NCBI GenBank assembly: GCA_902595715.1
Contig: CACJRI010000001.1
Coordinates: forward strand, 1 to 64,000
DNA length: 64,000 nt
Reading direction: 5' to 3'
Source of the DNA: an uncultured SAR86 cluster bacterium
GTDB taxonomy: Bacteria; Pseudomonadota; Gammaproteobacteria; Magnimaribacterales; AG-339-G14
Shown here: piece by piece, positions 1 to 64,000 of the stretch
Layout of the letters: every line of letters starts with the position of its first letter
Position numbering within the stretch: the stretch's first letter is position 1
Program-made: the position numbers and the translations under genes
The notes under the pieces: model-generated
Database searches by the model: none
What the model saw: only the letters and a program-made list of their open reading frames with translations
Told to the model about the DNA's origin: nothing

Positions 1-1
1 A

Positions 2-586
2 TTTCCTCTAGCAGGGGGTGTGTCTGCAATTATTGGTGCAATTATTGCAGTTGTAATATCACAGGGTAGAGAAAAAAAGAACATTGCACTTTTTGCTTTA
101 TCAGCAACAGTATTAATTTCGTATATTCCCTTTGTATTGAGATTGATAGATCCTCTTTTTGAAGTTCAAACTTTCCCTAGCAATGGATCAAATACATTGT
201 GGTGGATAATGATTTCGCATCAGTGTATTACTGATGTTTTATCTGTAATGGGTTGGGTAATATTAATCTCAATGGTTTTTGACGTAGTTGAAGATTCTCA
301 GAAAAAAACCGGAAGAAGAGATGAAGGTCTATTTCTTGCTGGCCCAGGATTATTTCAAAAAGTATTTTCTGGCCTAGGCGTATTTATTCTAGGTTTTGTC
401 CTTCAATTTTTAGGTTTTAGCAATACGGAAGCAACCATTCAAGAAATGAAAGAGCCAGTAAATAACTTAGTTCTTTTTATTTGTATCATTGGCCCAATTT
501 TAAATATTGGTGGGCTTACTTTCATTTACTTTTATACGATTACGAGAGACGAATACGAGTCAGCTGTTAAAGATCTAGGTTATTAA
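2..586 (+). CDS. GPH-type sugar:cation symporter (MFS), 5'-truncated
   Basis: This is the C-terminal part of a 12-helix MFS-2/GPH (glycoside-pentoside-hexuronide:cation symporter) protein. The reading frame is open to the left edge of the window, so the true start lies outside. The end carries KTGRRDEGLFLAG after a transmembrane stretch, matching KTGRRMEGTLLAA in the complete paralogue at 3685-5112; several hydrophobic helices are visible. Expected role: inner-membrane uptake of a sugar or sugar-like solute by cation symport; the substrate cannot be read from sequence. The stop is 2 nt from the next start (TAATAATG), so it probably heads an operon with the rhomboid and DUF3604 genes. Confidence 0.85.
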   Translation, partial: FPLAGGVSAIIGAIIAVVISQGREKKNIALFALSATVLISYIPFVLRLIDPLFEVQTFPSNGSNTLWWIMISHQCITDVLSVMGWVILISMVFDVVEDSQKKTGRRDEGLFLAGPGLFQKVFSGLGVFILGFVLQFLGFSNTEATIQEMKEPVNNLVLFICIIGPILNIGGLTFIYFYTITRDEYESAVKDLGY

Positions 587-588
587 TA

Positions 589-1365
589 ATGTTTTTTCCT
601 ATATCGGACGATAATCCAAGCTCTTCTACTCCTTATGTGACTTATTTGTTAATCGGGCTTTGTAGTTTTGTCTTTATTCTTCAATATTTAAGTCAAATGA
701 ATCCTTCTATTTTTTATGATTTTGGTTTCATTCCAGCTGATTTTTTTTCTAATTATTCGTCTTTCACTATTTATACTTCTATGTTTTTACACGGAGGGTT
801 GTTCCACATTGCTGGTAACATGCTTTATCTATGGATCTTTGGTGACAATGTAGAAGACTCTATGGGGACAGTTAAATTTATGATCTTTTATCTGCTCTGC
901 GGAACAATTGCTGCATTGTGTCAGGGGCTGGTAGATCCTACATCTCAAATTCCCATGGTTGGAGCAAGTGGAGCAATAGCTGGAGTTTTGGGGGCTTATC
1001 TAATGCTTTTCCCAAAGGCTAATGTTAAGTGTTTAGTATTTATTATCATAATCATTCAAATGATAAGAGTACCTGCTTTTTTGGTTTTAGGTTTTTGGCT
1101 TGTCTTACAATTTTTCAGTATTCCGGGTTCTATAGATATGGATGGTGGAACAGCTTATTTTGCTCACATTGGAGGTTTTTTAGCAGGAATGATCTTAATC
1201 CCTTTCTTTAAAAACAAAGATGTAAAATTGTTTCATGAACAAAACACTTCATCATGGCAGGTTTTAAATAGAGACTCTAAAGAATTTTCATTTCAAAAAA
1301 ATGACAACGTTGTGGTAGATTTCATAAAAAAATCAGAAGAAGAAATAAATCGGAGAAAACATTGA
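589..1365 (+). CDS. Rhomboid family intramembrane serine protease
   Basis: A 258-aa polytopic membrane protein with rhomboid hallmarks: an HGGLFHIAGNMLYLW block (conserved H/H/N of the oxyanion region), the nucleophile motif GASGAIAG in a later helix, and the catalytic histidine in AHIGGFLAG. Rhomboids cleave transmembrane helices of other proteins within the inner membrane. There is a short charged cytoplasmic tail of about 50 residues. It starts 2 nt after the symporter stop, and its stop overlaps the TTG start of the DUF3604 gene by 4 nt, indicating translational coupling. The substrate is unknown; the family assignment is secure. Confidence 0.93.
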   Translation: MFFPISDDNPSSSTPYVTYLLIGLCSFVFILQYLSQMNPSIFYDFGFIPADFFSNYSSFTIYTSMFLHGGLFHIAGNMLYLWIFGDNVEDSMGTVKFMIFYLLCGTIAALCQGLVDPTSQIPMVGASGAIAGVLGAYLMLFPKANVKCLVFIIIIIQMIRVPAFLVLGFWLVLQFFSIPGSIDMDGGTAYFAHIGGFLAGMILIPFFKNKDVKLFHEQNTSSWQVLNRDSKEFSFQKNDNVVVDFIKKSEEEINRRKH

Positions 1366-3599
1366 ATTTAATTCTAAAAGTAATTTTTTGGGTTTTTGGA
1401 ACTATATTTGCGATAGCATCAATCATAGGTATCTATTTATTGGCCTTTTATTTTGGTTTTTTTGGAGTTCTTGAAAAAGCTGAGCCCAATATTAATTCTT
1501 CCTATCCAAAGGAATTATTAACTAAAAAGATACAATCTCAACTTGAGCATAATCCATCTAATAAACAAATTCTTTTTGGTGATACTCATGTTCACTCAAC
1601 TTATTCTTCTGATGCTTTTCTATGGAGTCTTCCTTTAAATAATGGCGAAGGTCCTCATCCTGTATCAGACGCATGTGATTACGCAAGATTTTGTTCTGCA
1701 TTGGATTTTTGGGTTATTTCTGATCATGCGGAAGCTGCTACTCCTACAAAGTGGATGGAAGCAAAAAAAGCAGTGAGACAATGTAATGCAATTCATGAAA
1801 ATAGCGAAACTCCTGATTTGATATCTTTTCTGGGTTTTGAATGGACTCAAATTGACCCTGATAAAGAAAATCATTATGGGCATAAAAATGTCATGTTTTT
1901 AGAAACAGATGAAGAATCTGTCCCAATAATGCCAATTGGTTCTGGTGGGGTAGCTACCGATGGAATGCGAAGCGCAGATAGACTTCCAGTAGTGAGATCC
2001 AACATGCTAACTATGGCACTAGTTGATTTTAAAAATAGAAATAGATATGCAGATTTAATTACATTTAGTGAGCATATAGTTAAAACTGAAGATTGTGATG
2101 ATGATTTTTATAACCCTAATAACTCCTGTTATTTTTCAGCATTAACCCCAAAAGATCTCTTTGCAGCACTAGATAAAATTAAATCCGACTCCATTGTCAT
2201 TCCCCATGGAAACACCTGGGGTTTTTATACCCCTAGTGAATCAAGCTGGGATAAACAATTGTCTATTGAACACAATAATTCTGACAAACAAATTTCATTT
2301 GAAATCATGTCAGGACACGGTAATTCTGAAGAATATCGTCCTTGGAGTGCTAGCCTTACTAAGAATAACGTACAGTTTTGTCCGGAACCTTCTGAAAATT
2401 ACTTGCCTTCTTGTTGGCAAGCTGGAGAAATTATCAAGCAAAGATGTCTTGAAAATCAAAATAGCGAAGCAATTTGCGACAAAAGGGCAGCTTTAGCAAG
2501 ACAGCTATATATTGAAGGAGGGTTATCTGGAAAATTCGCTGTTAAGGGTATTACACCAGAAGAATGGTTAGATTCTGGACAATGCAAAGATTGTTTTATT
2601 CCTGCCTTTAATTATCGACCTAAAGGCTCAGCTCAATATGCATTAGCTTTAAGAAATTCTCAAAATGGAGCAGAACAAAGATTTAAATTTGGTTTTATTG
2701 CTTCAAGTGATAATCATCGCTCGAGACCGGGAACAGGTTATAAACCTGTAGATAGAATGGTAACGACCGAAGCAAATGGGCCAGCATTAAAATTTCTTGA
2801 AGAAAATTTAACTCCGCAAGAAGAAAAATCAGATCAACCTAGAAAAGTGAATTTAGAAGAATTAGATATCCCTGATCCATTTTCTTTATGGGAGCCTATA
2901 AGGCAGTCCTCTTTTTTTACCACAGGGGGATTGGCTGCAGTGCATGTTGAAAATAGATCAAGAGAGGGGATATGGAATAGTTTCAAAAGAAGGGAAACTT
3001 ATGCTACTAGCGGTCCAAGAATTCTACTTTGGTTTAACTTAATAGATACAACTGAAACTCTGCCTATGGGGACTGAAACTTCAAAAAAGGAGAATCCAGT
3101 TTTTGAAGTAAAAGCTATAGGCTCTTTTAAGCAAAAGCCAGGTTGCCCTGATTATAAATTGGGCAATCTTTCCAGTGAGCAAATAAAAACCTTATGTAAA
3201 AACGAATGTTATAACCCCTCCGAAGAGAGAAATATAATTACCCGAATTGAAGTCATAAAAATTACTCCACAGAATTCAGATAGTGAGGATATCGATGACT
3301 TGATTATGGATCCGTGGAAGACGATAGATTGTCCTAAAGAGGGAAGTGGTTGTCGAGTTCGTTTTTCTGATGAGGATTATTCTTCAGATAAAAGAGACTC
3401 AGTTTATTACGTTCGAGCAATTGAAGAGCCTTCACTGAGAATAAACGCAGGTAACTTAAGATGTGATTTCGATGAACAGGGTAACTGTTTAAAAGTAAAT
3501 ATTTGTTATGGAAATTATAAAACTTCCAGAGATGATAATTGCACGATGATGTCCGAAGAGAGAGCTTGGTCTTCCCCAATATATATAAACTACCAATAA
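1362..3599 (+). CDS. DUF3604 domain protein, membrane-anchored PHP-like hydrolase candidate
   Basis: A 745-aa protein with one N-terminal transmembrane segment (residues about 4-36) followed by a large soluble domain, probably periplasmic. It contains GDTHVHSTYSSDAF with an HVH pair at residues 76-78, then SDHAE, EWTQ and a late SSDNH motif. This is the metal-ligand layout of the PHP-like DUF3604 family; the family's reaction is not firmly established. It uses a TTG start at 1362 preceded by GGAG (1352-1355) at good spacing, overlapping the rhomboid stop. The DUF3604 gene sits between two paralogous sugar-type symporters, so a role in processing a carbohydrate or ester substrate is plausible but inferred. 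Confidence 0.85.
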   Translation: MNLILKVIFWVFGTIFAIASIIGIYLLAFYFGFFGVLEKAEPNINSSYPKELLTKKIQSQLEHNPSNKQILFGDTHVHSTYSSDAFLWSLPLNNGEGPHPVSDACDYARFCSALDFWVISDHAEAATPTKWMEAKKAVRQCNAIHENSETPDLISFLGFEWTQIDPDKENHYGHKNVMFLETDEESVPIMPIGSGGVATDGMRSADRLPVVRSNMLTMALVDFKNRNRYADLITFSEHIVKTEDCDDDFYNPNNSCYFSALTPKDLFAALDKIKSDSIVIPHGNTWGFYTPSESSWDKQLSIEHNNSDKQISFEIMSGHGNSEEYRPWSASLTKNNVQFCPEPSENYLPSCWQAGEIIKQRCLENQNSEAICDKRAALARQLYIEGGLSGKFAVKGITPEEWLDSGQCKDCFIPAFNYRPKGSAQYALALRNSQNGAEQRFKFGFIASSDNHRSRPGTGYKPVDRMVTTEANGPALKFLEENLTPQEEKSDQPRKVNLEELDIPDPFSLWEPIRQSSFFTTGGLAAVHVENRSREGIWNSFKRRETYATSGPRILLWFNLIDTTETLPMGTETSKKENPVFEVKAIGSFKQKPGCPDYKLGNLSSEQIKTLCKNECYNPSEERNIITRIEVIKITPQNSDSEDIDDLIMDPWKTIDCPKEGSGCRVRFSDEDYSSDKRDSVYYVRAIEEPSLRINAGNLRCDFDEQGNCLKVNICYGNYKTSRDDNCTMMSEERAWSSPIYINYQ

Positions 3600-3684
3600 T
3601 TTCTAAATCACAATTGATACTGCCAACAGTTTATATCTTAAAGAAATGTGTAATACTTATTTCTTTATTTGCTAGATTGCTGAA

Positions 3685-5112
3685 ATGAGAGAGAAATTGC
3701 CTTTCCTAACTAAGTTCTTTTATGGATTTGGATCTTTAGCTTACGGAATAAAAGATAACGCCTTTAATTATTTTTTATTATTTGTATACGTTCAAGTTTT
3801 TGGATTGGCACCAAATCTTGCGGGATTAGCAATATTATTGATGCTTGTTATTGATGCTATTTCCGACCCCTTAATTGGATATTTCTCTGACAAGACTCAG
3901 TCAAGATGGGGGCGAAGACATCCTTGGATGTATGGTTCAGCTATTCCTGTTGCAGTATCCTTTTTTTTAATTTGGGATCCTCCAGAGAATTTGAGTCAAA
4001 TGGAATTATTTTGGTTTTTGTTGATTGTGGGAGCATTTATAAGAACAGCAATTACCATTTATGAAATTCCAAGTAATGCCTTGGGACCAGAACTTTCAAA
4101 GGATTATGTAGAAAGAAGTTCTCTCTTATCTTATCGATATTGGTTTGGCTGGTGGGGAGGATTAGCTGTTTGGAACTCGTTATGGATATTTGTTGTTTAC
4201 AGCACCCTTACAGGTTCTCAAGATGCAAGATTCGTTGCTGATACATGGATAACTTATGGTCTTGTCTGTAGCCCGATAATGTTTATTGCAATTGTCGTTA
4301 CTGCTACAGGCACTCATAGACATATAAAAGATCTCCATGCTCCAGAAGTAGAAAGAAAAACTTTAAGGATCATTCTGAGAGAATTATATGAAACAATGAC
4401 TGTAAGCAGAAATTACATAATTCTGTTCATTGCAATGATTATGATGGGAGTTGCAAGCGGAATTGCTACTAATTTAACTCTTTATTACTATAGCTTTTTT
4501 TGGGAATTTACCCCTCTTAATATTCTAACAATTGGACTTAGCTTATTTTTGGCGCCTCTTGTAGGTATTGTGGTATCTCCATTTTTAGCAAACAGGTTTG
4601 GTAAGAAAAATGGAGCATTAGTCTTATTCGCAATTTCCTTAACAGTAGAAAATGGAATAATTGTTTTAAGACTCTTGGGATTATTACCTGAAAATGGATC
4701 TCCAATTGTTCTCGCTGGAGTTTTAGTTTTCCATTTTATAGGAGTCGCTACATCTGTAATTTCATTTACAACTCTTAATTCAATGGTTTGGGACACAGTA
4801 GAAGAAGTTGAAATCAAAACCGGAAGAAGAATGGAAGGAACTCTTCTCGCAGCAAGATCCTTTGCACAAAAGTGTATGAGCGGAGCAGGAGCCTTTGCAG
4901 CAGGAATGATTTTAACTTTTGCTGCATGGCCAGAAAATGCAGTACCAGGAAAGGTAGATCCTGAAATTCTATTTACCTTTGGCCTGACAGCAGTAACTGC
5001 TTCAGTCATTTTATGGGCAATATCATTATTCACAATCTCTTTCGTAACAACTACCAAAGAAAGTCATGAAGAAAAACTTAATGAATTAAACTATGTAGAA
5101 AATCCTGATTAA
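3685..5112 (+). CDS. GPH-type sugar:cation symporter (MFS)
   Basis: A 475-aa inner-membrane transporter with about 12 hydrophobic helices. The GPH-family loop GYFSDKTQSRWGRRHPWM follows helix 2, and the C-terminal half has the KTGRRMEG loop. It is paralogous to the truncated transporter at the left edge. Members move sugars or glucuronides with Na+ or H+; the substrate here is unknown. An 85-nt gap separates it from the DUF3604 gene and may contain its own promoter, though I see no clear -35/-10 pair. The bolA start follows 1 nt after its stop region, so it is likely cotranscribed with bolA and trhO. Confidence 0.9.
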   Translation: MREKLPFLTKFFYGFGSLAYGIKDNAFNYFLLFVYVQVFGLAPNLAGLAILLMLVIDAISDPLIGYFSDKTQSRWGRRHPWMYGSAIPVAVSFFLIWDPPENLSQMELFWFLLIVGAFIRTAITIYEIPSNALGPELSKDYVERSSLLSYRYWFGWWGGLAVWNSLWIFVVYSTLTGSQDARFVADTWITYGLVCSPIMFIAIVVTATGTHRHIKDLHAPEVERKTLRIILRELYETMTVSRNYIILFIAMIMMGVASGIATNLTLYYYSFFWEFTPLNILTIGLSLFLAPLVGIVVSPFLANRFGKKNGALVLFAISLTVENGIIVLRLLGLLPENGSPIVLAGVLVFHFIGVATSVISFTTLNSMVWDTVEEVEIKTGRRMEGTLLAARSFAQKCMSGAGAFAAGMILTFAAWPENAVPGKVDPEILFTFGLTAVTASVILWAISLFTISFVTTTKESHEEKLNELNYVENPD

Positions 5113-5113
5113 A

Positions 5114-5419
5114 ATGATTAAAGAAAAAATAGAAGAAAAGTTAAAAACTGGAATAGCCTCTCTTTTTATAGAAGTTATAAACGAAAGTCCTAATCACAAT
5201 GTTCCTGATGGAGCTGAATCACATTTCAAGGTAACAGTTGTATCTGATGAATTTGAGAATATGAGATTAGTACAAAGACATCAGTTAATTTATAAAGTGC
5301 TCAGTGAAGAGATGAAACTTATCCATGCGATAGCAATTCATCCTTTCACTAAAACTGAGTGGGATAGTAGCAACCAATCGAGTTCAGTTTCCCCTGATTG
5401 TTTAGGCGGATCTAGTTAA
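5114..5419 (+). CDS. bolA: BolA family protein
   Basis: A 101-aa protein with the BolA fold signature: SHFKVTVVSDEF, then RHQLIYKVL and IHAIAIHPFTKTEW (compare the RH..VY and H-A-L..T..EW pattern of BolA). BolA proteins pair with monothiol glutaredoxins in Fe-S trafficking and, in enterobacteria, influence morphology and transcription. The first residues after the start form the usual N-terminal helix. The C-terminal approximately 12 residues are Ser-rich and contain one Cys. The start is directly behind the MFS gene and trhO follows after 13 nt. Confidence 0.9.
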   Translation: MIKEKIEEKLKTGIASLFIEVINESPNHNVPDGAESHFKVTVVSDEFENMRLVQRHQLIYKVLSEEMKLIHAIAIHPFTKTEWDSSNQSSSVSPDCLGGSS

Positions 5420-5432
5420 CTAAAAAAATCTC

Positions 5433-6296
5433 GTGTTTAAGATAGGAACTTTTTATAAATGTTTTGAATTTCTTAAATATAAGGAATTAGCAGATGGTTT
5501 AAGGGATCATTGCGTCAAAAGGCAAATAAAAGGAACTATTATCCTTACCCCGGAGGGAATAAATTCAACTGTTTCATCCGCTAAAGATAATGCCTTGGAA
5601 GATCTTAACTTATATTTAAGCGACCTAATTGGCGAAGTAGTGTTCCGATATTCTTTTTCAAATACATCACCTTTTAAAAGATTAAAAATTAAAACTAGGC
5701 AAGAATTAGTACCAACGGGTACTAATGGAAAAGCCTATAATCACAAAGGAAAATATCTAACACCATCAGAATGGCTTAAATTTATTAAAGATTCAAAAAA
5801 CATCATCATTGATGTACGAAATGATTACGAAAATAAAGTAGGAACTTTTAGAGATTCTATTTCTCCTGAAACAAAAAATTTTAGAGAATTCAGATCTTTT
5901 CTTAAAAAAAATAAAAAGAAATTCGAGGATAAAAATATTGGCATTTTTTGCACTGGTGGGATACGTTGCGAAAAAGCATTGCATTCATTTGAGAAAGAAG
6001 GATTAAGAGATATCTATCAACTGCAAGGAGGGATATTAAATTTTCTAGCTGAATCTAAGGATAAATCATCTTGGCAAGGAGACTGTTTTGTCTTTGATGA
6101 AAGAGTTACTGTAACGAAGGATCTAGCTCCTGGAGATTTTAGACAATGCTATGCATGCAGAAGACCTCTCTCAGAGGAAGATTTGAATAGAAGCGAATAT
6201 AAAAAAGGCATTTCTTGTCATAATTGTTTTTTTGAAAAATCCGAATCAGATAGAATTAGATACGCAGAGCGACAGAAACAATTTGACATGAAATAA
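5433..6296 (+). CDS. trhO: tRNA uridine(34) hydroxylase, rhodanese-like (TrhO/YceA)
   Basis: A 287-aa protein of the YceA/TrhO family, which hydroxylates U34 at C5 in tRNAs as a step to 5-oxyacetyl/5-methoxyuridine in an O2-dependent way. Layout: an N-terminal domain with GTIILTPEGIN, a rhodanese domain beginning at IIDVRNDYE, and the active-site loop IFCTGGIRCEKA with the catalytic Cys near residue 172. A C-terminal CYACRRPLS...CHNCF Cys pair pattern suggests metal binding, as seen in the family. GTG start. TAATCATG links it to the RND gene downstream. Confidence 0.9.
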   Translation: MFKIGTFYKCFEFLKYKELADGLRDHCVKRQIKGTIILTPEGINSTVSSAKDNALEDLNLYLSDLIGEVVFRYSFSNTSPFKRLKIKTRQELVPTGTNGKAYNHKGKYLTPSEWLKFIKDSKNIIIDVRNDYENKVGTFRDSISPETKNFREFRSFLKKNKKKFEDKNIGIFCTGGIRCEKALHSFEKEGLRDIYQLQGGILNFLAESKDKSSWQGDCFVFDERVTVTKDLAPGDFRQCYACRRPLSEEDLNRSEYKKGISCHNCFFEKSESDRIRYAERQKQFDMK

Positions 6297-6298
6297 TC

Positions 6299-8758
6299 AT
6301 GAAAATTTTTTTTAATTTTTTAGTAGATAAGTCAAAATTTTTTATCTTTCTTTTAATTTTATTATCTTTAATAAGTCTTTTAGGGCTTCCTAAATTTCAA
6401 CTAGACGCGTCATCAGATACCTTGCTCTTGGATAATGATCCTGATTTAAAGACCTATCGAGAAAATTCTAGAAAATATGGATCTAGTGATTTTCTTGTTA
6501 TTGCTTTTACACCGAATAAAGATATTTTCACTATTGAGACTGTCTCGCTGTTAAAAAATCTTGTAGATGATCTTAAGAAAGTTAATGGTATTAAAAACGT
6601 ATTAAGTTTATTTGACGTACCACTCCTCAAGTATTCAGAACAATCTATAAGTGAACTCGCCGAAAATGTAGTTACTTTATCTACTGAAAATGTCAATTTA
6701 AACAAGGCTAAATATGAATTTGAAACTAATGAAGTTTATAGGGGTTTATTAATTAGTGAGGATTTAAAAACTATTGCATTTCAAATGTCTTTGGATCAAA
6801 ACAAAGAATACCAAAAGTTAATTTCTGAGAGATACGAATTGTTGGATCAAAAGAATTCTATAGAAGACGAACTTTTCAAAACAAATTTAGAGATTCTTGA
6901 TTTAAGAATAGATGAACAAAAAAGAATAAATTTGTCTAATGAGGCGATTCTCATCAATAAAGTAAGAGAAATTACAAATAAATACAAAGATAAAGGAGAA
7001 ATATTCTTAGGCGGGGGAGCTATGATTGCCCACGATACTATAAAAATGATTCAACAAGATTTATTTACTTTTGGCGTAGCTGTTTTCTTTATGTTTGTCT
7101 TAATTCTTTCTCTTATTTTTAAACAATTTAGATGGGTTGCTATTCCATTGATTTCTGCTTGCTTATCCGCGCTTTTCACTACTGGACTTATTAGCTGGAT
7201 GGGCTGGAAAGTAACGGTAGTTTCAGCTAATTTCATTGCCTTGCTTATGATAATTGGAATTTCATTAACAGTTCATCTTGTTGTTAGATATAGAGAGATA
7301 ACTTCAAGATTTCATGATCTTACCCACAGCGAGGCTTTAAAAAAGACATTGTCACAGATGTTTCTTCCATGTTTGTACACAGCACTCACCACAATGGTTG
7401 CCTTCGCGTCTTTAATAATAAGTGATATTAGACCCATAATTGATTTTGGCTTATTAATGGTCTTGAGCATATTTATTGCGTTTACAGTATCTTTTATTTT
7501 TTTTGGATCTCTTGCTTCATTAATGAAAAAAAATGCCAAGGATACAAAAGTTGATTACTCTTCAGGTTTTACTACCTGGATCAATTCTTTAGTAGTAAGG
7601 TTTAAAAATATTATTTTACTTATATCCTTGATCGGGTTTATTTTCTCTTTGGTCGGTATAAATAAGTTGAGTGTAGAAAATAAGTTTATTGACTACTTCA
7701 AACCTACAACTGAAATCTACCAAGGACTTTCATTAATTGACAAGAAGCTAGGCGGCACTGCACCTTTAGATATCATTATCTCTGCCCCAAAAAGCGCTAC
7801 ACAAATCAATAACGAATTTGAAGAGGATTTTGATGATTTTGGTATTGAAACTGAAGAATATGGTTATTGGTTTAATTCCCAAAATCTATCTTATCTAGAA
7901 GAAATACACGACTATTTGGAAAGCAGACCAGAAATTGGAAAAGTTCTTTCTGTTTCCAGCGCAATCAAATTAGCTGAAATAGCAAAAGGAGAAAAATTGG
8001 ATGATCTTGAACTAGCGTTACTGAGAAAAGTTCTTCCTGAAGATATTAATGACCAACTTTTAAGTTCTTATATATCAGATGACGATAATCAAGTTAGATT
8101 ATCTGCAAGAGTTATTGAATCTATGGATGGATTAAATAGAAAAAATCTAATTGAAGAGGTGAAAACCGACCTAATTCAGAACTACGCACTTAGTGAGGAA
8201 CAATTTTATTTATCTGGTATCTCTGTAATTTATAACAATCTTCTTCAAAGTTTATTTCAGTCTTTAATCGGAAGCCTAACAATAGTATTTAGTGCAATAT
8301 TCATAATGTTTATTATTTTATTTAGGTCTCTCTATATGGCTCTTATAGCAATGATTCCAAACTTATTATCTGCTGCAAGTGTACTTGGAATAATAGGATG
8401 GTCTGGAATTCCTCTTGATATTATGACCGTAACTGTAGCTGCAATTAGTATTGGAATTGGCGTAGATAATACAATTCATTATGTCCATAGATTTTTAAAA
8501 GAATACGAACTGCAAAAAAATTATGATTTAGCTATTAAAAACAGTCATGCCACAATTGGTAGGGCAATGTTTTACACGTCTCTTACTATAGTCTTGGGCT
8601 TTATGATCTTAGTAAGTTCTAATTTTAACCCGAGCGTATTTTTTGGAATATTCACGTCATTTTCTATGATCGTAGCGATATTAGCAGCATTAATGTTATT
8701 GCCTGTTTTAATCAGGCATCTAAAACCTTTTGGGAGAAATATAAATGGGTCCACTTAA
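6299..8758 (+). CDS. RND/MMPL superfamily exporter
   Basis: An 819-aa protein of the MMPL/HAE3-like RND group. It has an N-terminal transmembrane helix (about 13-32), a large periplasmic loop, a block of five or six helices (about 255-430), a second helix and second loop, and a final block (about 665-810). The helix-4-like sequence ISIGIGVDNTIHYVHRF near residue 720 carries the conserved Asp of proton relay. Such proteins export lipids or hydrophobic small molecules. It overlaps the next gene (CoA transferase) by 14 nt. No adaptor (MFP) or outer-membrane channel gene is adjacent, typical for the single-component HAE3/MMPL branch. Confidence 0.87.
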   Translation: MKIFFNFLVDKSKFFIFLLILLSLISLLGLPKFQLDASSDTLLLDNDPDLKTYRENSRKYGSSDFLVIAFTPNKDIFTIETVSLLKNLVDDLKKVNGIKNVLSLFDVPLLKYSEQSISELAENVVTLSTENVNLNKAKYEFETNEVYRGLLISEDLKTIAFQMSLDQNKEYQKLISERYELLDQKNSIEDELFKTNLEILDLRIDEQKRINLSNEAILINKVREITNKYKDKGEIFLGGGAMIAHDTIKMIQQDLFTFGVAVFFMFVLILSLIFKQFRWVAIPLISACLSALFTTGLISWMGWKVTVVSANFIALLMIIGISLTVHLVVRYREITSRFHDLTHSEALKKTLSQMFLPCLYTALTTMVAFASLIISDIRPIIDFGLLMVLSIFIAFTVSFIFFGSLASLMKKNAKDTKVDYSSGFTTWINSLVVRFKNIILLISLIGFIFSLVGINKLSVENKFIDYFKPTTEIYQGLSLIDKKLGGTAPLDIIISAPKSATQINNEFEEDFDDFGIETEEYGYWFNSQNLSYLEEIHDYLESRPEIGKVLSVSSAIKLAEIAKGEKLDDLELALLRKVLPEDINDQLLSSYISDDDNQVRLSARVIESMDGLNRKNLIEEVKTDLIQNYALSEEQFYLSGISVIYNNLLQSLFQSLIGSLTIVFSAIFIMFIILFRSLYMALIAMIPNLLSAASVLGIIGWSGIPLDIMTVTVAAISIGIGVDNTIHYVHRFLKEYELQKNYDLAIKNSHATIGRAMFYTSLTIVLGFMILVSSNFNPSVFFGIFTSFSMIVAILAALMLLPVLIRHLKPFGRNINGST

Positions 8759-9878
8759 AGATATAAAAGTTATAGAAATGGCTGGAATAGGTCCAGCGCC
8801 ATTTTGCGGAATGATTTTGGCTGATATGGGAGCTGAAGTTATTTCTGTAGATAGAATTACAGCTGCAGGAAGAGGTTCTAGTGCAGATATTGCTTCTAGG
8901 GGAAAAAAATCAATAGCAGTAGATATTAGAAAACCAGAAGGCCAAGACATTGTAAAAAAATTAATCGAATCTGCAGATGTTTTGATTGAAGGTTTTCGAC
9001 CTGGAGTTATGGAAAAGAACAATCTTGGACCAGATGAACTTTTAAATATAAACCCTAAGTTAATTTTTGGAAGAATGACTGGTTGGGGTCAAAGTGGACC
9101 ATTAGCTAATGCTGCAGGGCATGATATAAATTATATTGCTTTAAGTGGCGTACTTGGTGCAATTGGAAAAAAAGATTCTCCACCGCCACCTCCTTTAAAT
9201 TTAATTGGTGATTTTGGAGGTGGGGGAATGTTACTTGCCCTTGGAGTATGCGCAGCCTTAAATACAGTCAATAAAGAAGGAAAAGGACAAGTTATCGATG
9301 CAGCTATGACTGAAGGATCGGCTCTTTTAATGAGCATGATGTATGGAATGCTGAATTCAGGTATTTGGACCGATTCAAGAGATTCTAATCTTCTTGATGG
9401 CGCAGCACATTTTTATGGCTGTTATGAATGCAAAGATGGAAAGTTTGTATCAATTGGCTCAATAGAACCGCAATTTTATTCACTATTAAGAGAAAAAATG
9501 AATATTGATGAGGATATTTTTGATAATCAAATGGATAAAAATTCGTGGCCAACTTTACGAGAAAATTTACAAACTAGATTTAAAGAAAAAACACGAGACG
9601 AGTGGTGTCAAATAATGGAAGGTACGGATATTTGCTTTGCTCCTGTCCTTTCCATGAGTGAAGCGATAAACCATAAACACAATGTTGAAAGAAATTCATT
9701 CTTTGATTTGGATAATGTAATGCAGCCATCTCCTGCACCAAAATTTTCTTATTCAAAAAGCGAAGTAAGTCATCCTCCAGTTAAAGTGGGAACTCACACC
9801 AAAGAGATTATGACTGCTCTTGGGTTTGAAGAAAAATTTACTGATTTTATTTCTCAACAAATTATTTCCGAAGCTTAA
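8745..9878 (+). CDS. CaiB/BaiF family CoA transferase, alpha-methylacyl-CoA racemase-like
   Basis: A 377-aa class III CoA transferase fold protein. Family marks: EMAGIGPAPFCGMILADMGA at the N-terminus (residues about 9-28), RGKKSIAVDIRKPEG, FGRMTGWGQSGP, AGHDINYIALSG and VIDAAMTEGSA. In alpha-methylacyl-CoA racemase the His of the GHDINY motif and a following Asp are catalytic, and both positions are kept. The likely reaction is epimerisation of 2-methyl branched acyl-CoAs, which opens isoprenoid or sterol side chains to beta-oxidation. A true CoA transferase cannot be excluded. It overlaps the exporter gene upstream by 14 nt and converges with tatD by 4 nt. Confidence 0.88.
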   Translation: MGPLKDIKVIEMAGIGPAPFCGMILADMGAEVISVDRITAAGRGSSADIASRGKKSIAVDIRKPEGQDIVKKLIESADVLIEGFRPGVMEKNNLGPDELLNINPKLIFGRMTGWGQSGPLANAAGHDINYIALSGVLGAIGKKDSPPPPPLNLIGDFGGGGMLLALGVCAALNTVNKEGKGQVIDAAMTEGSALLMSMMYGMLNSGIWTDSRDSNLLDGAAHFYGCYECKDGKFVSIGSIEPQFYSLLREKMNIDEDIFDNQMDKNSWPTLRENLQTRFKEKTRDEWCQIMEGTDICFAPVLSMSEAINHKHNVERNSFFDLDNVMQPSPAPKFSYSKSEVSHPPVKVGTHTKEIMTALGFEEKFTDFISQQIISEA

Positions 9879-10660
9879 AGACCAAAGAATCTTTGACTGT
9901 TTTCAAAAAATATTTGAGTTATTTCTTCTAAACTTTTATTTTGTAATTTAGCTATTTTCTTTGCAACTTCAATAATAAATTTTGGCTCGTTTCTCCTTCC
10001 TTTAATCTTTATACTTTTAGGTAGTAGATAAGGCGAATCCGTTTCGATCATTATTCGTTCAAGAGGCATGTTAGCAATTAGATCAACCATATGTTTCCCT
10101 CTTACTGGATCGCAAATCCAACCTGTGAAACCAATCCAAAACCCCTTATCAAGATACTTATAAAATTCTTCTCTATTTCCTGTAAAACAATGAACCACCG
10201 CATTAACTTTGAGATCAATGTTATTGAAACAATCCATAAAATCTTTATGCGCATCTCGTTGATGCAAGAAAAGAGGTAAATTTTGTTCTTGAGCAACTTT
10301 AATTTGTGACTCAAAACATAATATTTGATTTTCTTTTTTTGAGTAGTTTCTATTAAAATCTAAACCTGTTTCTCCTATAGCTTTTACAGAAGGATGTTTA
10401 CTTAATTTCCTGAGTTCTTCTATATCAGACTCTTTAAAAGTATCTGCGTAATGAGGATGTATACCACAAGTTGTAATTAAGAAATTTTGGTCTTTCTCTA
10501 ATAATTTTAAAGAAACTTTTGTATCCTCTATTGAAGTACTTGTTATGCAAATTCTTTTTACATTATTTTGTTTAGCTTCTTCAATAACTTCCATGAAATC
10601 TTTTTCAAAAGATTCATGAGTTAAGTTGGCTCCTATGTCAAAATATGAATATTCTTTCAT
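9875..10660 (-). CDS. TatD family metal-dependent deoxyribonuclease
   Basis: A 261-aa TIM-barrel hydrolase. It begins SYFDIGANLTHESFEKD, corresponding to the D-x-G-x-N/H-L metal region, and continues with CGIHPHYAD, IGETGLDFNR, HCFTGN and IETDSPYLLP, all signature blocks of TatD (metal-dependent 3'-5' exonuclease, DNA repair/quality control). It is the only minus-strand gene between 0 and 20 kb. Its 3' end overlaps the CoA transferase stop by 4 nt. The 24-nt gap to the divergent thioesterase gene leaves little room for separate promoters. Confidence 0.92.
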   Translation of the reverse strand: MKEYSYFDIGANLTHESFEKDFMEVIEEAKQNNVKRICITSTSIEDTKVSLKLLEKDQNFLITTCGIHPHYADTFKESDIEELRKLSKHPSVKAIGETGLDFNRNYSKKENQILCFESQIKVAQEQNLPLFLHQRDAHKDFMDCFNNIDLKVNAVVHCFTGNREEFYKYLDKGFWIGFTGWICDPVRGKHMVDLIANMPLERIMIETDSPYLLPKSIKIKGRRNEPKFIIEVAKKIAKLQNKSLEEITQIFFENSQRFFGL

Positions 10661-10684
10661 GATAACTTTTTATAAAAACTAAAT

Positions 10685-11491
10685 ATGAGTATTTCTAAAA
10701 ACTTTGAAGATGCTATAAAAGTAATTGAAATATCAAATGGCAATTTTACAGCAAATATTTCAGATGACTGGAGTATTGGGCAAACTGCAAATGGTGGATA
10801 TTCAATGGCTATACTGGCAAAGGCTTGTTCAGTGCACCTTGAACATAAGGACCCATTAGTATTATCTGCAAACTATATAGATAGAGTTGAATTTGGGTCT
10901 GCAGATGTAGAAGTAACAAAAATTTCCTCTACTAAAAGCACCTCGACGGCATATGTTTCGTTGAAGCAGAATGGAAATTTGAAAATTTTTTCTACTGTAA
11001 CTCTTACAGATTTTTCAAAAACTAAAGGCCTAAAAGAAAACTTAAGAAACGAACCAAATTTTGATAAATATGAGACATGCACTCAAGTTCCTTACAAAGA
11101 GGGTTTTAGTCCTAAACTAGATAAAAATTTAGAAAAAAAATATTGTTCAGACTCAATATGGTGGGAAGACCCAAATAATGACAACCAAGCTACTTTAAAA
11201 TTATACATGGGATGGAAAGATGGCGGTCCAGTAGATCTGTTTGGCCTTATTTTATTTTTAGATGCAACAACTCCACCAATCTATAATAAACTAGGTACAG
11301 TTGGATGGGTTCCAACGCTTACGTTAACTTCTCATATCAGAAATATACCTGAGTCTGGCCCTTTGAAAGTAATTGCTAAGACAGAATTTATTACAAATAA
11401 TTATATCGAAGAAGATAGAGAAATTTGGGATTCTAAGGGCAATCTAATAGGTCAATCAAAACAATTAGCAAAATTAAGAATTAAGAAATAA
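10685..11491 (+). CDS. Acyl-CoA thioesterase-like protein (double hotdog)
   Basis: A 268-aa protein resembling the TesB-like thioesterase family. The N-terminal hotdog domain contains NGGYSMAILAKACS and a VEFGSADVEVTKIS strand region; a second hotdog follows a linker, ending with REIWDSKGNLIGQSKQLA, the usual C-terminal pattern. It presumably hydrolyses acyl-CoA to free acid and CoA in the cytoplasm. The neighbourhood includes a racemase-type CoA transferase, consistent with acyl-CoA metabolism. The family is clear, the substrate is not. Confidence 0.8.
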   Translation: MSISKNFEDAIKVIEISNGNFTANISDDWSIGQTANGGYSMAILAKACSVHLEHKDPLVLSANYIDRVEFGSADVEVTKISSTKSTSTAYVSLKQNGNLKIFSTVTLTDFSKTKGLKENLRNEPNFDKYETCTQVPYKEGFSPKLDKNLEKKYCSDSIWWEDPNNDNQATLKLYMGWKDGGPVDLFGLILFLDATTPPIYNKLGTVGWVPTLTLTSHIRNIPESGPLKVIAKTEFITNNYIEEDREIWDSKGNLIGQSKQLAKLRIKK

Positions 11492-11546
11492 TACTTAAAA
11501 TATTGTTATTATAGATTTTTAAAAAATACTCAAATAAGGAAAATAA

Positions 11547-12401
11547 ATGAAATTTACAGGTACAAAATCATACATAGCTACGGACGATCTTAGCCTTTCA
11601 GTGAATGCTGCAATAGCTCTTGAAAGACCATTATTGATAAAAGGAGAGCCAGGCACAGGAAAAACTATGCTTGCATTAGAAGTTGCTAAATCTTTAGATC
11701 TTCCATTGATTGAATGGCACATTAAATCTACCACTAAAGCCCAACAAGGATTATACGAATATGATGCTGTTACAAGATTGAGAGATTCACAATTAGGAGA
11801 CGAGAGGGTTAAAGATATTTCAAATTACATCCAAAAAGGAAAACTCTGGGAGGCGTTTACTTCAGAAAAACAAGCGGTTCTTTTAATCGATGAAATAGAT
11901 AAAGCTGACATTGAATTTCCAAATGATCTTTTACAAGAATTAGACAGAATGGAATTTTATGTTTATGAAACTAAAGAAACCATAAAGGCTACAACAAGAC
12001 CAATAGTTATAATTTCAAGCAACAATGAAAAAGAACTACCTGATGCTTTCTTAAGAAGATGTTTTTTTCATTACATATCCTTTCCGGATAGAGAAACAAT
12101 GAAAGAAATCATCAAAGTACATCACCCTAAAGTCAAAGAAAAGCTTGTTAAAGAAGCATTGGATATCTTCTTTGATGTCAGGAAAGTACCTGGATTAAAA
12201 AAGAAACCCTCTACTTCTGAGTTAGTTGATTGGTTAAAACTTTTAATGGCAGATGATTTACCTGATGAAATTTTAAAGAATAGAGATCCTTCAAAAGCTA
12301 TTCCTCCCTTATATGGAGCCTTGGTTAAAAATGAACAAGATGTTCAATTGCTTGAAAGATTAGCTTTTATGACAAGAAGAGAAGGTAACAACCAAAACTA
12401 A
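11547..12401 (+). CDS. MoxR family AAA+ ATPase
   Basis: A 284-aa AAA+ ATPase with Walker A GEPGTGKT (residues 33-40), Walker B VLLIDEID (about 111-118), sensor 1 IISSNNEKELPDAFLRRC and an arginine finger region. MoxR ATPases act as chaperones that load cofactors or assemble complexes, usually with a VWA-domain partner; exactly such a partner follows 4 nt downstream. An AAGGAAA ribosome site precedes the ATG. The target complex is not visible nearby. Confidence 0.92.
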   Translation: MKFTGTKSYIATDDLSLSVNAAIALERPLLIKGEPGTGKTMLALEVAKSLDLPLIEWHIKSTTKAQQGLYEYDAVTRLRDSQLGDERVKDISNYIQKGKLWEAFTSEKQAVLLIDEIDKADIEFPNDLLQELDRMEFYVYETKETIKATTRPIVIISSNNEKELPDAFLRRCFFHYISFPDRETMKEIIKVHHPKVKEKLVKEALDIFFDVRKVPGLKKKPSTSELVDWLKLLMADDLPDEILKNRDPSKAIPPLYGALVKNEQDVQLLERLAFMTRREGNNQN

Positions 12402-12405
12402 TTGA

Positions 12406-13584
12406 ATGTTAATAAATCTTTTTAAAACTCTAAAAGAAGTCGGCGTTCCTTGTACCCTAAGAGAACTTCTAGATTTAATATCTGGTTTGGAGAAACAAGT
12501 AATTTTTGCTGACATCAATGATTTTTACTATTTATCAAGATCCGTTCTTGTAAAAGATGAAAAACATTATGATAAATTCGATAGAGCTTTTGATATTTAT
12601 TTCAAAGGTTTGGAAACTTTGGATGATGTCCTTCAGGCTCTGGTTCCAGAAGAGTGGTTAAGGAAAGAATTTGAAAAGTTTTTAACAGAAGATGAATTAA
12701 AAAAAATTGAAACTATGGGTGGCCTTGAAAAACTTCTTTCAGAATTTAAAAAAAGATTAGAAGAGCAAAAAGGTAAACACCAAAAAGGTGATAAATGGGT
12801 TGGCACTGGCGGTACATCACCTTTTGGAAATGCGGGATCTCATCCAGAAGGTATAAGGGTTGATGGTGAAGGAAAACAAAATAAAGCTGTAAAAGTTTGG
12901 CAACAACGAGATTTTAAGAATCTAGATGATTCTGTTGAGCTTGGTACAAGAAATATTAAAGTTGCACTAAGAAGATTGAGAAAATTTATTAGACAATCAA
13001 ATGACGAAGAACTTGATTTAGATGACACAATTAAAAGCACTGCTAAAAATGCAGGCTTGCTGGATATAAAAATGGTTCCGGAAAAAACTAATGCAGTTAA
13101 AGTTCTTGTATTCTTTGATGTTGGCGGATCAATGGACCCTCATATTAAAATTTGTGAAGAATTATTTTCTGCTTGCAAGACTGAATTTAAAAATTTGGAG
13201 TACTTTTATTTTCATAATTTCATTTATGAAACAGTATGGAAAGATAATAGAAGAAGACACAACGAAAGAATTAAAACTGAAGATGTGATTCATAAATACG
13301 CTTCAGATTACAAGATAATTTTTGTAGGTGATGCAACTATGGCTCCTTACGAAATTACTAATCCCGGCGGTAGTATTGAACATTGGAATGAAGAAGCAGG
13401 ATCTGTTTGGATGAAAAAAATCATGACCACTTATGACAAATTAATTTGGTTAAATCCAGTACCTGAGGAACATTGGGATTATTCGTCTTCTATAGAAATT
13501 TCAAGACACCTTATTGAGGACAATATGTTTCCTTTGACTCTTAAAGGTTTAGAAGACGGCATGTCATTTCTATCAAAAAAATAA
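12406..13584 (+). CDS. VWA domain protein, CoxE-like partner of MoxR
   Basis: A 392-aa protein with a C-terminal von Willebrand A domain. The MIDAS motif is DVGGSMDPH starting at residue 238 (D-x-G-x-S instead of the usual D-x-S-x-S), followed by FYFHNFIYE and IFVGDATMAPYE (MIDAS-like Thr/Asp positions). The N-terminal half is charged and helical with a Gly-rich linker (GTGGTSPFGNAGSHPEG). It forms a two-gene unit with the MoxR ATPase. MoxR/VWA pairs are thought to remodel or metallate protein complexes. The D-x-G-x-S variant is, to my knowledge, common in this subfamily, so it is probably functional. Confidence 0.87.
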   Translation: MLINLFKTLKEVGVPCTLRELLDLISGLEKQVIFADINDFYYLSRSVLVKDEKHYDKFDRAFDIYFKGLETLDDVLQALVPEEWLRKEFEKFLTEDELKKIETMGGLEKLLSEFKKRLEEQKGKHQKGDKWVGTGGTSPFGNAGSHPEGIRVDGEGKQNKAVKVWQQRDFKNLDDSVELGTRNIKVALRRLRKFIRQSNDEELDLDDTIKSTAKNAGLLDIKMVPEKTNAVKVLVFFDVGGSMDPHIKICEELFSACKTEFKNLEYFYFHNFIYETVWKDNRRRHNERIKTEDVIHKYASDYKIIFVGDATMAPYEITNPGGSIEHWNEEAGSVWMKKIMTTYDKLIWLNPVPEEHWDYSSSIEISRHLIEDNMFPLTLKGLEDGMSFLSKK

Positions 13585-13585
13585 T

Positions 13586-14500
13586 TTGAAAGCATTAGAA
13601 ATCAAGAATCTTACTAAGATTTACGATAATAATTTAGTAGCCTTAGACGATATAAGTTTTGAAGTTGAGCAAGGTGACTTCTATGCTCTTTTGGGTCCCA
13701 ACGGAGCAGGGAAATCTACTATGATTGGCATCATCAGTTCATTAGTAAATAAATCTTCAGGAAAGGTAAATATTTTAGGTTTAGACATTGATACTCATCA
13801 TTCAGAGGCTAAAAAGAGAATTGGAATCGTAGGTCAGGAAGTAAACTTCAACCAATTTGAAACAGTTCATAATATTCTACTTCACCAAGCTGGGTTCTTT
13901 GGCATGCCATTTTCAGAAATTAAAAATAATTGTGAGTTTTATCTCAAAAGATTAGATCTATGGGATAAAAGAAATGAACAAGGCAGAAATTTATCTGGAG
14001 GAATGAAACGAAGATTAATGGTAGCAAAAGCTTTGGTTAACAATCCTGATTTACTTATATTAGACGAACCAACTGCAGGCGTTGACACTGAACTAAGGAG
14101 ATCTTTATGGGAGTTTTTAGTAGAAATAAACAATAAAGGAACTACCATTATTCTTACAACTCATTATCTAGAGGAAGCTGAAAGACTTTGTAAAAATATA
14201 TCCATTATTGATCGCGGAAAGATTGTTAGAAATTCAGATATGAATTCTTTTCTTAGGGAAATAGAAATAGAAACTTTTGTTTTTGATTTGAAGGAAAAAA
14301 CAACTAAGAATTTGTTTTCAGAAAATTTTGATATAAAAAAAATAGATGATGCTACTTTTTCTGTTCAAGCAAATAAAGGAACAAATTTAAACTCAATATT
14401 TGATTTTTTTGATCAAGAAGGAATAGAAATTTTAAGTATGAGAAATGAAACCAATAGACTTGAAGAATTATTTCTAAAACTTACAAATAATGACCATTAA
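13586..14500 (+). CDS. yadG: ABC transporter ATP-binding protein, YadG-like
   Basis: A 304-aa ATPase of the ABC-2 exporter class. Walker A GPNGAGKST at 37-45, signature LSGGMKRR, Walker B LLILDEPTAGVD followed by the H-loop TTHYLEEAE. A C-terminal approximately 80-residue extension is typical of this subfamily. It starts with TTG at 13586, one base after the VWA stop, and overlaps the permease gene by 11 nt. With its YadH partner it forms an exporter of unknown substrate, orthologous in layout to E. coli YadGH. Confidence 0.9.
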   Translation: MKALEIKNLTKIYDNNLVALDDISFEVEQGDFYALLGPNGAGKSTMIGIISSLVNKSSGKVNILGLDIDTHHSEAKKRIGIVGQEVNFNQFETVHNILLHQAGFFGMPFSEIKNNCEFYLKRLDLWDKRNEQGRNLSGGMKRRLMVAKALVNNPDLLILDEPTAGVDTELRRSLWEFLVEINNKGTTIILTTHYLEEAERLCKNISIIDRGKIVRNSDMNSFLREIEIETFVFDLKEKTTKNLFSENFDIKKIDDATFSVQANKGTNLNSIFDFFDQEGIEILSMRNETNRLEELFLKLTNNDH

Positions 14501-15263
14501 TGAACAGTTAAGATCTTTATTTATTCTTCTAAGAAAAGAAGTTTTAAGATTTTTTAGAATTTGGAGTCAGACTTTGATTCCTTCAGTGCTAACAACAATA
14601 TTATATTTTTTAATTTTCGGTACTTTTATTGGCGAAAGAATTGGCAAAATGTCAGGGTTTGACTATATGCAATTTATGGCACCGGGCTTGGTAATGTTAG
14701 CAGTTATAACAAATGCCTATTCAAACGTAGTCTCATCTTTTTTTGGAGTGAAGTTTCAAAGAAGTATTGAAGAATTACTAGTTTCTCCCATGCCGACTTA
14801 TCTGATTTTAATTGGATTTGTTCTCGGCGGGGTAGTTAGAGGTATTATCGTAGGCTTTCTCGTATTACTTACATCATTGATATTTACAGATATAACTGTT
14901 CAGAATGTCCCGCTAACGCTGCTGGTTGTTGTGATGACGGCCTTTTTGTTTTCAATAGCTGGTTTTTTGAATGCTTTGTTTGCAGATAATTTTGACGATA
15001 TAAATATAGTACCTACATTCATCCTTACTCCTTTGATTTACTTAGGAGGGGTTTTTTATTCTGTAGAGCTCTTGTCAAATACATGGCAAATTGTCTCAAA
15101 GGCAAACCCGCTACTGTATATGGTTAATGCTTTTAGATATGGAATGATTGGCGTATCTGATATCAACGTTCAATTTGCCTTGTTGATGATAACCTTTTTT
15201 ATATTAATCTTTTTTACGCTTGCTTATTACTTACTTAAAAAAGGATATGGAATAAGAACCTGA
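14490..15263 (+). CDS. yadH: ABC-2 type permease, YadH-like
   Basis: A 257-aa inner-membrane permease with six hydrophobic helices. It aligns by eye along its whole length with E. coli YadH: FRIWSQTLIPSVLTTILYF, YMQFMAPGLVMLAVITNAY, FFGVKFQRSIEELLVSPMP, and DDINIVPTFILTPLIYLGG. It pairs with the overlapping ATPase gene upstream. The exported substrate is unknown. It is the last gene before a tRNA-Ser and has no visible terminator. Confidence 0.92.
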   Translation: MTINEQLRSLFILLRKEVLRFFRIWSQTLIPSVLTTILYFLIFGTFIGERIGKMSGFDYMQFMAPGLVMLAVITNAYSNVVSSFFGVKFQRSIEELLVSPMPTYLILIGFVLGGVVRGIIVGFLVLLTSLIFTDITVQNVPLTLLVVVMTAFLFSIAGFLNALFADNFDDINIVPTFILTPLIYLGGVFYSVELLSNTWQIVSKANPLLYMVNAFRYGMIGVSDINVQFALLMITFFILIFFTLAYYLLKKGYGIRT

Positions 15264-15278
15264 TGATTTCTAATTTTT

Positions 15279-15304
15279 TTTACAACATTTTTATCTTGTA
15301 TAAA
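15279..15304 (+). promoter_or_regulatory. Candidate promoter for tRNA-Ser(GGA)
   Basis: TATAAA at 15299-15304 lies 7 nt upstream of the mature tRNA 5' end, and a TTTACA hexamer is at 15279-15284. The spacer of about 14 nt is shorter than the usual 16-18, so only the -10 element is convincing. Confidence 0.35.
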
Positions 15305-15311
15305 TTAACAT

Positions 15312-15401
15312 GGAGAGATGGCAGAGTGGTCGAATGCGCTCGCTTGGAAAGCGGGTAAGGGGGCAACTCCTTCAAGGGTTCGAATCCCTTTCTCTCCGCC
15401 A
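15312..15401 (+). tRNA. tRNA-Ser(GGA)
   Basis: A 90-nt class II tRNA with a long variable arm. The acceptor GGAGAGA (15312-15318) pairs with TCTCTCC (15391-15397), discriminator G, and encoded CCA to 15401. The anticodon stem CTCGC/GCGGG encloses the loop TTGGAAA with anticodon GGA, reading UCC and UCU. The T-loop TTCGAAT is present. Confidence 0.97.
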
Positions 15402-15409
15402 AAAATTAA

Positions 15410-16264
15410 ATGGAATATATCGAGTCAAAATATTTTAGCTATGCGGATCCAGATGATCCTTGGTACCGTAAGTTAATCATAAGAACTATAGAGTCTTTAG
15501 CCGGTCAACCGGCTTTGTTTAAACTCTATCGTCAATATCAGGAAAACCCTAATAATTGGGATAGCTTTTGGCACGGTTGTTTAGACCAGCTTAAATTAAA
15601 GTTAGACTTTAATTCCAATATAAATATTCCAAAAGATGGTCCCACTATTTTTGTAGCAAATCATCCTTATGGAGTTTTGGATGGATTGGTAATAAGTTAT
15701 TTTGTTTCTAAATATAGAGATGATTTCAAAGTTCTGACACATTCACTATTGTTAAGAGCGCCGGAAACAAAGGGTTATTTATTACCAATAGATTTCACCG
15801 GAGATAAGCAAGCTTTATTAACAAATCTCGATACCAGAAAAAAATCAAGAGAGCATCTTGCTAATGGTGGTTCCATAATAATTTTTCCTTCTGGTACTGT
15901 ATCTACGACTGCTAAGTTTTATGAAAATACGAAAATGGCTTTTGATCCACAATGGAAAAAATTCACGTCAAGACTCATTAAGCAAACTGACCCAAGTATA
16001 GTTCCTATTTATTTTTATGGATGTAATTCTATAAAGTTTCAATTAGCAAGCCATCTTGGCGATATGTTCAGAGCTTCACTTTTATTTCATGAAGTAAAAA
16101 GACGAATAGGAAGCGACTTTAAATTTATAGTTGGAAATCCTTTTAAATATTCTAGTCTTGATAAGAAATTATCAAATCAAGAACTTGCTGACTTTTTAAG
16201 GACTAAAACTTACTTATTAAACCCTGCAATTTCAGAGCCACCTCCTTACGGATTAGATATTTAA
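15410..16264 (+). CDS. PlsC-like lysophospholipid acyltransferase family protein
   Basis: A 284-aa putative acyltransferase. The catalytic block is FVANHPYGVLDG (residues about 80-91): the H and D are separated by five residues rather than the four of the standard NHx4D motif, which is a variant found in hemolysin-like and related acyltransferases. A second block FPSGTVSTTAKFY corresponds to the FPEGT substrate-binding motif. It presumably transfers an acyl chain to a lysophospholipid or related acceptor at the membrane. The gene is squeezed between tRNA-Ser and csrA, 8 nt after the tRNA. Confidence 0.78.
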   Translation: MEYIESKYFSYADPDDPWYRKLIIRTIESLAGQPALFKLYRQYQENPNNWDSFWHGCLDQLKLKLDFNSNINIPKDGPTIFVANHPYGVLDGLVISYFVSKYRDDFKVLTHSLLLRAPETKGYLLPIDFTGDKQALLTNLDTRKKSREHLANGGSIIIFPSGTVSTTAKFYENTKMAFDPQWKKFTSRLIKQTDPSIVPIYFYGCNSIKFQLASHLGDMFRASLLFHEVKRRIGSDFKFIVGNPFKYSSLDKKLSNQELADFLRTKTYLLNPAISEPPPYGLDI

Positions 16265-16306
16265 TTAAATTCCTTTAGCATGAATGGTTTTTTTGCTATC
16301 TTAGTC

Positions 16307-16314
16307 AGAAGGGG
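16307..16314 (+). promoter_or_regulatory. Ribosome binding site setting the csrA start
   Basis: AGAAGGGG lies 7 nt upstream of TTG at 16322. It favours the TTG start, which gives a protein beginning LLVLSRR like canonical CsrA, over the ATG at 16280, which would add 14 non-conserved residues. Confidence 0.6.
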
Positions 16315-16321
16315 AATTAAT

Positions 16322-16489
16322 TTGTTAGTTTTAAGTCGAAGAAGAGATCAAACTCTTGTGATTGGCGATAATGTAGAAGTAACAGTTTTAGAGATTAAGG
16401 GAGGGCAAGTCCGCCTAGGAATAAATGCTCCTAAAGCTGTTTCTGTTCATAGAGGAGAGATCCACGCCAAAGTAATTGAAGAGAGTTAA
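16322..16489 (+). CDS. csrA: Carbon storage regulator CsrA (TTG start)
   Basis: A 55-aa RNA-binding post-transcriptional regulator. The family core is complete: LVLSRRRDQTLVIGD at the N-terminus, VEVTVLEIKGGQVRLGINAP, then the RNA-contacting VHRGEI segment. CsrA dimers bind GGA motifs in mRNA leaders and are titrated by GGA-rich small RNAs. The start is TTG at 16322; an in-frame ATG at 16280 is less likely (see the RBS entry). It lies 5 nt upstream of tRNA-Arg, a gene order common in gammaproteobacteria, which supports the assignment. Confidence 0.93.
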   Translation: MLVLSRRRDQTLVIGDNVEVTVLEIKGGQVRLGINAPKAVSVHRGEIHAKVIEES

Positions 16490-16494
16490 AAAAA

Positions 16495-16571
16495 GCGCCC
16501 GTAGCTCAGTTGGATAGAGCACCTGGCTACGAACTAGGGTGTCGGAGGTTCGAATCCTTCCGGGCGCGCCA
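16495..16571 (+). tRNA. tRNA-Arg(ACG)
   Basis: A 77-nt cloverleaf. The acceptor GCGCCCG (16495-16501) pairs with CGGGCGC (16561-16567), followed by G and encoded CCA. The anticodon stem CCTGG/CTAGG encloses the loop CTACGAA, anticodon ACG (A34 expected to be edited to inosine, reading CGU/CGC/CGA). The T-loop TTCGAAT is present. Likely cotranscribed with csrA. Confidence 0.97.
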
Positions 16572-16600
16572 TAAATAAGAAAATTAAGTAAAATATAATC

Positions 16601-17974
16601 ATGTCATTAAAATTAAATAGCGATTCACAGCCATATGTAGAAATAAATTCTCCCAAGTATGAGAAAGTATATTCTTTTGAACGAGATTTTGATTTAACAG
16701 ATCTTTTTATGTTTACAAAAGGTCAGCCTTATGAAAAATTTGCAGAGTTAAGAAAGCAAGCTCCAATATATTTTCATGAAACAGGGCCAGAAGATTCAGA
16801 ACCAGGTTTTTGGGTTTTAACAAAGTATAAAGATATTGAATTTGTTTCTAAAAATCAGGATATTTTCTCCTCACAATTGGCTGGTGGCACTACCCTAACA
16901 CATGGTTTCACAGCTGCCGATGACACTCCATTGTATAGATCTACCATGGATCATATGTTGAGCTTAGATGGTTTATTACATTTAAATATGAGAAACCCCC
17001 ATATGGCTTTTTTTAATCCAAAATACGTGAGTAATCTAAGAAAAAAAGTTGAAATAAAAGTTGATCAATTATTAGATGCAATAGCACCTCTTGGTACCTG
17101 TAATTTAGTTGAAAGTGTTTCTGCTGAATTACCAATGTTTACTTTATGTGAGATGTTAGGAGTTCCAGAAGCAGATCGACCTAAAATAATTGAATGGATG
17201 AAATTTTTAGAAATGGCACAGTTGATTGCTGCAACACAAGCAGTTCAGAATAATGAATTAACTTTAACCGAAGAACAAAATCAAGCAGCACCAGATCCAG
17301 CATTAATAGAAATGTTTACAAATATGGTTAATGAAATGTTTTCCTATGGCAGACATATTTTAGAAGAGAGAAGAAAATCTCCAAAAGATGATTTACTTTC
17401 TGTCATTGCAAACATCGAAATAGATGGAAAAAAACTTCCAAACGAATATCTAGATGGATCTTGGCTACTAATAATTTTTGCAGGAAACGATACAACTAGA
17501 AACTCTATTAGCGGCACAATGAATTTGCTTTCAGAGAATCAAGATCAAAAGGAATTAGTATTAAATGATCGTTCTTTGATTCCCAATATGGTGCATGAGT
17601 CCATTAGAGTGGCAAATCCCGTTACGTATATGAGAAGAACTACCAAGGTCGATACACAGATTGGAGATCAAAAAATAGGGCCAAATGAAAAAGTATCTTT
17701 ATGGTATGGAGCAGCCAATAGGGATCCAGAAGTTTTTAAAAATCCTGATAAATATGACATAAGAAGAGAAAACGCAAAAAAACATTTATCTTTTGGATAC
17801 GGAAGACATCTTTGTTTAGGCAAACATACAGCAAATATGCAACTTGAAGTTGTCTACGAAAAGATTTTTGAAAGATTTCCTGACATGACACAATCAGGAG
17901 ATATGGTTTATACGCCTAATAACTTTGTGAATGCAATTCAGGAATTACCTGTTACTTTTACTCCTAAAAAATAA
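16601..17974 (+). CDS. Cytochrome P450
   Basis: A 457-aa soluble bacterial P450. The heme-binding loop FGYGRHLCLGKH has the thiolate Cys at residue 405; the I-helix oxygen-activation motif is FAGNDTTRNSISG. The N-terminal FWVLTKYKDIEFVSKNQDIFSS block and AGNDTTRN resemble the CYP124/125-type steroid and branched-lipid hydroxylases, but the substrate is an inference. It needs a ferredoxin and reductase, neither of which is adjacent. It begins a tight run with a DUF1295 protein (5-nt gap) and an SLC13 transporter. Confidence 0.93.
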   Translation: MSLKLNSDSQPYVEINSPKYEKVYSFERDFDLTDLFMFTKGQPYEKFAELRKQAPIYFHETGPEDSEPGFWVLTKYKDIEFVSKNQDIFSSQLAGGTTLTHGFTAADDTPLYRSTMDHMLSLDGLLHLNMRNPHMAFFNPKYVSNLRKKVEIKVDQLLDAIAPLGTCNLVESVSAELPMFTLCEMLGVPEADRPKIIEWMKFLEMAQLIAATQAVQNNELTLTEEQNQAAPDPALIEMFTNMVNEMFSYGRHILEERRKSPKDDLLSVIANIEIDGKKLPNEYLDGSWLLIIFAGNDTTRNSISGTMNLLSENQDQKELVLNDRSLIPNMVHESIRVANPVTYMRRTTKVDTQIGDQKIGPNEKVSLWYGAANRDPEVFKNPDKYDIRRENAKKHLSFGYGRHLCLGKHTANMQLEVVYEKIFERFPDMTQSGDMVYTPNNFVNAIQELPVTFTPKK

Positions 17975-17979
17975 ATTTA

Positions 17980-18846
17980 ATGTACTCAAAAAGTCTAATT
18001 GTTTGCTTCTTAGCTTATTTTTTTTCAATTTTATTTGGTTATTTTTCTTTAACATATATTGATTTGGGTCATCTCTGGTTTGATATTCTTCTAGCCCATG
18101 TAGTAGCAACAATAGTCATATTTATTTTCAGTATTGTTTATAAAAATTCGAGTTTGTATGATCCTTTTTGGTCTGTAATTCCACTTCCAATATTCATTTA
18201 TTTAATAATCTATCCTGAGGTTGATGAGTCTTCTGTATTAAGGTTTCTTTTGATAGGTATCCCCGTAACTTACTATGTAGTTCGTTTGACTTGGAACTGG
18301 TTAAAAACTTGGCCTGGTTTAGAAAAAGAAGACTTTCGCTACATTAATCTTTATCAAACTTTTGGACGATTTAAATTATTTATAAATTTTTTTGGAATAC
18401 ATCTTTTTCCAACTTTAATGGTAAATATTTGTTTGTTTCCTTTATATTTTGCTATCACTATCAATGATCAACCCGTATCTTTTGTAGATTGGTTTTTTTG
18501 TATTTTCACTTTCTTAGCTGTTCTACTGGAACACGTTTCTGATGAACAAATGCATTCGTTTAAAGCTGATGAAAGAAATGCTTCATTGACCATGAATAAG
18601 GGATTATGGAAATATAGTCGCCATCCAAATTATTTAGGAGAGATTTTATTTTGGTTTGGTTTATTTGGTTTCTCTTTGTCTCAGTCCTTTGATAATTTTT
18701 GGCTTATTATTTGTCCTTTGTCCATGTTAGCCATGTTTATATTCGCATCAATACCAATGATGGATAATAGAAGCCTTGAAAGAAGACCAGATTACGAGGA
18801 GTATATGAAAAAAACTCCTGCCTTAATTCCCAAATTATTTAAATAA
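17980..18846 (+). CDS. DUF1295 / steroid 5-alpha-reductase-like membrane protein
   Basis: A 288-aa membrane protein with about seven hydrophobic helices. The C-terminal block MNKGLWKYSRHPNYLGEILF is the signature of the DUF1295/isoprenylcysteine methyltransferase/steroid reductase superfamily, in which it binds NADPH or SAM. Members reduce C=C bonds in steroid or fatty substrates, or methylate; which applies here is unknown. It lies 5 nt after the P450 and directly abuts the next start, suggesting cotranscription and possibly a joint lipid-modifying role. Confidence 0.82.
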   Translation: MYSKSLIVCFLAYFFSILFGYFSLTYIDLGHLWFDILLAHVVATIVIFIFSIVYKNSSLYDPFWSVIPLPIFIYLIIYPEVDESSVLRFLLIGIPVTYYVVRLTWNWLKTWPGLEKEDFRYINLYQTFGRFKLFINFFGIHLFPTLMVNICLFPLYFAITINDQPVSFVDWFFCIFTFLAVLLEHVSDEQMHSFKADERNASLTMNKGLWKYSRHPNYLGEILFWFGLFGFSLSQSFDNFWLIICPLSMLAMFIFASIPMMDNRSLERRPDYEEYMKKTPALIPKLFK

Positions 18847-20613
18847 ATGTTTGATCAGTTAATTATATTAGGTCTTTTAATCCTAATGGTTGGGCTTTTT
18901 ATATGGGGTAGATGGCGTTACGATGCTATTTCTTTAGGACTTTTATCTGTTTTTGTTTTACTTGGGTATATTCAACCTGAAGATGCTTTTAAAGGATTCT
19001 CTCATCCGGCTGTAATTACCGTTGCTTTAGTATTATTGATTAGCAAGGGATTGGAAAGATCTGGGTTTATTTCTGTGATAGGCAGAAAATTACAAGCTTA
19101 TGCCAATAGCGAAGTTCAATTTATGATTTCGATAACTTTTTTTGCAGCAATTCTTTCATCTTTTATGAATAACATTGGAGCTATGGCAATGCTATTACCT
19201 ATCACTTTAGGTATCTGTCAAAAAATGAATTGGAATCCATCTAAATTTTTAATTCCCTTATCTTTTGCTTCTATTCTTGGAGGTATGAATACTAAAATTG
19301 GTACTCCCCCAAATATAATTATTTCTGAATTTAGAAATGATTATGTAGATAAAGACTTTGCTTTTTTTGATTTTTCATTTGCAGGAGTACCAGTAAGTAT
19401 CTTAGGAATATTATTCATCGCTTTCGTTGGTTGGAGATTAATAAAATTAAGACCAATAAATTCAGAAAATAATCCATTGATAGAACTTGAAGATTATCTT
19501 GTTGAAATGGTGATTACCAAAAATAGTAATCTAATTGAGAAAAGAGCACTGGATTTCCGTCAGGAATTAGACACAGATACTGCATTGATGGGTCAAATCG
19601 ATGAAAATGGAAAGAAAATAGAAATACATGGCAACCAAAAACTATACGAAGGCCAAGTTTTAATTTTGAAAATAAACCCTGATATGGTTGCAGATATTCA
19701 GCAAGAATTTGGTTTAGATATAGATTCTGAAAATGATCTTACATCTATTGATGATCTAGGTGGTATTGAAGCCATCATTGTCCCTAAGTCAAGATTGATT
19801 GGACGAAAATATCAGTACTTTAAGAGACTTGTTGGCAGAGAATTGTCTTTGCTCGGATTATGGCGAAGAGGTTTAAAATTTAGGTTTAGATTATCAAATG
19901 AAATCTTTAAAGCAGGCGATGTTTTACTTATTGCCAATAGAGGTGAAAAAAGTAGCATTTCAGAAAAATTAGAAATTGCAGGTTTAATGCCTCTATGGCA
20001 AAGAGAATTCGACGTTGCGAGAGATCCAAGTAAAGTATTTTTAGCATTCGGATTATTTTCAATTTGCTTACTGCTAGTGATTTTTAACTTTGTTCCAATC
20101 GTAGTAGCTTTTTTAATTTGCGTTATCGGATTTGTAAGTTCAAGGTTATTGACCGGAGAGGGCGTATATAGGCATATAGATTGGCCAGTTGTTATTTTGT
20201 TGGCAGCAATGATTCCTATTGGAAATACTTTAATTTCTTATGGAATCACTGATTCCGTATCCTCATATTTAGCAGGCTTGGCTTCAGCTGTAGATTATAT
20301 TTGGCTGGTAGTGCTGATAATGATTATTACAATGTTTTTATCAGATATTATAAATAATGCTGCAACAGCCGTGATTATGGCACCTCTAGCTGTATCTCTT
20401 GCAGAAAAAATCAATCAACCAATTGAACCATTCCTCATGTCAGTGGCTATAGGCGCAAGCTGTGCATTTCTTTCACCTATAGGCCATCAATGTAACACTT
20501 TAGTTATGGCTCCTGGAAATTATAAATTTGGTGATTATTGGAAAGTAGGATTGCCTCTAGAAATTCTTATCATCGCAATTAGCGTTCCTGCAATAATTTT
20601 TTATTGGGGCTAA
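18847..20613 (+). CDS. SLC13/DASS family permease with RCK-C domains
   Basis: A 588-aa transporter. Its N-terminal and C-terminal membrane halves carry the paired re-entrant signatures GGMNTKIGTPPNIIISEF and SPIGHQCNTLVMAPGNYKF. Between them (residues about 205-385) lie two soluble TrkA-C/RCK-C-like domains, for example NKIEI..LYEGQVLILKI and FKAGDVLLIANRG. SLC13-type proteins take up di/tricarboxylates or sulfate with Na+; the substrate is unknown here. It starts on the base after the DUF1295 stop and converges with the DUF1508 gene. Confidence 0.88.
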   Translation: MFDQLIILGLLILMVGLFIWGRWRYDAISLGLLSVFVLLGYIQPEDAFKGFSHPAVITVALVLLISKGLERSGFISVIGRKLQAYANSEVQFMISITFFAAILSSFMNNIGAMAMLLPITLGICQKMNWNPSKFLIPLSFASILGGMNTKIGTPPNIIISEFRNDYVDKDFAFFDFSFAGVPVSILGILFIAFVGWRLIKLRPINSENNPLIELEDYLVEMVITKNSNLIEKRALDFRQELDTDTALMGQIDENGKKIEIHGNQKLYEGQVLILKINPDMVADIQQEFGLDIDSENDLTSIDDLGGIEAIIVPKSRLIGRKYQYFKRLVGRELSLLGLWRRGLKFRFRLSNEIFKAGDVLLIANRGEKSSISEKLEIAGLMPLWQREFDVARDPSKVFLAFGLFSICLLLVIFNFVPIVVAFLICVIGFVSSRLLTGEGVYRHIDWPVVILLAAMIPIGNTLISYGITDSVSSYLAGLASAVDYIWLVVLIMIITMFLSDIINNAATAVIMAPLAVSLAEKINQPIEPFLMSVAIGASCAFLSPIGHQCNTLVMAPGNYKFGDYWKVGLPLEILIIAISVPAIIFYWG

Positions 20614-20616
20614 TCT

Positions 20617-20931
20617 TTAAGATAAGTTCTTTTTAGTCGCATTTTTTTTAACGCTTTCAATTCCTTTATTTAGAGAACTTTCAGATTTATATCCTTGACT
20701 AGTAGCTATCACCTTATTATTTCCTGCGATTACATTAAAGAAAAATTTCCCTGCTTTGTTTTTTAAAACTTTGTAGGATTTTTTCTTTTTGGAATTTAAT
20801 ATCAGAGACTTTGCTCCTTTAGTACAAGCGCTTTTTGTAGTGTAAGCTTGGCTAGCACAAATAATTTCTCCATTTTTAGCTTTTAATCTAAATCTAAATT
20901 TTCCAGATTTGTCTTTATATATTTCAAACAA
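20617..20931 (-). CDS. DUF1508 (YegP-like) tandem-repeat protein
   Basis: A 104-aa protein with two DUF1508 repeats: FEIYKDKSGKFRFRLKAKNG..ICASQAYTTKSAC and YKVLKNKAGKFFFNVIAGNN..IATSQGYKSESS. YegP-family proteins are small, basic and of unknown function. The start codon is TTG (20931-20929) preceded by GGGAG (20938-20942 on the complement), a good ribosome site. The C-terminus is Lys-rich. It is convergent with the SLC13 gene with a 3-nt gap, and divergent from the K+ channel. Confidence 0.87.
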   Translation of the reverse strand: MFEIYKDKSGKFRFRLKAKNGEIICASQAYTTKSACTKGAKSLILNSKKKKSYKVLKNKAGKFFFNVIAGNNKVIATSQGYKSESSLNKGIESVKKNATKKNLS

Positions 20932-21012
20932 TTTTTTCTCCCTTACTAAACATATATAATGTTCTTATAAATTTCACTCTATGTAAAATTTCTAATAGAA
21001 TCAATCCCAAAT

Positions 21013-22041
21013 ATGAAACTTTTTGAAAAGTATTTTGATGATTTCATTGGATATTTAATTATTCTTAATGTTGTCCATCAAATACTAATTTCTGGGTACT
21101 CACTATCCAATAATCTATTAACTTTATCTGAAAATTTTATATTAGTATCTATTGGCATTTTCTTATTTGAAGCAATTTATAGAATTTTTAAAGAAAGAAA
21201 ATTTTCAACTTTACTTCTTATTGATCTTGTTGTTATTTTTAATTATCTATTCATAAGCATCATTGATTTAAGAATCTTTAGAATTTTTAGAGCGTACTCA
21301 ATTTTTAGTCAATTAAGAGTATTGCTCCCAACAAATACTCTATTAAAAACAATATGGAAACAAAGACTTTCTATTTTAGGAACACAGATCGTAGTATTTT
21401 CTCTTCTTCTAATTTTTTCAGTTGTAATTCATTTTCTTGAAAAAGATCTTCAACCGGAAGCTTTTGGAAATATATTGGATTCAATGTGGTACGGAATAGC
21501 AACTCTTACTACAGTTGGTTATGGCGATGTAACACCTGTCTCTGATTTAGGTAAACTAATATCTAGTTTTGCAATGTTCTTAGGTATTGCTATGTTTGCT
21601 CTACCGGCAGCAATTCTGGCATCAGCTTATTATGAAGATATTCAAAAAAGAAATTTTTTAGTTTCTCTTGAGGCGATTACAGAAATAAATTTATTTTCAG
21701 CCCTTCCCATAGGAGCAATTTCTAAAATAAATTCAAAACTAGAGCCCCTAGTTTTGCCAGCGAAACATATTATTTTTGAAAAGGGTGATATTGCAGACGC
21801 CTTATACATAATTGAATTTGGAAGTGTTCAAGTAGAAATTGAACCTCCAGTTGTTTTAGGTTCTGGTGATTATTTTGGTGAGACTGGTTTGATAAGCCAA
21901 GCAGAAAGAAATGCGACTATATCAGTATTGGAAGAGGCAAAACTATTGAAACTTTCAAAAGAATCTTTAGATGATTTAATGGATGAATATCCTGCTTTGT
22001 TTGAAGATTTACAGAGAAGTGCTGCGGATAGGACAGGATAA
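21013..22041 (+). CDS. Cyclic-nucleotide-binding potassium channel
   Basis: A 342-aa voltage-gated-like channel. It has four N-terminal hydrophobic helices, the fourth containing an Arg-rich stretch (DLRIFRIFRAYSIFSQLR), then a pore with selectivity filter TVGYGD (167-172). A C-terminal cyclic-nucleotide-binding domain follows, with the phosphate-binding cassette FGETGLISQAERNATISV keeping its Glu and Arg. The protein should pass K+ across the inner membrane under cAMP/cGMP control. A CHASE2 adenylate cyclase is encoded 1.8 kb away, making cAMP the likely ligand (inference). Confidence 0.92.
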   Translation: MKLFEKYFDDFIGYLIILNVVHQILISGYSLSNNLLTLSENFILVSIGIFLFEAIYRIFKERKFSTLLLIDLVVIFNYLFISIIDLRIFRIFRAYSIFSQLRVLLPTNTLLKTIWKQRLSILGTQIVVFSLLLIFSVVIHFLEKDLQPEAFGNILDSMWYGIATLTTVGYGDVTPVSDLGKLISSFAMFLGIAMFALPAAILASAYYEDIQKRNFLVSLEAITEINLFSALPIGAISKINSKLEPLVLPAKHIIFEKGDIADALYIIEFGSVQVEIEPPVVLGSGDYFGETGLISQAERNATISVLEEAKLLKLSKESLDDLMDEYPALFEDLQRSAADRTG

Positions 22042-22042
22042 A

Positions 22043-23140
22043 TTAAGATTCTATTTCGTGGCTAGATTCAACATAAACCGATCTAGATGGGAAAGCAAAA
22101 TCAGAACCATTTTCTCTAACAATTTCCATTATCTTGTGGACTAGTTTTTGTTTTAAATCAGTATAGTGAGAATAGTCTCGCTCAGCTGAATAGCATAGTA
22201 TCTCTACATCAATTGAACTTGCACCAAATTCTATTGCTTTTGCGAAAGATTCTTGACCGGGATTAATTGCAAATCCTTCCTTATCATTATTTATAAACTC
22301 TCCAATCTCATCACAAATTAATTTTAATTGCTCTATTGATGTTGAATATAAAAGATTAATTTGCCATTTAATTCTTCTATATCTTAGTTCTCCATGATTA
22401 GTTACATTTACGTCTGATAAATCTTTGTTAGGTATTATCATAGGAGAAGTATTAAACAACCTAATCATCGTTGACCTAAAACCAATAGTTTCTACGATTC
22501 CATGTAATTTACCATCTACTTCAATTCTGTCGCCGGGCTGAAACCTATTTTCCGCGATAATTAGAATACCTGAAATAAGATTTTTAAATAAATCTTGAGC
22601 TCCCAAAGCCACGGCTACCGAAAAAAGCCCTAAACCGGCAATGATAGGACCTATTTCAACGCCAAAAATATCTAAGATAATTGCTATTGCTAATATCCAA
22701 ATTAAAACTCTTGTGAATCTTTCTAACCACATAGATAAAGCTGCAGTTACCCAAGATTTAATAGCAAGAAGTTCAAAAATCGGCCCAATTGCTTTTGTAA
22801 GAACACTAAATATTGTAAAGGCTATTAAGGCTTTTACTGTATTTGTTAAAAAAATATCTGCAATTCCAGATAAAGGTAAAAGCTCTATAATTAAATAAAG
22901 TCCTAACGCTAGGGGTACGTTGCCAATAGGTTTCTCGAGGGTTTCAAGAAGAATGTCATCTGCCTCAGTTTCTGTTTCTTTAGCTAAATTTTCTAAAAAT
23001 TTGAAAACCCTTGAAATTATCAAGGCTCTCAAAATTAATGATAAAACTATTATTACTAAAGAAATTACTACATTTCCAATGGATATCCCAAGAAAGTCTT
23101 GATTCCAGACATCTAAAATTAAATTAAAAAAACCTTCCAT
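22043..23140 (-). CDS. Mechanosensitive ion channel, MscS family
   Basis: A 365-aa MscS-type channel: several N-terminal helices, a pore helix GLGLFSVAVALGAQDLFKNLISG followed by the beta domain GDRIEVDGKLHGIVETIGFRST and the TSPMIIPNKDLSDVNVTNHG block, then a cytoplasmic alpha/beta cage. It opens on membrane tension to release solutes during osmotic downshock. It is the last gene of a minus-strand unit (cyclase, DUF481 protein, MscS) with a 5-nt gap, and is convergent with the K+ channel with 1 nt between stops. Confidence 0.94.
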   Translation of the reverse strand: MEGFFNLILDVWNQDFLGISIGNVVISLVIIVLSLILRALIISRVFKFLENLAKETETEADDILLETLEKPIGNVPLALGLYLIIELLPLSGIADIFLTNTVKALIAFTIFSVLTKAIGPIFELLAIKSWVTAALSMWLERFTRVLIWILAIAIILDIFGVEIGPIIAGLGLFSVAVALGAQDLFKNLISGILIIAENRFQPGDRIEVDGKLHGIVETIGFRSTMIRLFNTSPMIIPNKDLSDVNVTNHGELRYRRIKWQINLLYSTSIEQLKLICDEIGEFINNDKEGFAINPGQESFAKAIEFGASSIDVEILCYSAERDYSHYTDLKQKLVHKIMEIVRENGSDFAFPSRSVYVESSHEIES

Positions 23141-23145
23141 AACGC

Positions 23146-23892
23146 TTAATTAAAATTATACGAAAATACTGTAGCAAATCCTTCTTCTTTTTTAACAGCA
23201 TTTGAAGGAGGTTTTGAATCATAAAAAGTATTATATTGAAGTGAAATCTTAAAATTTTCATTTATGTGAAAATCTAATTGTCCAATTAGTGTAGCTTTAT
23301 AATCACTCAAAGAATTAATTACTGGTTGAATGAAAGCAGATAAATCTAAAACTATATTTTCATCAATCAAAAATTCACTATGTAAATATGAAGATAGTCT
23401 TAAAGAATTATCCGTTATTGCGGATAAATCTTCTTCATTTTCATTCATGATTCCGATTCCAGCTTTAAGGTTATTTTCTAAATTAAACCTTGCGCCAAGA
23501 CCAATTAGTTCTCTTTTATTAAATTTTCTGAATGGATTTTTAGAGTATTGTATAAATGTCTCTAAACTAGGATCTTTTTTAAAAAGGAAATTAAGTCTCA
23601 GGTGAGCTAATGTTGCTGAATCATAATTATTTTGGTTGATTTTTTTTTGTGATCTTTTAACAACAAAAAAAGTTTCTAGATCTTCTATATTGTAGTCCAA
23701 TGATGATTGAATAGAAAAACTGTCTCTATTTCTATTTCCTCTAGAAAAACTTAAAGATCCTGAAATATTCGCAAAAAAACCTTTTTCCCCATCTCTTCTG
23801 AGATCTTCTACGTTTACAATTGCTTCGGAAAAAATAACGGGAGATAGAAGAAGAAAAAAAAGAAATAATAGCTTACTTAGTTTTTGCGACAA
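23146..23892 (-). CDS. DUF481-like outer-membrane beta-barrel protein
   Basis: A secreted 248-aa protein. With a TTG start at 23892, which has AGGAG immediately upstream at short spacing, the N-terminus is SQKLSKLLFLFFLLLSPVIF, an ideal signal peptide. A longer ATG start at 23940 would bury this in extra residues. The mature part alternates hydrophobic strands (GFFANISGSLSFSRG, LETFIQYSK, NLKAGIGIMNE) and ends in ATVFSYNF with a C-terminal Phe-type residue, as in DUF481/YdiY barrel proteins. The function is unknown. It overlaps the cyclase gene upstream and precedes mscS. Confidence 0.72.
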   Translation of the reverse strand: MSQKLSKLLFLFFLLLSPVIFSEAIVNVEDLRRDGEKGFFANISGSLSFSRGNRNRDSFSIQSSLDYNIEDLETFFVVKRSQKKINQNNYDSATLAHLRLNFLFKKDPSLETFIQYSKNPFRKFNKRELIGLGARFNLENNLKAGIGIMNENEEDLSAITDNSLRLSSYLHSEFLIDENIVLDLSAFIQPVINSLSDYKATLIGQLDFHINENFKISLQYNTFYDSKPPSNAVKKEEGFATVFSYNFN

Positions 23893-26056
23893 ATACTCCT
23901 GACCAATCGTTCGGCAAGTCTTGTTTTGATAACTCATCAATCCTTTCTAAAAATAGCGTGTAGTATAAAGTAAATTCCGGTTTAGAAAACCTATATTTAT
24001 CAATATGTTCTTTAGCTTCAAGCCATTTTTTAGATCTATATTTCATCAAAAATTCTTTATGCTCTGATAAAAACTCATCATCTATAGAATTAGCTTCGTT
24101 TTTATTAAATACAGTAAAAATAGTGACGGGCTCTGATTTTCCTTTAACTGCTATTGAATCTAGCTCACATACTAAATATTTCTCTTTAGAAAGTCCTTTT
24201 ATAGATCCTTCTCCAAGAATAATTTGCATTCCATAATTTCCTGATTGACCTTCTAGACGAGATGCTAAATTAACCGAATCTCCAAGTACTGTGTAGTCAA
24301 ATCTTTTGTCAGAGCCCATATTGCCTACAATACATTCGCCTGTATTTATTCCAATTCCTACAGATAATTTATCATCATCAAATCTGTTGAGATCTAAATT
24401 TAGCTGTTCTAAAGCCTTACTCATAGCAAAAGCAGCATCAATTGATTTTTCTCTATGATCAGGGTCTTCAGACGGTGCATTCCAAAAAGCCATAATACAA
24501 TCACCCATATATTTATCTATAGTTCCTTCATTATCCAAAATCTCATTTGATAGGACTGTTAATAAATTATTAATTAAATCTGTTAAGGCTTCTGGATCTC
24601 CCTTGTATTTTTCAGAAATAGAGGTGAAGCCTCTTATGTCTGAAAATAAAAAGGTCATTTCTTTTCTTTCTCCACCAAGTTTAAGAGATTCACTTGATTG
24701 GGCTAATTTCTCAACCATGACAGGAGACATATATTGAGAAAATGCATTTCTAACCTTACTCCTTTCTAACTCTGTAAAGAGAAAATTAAAAAAAGTAACA
24801 ACCAAATAACAAATAAGACAAATCACTAAAGGAGATATGGGATCAACTAAATAACTGTATGAGTTAAAAATATAAAAACTACCAAAAGATGAAATACCAT
24901 TTCCTAATACAAATACAAATAAACCTCCTATTGGGCCTAAAAACTGAATGAAAAAAGTTATAAGTAAAGCTAAAAATAATCCAGTAATGACTTCCATACC
25001 AAATATCCAATCTGGCCTCTTAAGAAACTGACCGGAAAGAATTTGATCAGTAAGATTTGCTATTATATTTACTCCTGGAATATTATTTTCAAGAGGCGTC
25101 GATCTCAAATCAAACAATCCTGGAGCACTTGTGCCAACTATTAAAATCTTTCCTTCAAAATCTTCTTGAGAGTAGTTGGGACTAAGTACCTCCCAAATTG
25201 GTATCGTTTTTACAGGTTTATTTGTGTAATGAATCCAAGCAGAGCCATCTTCATTTGTTGGAATAATTAAATTTCCTAGCTTTATATGATTTATTCCCGT
25301 TTCTTCTCCAAAAGCGCTTTCTCCTGATGCATTTGAAGACTTTATTTGAAAAGTACTTGCACCTATTGCAACTCTTAAAATTTCTAAAGAAATTGATGGT
25401 ACAAGATTTCCATTTATATTTTCAAAAAGAGGAAGCCTTCTAATTATTGAATCATTAGTACCGATACTCATACTTCCTATGCCGGTTGCTGAATCATCTA
25501 ACCCTTTTAAGTTTGTTTGTATTCCAGAATATTCTTGTAAAAATTTTCTTGGATTGTCTCCTTGTTCAATGAGACCAAATTTCATTTTAAAATCATTTTT
25601 CTTTGTATTACTTGGAATTGCACCAAGGACTACAGTGCCATGATTTCTTATCGCGTCAGCAAAAATATCATCGTTATCTGGTACCTTTTTTAGTATTTCC
25701 TGTAATTGAAGATTATTTTTATATTGTTTCTTTAATTCATTTGAACCAGTTCTATCAAATTCTGCAAAAACAATATCAAAACCCAAAGATGCCGAAAGGT
25801 AAGTTTTGTTAACTAAATCTGCGAGGACGCTTCTTGGCCAAGGCCATTGACCTATCTTAGAAAGAGACTTTTCATCAATATCTAATACAATAACTGTATC
25901 AGAAGACATAGATTCTCTTGGTGATATATTTTGGAATAAATCAAAGGCTGTGTTTCTAAGACTTGAAAAGATATTCAAAGGATCAAAAATTGGCACGAAA
26001 CTCACAAATACAGCAAACGGTATCAATAAATATTTACCTAGTTTTGAGATATTCAT
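23873..26056 (-). CDS. CHASE2-domain class III adenylate cyclase
   Basis: A 727-aa membrane sensor. An N-terminal helix is followed by a periplasmic CHASE2 domain (about 30-340; VIVLDIDEKSLSKIGQWPWPR is diagnostic), three C-terminal-side transmembrane helices (about 345-425), and a class III cyclase domain (about 460-640). The cyclase has FLFSDIRGFTSISE (metal Asp), MGDCIMAFWNAP and FDYTVLGDSVNLASRLEG. It should sense an extracytoplasmic cue and make a cyclic nucleotide, most likely cAMP. It shares a transcription unit with the DUF481 protein and MscS, and a cNMP-gated K+ channel lies nearby. Confidence 0.92.
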   Translation of the reverse strand: MNISKLGKYLLIPFAVFVSFVPIFDPLNIFSSLRNTAFDLFQNISPRESMSSDTVIVLDIDEKSLSKIGQWPWPRSVLADLVNKTYLSASLGFDIVFAEFDRTGSNELKKQYKNNLQLQEILKKVPDNDDIFADAIRNHGTVVLGAIPSNTKKNDFKMKFGLIEQGDNPRKFLQEYSGIQTNLKGLDDSATGIGSMSIGTNDSIIRRLPLFENINGNLVPSISLEILRVAIGASTFQIKSSNASGESAFGEETGINHIKLGNLIIPTNEDGSAWIHYTNKPVKTIPIWEVLSPNYSQEDFEGKILIVGTSAPGLFDLRSTPLENNIPGVNIIANLTDQILSGQFLKRPDWIFGMEVITGLFLALLITFFIQFLGPIGGLFVFVLGNGISSFGSFYIFNSYSYLVDPISPLVICLICYLVVTFFNFLFTELERSKVRNAFSQYMSPVMVEKLAQSSESLKLGGERKEMTFLFSDIRGFTSISEKYKGDPEALTDLINNLLTVLSNEILDNEGTIDKYMGDCIMAFWNAPSEDPDHREKSIDAAFAMSKALEQLNLDLNRFDDDKLSVGIGINTGECIVGNMGSDKRFDYTVLGDSVNLASRLEGQSGNYGMQIILGEGSIKGLSKEKYLVCELDSIAVKGKSEPVTIFTVFNKNEANSIDDEFLSEHKEFLMKYRSKKWLEAKEHIDKYRFSKPEFTLYYTLFLERIDELSKQDLPNDWSGVFVAKTK

Positions 26057-26100
26057 TTTAATTTATAAAAATTATTATCCAATATTAGCCTTATTTTTAA

Positions 26101-26106
26101 TATAAT
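26101..26106 (+). promoter_or_regulatory. Candidate -10 element upstream of the TPR/outer-membrane protein gene
   Basis: A perfect TATAAT lies 22 nt before the ATG at 26128 in the 71-nt divergent spacer between cyclase and TPR genes. No good -35 hexamer is visible at the right distance, so this is only a candidate. Confidence 0.35.
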
Positions 26107-26127
26107 TCGTTGCGAAAGGATCTACGA

Positions 26128-27468
26128 ATGAAGAAATTACTATTTTTAGCGAAGAATATTACCTTAATTCTATATCTTGTTTTAAGTATAAATCTTGTTG
26201 CACAGAATGTTCCGCCCTCAATTAGCGATCCTGATGAGTTAAGGGCTACTCAAGTTGAAAGACAAAAAGTTTTTGACTCAATAATTGATGATCCGACAAA
26301 CTTAGAGAATTTATTTAATTATGCAAACTTATCTATTCTAGTAGGTGATTTAGAAGCAGCAATAGGGGTTTTTGAGCAAATGCTAATTTACAAACCCGAT
26401 CTACCCAGAATTAAGCTAGAACTTGGCGTTTTGTATTTTAGATTAGGGGCTTATGCATCTGCGAAAAGATACTTAGATGATGTTGATAATTATGATCCGC
26501 CTAAAGAAGTTAAAGAAAAGGTTGAAGTATTTCTTGAACAGATTGATAACGAAACAAGACTTTTTAAAACTCAATCTGTAGTTTCTATTGGAATGGGAGT
26601 ATCTAGTAATGCTAACGCAGGGTTAGATACAGATGTCGTAACTGTAGTAGGCGATCTTGGCGCAATAGATTTAAATATATCAAACAGACCTGAATCTGAC
26701 CTTTACTATACTGCAGCTTTTTCTTCTCAAATCACTCAAGATTTAAGACACCCTAGAGGGGATACTATTAATTATGTAGTTTCTTTATCAAGACAAGTGT
26801 ACAGAGATTTTTCAAATTTTGACTCTTCCACAGGTGTATTTTCTGTGAATAGAAAATTCAACATGCTTGATAATGAAACTCTTGGAGTGGTAAATCAATC
26901 ATTCACACCTTCCTTGACAGCATTTAGAGTTTTTCTACAAGGATCTGAATTATTAAGATCACATAGAGTAGATGTGGATTGGAAGGCTACATTAAAAGAT
27001 TCAGGCTCTTTTGGGTTAAATGTTTATATGGATGAAAGAGATTTTCTTGGGTCTCAAAATAAAACAGGCGATTTTATTGGAGTTGGTCTAAGTAGAAGCA
27101 CTGTTTTTCCAAAAAGCGGAATGTTTTTAAGTTATAAAACTAATTACGAGCATTTTTATGCTTCCTCAGATACTGAAACCTATATTAAAAGATCCTTTGA
27201 TTTAAGTACTAGGCAGCCATTGAATTCAACAACTTTTGCAACTACCAGTGTTGCTTATTCATATAAAGACTATGAAGATAGAGATCCTTTACTTGGATTA
27301 AGATCTGATAAAGCTCTAAACTTGAGATTAGGCCTTACTAAAATAATTGATCTTTGTTGGAATGCTGATTTGGGTGTTACTTTTTCAACTAACAAAAGCA
27401 CCATTGGATTATATGCTCGTTCGAATCAAGGTATAGCTGTTAAATTTAATTATCTTTGTACAGAATAA
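26128..27468 (+). CDS. TPR-domain outer-membrane protein (surface lipid/porin-like barrel)
   Basis: A 446-aa secreted protein. ATG at 26128 is preceded by AAAGGA at 7-nt spacing and gives a clean signal peptide (KKLLFLAKNITLILYLVL...VAQ); an upstream in-frame TTG at 26110 would disrupt it. Residues about 30-130 contain TPR-like helices (NLFNYANLSILVGDLEAAI; LGVLYFRLGAYASAKRYLD). The remainder is rich in alternating strands like an outer-membrane barrel, ending in GIAVKFNYLCTE. This TPR-plus-barrel plan resembles DUF560/Slam-like or PelB-like proteins, but I cannot assign a specific function. It is divergent from the cyclase gene. Confidence 0.7.
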   Translation: MKKLLFLAKNITLILYLVLSINLVAQNVPPSISDPDELRATQVERQKVFDSIIDDPTNLENLFNYANLSILVGDLEAAIGVFEQMLIYKPDLPRIKLELGVLYFRLGAYASAKRYLDDVDNYDPPKEVKEKVEVFLEQIDNETRLFKTQSVVSIGMGVSSNANAGLDTDVVTVVGDLGAIDLNISNRPESDLYYTAAFSSQITQDLRHPRGDTINYVVSLSRQVYRDFSNFDSSTGVFSVNRKFNMLDNETLGVVNQSFTPSLTAFRVFLQGSELLRSHRVDVDWKATLKDSGSFGLNVYMDERDFLGSQNKTGDFIGVGLSRSTVFPKSGMFLSYKTNYEHFYASSDTETYIKRSFDLSTRQPLNSTTFATTSVAYSYKDYEDRDPLLGLRSDKALNLRLGLTKIIDLCWNADLGVTFSTNKSTIGLYARSNQGIAVKFNYLCTE

Positions 27469-28323
27469 ATGTCTAAAGAATATATTCTAAGGGTTAAGTG
27501 TCCTGACAGATATGGAATTGTTGCTAAAGTTTCTACTACCTTAAATAAATCAAATCTTTTTATCTTAGATTCGGCACATTATGGAGATCCAGAAAATAAG
27601 TATTTTTTTATGAGAGCAAAATTAATATATTCAAAAAATGAGTTAGATTTGAATAAATTTTCAAAATTCTTTGATAAAGAATGTAAGAGTTTAAAAATGA
27701 ATTGGTCTATAAAAGAAGCTGGCTATAGACCTAATAGCGCTATTTTTGTCTCAAAATATGGACATTGTTTGCATGATCTTATTTATAGAGTTGATTCAGG
27801 TATTTTACCAATGAATATCTCTTGTATTATTTCGAATCACAAAGACCATGAGAAACTTGCCAATTGGCATAAAATTCCTTTTTACTATATTCCGGTTAAT
27901 AAAAATAATAAAAAGCAGGCCGAAAAAGAGACAAGAAAAATTCTTAAAGAACTGAACATAGATTTAATTATTCTTGCAAGATATATGCAGATTCTGTCAG
28001 ATCAAATGTGCAAAGATTTTTTTGGGCAAATAATTAATATACACCATTCTTTTTTGCCAAGCTTTAAAGGAGCAAAGCCTTATCATCAGGCTTATCAAAA
28101 AGGAGTAAAAATTTTGGGTGCGACAGCTCATTATGTTTCTTCAGAACTGGATGAAGGGCCGATCATAGACCAAAGTGTTGAGAGAGTAGATCATTCTAAA
28201 ACGCCCAAAGATTTAGAGTTAATCGGTAGAGATCTTGAATCAATTACCCTGGCTAGGGCTGTTAAGTATCATATAGAAAGAAGGGTATTTATAAATAATT
28301 TAAAAACCGTAATATTTAGTTAG
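27469..28323 (+). CDS. purU: Formyltetrahydrofolate deformylase
   Basis: A 284-aa protein with an N-terminal ACT regulatory domain (YILRVKCPDRYGIVAKVST) and a C-terminal formyl-transferase fold. The catalytic Asn-His region is IINIHHSFLPSFKGAKPYHQ and the catalytic Asp lies in SELDEGPIIDQ. PurU hydrolyses 10-formyl-THF to formate and THF, balancing one-carbon pools and feeding purine synthesis. ILARYMQILS is a further family block. It starts directly after the TPR gene stop and overlaps the convergent metalloprotease stop by 4 nt. Confidence 0.95.
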   Translation: MSKEYILRVKCPDRYGIVAKVSTTLNKSNLFILDSAHYGDPENKYFFMRAKLIYSKNELDLNKFSKFFDKECKSLKMNWSIKEAGYRPNSAIFVSKYGHCLHDLIYRVDSGILPMNISCIISNHKDHEKLANWHKIPFYYIPVNKNNKKQAEKETRKILKELNIDLIILARYMQILSDQMCKDFFGQIINIHHSFLPSFKGAKPYHQAYQKGVKILGATAHYVSSELDEGPIIDQSVERVDHSKTPKDLELIGRDLESITLARAVKYHIERRVFINNLKTVIFS

Positions 28324-30809
28324 TTATTTAAAAGTTTTTCTATCTTCCATCTAATCAATTTCTTGTGATTTTCTGTTGCTTCATCACTAGAAGATGAAAA
28401 AGTATAGGCTTTAATCTTTTTAAGAGAGGCTAAACCAGCCGATACGGAGGGAGAGTCAAAACTACCACTTTTTACAATCATCGTTAACCTTTTTAGATAA
28501 TAGTTTTGAAGATTTTGATCAATACCATTCAACTTACGAGATTTACTTTCTTTAAAAATGGACGAAGTTATATCTTTGAGAAGTTCGCTAGGTAAATATT
28601 CATTACCATAGAGGGAAGTATCAGTGAGTCTTTTCAAAACTCTAGAATTCGTAAAATGTTTTAAAACTTTTTTTTGCCCATTCAAGATCATGTTATGAAT
28701 TTTAGGATCTTCTGTTTTGCCAAAAAAATCAAAACTCCTTCTTTCTCTTTGCATCTTGCTTGCAATACTTGACGGAAGAATAAATTTTTCACTATTAAAA
28801 TAATATTCAGAAAGGATCTTCAGTGATTTTTTTTGGGAAAGATAAGGAACAACCTCATAGGGATTTCTTTCTTGATCTGACATAAAACCTCTATTCACAT
28901 AAACTCCTCCTACCTGTCTTGAAATTATTTCTGCTGAAGTATGAACTTGTCTTAATAGAATCCTATATCCTTGATAAATACTTTCCCAACTATCTGATTT
29001 TGATTTCAATGTCTCATAAAGATTTGGTATTAAATTTTGAGCCAAAATAATTCTATCTTTTGCATATTCAACAGGGTCATCTGTCATATCTCCAGTATTT
29101 ATTCTAGGATCTATTCCTTTTCCAGGAGATCTCATATCATCTCCATCGTTACCAAATAAATAATCTAAAGAGGAATATTTATCCAGCATATTATTCAACT
29201 CATCCTTAGAAAGTTTTGGCGTGTAAGCATATTTAATAGCTAAGATGTCATATTTTCCGGGCTTTATATCAGCATATTGACCTTGCTTGACTCCTAGAGG
29301 AGCTATATTGAGTGCATGATAATCCATTACAGAAGAGCTTAAACCTTCTTTATAAGTAACTTCAGGATTATGTATATCGGTATTATTATGCAAAGTTGAC
29401 GCAGCGAAGTTATGATTTAGACCTAAAGTATGACCAACTTCATGAAGGATTAACTGATATAAGTCTTCTTCATATAACCTATTAATTTCTTTATCGTTTA
29501 AATCAAGAGCTTCTGCAGCTATTTTTCCAAACAACCTATTTTCTTGTTTAATTATCGAATTGTGACAAAAATTTTGTTTATGATTATCTTGATTCTTAAA
29601 TATTTCTGAATACCTAACTCTATTTGTAAGATATATCCATTCAAGCATAATATCTGCACCTAGAATTTCCCCAGTTCTAGGATTGGTAAAACTTGGGCCA
29701 TATCCACCAAACGGAGGATTAGGAGATGAAGTCCATCTAAGGGTGTTATACCTTATATCACCAGCAGACCATTCTGCTTTATCAGGTTGAATTTTTACTT
29801 TAATTGCGTTGATGAAGCCAGCTTCTTCAAAAGCAATATTCCAAGCTAAAACTGCATTTTTGATTATTGGTCTAAGTTCATGCGGAGTTGTATTTTCTAT
29901 CCAAAAGGTTATGGGTTTTACTGGGATAGATTTTTCTTTATCTGGATCTTTTTTTTCAAGATGCCATTTATTTATTAAATCTTCATAAGGAGTTATATCA
30001 GTTGAAGATAAATTAGTTTTTCTTTCAGAAAAAAAACCAATTCTTTGATCCTCTATTCGTGTTTCAAAATTATGATCAGGATAATCAATAAAGCTATATC
30101 TGATAGATATAGAATTATTTCTAGAATCTTGATTTTCTATAGGTTTATTGGAGGAGTTGGAAAATACATAATTAATTTCAAAGTCAGTATTTTTAGGGTA
30201 ATTTAAAATCTTCTCTATACTAGATTTATTTTTAGATATAGATCCAATTTTAAAACCATCCTTAACATCTTCTTTATAGGGAGCAACAGTAATTTTTGAT
30301 AAATTCTCACTTAATAGTAAGGATGTAATTTCAATTAAAAATTGATCTTTTGATTCAGATGTTTTATCAATTTTAATTGAATCTAATAGAGAATTAGAAA
30401 TATTTGCATTTTTTGTCTTCGACAATGGATTATTTTCATCGAAAACATAAGCTGTATTAACTCTATCTATTCTGATCTGATCAAAATACTTAATGAATTT
30501 AATAATCCCATTATCTAAATAATTACCTCTCCAAGTTCCCGCCTCAACTATTCCATCTAAAATATGAGCAAAGTAAATAAATTCTTTTTCCAGTTGATTT
30601 TCTTTAATTAGTAAATAAATCTTTCCGTCTTTGTCATTCCTATATGTATCTAAAAGTCCTGGAAAATGAGTTAAGTCTTCAAGAAAAGCTTTTAGGGTAT
30701 CTTCCTTACTTTTTTCTTCTTGAATGTCCTTATCTGAGAAAATAGATGTTGAAAGAAATCCAATAAGGACTATCCTAAATAACAGGTTAAAAATCATCAT
30801 GATGAGCAC
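28320..30809 (-). CDS. Zinc-dependent metalloprotease (DUF5117/DUF4953 type), secreted
   Basis: An 829-aa protein with an N-terminal signal-like helix (MIFNLLFRIVLIGFLSTSIFS). The zinc site is HEVGHTLGLNHNF, a metzincin-like HExxHxxGxxH motif, near residue 455, with SVMDYHALNIAP downstream serving as the Met-turn-like segment. The N-terminal part (FPGLLDTYRNDKDGKIYLLI..) matches the DUF5117-type domain. The likely role is periplasmic or extracellular proteolysis. The longest frame begins with GTG at 30809, but ATG codons at 30800 and 30797 are as likely; no Shine-Dalgarno is visible. Confidence 0.88.
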   Translation of the reverse strand: MLIMMIFNLLFRIVLIGFLSTSIFSDKDIQEEKSKEDTLKAFLEDLTHFPGLLDTYRNDKDGKIYLLIKENQLEKEFIYFAHILDGIVEAGTWRGNYLDNGIIKFIKYFDQIRIDRVNTAYVFDENNPLSKTKNANISNSLLDSIKIDKTSESKDQFLIEITSLLLSENLSKITVAPYKEDVKDGFKIGSISKNKSSIEKILNYPKNTDFEINYVFSNSSNKPIENQDSRNNSISIRYSFIDYPDHNFETRIEDQRIGFFSERKTNLSSTDITPYEDLINKWHLEKKDPDKEKSIPVKPITFWIENTTPHELRPIIKNAVLAWNIAFEEAGFINAIKVKIQPDKAEWSAGDIRYNTLRWTSSPNPPFGGYGPSFTNPRTGEILGADIMLEWIYLTNRVRYSEIFKNQDNHKQNFCHNSIIKQENRLFGKIAAEALDLNDKEINRLYEEDLYQLILHEVGHTLGLNHNFAASTLHNNTDIHNPEVTYKEGLSSSVMDYHALNIAPLGVKQGQYADIKPGKYDILAIKYAYTPKLSKDELNNMLDKYSSLDYLFGNDGDDMRSPGKGIDPRINTGDMTDDPVEYAKDRIILAQNLIPNLYETLKSKSDSWESIYQGYRILLRQVHTSAEIISRQVGGVYVNRGFMSDQERNPYEVVPYLSQKKSLKILSEYYFNSEKFILPSSIASKMQRERRSFDFFGKTEDPKIHNMILNGQKKVLKHFTNSRVLKRLTDTSLYGNEYLPSELLKDITSSIFKESKSRKLNGIDQNLQNYYLKRLTMIVKSGSFDSPSVSAGLASLKKIKAYTFSSSSDEATENHKKLIRWKIEKLLNN

Positions 30810-30826
30810 TAAATTATCTTAGGTTA

Positions 30827-31591
30827 ATGAAAAACAATCAATCAGATAGAAAAAAAAGTTCTATACCTTTTAGAATTAATAGAAAAAGCTTTTTAGGAGT
30901 AATTAGTCTAATTTTTCAAGAATTAATCGAAGTCATTTTTACTAAATTTAAAATTAAACTACCCAAAGAACAAGAGGTGCTGAATCTTGTGAGACTCAAA
31001 GCTAATTCTTGCAACCCAGATTCAGTTTTAGAAGTAATAGATAATTATGCATATAAGAAAACTTTTTTAATGAATATTGGTGACGAAAAGGGTCAACTAT
31101 TAGAGAATGCAATTATTGATTCAAAGGCTAACAACATTCTTGAATTAGGTGTATACCTTGGCTATTCATCAATTAGAATTCTTAGAAATTTAGATAACAA
31201 TTCTAAGCTTACTTCTATTGAATCAAATAAGAAATTTGCAGATATTGCTCAAGAGCATATAAATATTTCAGGTTTATCTAATAATCACAAATTAATTGTT
31301 GGCAAATCAAATGAGGTAATTCCAAAACTAAATGAAAAGTATGATTTTATCTTTATAGACCATTGGAAAGAGCTTTACCTAGAAGATTTAAAATCCCTAG
31401 AAAAAAATGATTTAATTAAAAATAATGCTTGGATATTTGCCGATAATGTAATTCTTTTTAACTTAGAAGATTATCTAGATTATGTAAGGTCATCTTCAAA
31501 ATATATTAGTAAGTTTATTCCAACTAAAAGAGAGTATTCTAAATCTCATCCAGATGGGGTAGAGATATCAGTATATAAAAATGAAATTTAA
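30827..31591 (+). CDS. COMT-like SAM-dependent O-methyltransferase
   Basis: A 254-aa class I methyltransferase strikingly like eukaryotic catechol O-methyltransferase: ILELGVYLGYSSIRILR (SAM loop), SIESNKKFADIAQEHI, DFIFIDHWKELYLEDL (metal Asp and HWK), IFADNVILF (second Asp-Asn pair) and YVRSSSKY near the end. The Mg2+-binding Asp/Asp/Asn set is therefore present. An N-terminal approximately 60-residue basic extension contains a hydrophobic helix (FLGVISLIFQELIEVIF), suggesting membrane association. The acceptor may be a catechol-type compound (inference). It overlaps the small Smr-like gene by 11 nt. Confidence 0.85.
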   Translation: MKNNQSDRKKSSIPFRINRKSFLGVISLIFQELIEVIFTKFKIKLPKEQEVLNLVRLKANSCNPDSVLEVIDNYAYKKTFLMNIGDEKGQLLENAIIDSKANNILELGVYLGYSSIRILRNLDNNSKLTSIESNKKFADIAQEHINISGLSNNHKLIVGKSNEVIPKLNEKYDFIFIDHWKELYLEDLKSLEKNDLIKNNAWIFADNVILFNLEDYLDYVRSSSKYISKFIPTKREYSKSHPDGVEISVYKNEI

Positions 31592-31805
31592 TACACTTGA
31601 TTTACATGGTTGTAGACATGCAGATGTTAAAATTGAAGTAGAAAATTATCTTTATTTAAACCAAGAAGATTGTCCAATATTAATTATCTGTGGAAATAGT
31701 CAAAAGATGATATCTTTAGTGGAAGAAGTTTTAATGGAAATAAAATCTACTTTCGAAGTCGGTTCTGGAACTAATTATGGAACTATTATGGTCAGGTCAG
31801 TTTAA
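31581..31805 (+). CDS. Small Smr-domain-like protein
   Basis: A 74-aa protein. It begins FNTLDLHGCRHADVKIEVENYL, matching the LDLHG motif of the Smr nuclease/RNA-binding fold, and ends GSGTNYGTIMVRSV, which corresponds in position to the Smr G-x-G segment. The His of the typical H-G-x-G motif is not evident (ICGNSQKM instead), so catalytic activity is doubtful. It is tightly coupled to the methyltransferase upstream and to dihydroorotase 2 nt downstream. The assignment is tentative. Confidence 0.6.
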   Translation: MKFNTLDLHGCRHADVKIEVENYLYLNQEDCPILIICGNSQKMISLVEEVLMEIKSTFEVGSGTNYGTIMVRSV

Positions 31806-31807
31806 AA

Positions 31808-33145
31808 ATGAGTAAATTTTCTTTAATTTTGAAAAATTGTCATCTGGTAAATGAGGACTCTATTGAGGAAGTTGATATAGGAATCAAGTCAGACAGAATT
31901 GAAAAAATAGCTAGTCAAATTACTTCAGAATCAGATGAAGTTATAGACCTTGATGGAAAATATGTAGCCCCCGGGATAATTGATGACCAAGTTCATTTTA
32001 GAGATCCAGGATTAACTGAAAAAGGGGATATACGTTCAGAATCTCTAGCTGCAGTTCACTCCGGTATCACTTCTACTTTTGATATGCCTAATGTCAGCCC
32101 AAATACAACTACTATTGATTTATTGAATGATAGAAACTTGCTTGGAGCAAAAAAATCTTGGACAAATTATTCATATTACTTTGGAGCTACTGAAACTAAT
32201 TTAGAAGAAATTAAAAAATTAAACCCCAAAGAAACTTGTGGTTTGAAAGTTTTTATGGGTACTTCTACTGGAACATTGTTAGTCGAAGATGATTTTGCTT
32301 TAGAACAAATTTTTCAGTTTTGCCCTGTCACAATTGTCACTCATTGCGAGGATAATGAAACTATAAAAATCAATTCAGATAAAGTTAATACACAACATGA
32401 GACTTTAGATGCAAGTTTTCATCCAATCATTCGTAACGATGTCTGTTGCTATAAATCATCATCAAAGGTCATTAATTTAGCTAAAAAGCACTCTTCAGAT
32501 TTACATGTTCTTCATTTAACAACAGAAAAAGAAATTGAATTATTTGAAAACATAGACTTAAAAAACAAGAAAATAACATGCGAAGTTTGTGTGCATCATT
32601 TATGGTTTGATGAAAGTGATTATAAAAAACAAGGAAATTTTATTGTTTGTAATCCTGCAATAAAAAAAGTATCCGACAGGGATGCATTAAGAAAAGCTCT
32701 TAAAGAGGGTTTTATAGATTATGTTGCTACCGATCATGCTCCACATTCATTTGAGGATAAAAAACTTCCATATGGACAGGCTCCAGCTGGTATACCTCTG
32801 ATTGAGCATTCATTTCATATGATGATAGAACTTCATAAACAAGGATTCTATTCTCTTGAGGAAGTTATTTCATATATGAGTCATAAAGTTGCTGATAGAT
32901 TTTCTATCCAAGATAGGGGTTATGTTAGGGAAGGATACAAAGCAGACTTGATGATGTTTGACCTTGATAAAAAAACTACGGTTAAAAACGAGACAGAAAA
33001 AACTAAGTGTGGCTGGACGCCTTTTGACGGAAAGACTTTTAATTCATCTATATTGGGTACAATTATAAATGGCAAGCCTATAGTGGTTGATGGAGAACTC
33101 ATCGCAGATATTTCTTCTGCTGAAAAAATATTATTTAACAGATAA
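31808..33145 (+). CDS. pyrC: Dihydroorotase, Bacteroidetes-like subtype
   Basis: A 445-aa amidohydrolase for the third step of pyrimidine synthesis (carbamoyl-aspartate to dihydroorotate). Blocks: APGIIDDQVHFRDPGLTEKG, GLKVFMGTSTG (carboxylated Lys), THCEDNE, CEVCVHHLWF, and YVATDHAPH (catalytic Asp). The usual HxH metal pair reads QVH here. The same Q occurs, from memory, in Bacteroidetes dihydroorotases such as that of Porphyromonas gingivalis, which also share the CEVCVHHLWF block, the CGWTPFDGKTF segment and the FNR terminus. This suggests transfer or an old subtype. It overlaps the amidase gene start by 1 nt. Confidence 0.87.
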   Translation: MSKFSLILKNCHLVNEDSIEEVDIGIKSDRIEKIASQITSESDEVIDLDGKYVAPGIIDDQVHFRDPGLTEKGDIRSESLAAVHSGITSTFDMPNVSPNTTTIDLLNDRNLLGAKKSWTNYSYYFGATETNLEEIKKLNPKETCGLKVFMGTSTGTLLVEDDFALEQIFQFCPVTIVTHCEDNETIKINSDKVNTQHETLDASFHPIIRNDVCCYKSSSKVINLAKKHSSDLHVLHLTTEKEIELFENIDLKNKKITCEVCVHHLWFDESDYKKQGNFIVCNPAIKKVSDRDALRKALKEGFIDYVATDHAPHSFEDKKLPYGQAPAGIPLIEHSFHMMIELHKQGFYSLEEVISYMSHKVADRFSIQDRGYVREGYKADLMMFDLDKKTTVKNETEKTKCGWTPFDGKTFNSSILGTIINGKPIVVDGELIADISSAEKILFNR

Positions 33146-34587
33146 TGAATGATTTAGAATATTTTTCATATGATGCTTTAGGATTGTCTGAGCTAGTAAG
33201 AACAAAGCAAATATCGACTTCAGAGTTATTAGAAATAGCAATAGGATTAACTGAAAAACTTGATCCTAAAATAAATGCTATTCCGATTAAACATTACGAT
33301 TTAGCCAGAGAAACTTCAAAAAATAAGAACAATTCTGGGGTATTTAATGGAGTTCCTTTTTTATTGAAAGATCTTAATAATTATTTAGAAGGAACCGTGA
33401 CTTCAGGTGGTTCTAGAGTTTTAGAGAATATTAAAGCAGATCATACAAGCGAATTGGTTAATAGAACTATGGATTCAGGATTAAATATCTTCGGCAAGAC
33501 TAATTCTCCCGAGTTAGGTCTTACTGTTACAACAGAGCCAGTTTTATATGGCCCAACTAGAAACCCTTGGGATTTGGATAGGTCTTCAGGGGGCTCAAGT
33601 GGTGGAGCTTCATCTGCTGTAGCCTCAGGAATCGTTCCAATGGCTCAAGCAAGCGATGGAGGTGGCTCTATAAGAATTCCTGCTTCATGTTGCGGACTAT
33701 TTGGTCTCAAACCTACTAGAGCTAGAACTCCTTTGGGCCCTGCATCATTAGAGGGGTGGGGTGGACAATCCATTTTTCACTGTGTTTCGGTTTCTGTCAG
33801 GGATTCTGCGGCTTTGTTGGATGTAACGTCTGGTCATGAAAAAGGAGCTCCATATAGATCTACACATCAAGAAAAAAGCTTTTTGGAACAAATTAATATT
33901 GAACCAGGAAATCTTAAAATTGGTTATATAGAAAACCCTGATATACATTTAGATAAAAGTGTTAAAGAAATTATGGATTCAACAATCAATTTATGTAATC
34001 AATTGGGTCATACAGTAGAAAGTACAAAAATTGAATTTTCCTCTGAAGAAATTTCTACAGCTATAGTAACAATTATCTCTTCAAATGTAGCTTATGCCGT
34101 TAAATCACAATCTTTAACAACCGGAAGAAAGATTTCTGATGAATTTTTTGAGAAGGTAACACTACAGATGGCAGAAAATGGTAATAATTTTTCTGGTAGT
34201 GATTATGTTAACGCTATCAAAATCAATCACAGATTAGGTCAGGAGTTAGAAAAAATGTTTGATAAGTATGATGTCCTTCTTTCACCAGTTTTGGCATCTC
34301 CTCCGGTAAAAATTGGAACTATAGATATGAATACTGATGATATGAAAACATATGTTGAAAGACTAACCCAGTATTCACCATTTACCGGAATATTTAATCA
34401 GTCTGGTCAACCTTCAATGTCTGTTCCCCTCTTTAGAACAAAAGATAATTTGCCAGTTGGTTCGATGTTCTCTGCTTCTTTTGGAAATGAAAATTTATTA
34501 TTTTCCTTAGCCGGGCAATTAGAACGTTCAGCGCCTTGGGCTGAGCCACTCAATAATATGAGGAAAAAATTACTGGAAACTAGTTAG
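33145..34587 (+). CDS. Amidase signature family protein
   Basis: A 480-aa Ser-cisSer-Lys amidase. The catalytic Lys lies in GVPFLLKDLNNY, and the Gly/Ser-rich signature RSSGGSSGGASSAVASG is followed by SDGGGSIRIPASCCGLFGLK, which includes the cis-Ser and nucleophilic Ser. It hydrolyses an amide to acid plus ammonia; the substrate is unknown (aryl or fatty amides are common). The start codon shares a base with the pyrC stop (TAATG). A minus-strand small gene overlaps its final bases. Confidence 0.92.
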   Translation: MNDLEYFSYDALGLSELVRTKQISTSELLEIAIGLTEKLDPKINAIPIKHYDLARETSKNKNNSGVFNGVPFLLKDLNNYLEGTVTSGGSRVLENIKADHTSELVNRTMDSGLNIFGKTNSPELGLTVTTEPVLYGPTRNPWDLDRSSGGSSGGASSAVASGIVPMAQASDGGGSIRIPASCCGLFGLKPTRARTPLGPASLEGWGGQSIFHCVSVSVRDSAALLDVTSGHEKGAPYRSTHQEKSFLEQINIEPGNLKIGYIENPDIHLDKSVKEIMDSTINLCNQLGHTVESTKIEFSSEEISTAIVTIISSNVAYAVKSQSLTTGRKISDEFFEKVTLQMAENGNNFSGSDYVNAIKINHRLGQELEKMFDKYDVLLSPVLASPPVKIGTIDMNTDDMKTYVERLTQYSPFTGIFNQSGQPSMSVPLFRTKDNLPVGSMFSASFGNENLLFSLAGQLERSAPWAEPLNNMRKKLLETS

Positions 34588-34738
34588 ACTCTAAATAGCT
34601 TGCTCTACTTTCTTCTTCTATTTCCTTTCTGAAATCCGATTCCTGAATGAAATAACCAAGAAGACCAAGGATAAAAGTCAAACCCGCAATGAGAAGAAAA
34701 AAAACGATTAAATTTTTGGTAATTTCTGAATCTTTCAT
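34580..34738 (-). CDS. Small single-pass membrane protein (52 aa)
   Basis: A short minus-strand reading frame filling the gap between amidase and the UMF1 transporter. It begins MKDSEITKNLIVF, has one hydrophobic helix (residues about 9-30, including FFLLIAGLTFILGLLGYFI) and a charged tail ending EEESRASYLESN. Its codons and N-in/charged-tail layout look like a real membrane microprotein, and it explains an otherwise empty 186-nt gap. It overlaps the amidase stop by 8 nt tail-to-tail. No clear Shine-Dalgarno is seen; TATTAT lies just upstream of the ATG, so a leaderless or near-leaderless transcript is possible. The function is unknown. Confidence 0.5.
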   Translation of the reverse strand: MKDSEITKNLIVFFLLIAGLTFILGLLGYFIQESDFRKEIEEESRASYLESN

Positions 34739-34743
34739 ATTGG

Positions 34744-34749
34744 TATAAT
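34744..34749 (+). promoter_or_regulatory. Candidate -10 element between the 52-aa protein and the UMF1 transporter
   Basis: TATAAT lies 24 nt upstream of the ATG at 34774, inside the short divergent spacer. The opposite strand of the same segment reads TATTAT towards the minus-strand gene, so the site could serve both directions. No strong -35 is visible. Confidence 0.35.
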
Positions 34750-34773
34750 ACATAAGTTTTACTTCCTCACAGA

Positions 34774-36042
34774 ATGACTGCTACTAAAAGATATACCTTT
34801 AGAGAAAAAATTTCTTGGTCTCTTTACGATTGGGCAAACTCTGTTTTTGCTACCACTGTTTTGGCAGGCTTTTTTCCACTTTTTTTCAAATCCTATTGGG
34901 CTGGTGATTTGGATGATGCTACTTCAACTGCTTTATTAGGAACCGCAAGCTCAGTTGCAGGGCTAATTATAGTTTTGATAGCTCCAATATTGGGAGCAAT
35001 GGCAGATTTATCTAGAAATAAAAAAATGTTCTTGTTGATTTTTGCTTTATTAGGAATTATTTCCACTAGCATCCTGTTTTTTATTTCTTATGGTTTCTGG
35101 GAGTGGAGTTTAATAATTTTTAGTTTATCGATCATAGGTTTTTCAGGGGCAAATATTTTTTATGATTCTCTTTTAATAGACGTTTCTTCTAATGATGATA
35201 GGAATTATGTTTCTTCAATGGGATATGCGCTTGGTTATTTAGGAGGAGGGATTCTTTTTCTTATTAATGTCTTAATGTATTTATATCCTTCTTATTTCAA
35301 TTTAAATTCTCAAGTAGAAGGGATTTTATATTCATTTTTATCTGTTGCTATTTGGTGGTTTATATTTTCAATTCCTTTGTTTTTATTTGTTAAACAAAAA
35401 AATTTTGGAGACACAGCTGATTTTAAATATCCTATTAAACAATCCTTCATTAGAGTATTAAATACTTTTAAAGAGATTAAAAAATACAAAGCTGTATTAA
35501 TATTTTTAATAGCGTATTGGTTTTATATTGATGCAATAGATACCATTGTAAGAATGGCAGTTGCATATGGAACGGACTTAGGTTTTGACTCTTCTAAATT
35601 AATTATTGCTTTAATTTTTACTCAATTTATTGGGTTCCCAGCAACCTTTGCTTATGGTTATTTAGCTGAAAAGTTTGGTTTATTTAATATGCTTATTGTT
35701 GGAATTCTAATATACATAGTGATATGTATTTACAGTTTATTCATTACAAGTGCTACAGATTTTTTTATTCTTGCAGGTCTCGTTGGATTAGTTCAAGGAG
35801 GCGTCCAATCTGTAAGCAGAACTATATTTAGTAGATTAGTTCCTCAAGAAAAAGCTACTGAATTTTTTGGATTTTATAATTTGATTGGAAAATCTGCTGT
35901 TGTAGTAGGGCCTGCCTTAGTAGGTTGGATGGCTTACATATTTGAAAATCCAAAAGCTGGAATCATCAGTTTGCTGCTTTTATTCATTCCTGGAATCATA
36001 ATTTTATTCTATGTACCAAGAACAAGTTTAGTTAGAGATTAG
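34774..36042 (+). CDS. UMF1/Atg22-like MFS transporter
   Basis: A 422-aa transporter with about 11-12 hydrophobic helices. Its opening SWSLYDWANSVFATTVLAGF is diagnostic of the UMF1 (MFS-1-like, Atg22-related) family, followed by APILGAMADLSRNKK after helix 3 and GLVQGGVQSVSRTIFSRLVP in the second half. Eukaryotic Atg22 members export amino acids from vacuoles; bacterial substrates are unknown. Its end overlaps the convergent GDPD gene by 15 nt. Confidence 0.88.
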   Translation: MTATKRYTFREKISWSLYDWANSVFATTVLAGFFPLFFKSYWAGDLDDATSTALLGTASSVAGLIIVLIAPILGAMADLSRNKKMFLLIFALLGIISTSILFFISYGFWEWSLIIFSLSIIGFSGANIFYDSLLIDVSSNDDRNYVSSMGYALGYLGGGILFLINVLMYLYPSYFNLNSQVEGILYSFLSVAIWWFIFSIPLFLFVKQKNFGDTADFKYPIKQSFIRVLNTFKEIKKYKAVLIFLIAYWFYIDAIDTIVRMAVAYGTDLGFDSSKLIIALIFTQFIGFPATFAYGYLAEKFGLFNMLIVGILIYIVICIYSLFITSATDFFILAGLVGLVQGGVQSVSRTIFSRLVPQEKATEFFGFYNLIGKSAVVVGPALVGWMAYIFENPKAGIISLLLLFIPGIIILFYVPRTSLVRD

Positions 36043-36765
36043 ATTTTTATTTTTCATTACCTCCATAAGTATATTTGGCTCATCAGTAACAATTCCATTT
36101 ACTCCAATATTTATTAAATCGTTCATTACTTTTTTATCATTTATTGTCCAAACATGTACAAGCAGACCTTTTTCGTGAGCTTTTTTTATTAAATTTTTTG
36201 TAACTACTTTAATACCATTCCAGACTAAAGGGATTTGTATAAATTTAATATTTTTATTACGCATTTTAAAAAATTTAAATTTAGCAACGTCCTTCAATCC
36301 CATTGATACAGATGCGTTTTGATTAAAATTTAAAACTTCCTGAGTTCTACCTGAATTGAAAGAGGCAAAACACACCCTGTGGAAAGCATTTAACTTTGAA
36401 ACTATATCGATACTATCTTTCGTGACTTTATTGTCTTTTAAATCAATATTAAATTTTGTATCTGGGAAGCTTTTTAATGCATCCTCAAGTGAGAGTAATT
36501 TACAATTTTTTTCTTTGAATAAATTAGCAATTTCGTTAAAAGTAAGATCATTCACTTGAACATCTATCCCAAATAATCTTTTTAAATCTAAATCATGAAA
36601 AGCGATTACTTCTCTATCCAAGGTCATTCTTAGATCTGTTTCGATATATTTGTAGCCCATTTGCACGACGGAATTAAATGCTTCAAAACTATTTTCAATG
36701 AATTCTTTAGAATTTCCTCTGTGAGATAGACCAATAAAAGGATCATTTTGATAGTCTCTTTTCAT
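36028..36765 (-). CDS. Glycerophosphodiester phosphodiesterase
   Basis: A 245-aa TIM-barrel enzyme of the GDPD family. The catalytic HRG occurs in GLSHRGNSKEFIENS, the metal-binding ETD in YIETDLRMTLD, the second catalytic His in VIAFHDLDLKRLFG, and KFNIDLKD carries another metal ligand. It hydrolyses glycerophosphodiesters to glycerol-3-phosphate and an alcohol, allowing phospholipid headgroup recycling or phosphate scavenging. There is no signal peptide, so it is probably cytoplasmic. It is divergent from the hydrolase gene at 36802. Confidence 0.93.
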   Translation of the reverse strand: MKRDYQNDPFIGLSHRGNSKEFIENSFEAFNSVVQMGYKYIETDLRMTLDREVIAFHDLDLKRLFGIDVQVNDLTFNEIANLFKEKNCKLLSLEDALKSFPDTKFNIDLKDNKVTKDSIDIVSKLNAFHRVCFASFNSGRTQEVLNFNQNASVSMGLKDVAKFKFFKMRNKNIKFIQIPLVWNGIKVVTKNLIKKAHEKGLLVHVWTINDKKVMNDLINIGVNGIVTDEPNILMEVMKNKNLISN

Positions 36766-36801
36766 ATAGATAAAAATGATATTAGGATTTATGATGAATA
36801 G

Positions 36802-37773
36802 GTGAAAATTTTTTTATTTTTTATTATTTTATTATTAGCAATCATTTTGCTGCCATATCTTTATTATTCAATTAAATTAGAAAATCCTTCTAATATTATT
36901 AAGCCCTCATATGGAAAATTTGCTGAATTAAGAAATGGAAATATTTTTTATCAAACTTTTAAGCCGATTAGCCCTATAGGTCAAACTGTAGTTTTAGTTC
37001 ATGGTTTTTCTACTCCAAGTATCGTCTGGAAAGGAATCGTTCCTTTTTTAACAGATGCTGGGTTTGATGTCATTGCTTACGATCACTATGGGAGAGGCTT
37101 TTCTTCAAGACCAAAAGTTGATTACACAAAAGATTTTTATGTATCAACCTTAAAAGAATTGATAAGCCATTTGAATATAGAGCAAAAAGTTCATCTAATT
37201 GGGTACTCTATGGGCGGACCTATTGTTGGGCATTTTGCAAATGAAAATCCAAATCAAGTAATCTCAGTAAATTTTATTGCTCCTGCAGGCTATATGTTTG
37301 AAAGAGATTCTCAACCTAGCTTTTTTCTTAAAATTCTTAATACGCCTTTGATTAACAGGTATATTTCTGTTGTTTTACCATCTCTAATGTACGGCGGTAG
37401 TTCTTCTATTAAATTAACAACTGATGAAGATGAAAATAGATTATCTCAGCTTGAATTAAATAAGGTTTATAAAGAACAAATGAAGTTTGAAGGCTTTACA
37501 AGATCTTTGATATCAACAGCAAATAACTTTAATTTATTTAATACAAAAAAAATGTATCAAGAATTGGGTAAAAAAAATATAAGTGCATCTGTTATTTGGG
37601 GGGATGCCGATGAAATTGTTCCAGTAGCAGGTTTGAACTCCTTACGGTCAGATTATCCCAATATAAGTTTTAAAATAATTGAAAATGGTCATCACGATAT
37701 TACTTATGCATTGCCAAGCACTGTTGGACCATTTTTGGCTAATCGTTTAATAAGTTTTTCGAATAGTGAATAA
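36802..37773 (+). CDS. Alpha/beta hydrolase, membrane-anchored
   Basis: A 323-aa protein with an N-terminal transmembrane segment (residues 2-25). The hydrolase core shows the oxyanion region VLVHGFSTPS, the nucleophile elbow GYSMGG, an acid in WGDADEIVPV, and a late His in ENGHHDITY. The GTG start at 36802 lacks a strong ribosome site. The substrate may be an ester or C-C bonded compound; not determinable. The gene overlaps the carboxyltransferase start by 8 nt, suggesting translational coupling. Confidence 0.87.
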   Translation: MKIFLFFIILLLAIILLPYLYYSIKLENPSNIIKPSYGKFAELRNGNIFYQTFKPISPIGQTVVLVHGFSTPSIVWKGIVPFLTDAGFDVIAYDHYGRGFSSRPKVDYTKDFYVSTLKELISHLNIEQKVHLIGYSMGGPIVGHFANENPNQVISVNFIAPAGYMFERDSQPSFFLKILNTPLINRYISVVLPSLMYGGSSSIKLTTDEDENRLSQLELNKVYKEQMKFEGFTRSLISTANNFNLFNTKKMYQELGKKNISASVIWGDADEIVPVAGLNSLRSDYPNISFKIIENGHHDITYALPSTVGPFLANRLISFSNSE

Positions 37774-39124
37774 AAAAATAGGAATTACAGAGGTTGTTCT
37801 CAGAGATGGCAACCAATCTCTTCTGTCAACTCGTTTGAAACTAGATGACATACTTCCTATTGCATCACAATTAGATGATGTAGGTTATACCTCAATTGAA
37901 AGTTGGGGTGGTGCTATTTTTGATTCCTGCGTGCGTTATTTAGATGAAGATCCGTGGGAAAGATTGAAAGAATTGAAAAAAGCTATGCCAAAAACAAATC
38001 AACAAATGCTATTAAGAGGGCAAAATTTAGTTGGTTACAAAAATTATAGCGATGAAATAGTCTCTAAATTTATTGAAAAATCTGCAATTAATGGAATAGA
38101 TATCTTTAGAATTTTTGATGCTCTAAATGACCTTAGAAACATCAAACATAGTGTCGAAGAAGTCAAAAAGTATGATAAACATGCCCAAGGTACTATTGCC
38201 TACACAATAAGTCCTGTTCACACTTTAGACACGTGGATTGACTTGGCTAAACAAATTGAGGATTTAAATTGTGATTCTCTTTGCATTAAAGACATGTCTG
38301 GCATCTTAAGCCCAGAATTTGCTTATGAGTTAATCATCAAATTAAAAAAAGAATTATCGATTCCAATTCATTTACACACTCATGCTACAACTGGCATGTC
38401 AAATTTAACAAACATGAAAGCGATTGAAGCTGGTGTAGATAATATTGATACATCAATATCATCAATGAGTATGGGTTATGGTCATTCCGCAACAGAAACT
38501 ATGATTTATTTACTAAAAGAAAGAAATGTTGATGTAGATATTAATTTAAAAGATCTCTTAAAAATTTCAGATTATTTCAAGGTAGTAAGAGATAAGTACA
38601 AAGAGTTTGAAGGTAGTATGAAGGGAGTTGATTTGCAAATGTTGGTAAATCAAGTGCCGGGCGGGATGCTATCAAATTTAGAAACTCAATTAAAAAATTT
38701 AGGAAAAGAAGACTTGTTAGAAGAAGTTGTATCAGAAATATATGAAGTCAGAAAAGATGTTGGTTTTGTACCTCTCGTGACGCCAGCTTCACAAATTATT
38801 GGAGCCCAAGCACTTTCAAATATTTTAAATAAAAGATACGAGACACTTTCAATAGAAATTATAGATCTTATTCTTGGCTATTACGGCAAACTGCCAGGCG
38901 ATATAAACAAGCATTTATTTGAAAAGGCCTTGGAGCAAAAAACTAATATCACAGATCGTCCTGCAGATTTTCTTACAGAAAAATTTGAAGACTATAAAGA
39001 AAATTTAAAGCAATATTGTAGAAAATTAAAAATAGATGATCTCAGTAGCATTGAAGAAAACATCTTAACCTTTATTCTCATTCCTTATGGAAGTGAAAGA
39101 ATTTTTAAAATGATGTCTTCTTAG
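37766..39124 (+). CDS. OadA/PycB-type carboxyltransferase without biotin domain
   Basis: A 452-aa protein matching the carboxyltransferase half of oxaloacetate decarboxylase alpha / pyruvate carboxylase subunit B: TEVVLRDGNQSLLSTRL (metal Asp), LRGQNLVGYKNY, FRIFDALNDLRN, CIKDMSG (active Lys) and HLHTHATTG (metal His pair). A conserved carboxyltransferase-associated region (VPGGMLSNLETQL, GKLPGDIN) follows. It ends before any biotinyl-Lys MKM domain, unlike typical approximately 590-aa OadA. It would need a separate biotin carrier protein, as in transcarboxylase 5S. No oadB/oadG or biotin carboxylase is nearby. GTG start. Confidence 0.87.
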   Translation: MNKKIGITEVVLRDGNQSLLSTRLKLDDILPIASQLDDVGYTSIESWGGAIFDSCVRYLDEDPWERLKELKKAMPKTNQQMLLRGQNLVGYKNYSDEIVSKFIEKSAINGIDIFRIFDALNDLRNIKHSVEEVKKYDKHAQGTIAYTISPVHTLDTWIDLAKQIEDLNCDSLCIKDMSGILSPEFAYELIIKLKKELSIPIHLHTHATTGMSNLTNMKAIEAGVDNIDTSISSMSMGYGHSATETMIYLLKERNVDVDINLKDLLKISDYFKVVRDKYKEFEGSMKGVDLQMLVNQVPGGMLSNLETQLKNLGKEDLLEEVVSEIYEVRKDVGFVPLVTPASQIIGAQALSNILNKRYETLSIEIIDLILGYYGKLPGDINKHLFEKALEQKTNITDRPADFLTEKFEDYKENLKQYCRKLKIDDLSSIEENILTFILIPYGSERIFKMMSS

Positions 39125-39752
39125 ATATTGAAAATACAAAACCATCATCATCGTAATTACTTGAAGATCTTGCATTAAAGAAATAATAAAAAAAAGCCAA
39201 AGTAAAATCTTCTTGAAAAGAATCAATTCCAACAGAATAATTTGTTCCGTTAGAAGATTGATCATTTTGATAAGGATCGAAATCTCCATAAGATAGAATC
39301 AAAGCATTATTTAAAAAGTTATATCTATAAGAGAGTTCATAATAATCTGGAAAATTATTTAATCCTTTGAAGTAAGATATTTCAAAATCATAAAATGAAA
39401 AATTAAATTCTAATTCATCATAGTTATCGTTTTTTGAATTAGGATAATTTGTCGCAATATAACTCAATGAAAAATTAAAATTATCATCAATAATTTTTTG
39501 ATAACCAAGAAAAAAACCTGCTTCTCTATTAGGATAAGATGAATTTTCAGAACAACAACTCTCAATCCATAGTCCTGTGATCAAACCATTTAAAAGTAAA
39601 ATATTTAAATCCGCTCCTAAGGTTGGGTTACCATTATTTTGTGTGAGTCCTCTCCATATTGAGTCGCTATTTAATGAAAATTCAATTTCTCTCTCGGCGT
39701 AAATCGAAAGGGAGAAAAAAAATGTAAGAAAAACTTTTATTAAAAGATTCAT
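39105..39752 (-). CDS. TorF family putative porin, copy 3
   Basis: A 215-aa secreted protein with a signal peptide (LLIKVFLTFFFSLSIYA) followed by FSLNSDSIWRGLTQNNGNP, matching the TorF-family start S-D-Y-x-W-R-G-x-T-Q. The rest alternates hydrophobic strands ending in DDGFVFSISKKTSF with C-terminal Phe, as for an outer-membrane barrel. It is the most diverged of three tandem paralogues. Its ATG sits immediately after the U-tract of a terminator with no Shine-Dalgarno, so expression is probably low or conditional. Its 3' end overlaps the carboxyltransferase by 20 nt. Confidence 0.8.
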   Translation of the reverse strand: MNLLIKVFLTFFFSLSIYAEREIEFSLNSDSIWRGLTQNNGNPTLGADLNILLLNGLITGLWIESCCSENSSYPNREAGFFLGYQKIIDDNFNFSLSYIATNYPNSKNDNYDELEFNFSFYDFEISYFKGLNNFPDYYELSYRYNFLNNALILSYGDFDPYQNDQSSNGTNYSVGIDSFQEDFTLAFFYYFFNARSSSNYDDDGFVFSISKKTSF

Positions 39753-39780
39753 AAAAAAAAGCCTCTCTATAAAGAGAGGC
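39753..39780 (-). terminator. Rho-independent terminator after TorF copy 2
   Basis: A perfect 8-bp stem, GCCTCTCT (39761-39768) with AGAGAGGC (39773-39780) and a 4-nt loop, followed on the minus strand by eight Us (39760-39753). It lies 25 nt past the stop of the gene at 39806-40429 and directly abuts the ATG of the next gene. Confidence 0.88.
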
Positions 39781-39805
39781 TTTAATTTTAACTTATTTCA
39801 AGTTC

Positions 39806-40429
39806 TTAGAAAGACCTGCTTAATGAAACATAAGCACCATCATCATCAGTCATTGAACCAGCTGAGTCAGCTTCGAAGTCAAAGTAATAAAAACCAAGAC
39901 TAAAGTCACCAACATTCCAGTCGTAACCGATTAATGTGTTGTCTCCAGTGTCTTCATATTCACCATACGAGATACCAAAAGACCCAGGTCCAGCATCAAC
40001 AGAGTACCCGATTTCACTGTAAGAAGGACCATTATTTTGACCATCAGAGTAAAGAATACTAAGGCCATAAATATTAAATCCAACATAAGCTTCTTCGAAG
40101 TCAGCTGCATCGTTTCCTGGATAGATTACAGAAATATAACCTACATCGTAAGTCATGTTTTCTGCCATTTCGCCAGAAAAGCCAAGATAGATATCTAATT
40201 CCATAGATGCAGTACCTGCACTAGCATTAGATGCCCAAGTTCCTAAATAGAAACCCATATCTGTAGAAAGGTCAAAACCTCCGCTTACAGCGATGTCTCC
40301 ATTTGTCTGAGTCATTCCACGCCAGATGTAGTCACTACTTAAGCCTACATTGCTTGAAATTTCTACAGCAGATGCATAAGAACTTATAACTAAAAACATG
40401 CTTGTTAAAGCAATTTTTATACTTTTCAT
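39806..40429 (-). CDS. TorF family putative porin, copy 2
   Basis: A 207-aa protein with a signal peptide (SIKIALTSMFLVISSYASA) and mature N-terminus NVGLSSDYIWRGMTQTNGD. It has the repeated SVDAGPGSFGISYGEY and YDWNVGDFSLGFYYFDF strands seen in copy 1, and a terminal SLSRSF. The family is annotated as putative outer-membrane porins with unproven function; the substrate is unknown. It has its own terminator, and the base composition is less AT-rich than neighbours, as expected for a well-expressed gene (inference). The 241-nt gap upstream contains inverted repeats and probably its promoter. Confidence 0.87.
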   Translation of the reverse strand: MKSIKIALTSMFLVISSYASAVEISSNVGLSSDYIWRGMTQTNGDIAVSGGFDLSTDMGFYLGTWASNASAGTASMELDIYLGFSGEMAENMTYDVGYISVIYPGNDAADFEEAYVGFNIYGLSILYSDGQNNGPSYSEIGYSVDAGPGSFGISYGEYEDTGDNTLIGYDWNVGDFSLGFYYFDFEADSAGSMTDDDGAYVSLSRSF

Positions 40430-40546
40430 ATCATCTCCATTATAAATTTATAAAAGATAAGCGCATTAAACAATAAAAGAACCTTTCTTTAAAGATATTT
40501 TTACAAAATCTCCTTAAATGTGTACATAAATTAGCTTAAAAGACAA

Positions 40547-40586
40547 ACAAACCCCTAATGTTTTATAAAAACAAAAAGGGGTTTGT
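40547..40586. repeat. Inverted repeat in the gap between TorF copies 1 and 2
   Basis: ACAAACCCCT (40547-40556) and AGGGGTTTGT (40577-40586) form a perfect 10-bp inverted repeat with a 20-nt spacer. Neither strand has a strong T-run after it, so it may be an operator, a weak terminator or an mRNA structure. Confidence 0.5.
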
Positions 40587-40639
40587 AAACTATAAAGGTT
40601 TTAAGAAAGGGGAATAAAAACAATATAGTTTTTTTGGTA

Positions 40640-40662
40640 CCTCCCAGTAAGCAACTGGGAGG
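40640..40662 (-). other. Stable hairpin just after the stop of TorF copy 1
   Basis: CCTCCCAGT (40640-40648) and ACTGGGAGG (40654-40662) form a perfect 9-bp stem with a 5-nt loop, 8 nt beyond the stop codon on the minus strand. It is followed on that strand by an A-run, not a U-run, so it is more likely a 3'-end stabilising or processing hairpin than a classic terminator. Confidence 0.55.
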
Positions 40663-40670
40663 AATTTAAT

Positions 40671-41291
40671 TTAGTAACTTATAGAAAAGAATCCGCCGTC
40701 TTGATCACCACTTGGACCACTGTCTGAATTGAAATCAGAATAGTAGAATCCTAAAGTAAAATCACCCACAGGGTATTCATAACCCACTAGATAATTTGTT
40801 CCGACATTCTCGTAATCTCCATAAGAGATGGAGAAAGATCCAGGTCCGGCATCAACTGAGTATCCAACTTCACCATAGTTGGTAGCAGTATCTATACCAT
40901 TGGCATACATTACATACACACCATAAAAATCAATTGTTAGGTACAATTCTTCAAAATCTAGATCTGATGTATTGTCTGGGTATGTATAGGCAATAAATCC
41001 AATATCATAACCTGAGTCTTCGTTAAAAGAGCCTGAATAACCCAAATAACCATCTAATTCTAGAGAACTAGTACCACCACTAACATTAGCTGCCCATACG
41101 CCAAGGTAAAAGCCGCTGTCATCCTCTAAGTCGAAACCACCACTGATTGATGGATCGCCGTCATTTTGAGTCATCCCTCTCCAAACATAGTCTGTTGTTA
41201 AGGCTACATTCCCTGATAGAGAAACTTCAGCAAAGCTCAAACTACTTAAAGAAATAAATGAAACAAAAAAGATTTTTTTCAAAATATTCAT
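40671..41291 (-). CDS. TorF family putative porin, copy 1
   Basis: A 206-aa protein with a signal peptide (NILKKIFFVSFISLSSLSFA) and NVALTTDYVWRGMTQNDGD at the mature N-terminus. SVDAGPGSFSISYGDYENVG and EYPVGDFTLGFYYSDF are nearly identical in pattern to copy 2, showing recent duplication. It ends QDGGFFSISY. It is predicted to sit in the outer membrane. It is the first gene of the TorF run; the 226 nt upstream to the divergent reductase gene are AT-rich and hold no gene that I can support. Confidence 0.87.
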   Translation of the reverse strand: MNILKKIFFVSFISLSSLSFAEVSLSGNVALTTDYVWRGMTQNDGDPSISGGFDLEDDSGFYLGVWAANVSGGTSSLELDGYLGYSGSFNEDSGYDIGFIAYTYPDNTSDLDFEELYLTIDFYGVYVMYANGIDTATNYGEVGYSVDAGPGSFSISYGDYENVGTNYLVGYEYPVGDFTLGFYYSDFNSDSGPSGDQDGGFFSISY

Positions 41292-41517
41292 TAATACTCC
41301 TTGATTTATAAAATTAAAAAAATAAATTATACAAGCGCTGTTTATAGTTAATTTTTAGCCTTCAATTAACAAAAATTAAAGTTTTTGCATCATAAAGATG
41401 CTTATTTGAAAATTATCATCGATTTGTTGGTATTTCTTAGTGCATAAAAAAATACTTATTTATCTAACAATACTTTTTTAACTGAATGCTCTATGTTTTA
41501 ATACTTTCTTTTAAAAA

Positions 41518-42504
41518 ATGAAATATAAAGCCCTAGTTACAAGCGAAGATAATAAATCTTTCATTAATTCAATACAAAACCTTGATCTCTCTTCATTGCC
41601 AGATCATGACACTTTGATAAAAGTTAAATTTTCATCTTTAAACTATAAAGATGCTTTATCTGCTTCTGGAAATAAAGGAGTAACGAGAAACTATCCACAT
41701 ACTCCTGGTATTGATGCAGCGGGTATTATAGAAAAAACTAATGGTACAAAATTCTCTGAAGGTGATGAGGTAATAGTCACTGGATACGATATGGGTATGA
41801 ATACTTGGGGTGGCTTTGGCGAATACATTAAAGTTCCTGAAGATTGGATAGTAAAAAAACCAGATAATTTATCTCTATCTGAGTCAATGGCTTTTGGTAC
41901 CGCTGGATTGACAGCAGGATTATGCTTGAGAAAGCTATTAAAGCATGGATTAAAACCCGAAGATGGTGATGTATTTGTTTCTGGAGTAACAGGCGGGGTA
42001 GGAATCATAAGTTTAATGCTTCTATCAAAATTAGGTTTTGAAGTATCAGCCATTACTGGAAAAACAGATCAAGAAGATTTATTAAAAAGTTTAGGTGCTA
42101 AACAAATAATTGATAGAAATAATTTAGATGTCGATCTTATAGCGCCATTACAAAAACCAATTTACGCAGGCGGTATAGATGCAGTTGGAGGCAATATCTT
42201 GTCAAATTTAATTTGTTCAACATCCCAAAGAGCGGCTATTGCTTGCTGTGGCATGGTTGGCGGTCTTAATCTGAATACAAGTATATTTCCATTTATTCTT
42301 AGAGGTTTAACCCTTTTCGGTATAGACTCTGCAGAATCTCTTATAGAGGTTAAAGAAGAGGTCTGGGAAAACTTCGCTTCTTCATGGAAATTATCAAACA
42401 TTGACGAAAATATTAAAGATATTCATCTTGATGATTTGCCAAGTGAAATTGAAAAAATATTAAAGGGTGAACAAATCGGTAGAATAAGGATCGTATATGA
42501 CTGA
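41518..42504 (+). CDS. acuI: YhdH/AcuI family NADPH-dependent acrylyl-CoA reductase
   Basis: A 328-aa zinc-independent medium-chain dehydrogenase/reductase. Family blocks: VKFSSLNYKDALSASGNKGV, TPGIDAAGIIE, VTGYDMGMNTWGGFGEYI, FGTAGLTAGLCL and the nucleotide loop VSGVTGGVGIISLMLLSKLG. Relatives AcuI/YhdH reduce acryloyl-CoA to propionyl-CoA, detoxifying acrylate arising for example from dimethylsulfoniopropionate (DMSP) breakdown. No DMSP lyase or demethylase lies in the window, so the physiological source is inferred. The stop overlaps the start of a 41-aa gene. Confidence 0.87.
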   Translation: MKYKALVTSEDNKSFINSIQNLDLSSLPDHDTLIKVKFSSLNYKDALSASGNKGVTRNYPHTPGIDAAGIIEKTNGTKFSEGDEVIVTGYDMGMNTWGGFGEYIKVPEDWIVKKPDNLSLSESMAFGTAGLTAGLCLRKLLKHGLKPEDGDVFVSGVTGGVGIISLMLLSKLGFEVSAITGKTDQEDLLKSLGAKQIIDRNNLDVDLIAPLQKPIYAGGIDAVGGNILSNLICSTSQRAAIACCGMVGGLNLNTSIFPFILRGLTLFGIDSAESLIEVKEEVWENFASSWKLSNIDENIKDIHLDDLPSEIEKILKGEQIGRIRIVYD

Positions 42505-42622
42505 GAAAAATAACTTTAACGAAAAAATTGCCAATGAAGATAGTCGATTAGACTCATTCATGTCCGTTTTAATAATCTTGGCTGTAACTGGAATAATAGT
42601 TTTTTGGGTAGCTACACAATAA
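42497..42622 (+). CDS. Small single-pass membrane protein (41 aa)
   Basis: A short frame beginning ATG at 42497, overlapping the acuI stop by 8 nt, and ending TAA at 42622, where TAATG gives the next gene's start. The N-terminal half is polar (TEKNNFNEKIANEDSRLDS) and the C-terminal half is one helix (FMSVLIILAVTGIIVFWVA). The double coupling to its neighbours makes a real gene likely. The function is unknown; a modulator or anchor for a neighbouring enzyme is only a guess. Confidence 0.6.
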   Translation: MTEKNNFNEKIANEDSRLDSFMSVLIILAVTGIIVFWVATQ

Positions 42623-43596
42623 TGTCAGTAGCTAAATTATTTAAAGATACTAGACTGCCTGTCCTTGCAGCTCCTCTTTTCATCATTTCTTACCCAGAGC
42701 TAGTAATTGCACAATGTAAAGCTGGAGTAATTGGTTCCTTTCCAGCTCTTAATGCAAGACCAGCTGAGGAATTAGAAAAATGGATAATACAAATTTCATC
42801 GGAACTTGAACAATATAAAAAGGACAACCCAAATGAGGTAGTTTCTCCATTTGCTGTAAATCAAATTTGCCATAGTTCAAATGATAGGCTTGAGCACGAT
42901 GTTGATGTCTGTGTCAAACACAAAGTCCCTATGGTCATAACTAGCTTAAGAGCACCTAAATTTGTTGTTGATTCAATACACAGTTATGGTGGTGTAGTAA
43001 TGCATGATGTTATAAATGTAAGACATGCCAAAAAAGCTGTTGACGAAGGAGCAGATGGTCTGATTCTAGTGTGCGCAGGAGCAGGAGGTCATGCTGGAAC
43101 ATTAAGTCCTTTTGCTTTAGTCAGAGAAGTTAGAGAATTTTTTGATGGCCCTATAGCTTTATCTGGAAGTATATCTGAGGGTTCGTCAGTTTTATCGGCT
43201 CAAGCTTTAGGAGCAGACTATGCTTACATTGGAACTAGATTCATAGCTACTAAAGAGGCAAACGCTTCTCCTGGATATAAACAAATGATTGTTGATAGTG
43301 CAGCTAATGACATCATGTATAGCCCTACTTTTACTGGAGTTCATGGTAATTATTTAAAACCTAGCGTGGTAAATGCTGGATTGGATCCTGATAATCTCCC
43401 GCATGCTGATAAAAACGATATGAATTTCGGTAGTTCTGGACTTTCCGGAGATAATTCAAAAAAAGCTTGGAAAGATATCTGGGGGTCTGGTCAAGGCATT
43501 GGCTCAATAAAAGAAATTACTTCAGTAAAAGATACTGTTGATAAATTAGTCTCCGAGTACCAATCTTCTAAGGAAAGGCTAGATAAGATTAGCTAG
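42622..43596 (+). CDS. Nitronate monooxygenase (2-nitropropane dioxygenase family)
   Basis: A 324-aa FMN-dependent TIM barrel. The start at ATG 42622 (SVAKLFKDTRLPVLAAPLF) is preferred over an in-frame upstream TTG because it is coupled to the 41-aa gene by TAATG. Blocks: LAAPLFIISYPELV, ADGLILVCAGAGGHAG (FMN phosphate region and catalytic His), IALSGSISEGSSV and GADYAYIGTRFIATKE. The enzyme oxidises alkyl nitronates or acts on related carbanion substrates. It converges with the enoyl-CoA hydratase gene, overlapping by 8 nt. Confidence 0.9.
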   Translation: MSVAKLFKDTRLPVLAAPLFIISYPELVIAQCKAGVIGSFPALNARPAEELEKWIIQISSELEQYKKDNPNEVVSPFAVNQICHSSNDRLEHDVDVCVKHKVPMVITSLRAPKFVVDSIHSYGGVVMHDVINVRHAKKAVDEGADGLILVCAGAGGHAGTLSPFALVREVREFFDGPIALSGSISEGSSVLSAQALGADYAYIGTRFIATKEANASPGYKQMIVDSAANDIMYSPTFTGVHGNYLKPSVVNAGLDPDNLPHADKNDMNFGSSGLSGDNSKKAWKDIWGSGQGIGSIKEITSVKDTVDKLVSEYQSSKERLDKIS

Positions 43597-44317
43597 AGTT
43601 TTCTTTAGAAAATTCTCTGCTCAAAAGAAATTGATCGTAATCCATATGCATGACCGAATGATCATTTTGATAAGTTAAAGCATTAACACTACGTTTTATC
43701 ATCTGAGATGGTAGGGCTGGTTTTAAAGCATATTTTTTAGCAAAGTCATCTGTTTTCTTTTTTAATTCTTTCTCTTTATACAATTCATCGATAAAACCCC
43801 AATCATGAAGGGTATTAGCATTTTCTGTGTTTCCGCTGATAACCATTTTTTTTGTTTTTGATGGTCCTATCAGTCTCAGAAGTAATGGCAGTCCAAACCA
43901 ATTTAAATTCATACCAAGATCAATCTCAGGATATGCAATCATAGTAGATTCTGAAGCCAGTCTGAAATCACATGCTGAGGCAATACAAGCAGCCCCTCCT
44001 AAACAGTAACCCTTTAAAGAAGCTATCGTAATCTGATCAATTTTTAAAATTGATTCGATCGTTTCCTTGCCTAAATTTGTTTTCCACATATCAAGTTTAG
44101 AAAGTTTTTTTTGTCTTTCTTTGATATCTGCTCCAGCAGAAAAATGATTACCTACAGCTTGATAAACAACTACCTTGATTTTTGTATCTTTTTGAATTTG
44201 ATTGTTTAGATGGATCAACTCTTCAAGGGTTTTATTGTTAAGTGCATTTAATGCTTTGTTTCTTATGAAAGACACATAAGCGATCTTATTTCTTTTTGTT
44301 AATTTGAGAAATTTCAT
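43589..44317 (-). CDS. Enoyl-CoA hydratase/isomerase family protein
   Basis: A 242-aa crotonase-fold protein: NKALNALNNKTLEEL, HFSAGADIKER (oxyanion loop), GYCLGGAACIASACDF and AYPEIDLGM. Crotonase has two catalytic Glu residues. The second is kept (PEI), but the first, in GGGCELA-type sequence, is replaced here (GGAACIA), so it may be an isomerase or have altered chemistry. It likely works on acyl-CoA in fatty or amino acid breakdown. It is followed on the minus strand by an 18-nt gap from trxB, so the two may be cotranscribed. Confidence 0.88.
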   Translation of the reverse strand: MKFLKLTKRNKIAYVSFIRNKALNALNNKTLEELIHLNNQIQKDTKIKVVVYQAVGNHFSAGADIKERQKKLSKLDMWKTNLGKETIESILKIDQITIASLKGYCLGGAACIASACDFRLASESTMIAYPEIDLGMNLNWFGLPLLLRLIGPSKTKKMVISGNTENANTLHDWGFIDELYKEKELKKKTDDFAKKYALKPALPSQMIKRSVNALTYQNDHSVMHMDYDQFLLSREFSKENSS

Positions 44318-44335
44318 AAAGTTATCAATAGAAAA

Positions 44336-47652
<3,317 letters not shown>

Positions 47653-47663
<11 letters not shown>

Positions 47664-48204
47664 GCTTCTCATAATTTTTTTATTCTTTTCGTTTAATAGT
47701 TTTGCTTGCACACAACTTAATAATCTTAGTATTTATAGCGACGATACTAAGACTATATCTTTGAATTACATTCAATCTTTTGAAGGAAATAAACCAAATG
47801 TTGAAGGACAAGTTTTCTTTGAAAAACCAAATTTATTTAAAATAATTACTTATAATCCCTTCCAAACTGAGCTGATTGTAAATGATCAAGATGTTTACCG
47901 GACAGATTATGCGCTCAATGAAACAATAAAATACAAGCTTAAAAATATTGAGTCGCAAATTCCTGCTTTATTATTATTAAAGTCTAGACAACAGGTTTGT
48001 AAATTTTTAAAAGATTCTAAAAATTCAGAATTTATATCTGATGTTAAATTAATCAATGACAAGGAAAAATTAAAAACAATTTCTTATTTAGATCAATTTG
48101 GCGTTATCACACAAATAAATTTCCTTGATATTAAATTAAATGATGAAATAGATAAGAAAATTTTTGACTATAATAAAGAGACTGTCCTCATTATTCTCAA
48201 CTGA
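47653..48204 (+). CDS. lolA: Outer-membrane lipoprotein carrier LolA (divergent)
   Basis: A 183-aa periplasmic protein with a signal peptide (NKLLIIFLFFSFNSFA) that ferries lipoproteins from LolCDE to LolB. Similarity is visible in FEGNKPNVEGQVFFEKPNLF and ITYNPFQTELIVNDQDVYRTD, the LolA half-barrel strands, but it is divergent. The main support is synteny: ftsK-lolA-(rarA)-serS is a common gammaproteobacterial order; rarA is missing here. It starts inside ftsK and ends 1 nt before the serS start. Confidence 0.85.
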
Positions 48205-48205
48205 A

Positions 48206-49474
48206 ATGCTCGATATTAACTTCTTAAGAAATAACTTAAAAGAAATACAAAGTAATCTTCATAAAAGAGGATTTGATTTTGATGTCGAAGCTTTTAAAAA
48301 ATTAGATTCAGAGAGAAGAAATTTACAAGTAGAAACAGAATCACTTCAAGAAAAATCTAATATTCTTGCTAAGGAAGTTGCTCAAGAGAAAAATCAAACA
48401 ACTAAGAATCAAAAACTCAAAGATGCAAAAAAAATATCAACCGATTTGAAAGAAATTAAGACTAAACTTGATATCGCTTTAATAGATTTAAATAACTTTT
48501 TATTAGGAATACCTAATATTCTCTCCGAAGATGTTCCTGAAGGAAAATCCGAAGATGACAATAAAGTAATTTACAAGAAAGGAACCATTCCGGAATTTTC
48601 CTTCAAAATCAGAGATCATCAGGAAATTGGGGAGCTATCTAACGGAATAAATTTTGAAGAATCAGTAATAATTGCAAAATCTAGATTTGTAGTTTTAAGA
48701 AAAGAAATTGCTAAATTACACAGAGCTTTATCTCAATACATGCTGGATACTCATGTAGAAAATGGATATGAAGAAATATATGTTCCATATCTAGTGAACA
48801 AAAATTCTTTAGAAGGAACAGGACAATTACCAAAATTTGAAGAAGATTTATTTAAAATTTCTAATGAGGAAATGTATTTAATACCAACTGCTGAAGTTCC
48901 TCTCTCAAATATATATAGAAACAAAATTTTAAATTCAGATGAACTCCCAATTAATTATGTTGCTCATACTCCTTGTTTTAGAAGTGAAGCGGGAAGTTAT
49001 GGGAAAGATACAAAAGGAATAATCCGTCAGCATCAATTTGATAAAGTTGAATTGGTTAAATTTGTCCACCCCGAAGATTCTGAAGCTGAGCTTGATAAAT
49101 TAACTAAAGATGCCGAAAGTATCCTAAATAATTTAAATTTACCTTATCGAAAAGTTATTTTGTGCAGTGGTGATACAGGTTTTGCTTCATCAAAAACTTT
49201 TGACTTAGAAGTCTGGTTTCCAAGTCAAAAAACATATAGAGAGATATCGTCTTGCTCAAATTTTAGAGACTTTCAAAGTAGAAGGATGAAAATTAGAATC
49301 AAACAATCTAAAGACAATATTCTTTGTCATACCATCAATGGCTCGGGGCTTGCTATCGGAAGAACATTGGCTGCTATTTTGGAGAATAATCAAACAGAAC
49401 AGGGCTCAGTTATTATTCCTGAGGTATTAGTTGATTATATGGGTGGAATAAAAGAATTGAATCTATCTAGATAA
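48206..49474 (+). CDS. serS: Seryl-tRNA synthetase
   Basis: A 422-aa class II synthetase. The start is ATG at 48206 (LDINFLRNNLKEIQSNLHKR), 1 nt after the lolA stop; an upstream in-frame start inside lolA is rejected. The N-terminal coiled-coil tRNA-binding arm (about 30-105) is followed by motif 2 FRSEAGSYGKDTKGIIRQHQF and motif 3 INGSGLAIGRTLAAILEN. It charges the two tRNA-Ser species encoded in this window. No terminator is visible before sohB. Confidence 0.97.
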   Translation: MLDINFLRNNLKEIQSNLHKRGFDFDVEAFKKLDSERRNLQVETESLQEKSNILAKEVAQEKNQTTKNQKLKDAKKISTDLKEIKTKLDIALIDLNNFLLGIPNILSEDVPEGKSEDDNKVIYKKGTIPEFSFKIRDHQEIGELSNGINFEESVIIAKSRFVVLRKEIAKLHRALSQYMLDTHVENGYEEIYVPYLVNKNSLEGTGQLPKFEEDLFKISNEEMYLIPTAEVPLSNIYRNKILNSDELPINYVAHTPCFRSEAGSYGKDTKGIIRQHQFDKVELVKFVHPEDSEAELDKLTKDAESILNNLNLPYRKVILCSGDTGFASSKTFDLEVWFPSQKTYREISSCSNFRDFQSRRMKIRIKQSKDNILCHTINGSGLAIGRTLAAILENNQTEQGSVIIPEVLVDYMGGIKELNLSR

Positions 49475-49505
49475 TTATATTTTTCCTGATAAACTCGTTC
49501 GCCTT

Positions 49506-50522
49506 ATGGAATTTTTAATTGATTATGGGTCTTTTTTACTTAAGACTGTCTCTCTGATAATTATTATCTCAATACCTTTTTTTATTTTGTTTTCATCAAA
49601 AGGAAAAGATGCCACTCCATCTGGTACTTTAAAAATTACAAATTTATCAGACAAATTAGATAACATGGCAGGAGCGGTTAAGTCTTTAACATTAAATAAA
49701 AATGAACGAAAAAAACTTCTTAAAGAAAAGAAAAAAAATTTAAAGGCAAAAAAAAACAAATCCATTCCAAAGCCTGTTTTTGTTTTGAACTTTAATGGTG
49801 ATATTGAAGCTTCAAGTGTTGAAAATCTTAAAGAAGAAATAACGGCAATATTAAAAAGCGAAACTAAATGCCAAGAACTTGTCTTACGTTTAGAAAGCCC
49901 TGGCGGGACTGTCATCGGCTATGGATTATGCGCTGCTCAATTACAAAGATTAAGAGATGCAGGGATCAAAGTAACGGCGTGTGTTGATAAGGTTGCTGCC
50001 TCAGGTGGTTACATGATGGCATGTGTTTGCAATAAAATTGTTTCATCTCCTTTTGCCATCATTGGTTCAATTGGTGTAGTTGCAGCGATTCCAAACTTTC
50101 ATAAAGTACTCAAAAAAAATAATGTAGATTATGAACTTCATACAGCAGGTGAATACAAACGTACCATAACTATGTTTGGTGAAACTACACCGGCAGGTAG
50201 GAAAAAGTTTAAAGAACATTTAGAAGACATACACGTTCTTTTTAAAGACCATATTAAAAAGTTCAGACCTTCTCTAGATATGAAAAAAATCGCAACTGGC
50301 GAAACATGGGAGGGAATAAAAGCTCTTGAAGTTGGTTTGGTCGATGAAATCTCAACCAGTGACGAGTATTTACTGAATTTATCGAAGAAGCATGAGATTT
50401 TTGAGATATCTTTCATAACAAGACAAAACTTTCAGGATAAATTGAGCTTTTTTATTACCTCAACTGCAACTAAACTTTTATCATCCTTAGAAACTTTTTT
50501 TGATAAAAATAAATACAGGTAG
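49506..50522 (+). CDS. sohB: SohB-type inner-membrane S49 peptidase
   Basis: A 338-aa protein with an N-terminal transmembrane helix (residues 8-29), a basic linker, and an S49 peptidase domain. The nucleophile lies in AASGGYMMACVCNKI, the catalytic Lys in HTAGEYKRTITMFGE, and SPFAIIGSIGVVAAIPNF is a family block. SohB degrades signal peptides or membrane protein fragments on the periplasmic face. It follows serS by 31 nt and precedes a small membrane protein gene by 11 nt. Confidence 0.92.
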   Translation: MEFLIDYGSFLLKTVSLIIIISIPFFILFSSKGKDATPSGTLKITNLSDKLDNMAGAVKSLTLNKNERKKLLKEKKKNLKAKKNKSIPKPVFVLNFNGDIEASSVENLKEEITAILKSETKCQELVLRLESPGGTVIGYGLCAAQLQRLRDAGIKVTACVDKVAASGGYMMACVCNKIVSSPFAIIGSIGVVAAIPNFHKVLKKNNVDYELHTAGEYKRTITMFGETTPAGRKKFKEHLEDIHVLFKDHIKKFRPSLDMKKIATGETWEGIKALEVGLVDEISTSDEYLLNLSKKHEIFEISFITRQNFQDKLSFFITSTATKLLSSLETFFDKNKYR

Positions 50523-50533
50523 AGCTTCAAATA

Positions 50534-50905
50534 ATGGAAGATTTAATACTGCTTCTTGGTATTGAAAACTCTTCCCTTAGAGGATTCACTTTTGGTTTTG
50601 TTCACGTCTTTCTTATATTAATTGGATATTACTCGGGCTGGAGTATTAACCGATTCATCAAGATAGCATCAAATGGATATATTGCTGGCATCATTGGTGC
50701 TGCTCTTGCTCATGTAATTGCAGATTTAATTGCAGCTATTATTGATCCAACTATTCGGCCAATGACTTTAGGAATTGTTGCAGGAGGAATAGTTCCTTTA
50801 TTTTTTATCCCTTTTTTAGATAGGTATTTAGTTAAAAGTAAGAATCACATCATGGTAGGAGACCATGAGGATATTAAAAAAGACCTAGAAGAAAGACACT
50901 CCTGA
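50534..50905 (+). CDS. Hypothetical small integral membrane protein (123 aa)
   Basis: Not recognised. It contains three hydrophobic segments: FTFGFVHVFLILIGYYSGW, a Gly/Ala-rich stretch from GYIAGIIGAALAHVIADLI, and GIVAGGIVPLFFIPFLDRYL, then a charged cytoplasmic-looking tail (KSKNHIMVGDHEDIKKDLEE). Gly-rich helix packing suggests oligomerisation. It lies 11 nt after sohB, probably in the same transcript. The gene is convergent with two tandem small membrane genes on the minus strand. No Shine-Dalgarno of strength is seen. Confidence 0.7.
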   Translation: MEDLILLLGIENSSLRGFTFGFVHVFLILIGYYSGWSINRFIKIASNGYIAGIIGAALAHVIADLIAAIIDPTIRPMTLGIVAGGIVPLFFIPFLDRYLVKSKNHIMVGDHEDIKKDLEERHS

Positions 50906-50915
50906 ATGAATGTCT
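50894..50915 (+). terminator. Possible terminator at the end of the sohB unit
   Basis: AGACACTC (50894-50901) and GAATGTCT (50908-50915) form an imperfect 8-bp stem (one mismatch), followed by a T-rich stretch GATTTGTTTATTTCTTT. It overlaps the stop codon of the 123-aa gene. Weak. Confidence 0.35.
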
Positions 50916-50922
50916 GATTTGT

Positions 50923-51150
50923 TTATTTCTTTAAAATAGCAAAAATAATTATTAATGATACAAGAGCTAATAAACCGTTTTCTCCAAATAAATTCATTAC
51001 TTCTGAAAAGTTATTCAAAACATTTCCAAAAACCGGGGTTTCAGGACCAAAAATCAACCCAATCAAAAGCGAAATAGCAATGAACAATCCAAGAACTTCG
51101 GTAGACTTGTAAAGAAATTTTCTTATTTTTTTAAATTTAAATATTTCCAT
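50923..51150 (-). CDS. Small membrane protein, paralogue B of a tandem pair (75 aa)
   Basis: A 75-aa protein with a basic N-terminus (EIFKFKKIRKFLYKS), a hydrophobic segment EVLGLFIAISLLIGLIFG, a short polar middle (PETPVFGNVLNNFSEVMNLFGENG), and a second hydrophobic segment LLALVSLIIIFAILKK. It aligns over its C-terminal 47 residues with the upstream gene product (51196-51417): FxNVLNNxxxVxxxxGxxGxxxLxxxxxxxxxLKK. It follows that gene by 45 nt on the same strand with a hairpin in between. I do not recognise the family. Confidence 0.65.
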   Translation of the reverse strand: MEIFKFKKIRKFLYKSTEVLGLFIAISLLIGLIFGPETPVFGNVLNNFSEVMNLFGENGLLALVSLIIIFAILKK

Positions 51151-51161
51151 GTTTTTAAGTA

Positions 51162-51185
51162 GAGCCGGAGCAGAAACTCCGGCTC
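51162..51185 (-). other. Intercistronic hairpin between the two paralogous small genes
   Basis: GAGCCGGAG (51162-51170) and CTCCGGCTC (51177-51185) form a perfect, GC-rich 9-bp stem with a 6-nt loop, 10 nt after the stop of the first gene and 11 nt before the ATG of the second (minus strand). No U-run follows. It could uncouple expression levels of the two genes by protecting the upstream mRNA or attenuating read-through. Confidence 0.6.
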
Positions 51186-51195
51186 AAAGCTAAAA

Positions 51196-51417
51196 TTACT
51201 TAAGTAATTTATAAAGCAATGCTGCAGCTAAAAGACCGACAATCCCTGCATCACCCAATTGTTGGATAACTCCTAAAAGATTGCCAAGAACTCCGCCGAA
51301 AAACCAAGCATTGTTATCAAAAACAATACCGGCAACAACACCTAGACCGATTACTCCAACTAAGATCCCAGTTAAACCAGAAACTAAGTCTCTAATCATA
51401 TCGAACGCTTTATCCAT
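51196..51417 (-). CDS. Small membrane protein, paralogue A of a tandem pair (73 aa)
   Basis: The start is ATG at 51417 (DKAFDMIRDLVSG), fixed by a very strong GGGGAGG ribosome site 6 nt upstream; the longer frame to 51483 lacks such a signal. Two Gly/Ala/Leu-rich hydrophobic segments (LTGILVGVIGLGVVAGIVF; GIVGLLAAALLYKLLK) flank a NNAWFFGGVLGNLLGVIQQ middle. It is related to the product at 50923-51150. The strong ribosome site and following hairpin point to high expression. The function is unknown; bacteriocin-, holin- or scaffold-like roles are all unproven. Confidence 0.72.
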   Translation of the reverse strand: MDKAFDMIRDLVSGLTGILVGVIGLGVVAGIVFDNNAWFFGGVLGNLLGVIQQLGDAGIVGLLAAALLYKLLK

Positions 51418-51423
51418 AAGGTA

Positions 51424-51430
51424 CCTCCCC
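51424..51430 (-). promoter_or_regulatory. Strong Shine-Dalgarno for the 73-aa protein
   Basis: GGGGAGG on the minus strand, 6 nt before ATG at 51417. It is far stronger than sites of most neighbouring genes and decides the start. Confidence 0.7.
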
Positions 51431-51515
51431 ATATATATGTGATTTAGCTGATTAATAAAACCATAGGGAAATAGGTCCTTCAATTTTTAAATTATTTTCG
51501 CTACTATTTAAGCTA

Positions 51516-51550
51516 ATTTCTGTCAAACTCAAATTTTTGAGCTCAGAAAT
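51516..51550. repeat. Interrupted palindrome upstream of the acyl-CoA ligase gene
   Basis: Outer arms ATTTCTG (51516-51522) and CAGAAAT (51544-51550) enclose inner arms CTCAAA (51528-51533) and TTTGAG (51536-51541). The element ends 25 nt before the ligase ATG. It could be a regulator operator or a 5'-UTR hairpin; no T-run follows on either side in the right place for a terminator. Confidence 0.45.
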
Positions 51551-51575
51551 AAAAAAAAATATTACAAGTTAAAAA

Positions 51576-53141
51576 ATGAAAATACCTGAAAATAAAACAT
51601 TACAAGAACTTTTCGAGTGGCGCTTTGATAAAACACCTGAGTCAATAGCTCATAAATTTTTAGACCGAGAGACTACATACAAAGATCTAAATAAATTTTC
51701 AAACCAAATTGCTAATGGCTTAATCGACCTTGGCTGTAAACCCAATACAAGAATTGCATATTATGGAAAAAATTCTGACTATTTCTTTGAATGCATAATT
51801 GGCACATTGAAATCAAATACTGTTGCTGTAGGAGTCAATTGGAGATTAGCTCCGCCTGAGGTAAGTTATGTTTTAAATGACTCCGAAAGTGAAGTTCTTT
51901 TTGTAGGTCAAGAGTTTTATCCTATTATCGATCAAATATTAGCCGATCTTCCAAAAATTAAGAAAGTCATCGCAGTTGATGGCGGACATGAAACATTTCA
52001 AGACTTTATCAGTTGGCGAGATTCACAAGACGTTTCAGCTACGGGTCTAAAATCATCCGATGATGATGACATATTACAGCTTTATACATCAGGTACCACA
52101 GGCCATCCTAAAGGCGTACAACTAACAAATAAAAATTTTGCAGCTGCAAATGAATCTGTAAATGGCATTATTCCTTTTGAAGAAGGGAGTACTAATTTAG
52201 TTTGTATGCCAGGTTATCATGTGGCAGGGACCAATTGGGGAATTTGGGGTTACATATTCGGCTGTAGAAATATAATAATTGCTGATATTGATCCTGGGTT
52301 AATCTTAGAGCTTATTCAATCAGAAAAAATTAGATCTTCTTTATTTGTACCTGCGGTGATCCTATTTTTGATCTCACACCCTAATGCACAAACCACAGAT
52401 TTTTCTTCATTAAACTTTGTGCTTTATGGTGCATCGCCCATTGCTGACGATACTATTATGAAAGCCCAAGAAATCATGAAGTGCGATCTATATCAAGTTT
52501 ATGGACTTACTGAAACTACCGGAGCAATAACCATCATGATGCCAGAAGATCATGATCCTGATAAAGGCAAACTCAGATCTTGTGGTAAAGCTCTGAAAGG
52601 TGTCGAGTTAAAAGTTATAGATGAAGAGGGTAATGAATTGGAAACTGGAAAAATAGGGGAGGTCGTCTCTAAATCTCTATTAAACATGAAGGGTTATTGG
52701 AATAAACCAGATGCAACTAAGGAATCAATAGTTGATGGATGGTTTTATTCGGGCGATGCTGGATATTTTGATGATGAAGGATACTTATTCATTCACGATA
52801 GAGTTAAAGACATGATTGTTTCTGGAGGTGAAAATATTTACCCAGCTGAGGTAGAAAACGCTTTGATGAATAATGATGAAATCCTCGATGCTGCTGTTGT
52901 TGGAATTCCCGATGAAAAATGGGGTGAATCTGTTAAAGGATTTGTTGTATTGGGAGCAGATTCTTCTCTATCAGAAGATGAAATTATCAGCTATACCAGA
53001 ACACAAATCGCAGCTTACAAGTGCCCCAAGTCAATAGAGTTCATACAGGAACTTCCTCGAAATCCATCTGGAAAAATACTCAGGAGAGAGTTAAGAGACC
53101 CCTATTGGGAAGGAATAGACAGAAAAGTATCTGGAAATTAA
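51576..53141 (+). CDS. AMP-dependent acyl-CoA synthetase/ligase
   Basis: A 521-aa ANL-superfamily enzyme. It has the P-loop LQLYTSGTTGHPKGVQLTNK, the adenine motif VLYGASPIADD, YQVYGLTETTGA, the hinge GYLFIHDRVKDMIVSGGENI, and the catalytic Lys near the end in PRNPSGKILRREL. It activates a carboxylic acid, probably a fatty acid, to acyl-CoA via acyl-AMP. Length and motif spacing are normal. The palindrome upstream may regulate it. There is a 33-nt gap to the next, unrelated-looking small gene. Confidence 0.93.
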   Translation: MKIPENKTLQELFEWRFDKTPESIAHKFLDRETTYKDLNKFSNQIANGLIDLGCKPNTRIAYYGKNSDYFFECIIGTLKSNTVAVGVNWRLAPPEVSYVLNDSESEVLFVGQEFYPIIDQILADLPKIKKVIAVDGGHETFQDFISWRDSQDVSATGLKSSDDDDILQLYTSGTTGHPKGVQLTNKNFAAANESVNGIIPFEEGSTNLVCMPGYHVAGTNWGIWGYIFGCRNIIIADIDPGLILELIQSEKIRSSLFVPAVILFLISHPNAQTTDFSSLNFVLYGASPIADDTIMKAQEIMKCDLYQVYGLTETTGAITIMMPEDHDPDKGKLRSCGKALKGVELKVIDEEGNELETGKIGEVVSKSLLNMKGYWNKPDATKESIVDGWFYSGDAGYFDDEGYLFIHDRVKDMIVSGGENIYPAEVENALMNNDEILDAAVVGIPDEKWGESVKGFVVLGADSSLSEDEIISYTRTQIAAYKCPKSIEFIQELPRNPSGKILRRELRDPYWEGIDRKVSGN

Positions 53142-53161
53142 TATAGTGTTTGTAAAAAACT

Positions 53162-53167
53162 AGGAGG
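53162..53167 (+). promoter_or_regulatory. Consensus Shine-Dalgarno of the 98-aa repeat protein
   Basis: AGGAGG lies 7 nt before the ATG at 53175. A full consensus site is unusual in this window. Confidence 0.7.
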
Positions 53168-53174
53168 AATTTTA

Positions 53175-53471
53175 ATGGGATACGCTTATAGAAATGATAA
53201 ATTCACTGAAGGTTCTAAAACTATTGCGACAATTAAGCGAGATAAAATTTATGAAGGCAATACGTCTAGAGTAATTTGCAACATAAGGGATGATAAGGTT
53301 CGAGAAAAAACTGGATCCACAACTGTATGCAATGTTAGGAATGGAGATATTAGAAAGATAAATGGGTCCTCCAGAATGGAATACGTAAAAAATGTCAGGA
53401 AACAAATAAGAAACTCAGATGCTGTTTCCGATGTCTTTCTTGCTGGTTTTTGGTATTACTTTATTAAATAA
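53175..53471 (+). CDS. Small repeat protein with ~17-residue beta-type repeats (98 aa)
   Basis: Not recognised with certainty. Tandem units are visible: KTIATIKRDKIYEGNTS, RVICNIRDDKVREKTGS and TTVCNVRNGDIRKINGSS, giving a pattern (I/V)xx(I/V)(R/K)xxxIxExxGS. These look like short beta-hairpin repeats, as in small beta-flower or antifreeze-like repeat proteins. There is no signal peptide; the C-terminus (DVFLAGFWYYFI) is hydrophobic. A consensus ribosome site suggests strong translation. It is convergent with the 104-aa gene, with a symmetrical terminator-like repeat between. Confidence 0.7.
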   Translation: MGYAYRNDKFTEGSKTIATIKRDKIYEGNTSRVICNIRDDKVREKTGSTTVCNVRNGDIRKINGSSRMEYVKNVRKQIRNSDAVSDVFLAGFWYYFIK

Positions 53472-53479
53472 ACTGTAAA

Positions 53480-53509
53480 AAAGTCTTAACCGCAAATGAT
53501 TAAGACTTT
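53480..53509. terminator. Candidate bidirectional terminator between convergent small genes
   Basis: AAAGTCTTAA (53480-53489) and TTAAGACTTT (53500-53509) form a 10-bp stem with a 10-nt loop; T-rich sequence follows on the plus strand (TTTAATTTTG) and T-rich on the minus strand. The stem is AT-rich, hence only moderate confidence. Confidence 0.5.
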
Positions 53510-53814
53510 AATTTTGAAATTATATCTTTAGTTTGTTCGTCTAAATTATTTTGAATACTTTCAACAAGCAAAGATGCAACAAAAGACATTTCAGCAAGGG
53601 GTTCGACAGAATTAGAAGTATGACTAACCGCTTGACACAAACTTCCAAGTCCCTCTGACATATAATTTAGTTTTTTTTCTATATCCTTCTCTCTTCTAGC
53701 ATAGTCAAAGTATCTCTTTGCATCACTAGATTTACTGCTAGCTTTACTAGACTCAGAAATAGCTTTTCTTTTATAACTGTTCGCAGCTACTGCTCTTATC
53801 GCCCATCTCAACAT
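53500..53814 (-). CDS. Hypothetical helical protein (104 aa)
   Basis: Not recognised. It is predicted to be mostly alpha-helical: a basic N-terminus (LRWAIRAVAANSYKRKAISE), a Ser/Lys-rich segment (SSKASSKSSDAKRYF), and amphipathic helices (LNYMSEGLGSLCQAVSH; MSFVASLLVESIQNNLDE). There is no clear signal peptide or membrane helix. A consensus AGGAGG (53823-53828 on the complement) precedes the ATG by 8 nt. It lies 95 nt after the channel-like gene on the same strand and may be cotranscribed with it. Confidence 0.7.
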   Translation of the reverse strand: MLRWAIRAVAANSYKRKAISESSKASSKSSDAKRYFDYARREKDIEKKLNYMSEGLGSLCQAVSHTSNSVEPLAEMSFVASLLVESIQNNLDEQTKDIISKLKS

Positions 53815-53909
53815 AATAATTTCCTCCTTGTTTTCATAAAAATATTTGATAGATCATAAAGATAATCATTTAAATTTGAAATCTCAAAATTTATCTTATC
53901 TTATTAAGA

Positions 53910-56258
53910 TTACTTAGACGTTAAAGTAGGAGAAAATCTCTTAGATTTAATTCTCCTGTAAATAAATATTCCAAGCCCAACAAAACTCAAAGGTAAAAGA
54001 ACTTTTAAGGGAGTAAGTAAGAATAGTGCTAAAGGATTAAATAAATGAACAAGAATAGTGAAGATGATGGTTATTCCAGTCATTGAATAGAACGAAGCAA
54101 AGATAAGATCGACTATTGTCATGCTTAAAGGTTGCGGTCTTTCTGTAGAGAAATATAAAGCTATACTGGCTAAAAAAACTGTTGTCAGTATGGATATTGA
54201 ATCTCCTAACTCATCCAAAGGAACAAAAATCGAATAATAGGTAAGAGCTAATAAAAAAGATAAAGGTAAAAGAATTTTAAAGAGTGTCATTGAGCTACCG
54301 CGTTTAATTTTCCAACCGATTTTTGCTACTTCTTTTACATTTGCATTTTGCAGCAAACTCGAGCCCACTGACTTTTTATCGATTGTTCTAGAAATCCCTG
54401 CATTAGAAGTTAAAAGATCCCATCCTTCTAGCATAAAATTATTGTCAATTTTTCTTACAGGGACTGGATGTATACTTCCAAACTTCTCAGTATTTGATGA
54501 GCTGTAAGATATTGATAAATATTGTTCGTCAAAAGGATAATTATTTGGTATTGCATCAAAATCAAAGTTAGCAGAAATTCTGTATCTAAAATTAATCAAA
54601 TCCCGATTTTCTATATCTTCTTCTTTAGAAATGAGGCTTGTTTCAAATAAGGAATCTTTTTTAGAGAGATTATCAAACTGTAAGATTTCTATTCCTTGAT
54701 CATGCTTAGTGATTAAATCTAAGTAAAATTCTACAGACCAATTTTTATCTTCTATTGAAATCCTAGAAATATTTAAAATATCAAAATACACATAATTTAT
54801 GTCTGAAATTAATAGATTATTTATATAACTTTCTTCAATAACCTGGGCAAAGCCTTCTAGCACTTCTTCATCTTCATTTGCTGTTTCATCCATGCCATCA
54901 AAAGTATTTAATAAGTCTCGAGTTTTGAGATTTGTTTTAAGTTGAACATTATGGAAAAGCTTATAGTATTCATTTTCAGCAGAGTCCTCAAAATGCTCTA
55001 CTTTTTTAAATACTTTTTCATCATCTCTTACATCTCTTATGGTTCTGCTCTCGTTTGCAGATAATCTGCTCGTAAGAAGATTGCTATATTCAGAAGAATC
55101 TTGAGATGAAGGAACTAACCTATAAGTAAAATGACTTGGCTCGATATTAACATTGCCTATAAAGGAATAATTAGCTGTGAGTCCTAAATATTTGTCATTA
55201 ATACCATCGTATCTGTTGATGCCCCATAAAATAGTCTCTAAAAAGTCTCTTCTATTATCAATTTTTATTTTATGGTCATCGATTGATTTTTTGACAAGAT
55301 AAGCAACTTCTAATCCTTTATCAACGAACAAATTATTAAGTTTGTTTTTTTGTAATGAAAGAAAGTTTTCTTTATAAGTAGGAAACTTTTCGTTGAATTC
55401 ATTCCAATCGATATCTAATTTTTCTATGAATTCTTCCATTCTTAAATACAAATCATCATTATTTTTACTGAATGAAATCAATTCTAAATTGTTTAAATTT
55501 TCTAAACCTACAGTCCTTACAAACATGTCAACGAAATTTATTTCTGGATCATCATTTATTAAAAGAATTTTCTGATGGTGTTGTTTATTCGAAAGATGCC
55601 CGATAAACATAGAAATTAATAAATCCAAGCTAAGTCTGACATCAAGAACTAGTAGATCATTTTTACCAATTTGTTCTACTATTTTCTCAATAGAGGAGGG
55701 TAGCTTTAAAGTTTTTTCAGTATATTGCTTTAATTTATCTGAATAAGTAATTAGATTTACTTTATCTAAAAAATCTGGGTCTTCTGAGTCAAAAAAAATG
55801 TCATGTGATGATTCTGGAGGAAGATCATTTTGCCTTTTGTATTCATCAGGATTAGAAAAGAACCAAATCTTATCGATTTTATGCGATGGAACTATTAAGT
55901 TTTCAATAGAGACTTCATCAGAGCATAGATTGTTTCCCAAAGACAAAACATTTTTATATAGCTTCTTGGATATTTTTTGATCAGGAAAAAAAAGACAATA
56001 ATCATTACTGAAAAAATTATCAAGATCGGTAAATCTATTTAAACTATCGCCTTGAAAAAAAAGCGCATTTGGAAATAATTTAAGCAATTCATTTTCACTT
56101 TCGGGGATGTTATCAATTTGTAATAGGTGATAAATAAATTGTTTACCAGAAATTCCCCCGTTTTCATTTATATCTTTTTTGATGAAACTAAGAATTTTTT
56201 CTAAGAGAAACTTTTCGTATTCTTCATCATAAGTAAAGACAAAATCAATGCTATTCAT
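53910..56258 (-). CDS. PBP type 1 domain fused to pentameric ligand-gated ion channel
   Basis: A 782-aa protein. Residues 1-400 resemble a Leu/Ile/Val-type periplasmic-binding domain: IDFVFTYDEEYEKFLLEKIL then NENGGISGKQ at 31-40. From about 480 the sequence follows the Cys-loop receptor ligand-binding fold: YVYFDILNISRISIEDKNWS, VEFYLDLIT, and the hallmark FDFDAIPNNYPFDEQ near 565-579. Four helices follow: M1 (about 661-681, ILLPLSF), M2 (688-705), a loop PLSMTIVDLIFASFY matching the bacterial ELIC M2-M3 region, M3 and M4. No signal peptide precedes the binding domain, and a stop codon lies immediately upstream. It is 5 nt from the acidic gene. Confidence 0.75.
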   Translation of the reverse strand: MNSIDFVFTYDEEYEKFLLEKILSFIKKDINENGGISGKQFIYHLLQIDNIPESENELLKLFPNALFFQGDSLNRFTDLDNFFSNDYCLFFPDQKISKKLYKNVLSLGNNLCSDEVSIENLIVPSHKIDKIWFFSNPDEYKRQNDLPPESSHDIFFDSEDPDFLDKVNLITYSDKLKQYTEKTLKLPSSIEKIVEQIGKNDLLVLDVRLSLDLLISMFIGHLSNKQHHQKILLINDDPEINFVDMFVRTVGLENLNNLELISFSKNNDDLYLRMEEFIEKLDIDWNEFNEKFPTYKENFLSLQKNKLNNLFVDKGLEVAYLVKKSIDDHKIKIDNRRDFLETILWGINRYDGINDKYLGLTANYSFIGNVNIEPSHFTYRLVPSSQDSSEYSNLLTSRLSANESRTIRDVRDDEKVFKKVEHFEDSAENEYYKLFHNVQLKTNLKTRDLLNTFDGMDETANEDEEVLEGFAQVIEESYINNLLISDINYVYFDILNISRISIEDKNWSVEFYLDLITKHDQGIEILQFDNLSKKDSLFETSLISKEEDIENRDLINFRYRISANFDFDAIPNNYPFDEQYLSISYSSSNTEKFGSIHPVPVRKIDNNFMLEGWDLLTSNAGISRTIDKKSVGSSLLQNANVKEVAKIGWKIKRGSSMTLFKILLPLSFLLALTYYSIFVPLDELGDSISILTTVFLASIALYFSTERPQPLSMTIVDLIFASFYSMTGITIIFTILVHLFNPLALFLLTPLKVLLPLSFVGLGIFIYRRIKSKRFSPTLTSK

Positions 56259-56263
56259 TTAAA

Positions 56264-56632
56264 TTAATCACCCAGTTCTTTTAATTCTTCTTCCGAAAGC
56301 TCAGCATTAATGTTTGCCTTTTTAAAATCTTCCAAGCTTTCATCATCAGAGTCTTCATCAATATCTTCTAGTAATTCTTTTAGTTCATCTTCAGAAAATT
56401 CTTCTTCTAAAATTTCATCAATTTCTTCATCCGATATCATTAAATCATCATCATCTAAATCATCATCATCTAAATCATCATCATCATCATCATCAAGAAG
56501 GGATTTTAATTCTGGAAATTTTTCAAACATTTTTTCCTGATCGCCTTCAGATAATTTAAGAAAATTCTCAACAAACTCATCTTCAGATAATGAGTCGATC
56601 TCTTCTTCAGTCATCTCGAGTAAACTTTTCAT
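56264..56632 (-). CDS. Highly acidic Asp-rich low-complexity protein (122 aa)
   Basis: Not recognised. The protein is dominated by Asp and Glu, with a central run LLDDDDDDDLDDDDLDDDDL around residues 45-64 and Glu-rich helices on both sides (MTEEEIDSLSEDEFVENF; SEDELKELLEDIDEDSDDE). There is no signal peptide, so it is cytoplasmic as written. Low-complexity Asp runs can bind Ca2+ or other cations, or basic proteins. It is immediately upstream (5 nt) of the channel-like gene and probably its operon partner. The trinucleotide repeats encoding the Asp run could expand or contract. Confidence 0.75.
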   Translation of the reverse strand: MKSLLEMTEEEIDSLSEDEFVENFLKLSEGDQEKMFEKFPELKSLLDDDDDDDLDDDDLDDDDLMISDEEIDEILEEEFSEDELKELLEDIDEDSDDESLEDFKKANINAELSEEELKELGD

Positions 56633-56720
56633 CTTTAATCCTTTATCTTTTAGGTAATATATCTTAGTTTAATCTTGCAAATAATTCACAATTAGTCTTG
56701 CCTAGTTCTAAAATAGAGAT

Positions 56721-57974
56721 ATGAAATATATTTTTAGTCTAGCTTTCCTATTATTTTCTTTTAACGCAATTTCATTGCCTGATTTTTACGGGCATTTGAA
56801 TTTATCAGCTGATTATTATTTTGGAGAGTCATCTCAAATAGACGTAGATTTAAAAAGCAATGTGTCAAGACTGGGTGTAAGAGGTGATTTTAGAATTAAT
56901 GAAAATATAACCGGGATCTATCAAGTTGAGTATCAAGTTGATTTAGAAGCTTCGCCAACCACAAGAAATACTTTTCTTGGTTTAAAAGGTAATTTTGGCA
57001 CCATAAAAGCTGGCAAGCACGATACTCCCTTAAAATTGGCTCAATTGGATGCAGATTTATTCAATGACACGCAGGGCGATATTGCGAATATTACGAGAGG
57101 TGAAAACAGACCTTCTTCATATCTAGGTTATGATTCGCCTGAAATTGCTAAAGGTCTAAGACTCAGTTTGGGTCTCAGTAAAACCAGTTACGTAAAAAAT
57201 AATTTTTTTGCATGCAAAAGTGTAAGTACTTTCAGTAATGTGGGAGGATGCCTTCAATACGAGTATGAATATTCTAATCATGAAGCCCAGTCTTTAGAGA
57301 CGGTTCCTGTACTTGGAATTCCTCTTCAAGGAATTCCTCTTCAAGGCATCCATTCACCAGGTACGATAATTACGAGCGGATTGCAAAATAATCTTAATAT
57401 CCTTGCATCACCATGTGATTCTCCTTCTGCTGCATTTTTAGCATCTTTAAATACACCAGTTGGAACCAACGCAATTGGAACTGTTCCAAATCCAAATCTG
57501 TCTTCTTCAAGATGTTATAGGTCTTTTGGAAGAAATATTTCTATTTCTTTAAATTATTCTACTGATGTTATTAGGTTTGCAATTGCTTCACAAAAAAACG
57601 GTAAAGAAGGTTTTGACCACAACCGACTCGGTATGGTGATTCCCGCAGGACCATCTACTATTGGTTTTATATACACAAGTACAAGTTCCTCAAAATCTAC
57701 GTATTCTCAAGGGGGTTCTTTTTTTGATTATGAAGCTTTCACGGCAAGTGTAAAAACAGAACTAATGGATGGAAAAGGAATTCTTAAAATTCAATACGAC
57801 AGATCAAATGCAATAGATGACTTGGAACAGACTCAAATTGGATATGATCATAATCTAACGAATAGCTTTAAGGTTTTTACTTACTTAACTCATCGTTCAA
57901 ATATTAATACTTACGATTCCTTTCTAAGTGTTGGCATTGAATATAAATTTAATCATTCATTTTCTAAACAGTAA
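56721..57974 (+). CDS. Outer-membrane general porin (Gram-negative porin type)
   Basis: A 417-aa protein with a signal peptide (KYIFSLAFLLFSFNAIS) and start DFYGHLNLSADYYFG. Porin blocks include LGVRGDFRINENITGIYQVEYQV, FLGLKGNFGTIKAGKHDTPL (the porin loop-3 approach) and a terminal LSVGIEYKFNHSF. It should form a 16-strand trimeric channel. One surface-loop-like insertion (residues about 195-270, Pro/Gly/Ser-rich) includes a duplicated GIPLQ unit, coded by a 15-bp tandem repeat. It is divergent from the acidic/channel operon, and the lipoprotein gene starts on its last base. Confidence 0.85.
   Translation: MKYIFSLAFLLFSFNAISLPDFYGHLNLSADYYFGESSQIDVDLKSNVSRLGVRGDFRINENITGIYQVEYQVDLEASPTTRNTFLGLKGNFGTIKAGKHDTPLKLAQLDADLFNDTQGDIANITRGENRPSSYLGYDSPEIAKGLRLSLGLSKTSYVKNNFFACKSVSTFSNVGGCLQYEYEYSNHEAQSLETVPVLGIPLQGIPLQGIHSPGTIITSGLQNNLNILASPCDSPSAAFLASLNTPVGTNAIGTVPNPNLSSSRCYRSFGRNISISLNYSTDVIRFAIASQKNGKEGFDHNRLGMVIPAGPSTIGFIYTSTSSSKSTYSQGGSFFDYEAFTASVKTELMDGKGILKIQYDRSNAIDDLEQTQIGYDHNLTNSFKVFTYLTHRSNINTYDSFLSVGIEYKFNHSFSKQ
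57315..57344 (+). repeat. 15-bp tandem duplication inside the porin gene
   Basis: GGAATTCCTCTTCAA occurs twice in direct succession (57315-57329 and 57330-57344), encoding G-I-P-L-Q twice in a likely surface loop. An in-frame repeat of this kind can vary in copy number without breaking the reading frame. Confidence 0.7.
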
Positions 57975-58501
57975 TGATGAAAGTAATAAAGACGCCTGCT
58001 CTGTTAGTTCTTCTATTTCTATTATCAAATTGTTCAGATCAAGGTAACGCTTTAGTTACTCAACAGTGCACTATGGACCCTTATGAAAATTTTGGAAAAG
58101 TTAAATGTGTTTTTATGAATGAGGGTTCAATAGCAGGAAGTATTTGTAAGTCTGCCTCTTTGGTAAGAAACAAATCAGATTATAAGATAGACGAGTCTGG
58201 TCGCCCGGTCATACGCTGGGACGGAATCAAGGATTTTAACTATCGGTATTCAAGACGTTATGGAGAATATGGTCGGGGTCTTTTATATCCTGAGAGGCAA
58301 ATTAGCTCAAATGGTAAAATTTGCTCTGGGATTCTTGAGCCGGAAGAAATTGTTGAAAGATCTATGAACTTCTTTTTTACATTACCAGGACCGTCATTTG
58401 GTAAAAATTACTCACTAACCAAATTTTGTAATCCTCCTAATGATAGTAGTCTTAGAAGTATATGGAAAGGTTGCGATTGGGTATTAGTTGATATTGACTA
58501 A
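57974..58501 (+). CDS. Putative lipoprotein (175 aa)
   Basis: The N-terminus MKVIKTPALLVLLFLLSNC is a lipoprotein signal with lipobox LSNC, Cys at residue 20. The mature part is rich in Cys (seven or more, e.g. QQCTMDPYENFGKVKCVF, GSICKSAS, GKICSG, KFCNPP, KGCDW), suggesting disulfides in the periplasm. No domain is recognised. It is coupled to the porin gene by TAATG and presumably cotranscribed. An integrase remnant begins right after its stop. Confidence 0.75.
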   Translation: MMKVIKTPALLVLLFLLSNCSDQGNALVTQQCTMDPYENFGKVKCVFMNEGSIAGSICKSASLVRNKSDYKIDESGRPVIRWDGIKDFNYRYSRRYGEYGRGLLYPERQISSNGKICSGILEPEEIVERSMNFFFTLPGPSFGKNYSLTKFCNPPNDSSLRSIWKGCDWVLVDID

Positions 58502-58503
58502 AT

Positions 58504-58641
58504 GGATTGGCTCCTACATTAAAAAGACTTGGACACTTTGATACTACGACCACGCTTAGATACTATGCTCATTTAGTTCCCAATAACGATTCTAGTCGTG
58601 TAGAATCCTTTGAAAATTCAATCTTAGGAAACCAAAATTAA
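58504..58641 (+). pseudogene. C-terminal remnant of a tyrosine recombinase (integrase)
   Basis: A 45-codon open stretch without a start reads LAPTLKRLGHFDTTTTLRYY, then AHLVPNNDSSRV and a short tail. This is the C-terminal catalytic box of phage-type integrases: the conserved LGH followed by T-T and the nucleophile Tyr in YYAHL. A stop codon (58495-58497, in this frame) cuts it off from any upstream part, and the preceding bases belong to the lipoprotein gene. It lies 91 nt before a tRNA-Ser gene, a usual integration target, so it marks a decayed mobile element. Confidence 0.75.
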
Positions 58642-58732
58642 GCGAACACCTATGCGAAAAAGATTGGTGACATTTTTGGTAACACCTTCAATTGGATTCT
58701 TCAAGAACGCTCTGAAGCGCTTATATATCAAT

Positions 58733-58824
58733 GGAGGGGTGGCAGAGCTTGGTTGAATGCACCGGTCTTGAAAACCGGCAGGTCAGCAATGGCCTCGTGG
58801 GTTCGAATCCCACCCCCTCCGCCA
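58733..58824 (+). tRNA. tRNA-Ser(UGA)
   Basis: A 92-nt class II tRNA. The acceptor GGAGGGG (58733-58739) pairs with CCCCTCC (58814-58820), then G and encoded CCA to 58824. The anticodon stem CCGGT/ACCGG encloses the loop CTTGAAA with anticodon TGA, reading UCA/UCG and wobble partners. A long variable arm (GCAGGTCAGCAATGGCCTCG) is present. Confidence 0.97.
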
Positions 58825-58915
58825 TATTTTTTTCAAAAAAGTCTCTCTCATAATCTTAAGAGATAAAAGAATTTTTTTTTATGAAAACATAGTCTTAAAA
58901 GAGTGATTTTCGCTA
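58825..58915. other. Intergenic spacer after tRNA-Ser(UGA)
   Basis: About 90 nt of AT-rich sequence with poly-T (58871-58880) and no gene that I can support. The T-runs just after the tRNA (TATTTTTTTC) may help end tRNA transcription. Confidence 0.4.
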
Positions 58916-58943
58916 TTGCAAATAAGTTCGAATTGCATAGAAT
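58916..58943 (+). promoter_or_regulatory. Candidate promoter of the structured RNA / trpS
   Basis: TTGCAA (58916-58921) and TAGAAT (58938-58943) are spaced by 16 nt, close to a sigma-70 promoter; the start would be near 58950. Confidence 0.5.
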
Positions 58944-58949
58944 AATTTA

Positions 58950-59136
58950 CAAGCTTTAGTGAAAGATTTTCTAACTCGAGACGGAAAAAGGGAAGCTAAA
59001 GAATAGAAGGAAAAGGGTGAGAAGACGTAAGAAATTACGCCACCTGCAGGGAGAAGGGTTTTTCGCCTGCGCTAGTCAACCCACTAGACCCCTTTAACTT
59101 CGGTTAAAAAACACCACTTCGTTGGTGTTTTTTTTT
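58950..59136 (+). ncRNA. Structured RNA candidate upstream of trpS (sRNA or leader), unidentified
   Basis: About 187 nt with no credible reading frame but several perfect stems: CTTTAG/CTAAAG (58954-58959 with 58996-59001); CGTAA-GAAA-TTACG (59026-59039, GNRA tetraloop); GCAGG/CCTGC (59046-59050 with 59066-59070); CTAGT/ACTAG (59072-59076 with 59083-59087); TTTAAC-TTCG-GTTAAA (59093-59108, UUCG tetraloop); and a final terminator. AAAGGG (59012-59017) can pair with CCCTTT (59090-59095). Loop bases GGGTT (59056-59060) and AACCC (59078-59082) are complementary, allowing a kissing interaction. I cannot match it to 6S, SRP, tmRNA, RNase P, T-box or a known riboswitch. Confidence 0.6.
59107..59136 (+). 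terminator. Rho-independent terminator 11 nt before trpS
   Basis: AAAAACACCA (59107-59116) pairs with TGGTGTTTTT (59123-59132) around the loop CTTCGT, ending in nine Ts (59128-59136). It ends 11 nt before the trpS ATG, so it either closes an independent small RNA or acts as an attenuator for trpS. Confidence 0.88.
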
Positions 59137-59147
59137 ATACTAACCAA

Positions 59148-60131
59148 ATGTCTTCTGTTTTAACTGGTATTACCACAAATGGTTCTCCACATTTGGGAAA
59201 TTATGTTGGGGCTATGCGTCCAGCAATAGAATTATCTAAAAAATCAAAATCTTTTATTTTTTTAGCTGATTATCATTCGCTGATAAAGCAACAAGACCCT
59301 AAACTAACACATCAATCTACTCTATCGATAGCAGCAGCATGGATTGCATGTGGCTTGGATCTTAAAAATACAATCTTCTATAGACAATCTAGCATTCCTC
59401 AAATTATGGAACTAAATTGGATACTCACTTCTATAACGCCTAAGGGATTAATGAACAGGGCCCATGCCTATAAAGCAATACAAGATATAACTAGCGGCAA
59501 AGATAAAGATAAGAATGTTCAAATGGGTTTGTTCAATTACCCAATTTTAATGTCCTCTGATATTTTAATTTTTAATGCTGAGTTAATACCTGTCGGCAGC
59601 GATCAAAAACAACATATTGAAATGACAAGAGACATTGCCAATAAATTCAATTTAACCTATGGATCTTTCTTTAACCTACCAGAACCGTTAATCGATGAAA
59701 CAACTTCCTATCTTCCAGGTTTAGACGGAAATAAAATGTCAAAAAGTTATTCAAATTATATTGATCTTTTCTCGGAGGAAAAAAAACTACAAAAACAAAT
59801 TAATCAAATCAAAACTGACTCTTTGGAACCAGGAGAAAAGAAACCTAAAGATTCAACTCTCTACAAATACTTTAAATGTTTTACCAACGATAAAAATATC
59901 AAACAAATTGATGGGTATTTTGATGAGGGAATGGGTTGGGGAGATCTTAAAAGAGAATTATTTGAATTAATTAATAGAGAAATAGCCCCAGCAAGAAAAA
60001 AATATAATGATCTAGTAGATAACCCAAAAAAAGTAGAAAAACTTTTGAAAGAAGGAGAAACCAAAGCTTTAAAGATTGCTTCCAAAAATCTTAAAGAGAT
60101 AAGGTCGTTGGTAGGTATTAAAGCTTTATGA
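59148..60131 (+). CDS. trpS: Tryptophanyl-tRNA synthetase
   Basis: A 327-aa class I synthetase. The HIGH-equivalent is TTNGSPHLGNYVGA, the KMSKS loop is LDGNKMSKSYSNYI, and IMSSDILIFNAELIPVGSDQ is the conserved Trp-pocket block. Length and motifs are normal. It is preceded by a strong terminator only 11 nt away, implying attenuation or a separate promoter within that short space. It overlaps the downstream hypothetical gene by 4 nt. Confidence 0.97.
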   Translation: MSSVLTGITTNGSPHLGNYVGAMRPAIELSKKSKSFIFLADYHSLIKQQDPKLTHQSTLSIAAAWIACGLDLKNTIFYRQSSIPQIMELNWILTSITPKGLMNRAHAYKAIQDITSGKDKDKNVQMGLFNYPILMSSDILIFNAELIPVGSDQKQHIEMTRDIANKFNLTYGSFFNLPEPLIDETTSYLPGLDGNKMSKSYSNYIDLFSEEKKLQKQINQIKTDSLEPGEKKPKDSTLYKYFKCFTNDKNIKQIDGYFDEGMGWGDLKRELFELINREIAPARKKYNDLVDNPKKVEKLLKEGETKALKIASKNLKEIRSLVGIKAL

Positions 60132-60682
60132 CTAGCAAAAAAAATATTATTTCTTTTCCAGATAATTTAAAAATTAAACTTTCGGGAATCGACACCATGC
60201 GCTTACATGAACATGGTCAAGCAATATTTGTGCATTTATCTTTTAACGAAAAACTAAGTTCTATCCAAAGTTTGTTTCTTATAAAGCAGATTTTAGAAAA
60301 GGGAATGCTTGATTTTCAATTAACTGATTTTATGTTTAATAAGGCGAAAGGATTTCATGGTCCTTTCAAAAGCAAACTATTAAAAAATTCAGATTTTAAA
60401 AAAATTGATGAAGGTAGTTTTTTTGAATCAATTCGGAAAATTATTACAAAAGAAAGAAAAGATACACCTTTAATTTTAGAAGATCGTAAGGATGCTTTTA
60501 TGGAAAAAGTTGAATTAATGACTAAAAAAGAAACAGAATTTTTTATTTTAGACAGAGAGCTATCAAATGAACCGAAAAAGTTTGAACACGAATGGAGTCA
60601 TGCACTAACTGAATACCATGAATTTCTTATTCTAAATTATTCAACAAATAATATTTTTTGTCTTTTACTAGCGTATGACTGA
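60128..60682 (+). CDS. Hypothetical protein (184 aa)
   Basis: Not recognised. It is a soluble, mixed alpha/beta protein with no signal peptide or membrane helix. Visible features are a central helix block (SIQSLFLIKQILEKGMLDFQL), a Lys-rich middle (FKSKLLKNSDFKKI), and the C-terminal FEHEWSHALTEYHEFLIL, where HEWSHALTEYH has spaced His/Glu residues but does not match a standard metal-protease motif. It is translationally coupled to trpS (ATGA overlap) and to the MFS gene downstream (8-nt overlap). Confidence 0.7.
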   Translation: MTSKKNIISFPDNLKIKLSGIDTMRLHEHGQAIFVHLSFNEKLSSIQSLFLIKQILEKGMLDFQLTDFMFNKAKGFHGPFKSKLLKNSDFKKIDEGSFFESIRKIITKERKDTPLILEDRKDAFMEKVELMTKKETEFFILDRELSNEPKKFEHEWSHALTEYHEFLILNYSTNNIFCLLLAYD

Positions 60683-61913
60683 AAAAAAGAAGACTCCAAA
60701 TTCTATATGGGTTTTGTCTGCTGCGTTGGCCTGCATTGGAGCAGGACAATCCACAATATTTATTCTTGTTCCCCAAGAAATAAGATCATTGGGATTCAAT
60801 GAATTTCAAGTTGGTTTGATTTTTTCTATCTCGGCATTGGCTTGGATCTTTTTTAGTCCATTTTGGGGCAGGTTAAGTGATCGAGTTGGAAGAAGTAAAG
60901 TTTTCATGCTTGGAATTATTGGGTTTGCTATCTCTTTGTTTCTTTTTGCGGCTATTATTAAATTTGCACAACTTTATCCTATTTCGTTCTCTTTATTATT
61001 TGTTTTGCTTATTGGCGCAAGACTTATAAATGGTCTGCTAGGAAGTGCCGTTAGACCATCAGCTGGTGGGAGAATTGCAGATATAACTGATACAACAAAC
61101 AGAACATCTGGGTTTGCAAGATTGGATGCCGGTTGGCAATTTGGTGTCGTTTTAGGTCCGGTAGCAGTCGGATTAATCATGCTCTTATCTGGAAATAATT
61201 TATTGATGCCTTTTGTTTTTTTGAGTTTATTAGGACTTTGCATTGGTTTTTTGAATTTTAAATTGCTTAAAAAGGATGATTCATCATTTTTAAAAAATGA
61301 GGAGATCTCACCGCTCAAGTTCACTGACAAGAGAGTTTTTCCTTCCTTAGTGATTGCAGCTTTCTTGGGAGTATCAAATGCTTGTATAGTTTTAACATCA
61401 TCGTTATTTGTGAATGACGTAATTTTAAAATCAACTGAAGATTTATATTTTTTTGTTTCAATCGGCTTTGCAATAGTTGCCTTATCAGGACTCTTAACGC
61501 AACTTTTTATAGTAGATAAGTATTCCTTAAACCCAAAAGGTTTGGTTTTTGTTGGATTATTTCTTATGTCTTTGGTCTTTTATCTCTTATCCAATGTAAA
61601 TCAGATATTTTCTTTTTATATATTATTGGCTGTATATGGTTTTGGGGGCGGGCTTGCAAGACCGGGCAATGTTTCTATTCTTTCTCTGTCAATCAATAAA
61701 AATGAACAGGGTTCTGCTTCAGGTCTTATGGGTACTGTTTTTCCACTAGGTCATTTACTCACTCCTTTTTCGATAATGCCGTTATATATGCTAAACCCAA
61801 GTTACCCATATTTATTAATTTCGTTTTTAGGGTTATTTCTAGTGTTATATATGTTCTATAATCAAAAGCTATTTTTTAATTTTATACAAACAGAGGTGAG
61901 AGAGGATGTTTAG
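60675..61913 (+). CDS. MFS transporter, drug-efflux (TetA/MdtG-like)
   Basis: A 412-aa permease with 12 hydrophobic helices. The loop after helix 2 is FWGRLSDRVGRSKVFMLG (MFS motif A, complete with D/R/G-R), LDAGWQFGVVLGPVAVG resembles the antiporter motif C region in helix 5, and a repeat region lies in the second half. This suggests a proton-driven exporter. The substrate is unknown. It overlaps both neighbours by 8 nt, so it is part of the trpS-hypothetical-MFS-SDR transcript. Confidence 0.88.
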   Translation: MTEKKKTPNSIWVLSAALACIGAGQSTIFILVPQEIRSLGFNEFQVGLIFSISALAWIFFSPFWGRLSDRVGRSKVFMLGIIGFAISLFLFAAIIKFAQLYPISFSLLFVLLIGARLINGLLGSAVRPSAGGRIADITDTTNRTSGFARLDAGWQFGVVLGPVAVGLIMLLSGNNLLMPFVFLSLLGLCIGFLNFKLLKKDDSSFLKNEEISPLKFTDKRVFPSLVIAAFLGVSNACIVLTSSLFVNDVILKSTEDLYFFVSIGFAIVALSGLLTQLFIVDKYSLNPKGLVFVGLFLMSLVFYLLSNVNQIFSFYILLAVYGFGGGLARPGNVSILSLSINKNEQGSASGLMGTVFPLGHLLTPFSIMPLYMLNPSYPYLLISFLGLFLVLYMFYNQKLFFNFIQTEVREDV

Positions 61914-62799
61914 CAAAGACGCACTAAAAGGGCAGAGAATTCTTGTAACTGGTGGAGGCTCTGGACTAGGGAAGGAAATGTCTAGGCATTTTTTAAAGCA
62001 TGGATCAGAAGTAGTTATCTGCGGAAGAAGGGAATCAGTATTGGAAGATACAGTAAAAGAGTTAACAGATGAAACTGGCGGGAAGATTACTTGTTTTGCC
62101 CTAGATATCAGAGATTCACTAGCAATAGAGTCTTCTATAGAGGAGCTATTTGCTGAAAAACCGATTACCGGTTTAATTAATAATGCAGCAGGTAATTTTA
62201 TCAGCAGGACAAAAGATTTATCACCAAACGGTTTTAATGCGATAGCAAGCATCGTCTTTCATGGAACTTTTTACATAACAAATGCAATTGGTAAAAGATG
62301 GATTGAAAATAAACAGAAGGGAAGTATTGTGTCAATCCTTGCTACTTGGGTTTGGACTGGATCTCCCTATGTAATTCCATCGGCAATGTCTAAGTCGGGT
62401 ATCAATGCAATGACTAAATCATTGGCAGTCGAATGGGGTCAATATGGAATTAGATTAAATGCAATAGCGCCTGGCCCGTTTCCTACAGAAGGAGCTTGGT
62501 CAAGGTTAATGCCTCAAACTGGAGACAGCAAAAAAGATGAAAAGGTAACTGGACAATATATGAATATCCCATTGCAAAGGGCTGGGGAAATGGAAGAACT
62601 TGGAAATCTTGCTACATTTTTAATGGCAGATGGCTGTGAGTATCTTACTGGACAAACCATAGCAATTGATGGGGCGCAATATTTATCTTCTTCAGGAACT
62701 TTTGCTAACTTAAATAGCCTTTCCGATGAAGATTGGGATAACATTAGAAATACAATAAAAAAATCTAATGAAAAGGATAAAAAACAAAGATCAGTTTAA
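61906..62799 (+). CDS. SDR oxidoreductase, 2,4-dienoyl-CoA reductase-like
   Basis: A 297-aa short-chain dehydrogenase. It has the NADP loop TGGGSGLGKEM, the NNAAG block, and PSAMSKSGINAMTKSLAVEWG, in which the YxxxK Tyr is missing while Ser and Lys remain. It then has LNAIAPGPFPTEGAWSRLMP. Mitochondrial and peroxisomal 2,4-dienoyl-CoA reductases show the same loss of the canonical Tyr and a similar PGP..T.GA.SRL segment, so the enzyme likely reduces 2,4-dienoyl-CoA in unsaturated fatty acid oxidation. It overlaps the MFS gene by 8 nt. Confidence 0.88.
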   Translation: MFSKDALKGQRILVTGGGSGLGKEMSRHFLKHGSEVVICGRRESVLEDTVKELTDETGGKITCFALDIRDSLAIESSIEELFAEKPITGLINNAAGNFISRTKDLSPNGFNAIASIVFHGTFYITNAIGKRWIENKQKGSIVSILATWVWTGSPYVIPSAMSKSGINAMTKSLAVEWGQYGIRLNAIAPGPFPTEGAWSRLMPQTGDSKKDEKVTGQYMNIPLQRAGEMEELGNLATFLMADGCEYLTGQTIAIDGAQYLSSSGTFANLNSLSDEDWDNIRNTIKKSNEKDKKQRSV

Positions 62800-62816
62800 T
62801 TAATAGGGAGAATATT

Positions 62817-64000
62817 ATGAGTACAGAAACTTTACAAGAAATGGAAAGCGTTCTAAAGCTGCAAAAAAAACTTCATATCGAAGAAGGTCCTGCGAGCATA
62901 GAGCTTAGAAAAGACAGATTGAATCGTTGTATCAAGATGATTAAAGAATACAGTGATGAAATAATTGATGCTCTGCAAAAAGATTTTGGTAATAGAGATC
63001 CAAAATCAAGTTTTTTAACTGAAATTGCTACAACTATTGGTGTTTTAGAACACGCTATAAAAAATGTAGATAAGTGGACAAAAGACGAAAAAAGACCTTC
63101 AAATGTCGATAGACCTTTCTTCATTAGAATGTTGATGGGATTATTGGGATCAAAATCCTATATAAAGTATCAACCCCTTGGAACAGTTGGTGTTATTAGC
63201 CCATGGAACTTTCCAGTTAATTTGATTTTAGCTCCTTTAGGAGGAATTTTTGCTGCTGGTAATAGAGCTATGATCAAACCTTCTGAATTAACTCCGGCAA
63301 CAAGCGAAGTAACTAAAAAAATGTTTGAAGCTTATTTTGATAAGTCTGAAGCAGCTGTCTTTACAGGAGATGCTGAAGTAGGAGCTGCGTTTAGTGCTCT
63401 ACCATTTGACCATCTTCTATTCACAGGTGGAACACAAATTGGTAAAAAGGTTATGAAAGCCGCTTCGGATAACTTAGTTCCAGTAACTTTAGAATTAGGT
63501 GGAAAATCTCCAGTAATAGTTGATGAAGATGCAAATTTATCAGAAGTTGCTAAAAAAGTAATGCGAGGAAAAACTATGAATGCTGGACAAATTTGTTTAG
63601 CTCCTGATTATTTAATGCTTCCCAAAGGCAAAAGTGAAGAGTTCGCAAAAGCTTCAAATGAAGCTGTAAGTGAAATGTTTGCAGATCTTAAATATAACGA
63701 AGACTACACTTCTGTAATTAATGAGAGACATTATGAAAGAATTAATGAACTTGTTTCAGATGCAAAAGATAAAGGTGCGGAAGTCATTCAAATAAACCCT
63801 GCAGATGAAGACTTTGAACAACAAGAATTGCACAAAATTCCGCCAACATTGGTTTTAAATCCAACTGATGAAATGAAAATTATGCAAGAAGAGATATTTG
63901 GACCGGTATTACCCGTCAAAGAATATGAAGACTTTGATGAAACTGTTAATTACGTAAACTCTAAAGATAGGCCTTTAGGACTTTACCTTTTTAGTAAAGA
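62817..64000 (+). CDS. Coniferyl aldehyde dehydrogenase-like aldehyde dehydrogenase, 3'-truncated
   Basis: The frame runs open to the right edge (394 complete codons), so about 60-90 C-terminal residues are missing. ATG at 62817 is preceded by AGGGAG (62805-62810). Motifs: GTVGVISPWNFPVNLILAPL (Asn of the oxyanion), FTGGTQIGKKV (NAD loop), VTLELGGKSPVIV (general-base Glu), MNAGQICLAPDY (nucleophile Cys) and EEIFGPVLPV. The short approximately 470-aa class-3-like layout and KYQPLGTVG resemble coniferyl aldehyde dehydrogenase (CalB). It oxidises aldehydes to acids, perhaps aromatic or fatty ones. Confidence 0.92.
   Translation, partial: MSTETLQEMESVLKLQKKLHIEEGPASIELRKDRLNRCIKMIKEYSDEIIDALQKDFGNRDPKSSFLTEIATTIGVLEHAIKNVDKWTKDEKRPSNVDRPFFIRMLMGLLGSKSYIKYQPLGTVGVISPWNFPVNLILAPLGGIFAAGNRAMIKPSELTPATSEVTKKMFEAYFDKSEAAVFTGDAEVGAAFSALPFDHLLFTGGTQIGKKVMKAASDNLVPVTLELGGKSPVIVDEDANLSEVAKKVMRGKTMNAGQICLAPDYLMLPKGKSEEFAKASNEAVSEMFADLKYNEDYTSVINERHYERINELVSDAKDKGAEVIQINPADEDFEQQELHKIPPTLVLNPTDEMKIMQEEIFGPVLPVKEYEDFDETVNYVNSKDRPLGLYLFSK

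Follow-up and report, generated by a model that had tools for sequence, protein, structure and literature searches.

Cys-loop/Pro-loop channels, the pentameric ligand-gated ion channels (pLGICs), are textbook outside-in sensors. In ordinary pLGICs the M3–M4 loop is cytoplasmic and the C-terminus extracytoplasmic, and ELIC and GLIC are secreted with an N-out topology. Fusions of type I periplasmic-binding protein (PBP-I) domains to bacterial pLGICs were described in 2005 by Tasneem et al. in Magnetospirillum and Bradyrhizobium (PMC549065), and the same study found an N-terminal signal peptide in all bacterial pLGICs that it reported. The main determinant of membrane topology in bacteria is the positive-inside rule (PMC9099147). 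Orientation has been switched via relocated positive charges in the YdgE/YdgF and EmrE-type families, in a review whose text contains no ligand-gated or Cys-loop channel (PMC3962082). Our literature search, with subscription papers and preprints outside its reach, returned no relevant paper on inverted pLGICs, and nothing relevant on SAR86 with ligand-gated channels or on pLGICs lacking signal peptides.

SAR86 bacteria are abundant ocean heterotrophs. The window analysed here is a stretch of 64,000 nucleotides from an uncultured member with a genome of ~1.2 Mb. It contains a 782-aa ORF in which the earlier note had seen the fusion of a PBP domain with a pLGIC, in a bacterium that is small and marine. 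The ORF is present and runs on the minus strand from 56258 to 53910, a strand that had not been given; NENGGISGKQ, YPFDEQ and the M2–M3 segment PLSMTIVDLIFASFY, on which the reading was built, are all found in the protein. The fusion itself is upheld by fold, by the match to ELIC and by Peripla_BP_6 in the outgroup. The features of the locus are as follows.

53910..56258, minus strand: PBP-I/pLGIC fusion subunit (P0001), 782 aa; an ORF with homologues in further SAR86 genomes.
55059..56258, minus strand: predicted type-I PBP domain, residues 1–400; from the model of the homologue L028, hhalign and hydrophobicity.
54816..55058, minus strand: charged linker, residues ~401–481; from alignments and composition.
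54285..54815, minus strand: predicted pLGIC beta-sandwich ligand-binding domain with the Pro-loop YPFDEQ, residues ~482–658; from phmmer, profile, AlphaFold and fold match.
53961..54284, minus strand: predicted transmembrane helices M1–M4, residues ~659–766; from AlphaFold and alignment.
53913..53960, minus strand: basic C-terminal tail YRRIKSKRFSPTLTSK, residues 767–782; from alignment and charge counts.
56264..56632, minus strand: D/E-rich ORF of 122 aa with an Asp run; conserved only in G015.

For the channel module, the best PDB sequence match of the window protein in phmmer was ELIC (E=2.5e-5, residues 552–766). With a family profile ELIC improved to 3e-10, and GLIC, DeCLIC and eukaryotic channels were also matched; the Pfam Neur_chan models gave no match to the SAR86 proteins. 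In the whole-protein AlphaFold model, which is of low confidence (pLDDT 50) and was used for its channel part alone, residues 487–653 form a beta-sandwich and residues 655–771 four helices. Residues ~471–780 of this low-confidence model matched pLGIC chains exclusively among the 50 matches listed by VIA-align (Z 16.6–17.2), and pLGIC chains were matched by Foldseek with an E of 2e-12. The profile search and the beta-sandwich with four helices came out as the earlier note had anticipated. NYPFDEQ is invariant across the SAR86 alignment (YPFDEQ being residues ~574–579 in the window protein), as are the M1 proline P665 and, in the SAR86 clade, the 9′ Leu of M2. M2 and the M2–M3 loop are the most conserved stretch of these proteins. 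M2 of the window protein carries D-1′, S2′, T6′, L9′, A13′, F16′ and E19′, and the 6′ position is hydrophobic in several SAR86 members.

No Pfam model matches the SAR86 N-domains, and their profile found nothing significant among PDB sequences, with a best E of 0.07 for a proteasome subunit and non-significant values of 0.22 and 2.3 for Leu/Ile/Val (LIV)-binding proteins. Thus, it is the fold and the alignment with outgroups that support the PBP assignment. The N-domain of the SAR86 homologue L028, modelled from an alignment with six relatives, the window protein among them, takes the LIV-binding-protein fold in AlphaFold (pLDDT 79). This model matched a leucine-binding protein in Foldseek (E 4e-12) and 2liv in VIA (Z 18.3 over 320 residues), in agreement with the bilobed N-terminal domain that had been expected, and in the 2liv alignment its residue 2 falls on the first residue of the mature protein. 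The nearest outgroup, Filomicrobium L032, carries Peripla_BP_6 (PF13458) at the equivalent position (E 3.4e-11), and the corresponding region of L023 in G561 matches Peripla_BP_6 at 6e-46. In hhalign, moreover, the SAR86 N-domain and the PBP domains of the outgroups align across 311 columns with an E of 0.0014, versus 0.68 for the reversed control. By sequence comparison and modelling, the composition of PBP plus pLGIC is confirmed far beyond chance. The ligand motif of LIV-binding proteins is not evident, and thus ligand binding by the PBP domain could have been lost; by eye, loops near the expected ligand site vary between SAR86 subgroups. In the SAR86 alignments, the linker (~401–481) is mostly an insertion present only in the window species and G015, and the 96 residues 387–482 hold 23 D/E and 11 K/R.

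Signal peptides were assessed by the highest 12-residue hydropathy within the first 45 residues, with all possible starts considered. Intact N-termini from eight SAR86 species (the window species, G015, L025, L027, L028, L029, L030 and L123) open at strand 1 of the PBP domain (MNSIDFVFTYD, MKTIDFVFNYE, MSKPIKFLLWSAS, MEKIGFLTWYR), and a signal peptide, or space for one, was found by hydropathy and upstream frames in none of the eight. Peak N-terminal hydropathy was 0.77–1.24 in SAR86 (0.54 in L123) versus 2.33–3.75 in 27 of the 28 other rows; the remaining row, L036, is a start-window artefact with an evident signal peptide MPKTLFAALLLLAG further inside its ORF. A TAA codon stands in frame directly before the ATG of the window gene, so that the ORF cannot begin earlier, and in-frame upstream stops leave 0–6 codons in most SAR86 members and 17 in one. 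An upstream start or a frameshift supplying a signal peptide was rejected on the basis of this TAA and of the 1–17 codons left in the others. For the porin encoded nearby in the window, this hydropathy measure indicates a normal signal peptide, and an export signal or anchor is present in the Filomicrobium-type nearest relatives, in distant PBP-pLGICs and in simple pLGICs.

Judged by eye, the N-terminus of several PBP-pLGICs seems to be a membrane anchor that stays uncleaved, in place of a cleavable signal peptide (L048, L050, L053 and L055; likewise L056, L062, L064, L065 and L067–L069). A ninth SAR86 record, L026 4197–6260 (also L014, G139), lacks a signal peptide and has an odd N-terminus: it is nearly identical to L027 beyond residue ~85 and carries a differing, out-of-register stretch GGIGETKDRLTRLRTDLG before it, which we attribute to an assembly fault or a local rearrangement.

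The distribution of charges also differs between the SAR86 clade and its relatives. Our topology measures were a hydropathy scale and charge counts built for this analysis and selected after the alignment had been inspected, and loop boundaries were likewise set by hand once it had been seen; on this basis, K/R after M4 number 4–7 in the SAR86 clade versus 0–2 in relatives, and K/R in M3–M4 number 1–2 versus 2–6. The summed K/R bias is +6 to +12 in SAR86 versus −5 to +3 in 28 relatives, with disjoint ranges. The M3–M4 loop is shortened and often acidic in SAR86. The tail (six K/R and no acidic residue in the window protein) is kept across the clade with the pattern (K/R)xRxxSx(K/R)(Y/F)xP and is missing from relatives. 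Read by the positive-inside rule, the charge shift favours an N-in/C-in arrangement, and the absent signal and the swapped charges are two separate sequence features that both predict it. Since the signal peptide is absent and the charges are inverted, the most likely place of the binding domain is on the cytoplasmic side, away from periplasmic nutrients. Sensing by a nutrient-binding domain, as the earlier note proposed, would then mean sensing of an intracellular solute.

SAR86 also has a second pLGIC type without a PBP domain (L124, 442–1914, in G004; and L133 in G127, which runs off its contig). In L124, which serves as a control from the same genus, a signal peptide is present (MKKKLSKYLFFAFMYIFFSSSIFG, hydropathy 1.92), M3–M4 contains four K/R and the tail none, and the bias is −2. 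These ordinary values argue that the SAR86 background alone does not yield the inverted pattern. An extra transmembrane segment between the PBP domain and the ECD could restore parity, and the only candidate is a non-conserved, borderline window of 19 residues within the PBP domain of P0001 (202–220, hydropathy 1.85, containing charges); this was rejected. The parity argument would fail were M1 or M4 not inserted. Cys residues number 1–6 in SAR86 sensor bodies versus 0–2 in exported relatives; Cys content as a sign of a reducing compartment was dropped, the exported L124 having 4 Cys in 348 residues.

The SAR86 members form one clade (support 100/100) in a phylogeny built from the channel part, and hence a single evolutionary event is indicated rather than eight independent ones. 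The clade is sister (100/99) to the signal-peptide-bearing L032, L041 and L042, amid signal-bearing PBP-pLGICs, in a tree whose root was not inferred. The simplest account of these sequences would be that the signal was lost along the stem of SAR86. Compared with G015, the window species shows a dN/dS of 0.03 in the channel, 0.11 in the middle part and 0.18 in the PBP domain; among L025, L028 and L029 the overall value is about 0.1. Purifying selection this strong, with a channel value of 0.03, points to a functional protein. Three genera, with six species or more between them, have intact full-length frames (dN/dS 0.03–0.2). The PBP-pLGIC copy of G003 (L006, L031), from the same genus, is disrupted by several stop codons.

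At a loose threshold, pLGIC matches occur in 12 of 203 genomes of the order, two of them being of the other pLGIC type. A profile search of genomes sampled across the phylum gave matches in 32 of 398, many to PBP-pLGIC proteins of 700–800 aa, which number more than a dozen. The statement in the earlier note that such fusions had been reported is borne out (Tasneem 2005, PMC549065), but not that they are rare; this architecture was known before, is not very rare, and is common in some lineages. A viral origin was considered and dropped: of 75 stretches in viral contigs that matched the pattern, none was a relative.

The channel gene sits between a conserved AMP-dependent ligase gene (51576–53141) and trpS (59148). 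The interval 53142–59147, which here holds channel, porin and lipoprotein genes, carries different genes in each sister species examined and is thus a variable insertion site; the channel gene is accessory in the order. The D/E-rich ORF ends 5 bases upstream of the channel ATG and has a dN/dS of 0.28. A 98-aa ORF (53175–53471) shows a weak match, below the cut-off, to 6-fold beta-flower proteins (PF21786, E 8.6e-6). In other genera the neighbours differ and include, by eye, candidate SDR, VOC-type or DUF1330-like ORFs.

The best explanation of these observations as a whole, with a probability of roughly two in three, is a pLGIC subunit that sits inverted in the membrane, with gating by a ligand from inside the cell. 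The fuller statement, a pLGIC lineage that inserts inside out, holds both its PBP and its agonist-binding domains in the cytoplasm and is gated by intracellular metabolites, we consider somewhat better than an even bet. According to our model, each protein would be a subunit of a homopentamer, comprising a type-I PBP domain, a pLGIC beta-sandwich and a four-helix pore. SAR86 members would have lost an ancestral signal peptide; with this loss and the reversed charges of their membrane domain, the N- and C-termini and both sensor domains would be placed in the cytoplasm. A cytoplasmic solute may then bind the PBP domain and/or the beta-sandwich, upon which the beta-sandwich would rotate and M2 would open. 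Acidic or polar residues would ring the pore from −2′ to 2′, with a Leu 9′ gate and, in the inverted orientation, the −1′ ring facing the periplasm. We infer that such a pore conducts and, from the M2 residues, that it is probably cation-selective.

Outside SAR86 the homologues are exported, and a periplasmic location is usual for both domain types, which would fit an ordinary orientation with periplasmic sensors, reached without a cleavable signal by an unrecognised route such as an atypical export signal or post-translational translocation of the ~650-residue N-terminal part. However, the hydrophobic N-terminal segment is missing in eight species, the move of basic charges from M3–M4 to the C-tail would leave about six K/R periplasmic, and the second SAR86 pLGIC and the neighbouring porin retain signal peptides; we regard ordinary orientation as unlikely. 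Alternatively, the orientation may be cytoplasmic and the protein a membrane-bound metabolite sensor, with the membrane part serving as an anchor or a non-conducting receptor. Identity to characterised channels is low (the phmmer value above), 6′ is hydrophobic in several members and pLGIC gating is not known to occur in an inverted orientation, but no other part evolves as slowly as the channel module (dN/dS 0.03), M2 and the M2–M3 loop are the most conserved and the 9′ Leu is invariant, which makes a non-channel quite improbable.

The broken G003 copy and the patchy presence in the order could also be signs of a degenerating gene, whose decay would have begun with the loss of the signal and whose product would be mislocalised or without function. 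We give this very little credence, since frames are intact across species and genera under purifying selection, and the conservation of a newly arisen C-tail implies that a new state is being selected.

The novelty would lie in the membrane orientation that the SAR86 clade implies. A natural clade with the signal removed and the charges swapped offers a test case for topology evolution in a large gated receptor. If the inside-out orientation is true, pLGICs would also read internal metabolites, and SAR86 would have a new kind of signalling protein.

Compared with known systems, the PBP-I-fused pLGICs (the set of Tasneem et al., Filomicrobium L032, and the G917 and G793 homologues) have the same domain order as the SAR86 protein, and those included here are the nearest relatives of the SAR86 clade in the channel tree. 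They have a signal or anchor, a basic M3–M4 loop and, save L042, no tail, whereas the SAR86 clade is opposite on all three. ELIC and GLIC share the Pro-loop, the M1 proline, the 9′ leucine/isoleucine and the pore-domain pattern, but are without an N-terminal PBP domain. DeCLIC shares an accessory N-terminal domain ahead of the ECD; its domain, however, consists, on the periplasmic side, of a pair of beta-rich jelly-roll lobes (PMC12664993, PMC9897478) and is not a PBP. The amino-terminal domains of ionotropic glutamate receptors likewise place an LIVBP-like fold ahead of a ligand-gated channel, but there the channel domain is unrelated and tetrameric and the sensors are extracellular. YdgE/YdgF and the EmrE-type families, unlike the SAR86 pLGIC, are small symmetric transporters.
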